Shown here: positions 1-7,628 of the stretch, piece by piece
Layout: each line of letters begins with the position of its first letter
Position numbering within the stretch: the first letter of the stretch is position 1
DNA from: Planctomycetes bacterium RBG_16_43_13
GTDB taxonomy: Bacteria > Planctomycetota > MHYJ01
DNA length: 7,628 nt
Direction: 5' to 3'
Assembly (NCBI GenBank): GCA_001828445.1
Contig: MHYJ01000037.1
Coordinates: 2,380-10,007 of the forward strand
Program-made: the position numbers and the translations under genes
The notes under the pieces: model-generated
Databases searched by the model: none
What the model was told of the DNA's origin: nothing
The model's input: the letters and a program-made list of their open reading frames with translations, nothing else

Positions 1-491
1 TTCAGCCCCATCACGCCTAGTCTTAGTACGTCCTGTGGATCGTGAACCCCAATCGCGTTTAGACTACGCGCAACTTGATCCGTGATTCCAGGGATGTCCT
101 GCAACTTGGCGATTGTGTGCTTGGCATTAGACAATTGTGCACGTCCATTTGGTTTTGTTTCTTGGGCAATTGGCTCAGGTGGAGACAGTGGCTCTGGATT
201 GTCGGCAACAACCGTCGCCTCCATAATAATCGGTTTGAATAAATGCGGTTGAACGGCAATATCAGACCGATGCACGTAAAACTTATCCCCGCCGCCGCGG
301 TATCCATAGTCCGTTGGTGGTTTTTTTCCCATACCAATTACATGATGCTGCCCAATATTTGGGTGAGCGTATAGCACCAAAACCATCTCGTTATCATTAA
401 TATTCATTACAGCAGCCCCTTGTTGTTGTATTTGTTGCGCAGCTGGTTGTTGCGCAATGGATTTATTCTTACCTCGGCAGTTACATCCCAT
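1..491 (-). other. C-terminal tail module of the large glycosyltransferase; possible nested or formerly separate small gene
   Basis: The second GT2 domain ends naturally near residue 820. The next residues, from Met822, read MGCNCRGKNK, a Cys-rich N-terminus of the kind I associate with small phage proteins. A Gln-rich stretch (835-845) and a second Met (850) follow, then a domain containing YGYRGGGDKF and QPHLF, a Pro/Glu-rich spacer, and an HhH-like segment truncated by the window edge. The in-frame ATG at 489-491 is preceded by GAGGG at 502-506, ten bases away, so a shorter product could be initiated inside the gene. A second internal ATG (405-407) has AAGGGG upstream. Seen: motifs, in-frame Mets, purine-rich stretches. 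Inferred: a gene fusion, or an internal start giving a separate protein. HhH segments commonly bind DNA or mediate protein contacts; neither is shown here. Confidence 0.5.
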
Positions 492-2954
492 AGGTTCTAC
501 ACCCTCATATTTGTCTATCAGGTATTCTACTAGATTGCGATGCTCCTGTAAACCAATCTCCCTGCGTGTGCCGGTGTAAAAGCGATACACCATCAGCTCT
601 TCAGGGATGCGTACAAAACACTTGCCGTGATGCGCCATCCTGATCCAGTAGTCCCAATCCTCCCAAGATTCCATGTGCTCGTCAAACCCACCGATCTCCT
701 CATGCCACTTTTTAGGGACAAGTGAACTGATCAAGCACCAAATGTAAGGATCGGGGAAGCGCGGCTGGATGATCGCACGGTCATAGTCGTACTCAAGACT
801 ATTATGGCGGACTACCGCTTCTCCACGTTTCCCATCATAGTACAACAATCGTTCGCCAAGCTTTGTCGCTTCTTGGTATTCGATATAAGCCTTGCCAACA
901 TAGTCTGTGTAGATAATGGCGTTCTCTGCCGTCCACATATCGTACATTCTGCGTAATGCTTCAGGGTAAAGCCAATCATCTGCATCAAGGAATAAAAGCA
1001 TTGGGGCGCGGGCGATTTTTGCACCGGCGTTACGCGCTGCCCCTGCACCATGATGTTCGGGGATCGTGTAACGGACATACGGATAAGGCTTAAGCACTCT
1101 CCCATCCACAAGGAGCGGAATGTCCCCCGTATCATCTACGATAATAACTTCCCATTTTCTAAAAGATTGCGACTCAAGACTATCCAGTACGTTGACCACA
1201 TCTTTTACGTGATTTGGGCCAACGGGGACAATCACGCTGACCAACGGCTCATCGTAGGCTCTTACCAAATGGCTTATACCGTTTTTAGGCGTAGCAACAC
1301 TGGCAAATGGGTGCTGACCATCTTTAGCCCAGGGGTGCAGCCCAAGCCAATCTGGCTCACGATAATCCTTATTACCGCTGACCCTGCCGGACAACCATGA
1401 GTACACAAACAACGGTAGATCAGTGGCAAGTTTAGCGCCCCATCCATAAGCGCCACACCTGAGCCAAAACTCAGCATCTTCCGATCCTGCCCCTGTTGGG
1501 GCATAGCGCGGATTGTATCCACCTAATCGTTCCCACATCTCACGTCTAAATACACACGCAGTCGGCACTTGATTTTGTCGGCGCGATTGCTTGTCATAAT
1601 CGAACGGGCCCGGCCATGGACTAACGCCCGTCTCTCCATCCGGCTTGATGTACTGCAAGCGTGTATAGGCTATTCCCAGTGAACGGTCTTTTTGTAGCTC
1701 AGGTACACACACTTCGATAAACTGCGGCTCAACTTTATCATCTGCGTCAAGGGCGACTATAAATTTAGAACTGGAATATTCAATGCCCGTGTTACGCGCA
1801 ACTGCCACGCCAGAATTGTTCTGTCGGATATACACAACAGGTATCTTCTCACCAGAAAAGGACTTGACCAGTCTTTCTGTTGCGCCATTATCGTCAGAAC
1901 CATCGTCAACCACAATGATCTGTTCAGGCGGATAAGTTTGGGCTAAGGCGCTGCGAATGGCACGGCCAAGTTTATCTTCACTCGCGTAATTGAACGATGG
2001 GATCACAACACTAACCGTGGCAGGTTGTTTCTCTTGTTCAATTGCAAGGCGATACACCTGGCTTACTTTCTCAACCGCAGCTTGCCATGTATATTGTTTG
2101 GCCATCTCACTGCCGTTATCGCCAAGGACTTTTCGGTGTTGCAGGCAGTAGTTTAGCCCTTCCGTAAGATCATCGTAATTGCCTGGCTGTGCAAGATAGC
2201 CATTAATGCCGTGCTTGATAAGTCCTAAATTGCCGCCATTCGCAAAACCAAGTACGGGTACTCCACTTGCCATTGCTTCTAAAACACCCACGCAAAATGT
2301 TTCCTTGACCGTGCTAAGATACACACCGGCGCTTTGGATAATGCGCTTCATGTCCGCGTGCGGCTTTAGTCCAGTGACAGTAATGTTATCATTATCTGCG
2401 CCAAAAAGTTCTTTGGGTGGAGCAAAGGTGGTGATGAACAGTTGGTTGGGGAACTCCTTGGCCAATACACCCACTGCATGTGGCGTGCAAACGTCTGATG
2501 TCCTGTTCTTATTCCAAAGTACGTACCCTTCGTTGGGATGATTATGTTGCCAATCTTGCCAATCAATGCCATGACCGATCACGGTGGGATTGATGCGCAT
2601 ATCCCTACGGAGTGTCTCGGCCACCCAGTTTGATGGAACTGTGACTTGATTAGCGTGGCGGATAGAAGCAATAACATCAGCGTTAGCACCAAGCTCCCAC
2701 CGCTCGTAAGGTAAGTCAGCACTCCAATACAAACCATGGATTATTGAACACAGAGGTTTACCTGGCTGGATATGCTTTGCCGATCCGGCGTGGATGGCCA
2801 TAACATCGTAATTATCAGTCTCTTTAGGATCGCACTCTACGTACTCGATGCCAAAATTCTTACCATACTTGTGATATGCCAGTACGACTTGCTTAATACC
2901 CGATTCTTCCGAGCGGAAGGAACTGAGCAGGGGGAACATCAATGCACGAATCAT
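1..2954 (-). CDS. Multidomain glycosyltransferase (GT4-GT2-GT2) with cysteine/HhH C-terminal tail, 3' end outside window
   Basis: An open frame runs from ATG at 2954 to the left edge without a stop, at least 984 codons, so the C-terminus is missing. Residues 1-305 look like a short GT4 domain with the EX7E signature (E218, E226) and the GVPVLGF stretch after it. Residues 311-555 are a GT2 domain: VSVVIPSFN start, DD at 350-351, DADD at 403-406, catalytic-type ED at 492-493. Residues 568-820 are a second GT2 domain: VSVIVP from 572, DD 607-608, DADD 657-660, ED 765-766. A CxC and Gln-rich linker follows (822-849), then a small unassigned domain (850-908), a Pro-rich spacer, and an HhH-like segment with IPGI at 954-957. 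Expected role: successive sugar transfer from nucleotide-sugar donors in the cytoplasm; donors and acceptor unknown. The start overlaps the upstream stop in ATGA (2951-2954) and has only a weak Shine-Dalgarno, suggesting translational coupling. GT domains are confident; the role of the tail is unknown. Confidence 0.88.
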   Translation of the reverse strand, partial: MIRALMFPLLSSFRSEESGIKQVVLAYHKYGKNFGIEYVECDPKETDNYDVMAIHAGSAKHIQPGKPLCSIIHGLYWSADLPYERWELGANADVIASIRHANQVTVPSNWVAETLRRDMRINPTVIGHGIDWQDWQHNHPNEGYVLWNKNRTSDVCTPHAVGVLAKEFPNQLFITTFAPPKELFGADNDNITVTGLKPHADMKRIIQSAGVYLSTVKETFCVGVLEAMASGVPVLGFANGGNLGLIKHGINGYLAQPGNYDDLTEGLNYCLQHRKVLGDNGSEMAKQYTWQAAVEKVSQVYRLAIEQEKQPATVSVVIPSFNYASEDKLGRAIRSALAQTYPPEQIIVVDDGSDDNGATERLVKSFSGEKIPVVYIRQNNSGVAVARNTGIEYSSSKFIVALDADDKVEPQFIEVCVPELQKDRSLGIAYTRLQYIKPDGETGVSPWPGPFDYDKQSRRQNQVPTACVFRREMWERLGGYNPRYAPTGAGSEDAEFWLRCGAYGWGAKLATDLPLFVYSWLSGRVSGNKDYREPDWLGLHPWAKDGQHPFASVATPKNGISHLVRAYDEPLVSVIVPVGPNHVKDVVNVLDSLESQSFRKWEVIIVDDTGDIPLLVDGRVLKPYPYVRYTIPEHHGAGAARNAGAKIARAPMLLFLDADDWLYPEALRRMYDMWTAENAIIYTDYVGKAYIEYQEATKLGERLLYYDGKRGEAVVRHNSLEYDYDRAIIQPRFPDPYIWCLISSLVPKKWHEEIGGFDEHMESWEDWDYWIRMAHHGKCFVRIPEELMVYRFYTGTRREIGLQEHRNLVEYLIDKYEGVEPMGCNCRGKNKSIAQQPAAQQIQQQGAAVMNINDNEMVLVLYAHPNIGQHHVIGMGKKPPTDYGYRGGGDKFYVHRSDIAVQPHLFKPIIMEATVVADNPEPLSPPEPIAQETKPNGRAQLSNAKHTIAKLQDIPGITDQVARSLNAIGVHDPQDVLRLGVMGL
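421..460 (-). repeat. Low-complexity CAA-rich stretch encoding a Gln-rich linker
   Basis: On the coding strand this stretch is rich in CAA triplets and contains a 9-bp direct repeat, GCGCAACAA, at 432-440 and 447-455. It encodes Ala/Gln-rich residues around 835-845 of the large glycosyltransferase, between the CxC motif and the small domain. It most likely serves as a flexible tether, and simple-sequence slippage could change its length. Confidence 0.6.
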
Positions 2955-3136
2955 TTTGTGGTCTTTTTGTCAAACGCGAGGACTGATGCAAGCAGGGAGA
3001 TCAGGGTGAAAACGGCCCAAGTGACCCACTGTCTTGCGTCCATGTCCAGCTTTCCAAGCATGTATAACACGCCGATAGATAGTACAATTGCCCACACAAT
3101 TGTGGCAAGTAAGCGCGCGTTCAGGATTTTTTCCAT
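2951..3136 (-). CDS. Small two-helix membrane protein, holin-like
   Basis: The product has 61 residues. The ATG at 3136 is chosen over an upstream in-frame start at 3187 because AAGGAG (3142-3147) sits five bases before it and the longer form would overlap the previous gene by about 50 bases. Two hydrophobic segments, roughly residues 9-28 and 38-56, flank a short loop with Asp, Lys and Arg; the C-terminus is FDKKTTK. Size, two helices and the charged tail fit small phage holins. However, no endolysin is visible and the next gene is a glycosyltransferase starting in the ATGA overlap, so a membrane partner for glycan synthesis is equally possible. The family is not recognised. Confidence 0.75.
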   Translation of the reverse strand: MEKILNARLLATIVWAIVLSIGVLYMLGKLDMDARQWVTWAVFTLISLLASVLAFDKKTTK

Positions 3137-3138
3137 TT

Positions 3139-3393
3139 TTACTCCTTGTCTATACGATGCAGTTTTAGAACAAACCTTTGATTCCACCCACTTTGTTCCA
3201 AAATGAGCGTAATCGTGTTATATGCAAATTCCAAGGAATCCTCAGGATAATTCTTTTCTAATCTTTTGGCCATAGAAAGGAACAAGTTTGATAAAGCCAT
3301 TCTTGCTTGTTTGTCCACTTCTTCTGGCGGGCCTTTTATATCCAAATCGTACTGCAAGACGATTCTAGGTTCTTTATTCTCCAATGGGGTCAT
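3139..3393 (-). CDS. Hypothetical small acidic-helical protein
   Basis: The product has 84 residues and starts at ATG 3393, with AAAGGAGAG at 3401-3409 in the 19-base gap behind the previous gene. I do not recognise the family. The N-terminus holds a predicted beta-type stretch (RIVLQYDLDIKG). A charged helical middle follows, roughly residues 23-67 with regularly spaced Leu and Ala, and then a basic end (FVLKLHRIDKE). There is no signal peptide or membrane segment, so it is probably a soluble cytoplasmic or virion-associated protein. It ends two bases before the 61-aa membrane gene. Its place between two other small orphans, inside a glycan island, is the main contextual clue. Confidence 0.75.
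   Translation of the reverse strand: MTPLENKEPRIVLQYDLDIKGPPEEVDKQARMALSNLFLSMAKRLEKNYPEDSLEFAYNTITLILEQSGWNQRFVLKLHRIDKE
3142..3147 (-). promoter_or_regulatory. Ribosome-binding site for the 61-aa membrane protein
   Basis: AAGGAG on the minus strand lies in the last sense codons of the preceding 84-aa gene, directly before its TAA, and five bases upstream of ATG 3136. It decides the short start and suggests the two genes are translated in tandem. Confidence 0.75.
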
Positions 3394-3400
3394 GTTTTAT

Positions 3401-3409
3401 CTCTCCTTT
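3401..3409 (-). promoter_or_regulatory. Ribosome-binding site in the only real intergenic gap
   Basis: AAAGGAGAG on the minus strand, with its AAGGAG core nine bases before ATG 3393, occupies most of the 19-base gap 3394-3412. That gap is the largest non-coding stretch in the window and leaves no room for a conventional promoter. Confidence 0.75.
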
Positions 3410-3412
3410 GTT

Positions 3413-3709
3413 TTATCTTTTTGGTAAAACTTTTAGCAGCTGTTCCTTACGGAACCAGCCCATTTTGTTCATCGTCTCCTGGTCCAACACGTTCAGATCG
3501 TCAAAGCTGTCCACCACGATGATAATAACATTTAGATGTCCAGCTGTTACAATGGCATTGGTTAGTTTGTCGATAAAGTCCTTTTGGGCAATGTTTGTTC
3601 CGTACTTTAGCGCCAGTACGTCCCCGTCGCGTAGGTGTAATTTACCAACAAACTTGTTGATCTGGCGGAAGCTAAAGGCTGGTTGATCGTTTTGTGGTTT
3701 TTCTAACAT
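3413..3709 (-). CDS. Hypothetical small soluble protein
   Basis: The product has 98 residues from ATG 3709. This start is preferred over ATG 3733 because AAGGA (3718-3722) lies eight bases upstream and the overlap with the preceding sulfotransferase gene is shorter (38 bases, 3672-3709). After a polar N-terminus the chain contains LHLRDGDVLALKYG (about residues 24-37), a helix, a very hydrophobic strand (NVIIIVV) followed by DSFDDLNVLD, and a MGWFRKE segment near the end. This alternating strand/helix pattern suggests a small alpha/beta fold; the single hydrophobic strand is too short and too closely followed by Asp to be a membrane helix. I connect it loosely with small orphan proteins of phage genomes, but cannot name a family or function. 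Confidence 0.75.
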   Translation of the reverse strand: MLEKPQNDQPAFSFRQINKFVGKLHLRDGDVLALKYGTNIAQKDFIDKLTNAIVTAGHLNVIIIVVDSFDDLNVLDQETMNKMGWFRKEQLLKVLPKR

Positions 3710-4490
3710 TGGGAAGGTCCTTGTACCAATCATTGGATTGTATATAACCTAATTCCATCATTAGCTTACCTGCATGATTATGCAGTCTTTCCCCGTCCTT
3801 ACAGGTAAAGTAGTTACGCCAATCACCGACCACACCCTTGCGCAAGTGCTTTAGTTGGGCATCTTTGCCGTAGGGCATGTTATCCCCGTTCTCCTCGATC
3901 AGCCTGCGCCTATATGCAAAGTCTTGGTTCACTATTGCCGTTTCAATATCCTGATCTGATGGGAGTTTTACGCTAATACAGCTAAGTATATTGTATAGCG
4001 TAACACCTGTATTGGTTAGCAATTGACTGAACTTTATTTGTACAAACTTTATCTTCGACTCCTGCCATGCGGTTATGTAATCTACCCATGAGCAGGGCAT
4101 TATGCTGCTCTCGGCAGTAATATAGTCGATAGCTTTGTCAAGATCGGGCAATCCCCAATAAAACATGACCGATACTGCCACGCCACGTGGATCGCGCAGT
4201 ATGTGGATAATACGCTCCCCCTTCCACGCTGATTCATTCAATATTGTGTCACCAATAATCAGCTGTTCCACAGGTTGTTTATTTGCGTCAGCTGGCGCGT
4301 AGCGCCTTTCGGGGAATAAATGCAACTGGTGGATTTTGTAGTTCCCAGGTCTATCCAACCCCTCGTCCGCAATAGAATGATATTGCCCGTAACTGACCAC
4401 AGGTGAGTTTAGTGCCTCCCCTAAAAGTCTGGCAAGATAAGCCGTGCCGCTGCGTGGATAGCCTACTACAAAGATAGCGTTATTTTGCAC
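3672..4490 (-). CDS. PAPS-dependent sulfotransferase (sulfotransferase family 1-like)
   Basis: The product has 272 residues. The N-terminal GYPRSGTAYLARLL (10-23) matches the 5'-phosphosulfate-binding loop. LRDPRGVAVS (98-107) matches the 3'-phosphate-binding segment, and RKGVVGDW (217-224) matches the C-terminal cofactor motif. KIHQLH at 52-57 sits where family members carry the catalytic K-x-H, so His54 is the likely base. Length fits the 250-320 residues usual for the family. The reaction would be transfer of sulfate from PAPS to a hydroxyl, probably on a sugar given the neighbours; the substrate is not readable. There is no signal peptide or membrane helix, so it is cytoplasmic. The start is GTG, overlapping the end of the aminotransferase gene by 11 bases. 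No PAPS-synthesis gene is present, so the cofactor must come from elsewhere. Confidence 0.9.
   Translation of the reverse strand: MQNNAIFVVGYPRSGTAYLARLLGEALNSPVVSYGQYHSIADEGLDRPGNYKIHQLHLFPERRYAPADANKQPVEQLIIGDTILNESAWKGERIIHILRDPRGVAVSVMFYWGLPDLDKAIDYITAESSIMPCSWVDYITAWQESKIKFVQIKFSQLLTNTGVTLYNILSCISVKLPSDQDIETAIVNQDFAYRRRLIEENGDNMPYGKDAQLKHLRKGVVGDWRNYFTCKDGERLHNHAGKLMMELGYIQSNDWYKDLPNVRKTTKRSTSL
3718..3722 (-). promoter_or_regulatory. Ribosome-binding site deciding the start of the 98-aa protein
   Basis: AAGGA on the minus strand lies eight bases before ATG 3709 and inside the 3' end of the sulfotransferase gene. No comparable site precedes the alternative ATG at 3733. Confidence 0.6.
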
Positions 4491-5634
4491 CGTAAAACTC
4501 CTTGATCGAATCGGCTACGTACTCCACCTCACTATCCTTTAACGCCTGGTGGATGGGCAGATTGAGCGTATGGGCGGCGGCATATTCAGCGCCCGGCAAT
4601 TCACTACCATCGTGTTCGTAGTATTTTACGCGGTGTAGTGGGAAATATCTGAAAGTGGTGTAAATCATCTTACTGCGGAGAAACCTGGCTAGATCGTCAC
4701 GATCCTTCGTCTGTATCCAGTAAAAGTAGTAACTGTGGGTCTGGTAATCCTTTTCGTCAGGAGGAGTTTCTACCACTTTTTTTAGATGCTTATTATACAA
4801 CTTGTGAATTTCCCTGCGCCGCTCTATAAATCCTGATAGTCTTTGTAACTGTACTACGCCAATGGCGGACTGTACATCATTCATAATAGACCTGTCGCCT
4901 GGGTATGTTACTTCAAACTCCCACCAGCGTAAGTCCGTACTGACCATGCCGCTCTCACTGGATAAGCCCAAAAAGCACATGCGTTCGGCATGTTTCATCA
5001 GTTCTTCGTGCGCCACATACATCATTCCGCCATCGCCCGTGCATAGTATCTTCATTGCGTCAAAAGACCAAACACCAAAGTCGCCCCATGTACCACAGGC
5101 TCTTCCCCTGTGGGTGCTCGCCACACTACAGGCGCTATCTTCGATAAGATACAAGCCCATAGTTACGCAAAACTCTGCGATCTTGTCAATCTCACACGGT
5201 AAGCCGCCATAGTGCAGCACTACCACCGCGATAGTATCACGGTTGCACATCCTCTCAATATGCTCCACAGTTGGGTTTAATGTACGAGGATCAACGTCGC
5301 AAAACCTTGGCTTTAGACCCGCAGATACTACTGCGTTGGCTGCCCCAACAAAACTTATACTGGGCATAACCACATTAAGTGTACGTGACAATGGGTGGAA
5401 TGAACGGATCAATGGGTGGAGTGAACGGATCAATCGCATTATGTTAAACAAGCCAGCGGTGCAGCTGCTTGTGGATAATGTTTTAGCGGGCGGCACTTCC
5501 AGGTGGTTGGCAAACATGTGCTCAAACCTGGAAGTTTCTTGTCCTTTGCCAATCCAGTTAGAACTAAATACCCTGGACACCTCAGCAAGCTCTAGCGGAC
5601 CAATGGACGGTTGGAACACCTGGATTTGGTTCAT
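4480..5634 (-). CDS. DegT/DnrJ/EryC1-family PLP-dependent sugar aminotransferase
   Basis: The product has 384 residues. The family core is clear: VVMPSISFVGAANAV (88-102) for the usual DEVIxPxxTFxA region, CDVDPRTLNP (112-121), EDSAC (165-169) with Asp166 facing the pyridine nitrogen, RGRACGTWGD (176-185), and WSFDAMKILCTGDGG (189-203) with Lys195 as the PLP lysine. NDVQSAIGVVQL (252-263) is also typical. It should transaminate a keto-sugar nucleotide, normally with glutamate, giving an amino sugar for a glycan. ATG 5634 is used; the frame also opens one codon earlier with TTG. ATG shares one base with the upstream TGA, and GAGGA (5644-5648) lies nine bases before it. An in-frame duplication adds a repeated heptad at residues 69-82. 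No sugar dehydratase accompanies it here. Confidence 0.92.
   Translation of the reverse strand: MNQIQVFQPSIGPLELAEVSRVFSSNWIGKGQETSRFEHMFANHLEVPPAKTLSTSSCTAGLFNIMRLIRSLHPLIRSFHPLSRTLNVVMPSISFVGAANAVVSAGLKPRFCDVDPRTLNPTVEHIERMCNRDTIAVVVLHYGGLPCEIDKIAEFCVTMGLYLIEDSACSVASTHRGRACGTWGDFGVWSFDAMKILCTGDGGMMYVAHEELMKHAERMCFLGLSSESGMVSTDLRWWEFEVTYPGDRSIMNDVQSAIGVVQLQRLSGFIERRREIHKLYNKHLKKVVETPPDEKDYQTHSYYFYWIQTKDRDDLARFLRSKMIYTTFRYFPLHRVKYYEHDGSELPGAEYAAAHTLNLPIHQALKDSEVEYVADSIKEFYGAK
4498..4503 (-). promoter_or_regulatory. Ribosome-binding site supporting the GTG start of the sulfotransferase
   Basis: A full AAGGAG on the minus strand lies seven bases before GTG 4490, inside the last codons of the aminotransferase gene. 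The nucleotide-binding loop begins nine residues after this GTG, so no later start can be right. Confidence 0.8.
5390..5431. repeat. 21-bp tandem direct repeat, two copies, in the aminotransferase gene
   Basis: Two adjacent 21-base units (5390-5410 and 5411-5431) differ at one position. They encode IRSLHPL and IRSFHPL, residues 69-82 of the aminotransferase. The following residues (SRTL) look like a weak continuation. Being a multiple of three, the repeat keeps the frame. Confidence 0.9.
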
Positions 5635-5780
5635 CAACTTTTATCCTCAACAAAATATGTGGCGGCAAACATAACAATCATTACAGCGCCAGGGATCAAT
5701 ATCCACCAGGTGAATATTGCGCTGACTACCACCAATGTTATAACCATAATTCCAAGAGTGATAATGTTTGCTTTTCTCAT
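5634..5780 (-). CDS. Very small two-helix membrane peptide
   Basis: The product has 48 residues from ATG 5780, which overlaps the TGA of the GT10-like gene in ATGA (5777-5780). A longer in-frame version from 5825 would overlap that gene by about 50 bases and adds a hydrophilic leader, so the short form is preferred. Two hydrophobic stretches, about residues 6-23 and 25-43, are joined by WW-containing residues near IFTWW, and the end is FVEDKS. A basic MRK start and acidic C-terminus suggest a hairpin with both ends on the cytoplasmic side. Its function is unknown: it could be a holin-like peptide or a membrane anchor for the neighbouring glycan enzymes. It stops at the first base of the aminotransferase start codon, so both are probably translated together. 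Confidence 0.65.
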   Translation of the reverse strand: MRKANIITLGIMVITLVVVSAIFTWWILIPGAVMIVMFAATYFVEDKS

Positions 5781-6631
5781 AATCCTATGACCCCATAATC
5801 CTTTAGCACACGATCCCATAACCAATCTTCGGCTATCTCATACTCACCAACCAGGTCAAGGTTAGTCTTGATATAAGGCAGCATCTCGGTGTACGTTTTC
5901 ATAGTAGCGAACATTCTCAGAATATACCTTAGGTTGTCTACACCAACAAAAGGCACTATCCCAAGCTGATCGAAGAAATAGCCTGCATTTGGACATCCCC
6001 AGAAAATAGGCACAGTACCAACGGCAAAGCAATCCAATAGTATCTCCGTGAATAGATTGTCCTGCCTGCACGTCTCTGTAACAATGCTAAAAGCGTAATC
6101 CTGCAATACGCGCCTTTTCGTCTCCGCGCTATAGTCTGTAGGAGTACCCCTAAAGCCGTAATAGTCTATCCCATAATTGTCGCCTAACTCACCGGCAATA
6201 TCATGCCTTAGTATATGACCACGAGTGGACATTTTACTGCCGTATAGCATACTGACCAGTTTAGTCTTGGGTGCTATTCCCCAATGTTCGCGCTTGATCC
6301 AAATCCCTCCATACGGCGCAAATCTAAACTTATCATAATCAGTGTCTATCAACGGTTGATAATAAGTCAAAATAAAGGCAAACTTGTGCCGATTGTCAAA
6401 GGCTTGCGCATAATCCTGTGGGTGTAGACACTCCGGTTCTCTGAGCCAGCCAATCTTGATTGGACTTTTTACCTGTTGCACAATGGGACTGTTGATTAGC
6501 CCATCAGTAAATATGGTGATCCCATCAAACTGCATTTGCTCCCGAACGTAACGGATATGCTTGGAAGTTTTCCATGCTGTGCTACATTCATCGTGAGCAA
6601 ACGTTGGGGTGAATAAGTTTACGGTCAGCAT
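5777..6631 (-). CDS. GT10 / fucosyltransferase-like glycosyltransferase
   Basis: The product has 284 residues from ATG 6631. That ATG lies one base after the TAA of the methyltransferase gene, with GGATGG (6636-6641) just upstream; a longer frame opening at 6835 would lie inside that gene. The C-terminal half carries a pattern typical of GT10 enzymes: KMSTRGHILRHDI (about 133-145), a DYYGF stretch, then DYAFSIVTET (about 178-187), LFTEILLDCF (193-202) and GTVPIFWG (205-212). In fucosyltransferases the corresponding segment is roughly F-x-E-N...TEK...PI-x-x-G, so the usual Asn is replaced here. The N-terminal half would bind the acceptor and the C-terminal half a GDP-sugar. Fucose as donor is only a family expectation. 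It is cytoplasmic, with no membrane helix, and the following 48-aa membrane peptide might tether it. Confidence 0.78.
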   Translation of the reverse strand: MLTVNLFTPTFAHDECSTAWKTSKHIRYVREQMQFDGITIFTDGLINSPIVQQVKSPIKIGWLREPECLHPQDYAQAFDNRHKFAFILTYYQPLIDTDYDKFRFAPYGGIWIKREHWGIAPKTKLVSMLYGSKMSTRGHILRHDIAGELGDNYGIDYYGFRGTPTDYSAETKRRVLQDYAFSIVTETCRQDNLFTEILLDCFAVGTVPIFWGCPNAGYFFDQLGIVPFVGVDNLRYILRMFATMKTYTEMLPYIKTNLDLVGEYEIAEDWLWDRVLKDYGVIGL

Positions 6632-6632
6632 A

Positions 6633-7415
6633 TTACCATCCAAAACAGTAAAAGTTATTGTCTGGCAAGTGAGTAATGTGTGAGAATGACCAACTTTTAT
6701 CCGGCCTGCCAGTCGCATATTTTTGAAAGTAGTCCACATTATCAAGGCCAGCAAACCTGTTCGAGTATAAAAAGAGATAGTTTTTTGATGGGATTGCTGC
6801 AAGGAACGCATCGCGCTGTGCAAAGTCCGTCTCACTTAAGGAATAACATGCAACCAATAAATCCGCAGATACTTGCGGTAATGCGGACATATCGGTGTAA
6901 TGCTCTACCGTAATGTCAAACTTTGACAGATAATATTGCTGTAAAAGGCTAAACTCCGGCAGATCAAAAATGATATACCGCCCTTTAAATCCCAGGCGGT
7001 GGATCAGCAGCGCCAAAGCCCCATATCCTCCTCCAAACTCCACGATAGTCTGCATTGTATCTACGTAGCGATGGGCTGTATCTTGGAAACGATGGATGTG
7101 ATAAGCCTGGTGGATCATATTGCGACTGTATGGGCTGTTGCCGTGATGATCAGGGGGACTGCCAAAATATGGCATATCGACTGCTGGCAACATCTTGCCT
7201 GGGAGGGCGTTAAACTCTACTTGGATAGGCTGTGGCCAGTGATTAACAAGTTGTGTATGAAAAATTTCTGGCCATCCCATAAATTCACCTGGGTCATCTC
7301 CAGTAACCACGTGTTGCCATAAACTGTGTCGCCAAAAGCTCCAATATGGGGGGCTTGAATCCGAGGGTGGTTCTGGTAACGCCTGCATTGCTGCTCTAAA
7401 TTCATCATTGTTCAT
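6633..7415 (-). CDS. SAM-dependent methyltransferase, putative sugar O-methyltransferase
   Basis: The product has 260 residues. A Rossmann-type SAM site is visible: EFGGGYGALALL (126-137) is motif I, YIIFDLPEF (147-155) holds the acidic residue of motif II (Asp151), and ACYSLSE (189-195) is the motif IV region. The DLPE sequence followed by LLQQYYL is characteristic of the putative sugar O-methyltransferase group found in polysaccharide and phage glycan loci. The N-terminal 120 residues are Trp/Pro-rich and would form the substrate cap. It probably methylates a hydroxyl of a sugar on a glycan made by the neighbouring transferases; substrate and position cannot be read. ATG 7415 overlaps the 67-aa gene by 11 bases, with AGAGGTGG (7428-7435) twelve bases upstream, a rather long spacing. 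Confidence 0.82.
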   Translation of the reverse strand: MNNDEFRAAMQALPEPPSDSSPPYWSFWRHSLWQHVVTGDDPGEFMGWPEIFHTQLVNHWPQPIQVEFNALPGKMLPAVDMPYFGSPPDHHGNSPYSRNMIHQAYHIHRFQDTAHRYVDTMQTIVEFGGGYGALALLIHRLGFKGRYIIFDLPEFSLLQQYYLSKFDITVEHYTDMSALPQVSADLLVACYSLSETDFAQRDAFLAAIPSKNYLFLYSNRFAGLDNVDYFQKYATGRPDKSWSFSHITHLPDNNFYCFGW

Positions 7416-7608
7416 GTGCTGTATTATCCACCTCTTCTAACAATCCAGAGTCTTGCAGTCTTTTCCATGTACCGTAATTTGCCCAAACATAACCCATATT
7501 GTGTTGCAATTGCGCCAACCTAATGCCCGTGAAGAACACCAATATTGTGTGTACCCACTGCGGTGCTTTCCAGAACCACTGCACAAACCAACCGTTGCGG
7601 ACATTCAC
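7405..7608 (-). CDS. Trp-rich small hypothetical protein
   Basis: The product has 67 residues with six tryptophans, four of them in the first 18 residues (WFVQWFWKAPQW). A moderately hydrophobic segment at about 18-32 could lie in or on a membrane. The C-terminal part is helical and charged (WKRLQDSGLLEEVD). I do not recognise it. The start is taken as GTG 7608, because an in-frame TAA lies at 7618-7620 and the GTG forms a GTGA overlap with the TGA of the upstream gene, the same coupling style as elsewhere in this unit. Its recognisable ribosome-binding site is weak. The aromatic N-terminus suggests an interfacial peptide, but that is inference. Confidence 0.55.
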   Translation of the reverse strand: MNVRNGWFVQWFWKAPQWVHTILVFFTGIRLAQLQHNMGYVWANYGTWKRLQDSGLLEEVDNTAHEQ

Positions 7609-7628
7609 AGATTTCTTTTATCAGCGAT
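7605..7628 (-). CDS. C-terminal end of an upstream gene
   Basis: One minus-strand frame entering from the right edge reads seven codons, ending in ADKRNL, and then TGA at 7605-7607. That stop overlaps the GTG of the next gene in GTGA. Only the overlap pattern, shared with other junctions, supports this as a real gene end; nothing can be said about its function. Confidence 0.35.
   Translation of the reverse strand: MADKRNL

Follow-up and report, generated by a model that had tools for sequence, protein, structure and literature searches.

The window, i.e., the whole stretch of 7,628 nucleotides analysed here (positions 2,380 to 10,007 of contig MHYJ01000037.1, assigned to Planctomycetes bacterium RBG_16_43_13), carries on its minus strand a single stop-free frame that begins with an ATG, codes for 984 residues and runs past the window end (Table 1). 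The initial annotation had read this chain of at least 984 residues as a GT4 domain followed by two GT2 domains, a Cys motif, a small domain and an HhH-like end, and Pfam searches, motifs and an AlphaFold2 model recover the same architecture. The Pfam models Glyco_transf_4 and Glycos_transf_1 cover residues 54–274, the matches to the GT2 and GT4 families exceed the cut-off, and an EX7E motif, two LDADD motifs and two acidic ED motifs close to the ends of the GT2 domains (SEDAEF and WEDWDY) are all found; we take EX7E, LDADD and SEDAEF/WEDWDY to be the catalytic motifs. The best PDB sequence match, in two stretches (E 1e-23), is chondroitin synthase 2z86, a bacterial polysaccharide polymerase that likewise holds GT2 domains within one chain but is without a GT4 domain and without the tail. 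The tail comprises the last 163 residues from M822 and consists of an MGCNC motif (residues 822–826, window positions 491–477), a Gln-rich linker, a small beta-barrel and half an HhH. A 93% identical protein (P0002) stops 26 residues beyond the window end, indicating that the tail is truncated here.

Table 1. Features of the window and of the fused chain that it carries (chain residues counted from the first ATG).
Feature	Position	Strand	Evidence and remarks
Fused ORF, GT4-GT2-GT2-tail	3..2954	-	984 aa or more, no stop before window position 1; full-length homolog L001
GT4-type domain, residues ~1-305	2040..2954	-	Pfam PF13439/PF00534; EX7E at residue 218
First GT2 domain, residues ~310-560	1275..2027	-	Pfam PF00535 at 315-467; LDADD 402, SEDAEF 491
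Second GT2 domain, residues ~571-816	507..1244	-	PF10111 at 573-788 and a second PF00535 stretch; LDADD 656, WEDWDY 764
Shine-Dalgarno-like GAGGG ahead of the internal ATG	502..506	-	duplex -6.1 kcal/mol
Internal in-frame ATG, putative first codon of the tail protein	489..491	-	start codon at the junction in 66/66 analysed fused loci
Cys motif CNC, right behind the internal start	477..485	-	family form M-x-C..C
Small beta-barrel, residues 854-909 (tail residues 33-88)	228..395	-	AlphaFold2 model
HhH first half, residues 951-984, cut by the window end	3..104	-	model helices, family profile; complete in P0002 and L001
Sulfotransferase	3672..4490	-	Pfam PF00685, 1.5e-15
DegT/DnrJ/EryC1 aminotransferase	4480..5637	-	Pfam PF01041, 2e-78
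GT10 (fucosyltransferase-like)	5777..6835	-	Pfam PF00852, 1e-5, above cut-off
Methyltransferase-like	6633..7415	-	Pfam PF00891, 0.0056, weak, below cut-off; by eye related to an ORF of L001

The same domain order recurs in a viral contig (L001), whose protein aligns with the chain over its whole length (51% identity). A profile search with the tail recovered nine loci, eight of them fused, and a profile of the whole chain gave relatives of which the best 80 of 102 were analysed; these lie in 78 loci, with best segments 28–51% identical to the query. Together with the window and L009 they make 80 loci, from which we removed eight whose C-termini were identical or nearly so (L031, L042, L045, L073, L076, L078, L083 and L092), leaving 72 distinct loci (L041 and L044 being two places on one contig). 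Within this set drawn from the best 80 of 102 relatives, the GT and tail regions are fused in frame in 68 of the 72 loci, the window included. A GT chain in frame with a tail that opens on the Cys motif is present in 66 of the 72, and L090 and L095, counted among the 68, have the last GT2 joined to the tail. The tail is a separate downstream gene in the other four (L009, L053, L068 and L071), preceded in L071 by an HNH gene; introns joining split genes were sought with Rfam, with no match in L009, L046, L050, L067, L071 or the window. A region search of a protein database yielded 15 fused proteins (P0017–P0031). Judged by these sequences, the fusion, which the initial annotation had treated as unusual, is no one-off: a gene widespread among phages normally takes this form.

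Two objections to the fusion that had been raised at the outset can be answered from the same searches. Although the window, being a fragment, breaks off at position 1, a sequencing or assembly artefact joining two genes is ruled out by the presence of the same fusion in 68 of the 72 loci, on many contigs. That the tail is a general extension of GT2 enzymes is unsupported: a single scan of bacterial and archaeal genomes, one per species for 84,980 species, gave three loci, all of them distant GTs at 23–24% identity, and tblastn of five tails (those of the window, L009, L010, L077 and L049) against 50,697 phage records found no tail relative, the sole match being that of the HhH residues 136–180 of the L010 tail to two records of one Halorubrum virus (E 0.2).

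The relatives sit in viral contigs beside tape-measure, terminase and other phage genes, which bears out the earlier supposition that the gene is phage-borne. Their gene order is capsid-like gene, tail, neck-like gene and tape measure. The capsid-like gene matched nothing in PHROGs (0/29), the Pfam Phage_capsid model (0/12) or PDB sequences, the neck-like gene nothing in PHROGs or PDB sequences, and GenBank phages, searched with one member each, offered no name for the capsid-like, protease-like or neck-like genes; because there is no library match, the identity of the capsid-like and neck-like genes rests on gene order. Among 14 members of the protease-like gene, one matched a ‘head maturation protease’ (E 0.003) and one a ‘major head protein’ (E 0.0024), and the Pfam portal model matched one of 12 records, below the cut-off. 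Sulfotransferase and DegT aminotransferase families, assigned by eye, were found in 43 and 28, respectively, of 70 clustered loci.

The AlphaFold2 model of the window tail has a mean pLDDT of 84, with the barrel block at 91–97. The best PDB row in a Foldseek search with this barrel is the C-terminal domain of lambda gpFI (E 0.12); the barrel resembles gpFI and YqbF weakly, no fold match is significant by E-value, and in a structural second look GINS barrels scored equal to or above gpFI. Given these GINS scores, the gpFI/YqbF reading draws on gene position and on fold in equal measure. The genes for the lambda packaging chaperone gpFI and for YqbF of the skin prophage lie between capsid and neck genes, and these proteins likewise combine a small barrel with an extra module; they differ in that no sequence match to them is significant either, and in that the protein studied here has an N-terminal Cys motif and forms the C-terminal end of a chain of GTs. 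On balance, we favour the interpretation of the tail as a head protein of the gpFI/YqbF kind. According to a passage of PMC4856287, gpFI sits on the prohead lattice. A model of the tail of a second subfamily (pLDDT 73) gave nothing below E 1.2 in Foldseek, and a BFVD fold search with the window tail gave nothing at E 0.001 or below, the best rows (E 0.07 to 0.2) being mostly unnamed phage proteins.

At the sequence level, the HhH half of the window alone gave weak Pfam matches only, and the full-length versions matched HHH_5 at 1e-10 in L010 and 2e-5, just under the cut-off, in L009. The HhH noted in the initial annotation is present as a half in the window and complete in P0002 and L001; its profile matched 20 of 66 tails, and it is not the constant part. 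For the tail of L051 the match was an E3-binding domain, and for L178, a relative that stands alone, it was HTH_17 just under the cut-off. Besides the HhH of L010 and L009 and the E3-binding domain of L051, naming of the tails by sequence profiles gave weak matches only; among ten tails scanned for the head-tail connectors DUF7302 and phrog_748, one (L077) matched, with E values of 0.0095 and 0.061 that fall short of the Pfam cut-off.

A point that goes beyond the initial annotation is that, across the loci compared, the tail opens on a start codon conserved inside the gene. Among those examined first, a Met precedes the Cys motif in all but L007, where a Val is encoded by GTG. Defining the junction codon as the nearest ATG, GTG, TTG or CTG no more than five codons ahead of the motif’s first Cys (with C..C motifs inside GT2 excluded), we found ATG in 56, GTG in eight and TTG in two of the 66 fused loci; in L029 the ATG stands five codons ahead of the Cys. 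All 58 representatives of clusters at 60% identity have a junction start codon, against a success rate of 24.8% for a five-codon search (ATG/GTG/TTG) elsewhere in the same genes. Likewise, 16 fused database proteins (P0011, a fragment, and P0017–P0031, two of which, P0017 and P0020, lie on contigs included in the locus counts above) have Met in 13 cases and Val in three. On an unrooted IQ-TREE tree of 70 rows, with bootstrap not fully settled, the GTG label requires seven changes and the TTG label two; hence, the codon has switched repeatedly yet remained a start codon.

The junction is also preceded by a Shine-Dalgarno signal. In the window, the GAGGG stands ten bases before the ATG and is unexceptional on its own against synonymous shuffles (p 0.62), and in L001 an AAAGGAG is followed by seven bases and then the ATG. 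We computed the energy of the duplex with the anti-Shine-Dalgarno sequence over a 15-base stretch whose end lies 3 bases ahead of the junction codon, and compared it with synonymous shuffles drawn on each gene’s own codons. The mean in the 58 representatives is -8.35 kcal/mol versus -5.67 in the shuffles, and the excess has a z of about -10 (-9.5 in the 58 representatives), a strength reached by 0 of 1000 shuffles. At 2411 other internal NTG codons the mean duplex is -2.31, and at 802 other internal ATGs it is -2.10, not stronger than the -2.43 of their shuffles. A duplex reaching -6 is seen at 84.5% of the junctions versus 7.8% of the controls.

To replicate these observations, we scanned viral contigs using the capsid-like neighbour, rather than the GT or the tail, as the query, and analysed the best 80 of 101 relatives. 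Many of these loci are contigs already met or have no complete GT and tail within reach; ten are new, distinct and fused (L112, L140, L142, L144, L157, L158, L162, L173, L175 and L177), and are at most 52% identical to the earlier loci (L163, a copy of L162, was omitted, and L157 has the last GT2 only). All ten have a start codon at the junction (eight ATG, one GTG and one TTG) and a Shine-Dalgarno duplex at or below -6, with a mean of -8.96. In L125, L129 (with its copy L130) and L132, a TGA in frame occupies the position of the Cys motif; in this side branch, where it replaces the motif Cys, it may be read through. In L178, a stand-alone MGCNC barrel protein (11713–12210) is encoded between the capsid-like and neck-like genes of a locus without a GT match.

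Since the tail opens on a conserved internal start codon, it is probably also produced as a separate protein, such that one gene probably encodes two products, the free tail and the GT-tail fusion. The nested gene itself we consider very likely. Building on the observed fusion and its conservation, the start codon with its Shine-Dalgarno sequence and the gene neighbourhood, we propose the following mechanism, which as a whole we regard as evenly poised between right and wrong. Ribosomes starting at the first ATG would make the GT4-GT2-GT2 chain with a small head-associated protein at its C-terminus, whereas those starting at the internal ATG, GTG or TTG with its own Shine-Dalgarno sequence would make the small protein alone. 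This protein, made up of the Cys motif, the beta-barrel and often a DNA-binding-like module, and encoded between the capsid-like and neck-like genes, would be of the gpFI/YqbF kind. Both the free tail and the GT-tail would dock through the barrel and, because both products share the small protein, a low-copy fusion could occupy docking sites of the abundant free form, thereby bringing three transferases to the prohead. There, the transferases would build a glycan on a virion protein, which the products of the neighbouring genes (aminotransferase, sulfotransferase, methyltransferase-like and GT10) might help supply and decorate. We thus infer both the two cellular products with their ratio and the docking on the capsid that leads to virion glycosylation. 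The original suggestion, docking of the transferases on part of the virion by way of the tail, comes out strengthened and is still the best explanation of the locus, with docking itself still at the level of a proposal.

A different explanation of the two products, which we consider unlikely, grants the fusion no docking role: the internal start would be retained for production of the head protein, the missing stop codon would do no more than couple translation of the head protein to that of the GT gene, and the GTs would act elsewhere, e.g., on the host surface. The internal start and its Shine-Dalgarno sequence would account for all the start-codon data in this case too, and the four loci with a separate tail gene do without the fusion. 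However, for coupling a stop beside the start would suffice, as in L009 (TAG A ATG) and L068 (TGA G ATG), whereas the uninterrupted frame is kept in 68 of 72 very diverged loci and the separate form needs three changes on the unrooted tree. We find it quite improbable that the fusion is the sole product, with the junction Met, Val or Leu either playing a structural part in the Cys motif or left over from an old gene border. A Met beside the Cys motif could have a structural role, and identical-codon conservation over the Shine-Dalgarno region, in 30 pairs with few sites, is not raised (21/55 versus 0.441), though the site may drift within this stretch. Against this, the junction Val is always encoded by GTG and the Leu always by TTG (joint probability 2.3e-6 given the codon use of each gene), the changes on the tree are all among start codons, the duplex strength at the junction exceeds that of synonymous shuffles where other internal ATGs have no excess, and the start codon is repeated in all ten new loci.

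Also very unlikely is the idea that the GTs modify phage DNA rather than protein, with the DNA-binding-like modules of the tails bringing them to it during packaging. The HhH tails and the near-threshold HTH_17 of L178 speak for it, gpFI has been proposed to bind DNA (in the passage of PMC4856287 mentioned above), and phage GTs that hypermodify DNA have been published. However, most tails are without a recognised DNA-binding module, the sulfotransferase, DegT and GT10 neighbours resemble glycan decoration, and a thymidylate-synthase-like gene was found in 0 of 30 records, some of which may be fragments, versus nine of 14 controls. A search for Tet/JBP matched no control either and so shows nothing on this question.

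Four of the 72 loci are without the fusion, a TGA stands at the junction in three more relatives and only 20 of 66 tails have an HhH, all of which sit less easily with the proposed mechanism.

In phage lambda, the C protease shares its C-terminal part in frame with the separately started scaffold Nu3, by which the protease is carried into the prohead. The phage gene described here is, very probably, similarly an in-frame nested pair, with a conserved internal start and its own Shine-Dalgarno sequence in 66/66 plus 10/10 loci; it differs in that three glycosyltransferases and a putative gpFI/YqbF-like head protein take the place of the protease and scaffold, and we claim no sequence relation between the two. 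The C-Nu3 interaction is tabulated in PMC3224144. In the chlorovirus PBCV-1, the A111/114R protein combines, in one viral protein, three transferase functions for the glycans of the major capsid protein, which are made by virus-encoded enzymes (PMC7826918); this is a virus of eukaryotic algae, and the abstract of that study mentions neither a capsid-docking tail nor a nested start. Mycobacteriophage virions bear glycans on capsid and tail-tube subunits (Freeman 2023, cited in PMC12619734), with no mention of a fused docking module in that passage of PMC12619734. Among titles and abstract openings in the literature, we found no report of a GT joined to a head protein that has its own start inside the gene.

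To our knowledge, it is not known how phage glycosyltransferases find their virion targets. If the proposed docking holds, these enzymes would be equipped with the docking module of a head protein of which a free form is made as well, which suggests one answer to the question of targeting and would amount to a co-assembly principle like that of C/Nu3 applied to virion glycosylation. More tentatively, a large undescribed group of environmental tailed phages may use a nested gene to target glycosylation to their own proheads; in them, a prohead-binding packaging chaperone and a three-enzyme glycan synthase would share a frame, with their ratio set by two start sites, and the TGA side branch (L125, L129 and L132) would be included. 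A start codon followed by the Cys motif inside a GT gene provides a marker for such phages. It also serves as a warning for annotation: such loci can be labelled simply as glycosyltransferases, as in the JGI names of P0017, P0019 and P0020, with the small protein overlooked.

The capsid-like protein of family A10, encoded beside the glycosyltransferase gene, was present in all 12 of the records tested. Searches with this family gave no match in PHROGs (29 members searched), among PDB sequences (profile search) or in GenBank phages (one member as query); therefore, judging from these sequence comparisons, the phage group carrying it may lie outside the described phages.

Several phages have homing-type endonuclease genes within or adjoining the glycosyltransferase gene, the insert lying either between the GT4 domain and the GT2-GT2-tail portion or at the tail junction. 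The inserts in three further loci (L050, L046 and L090) gave a weak match (DUF968) or none, and an Rfam scan of five loci (L009, L046, L050, L067 and L071) recovered no known intron.

Coordinates of the features discussed
Feature	Locus	Position	Strand	Match or remark
Capsid-like protein, family A10	L020	3255-4664		
Protease-like gene, family A12	L038	149-1720		5' of capsid-like gene
HNH endonuclease gene	L009	6784-7488		Pfam
LAGLIDADG endonuclease gene	L067	9881-10690	(-)	Pfam
HNH endonuclease gene	L071	11327-12088		Pfam
In-frame TGA	L125	about 21092		
In-frame TGA	L132	about 16204		
106-residue protein, sugar cluster	window	3413-3733	(-)	phrog_10352

The diverged relatives L125, L129 (with its copy L130) and L132, whose glycosyltransferase part is 51-52% identical, have an in-frame TGA at the expected place of the tail cysteine motif, in the contexts RRG-TGA-GN, RRG-TGA-RG and RRH-TGA-GG. 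Does this codon specify selenocysteine, is it read through in another way, or does it plainly split the gene? In all three a hairpin is predicted about 20 bases 3' of the TGA, and the 50 codons past it contain no start having a strong Shine-Dalgarno sequence; a Shine-Dalgarno-like stretch and ATG are retained 5' of it in L125 and L132 and are absent from L129. These loci yielded no Rfam match and no tRNA.

In the sugar cluster, the sole match of the 106-residue product was to a PHROGs family of unknown function (E 1.3e-6). The A12 protease-like protein tends, as does the tail, to have a cysteine near its N-terminus: the L038 protein starts MCCGSR, and the consensus of 14 members has 'MC'.
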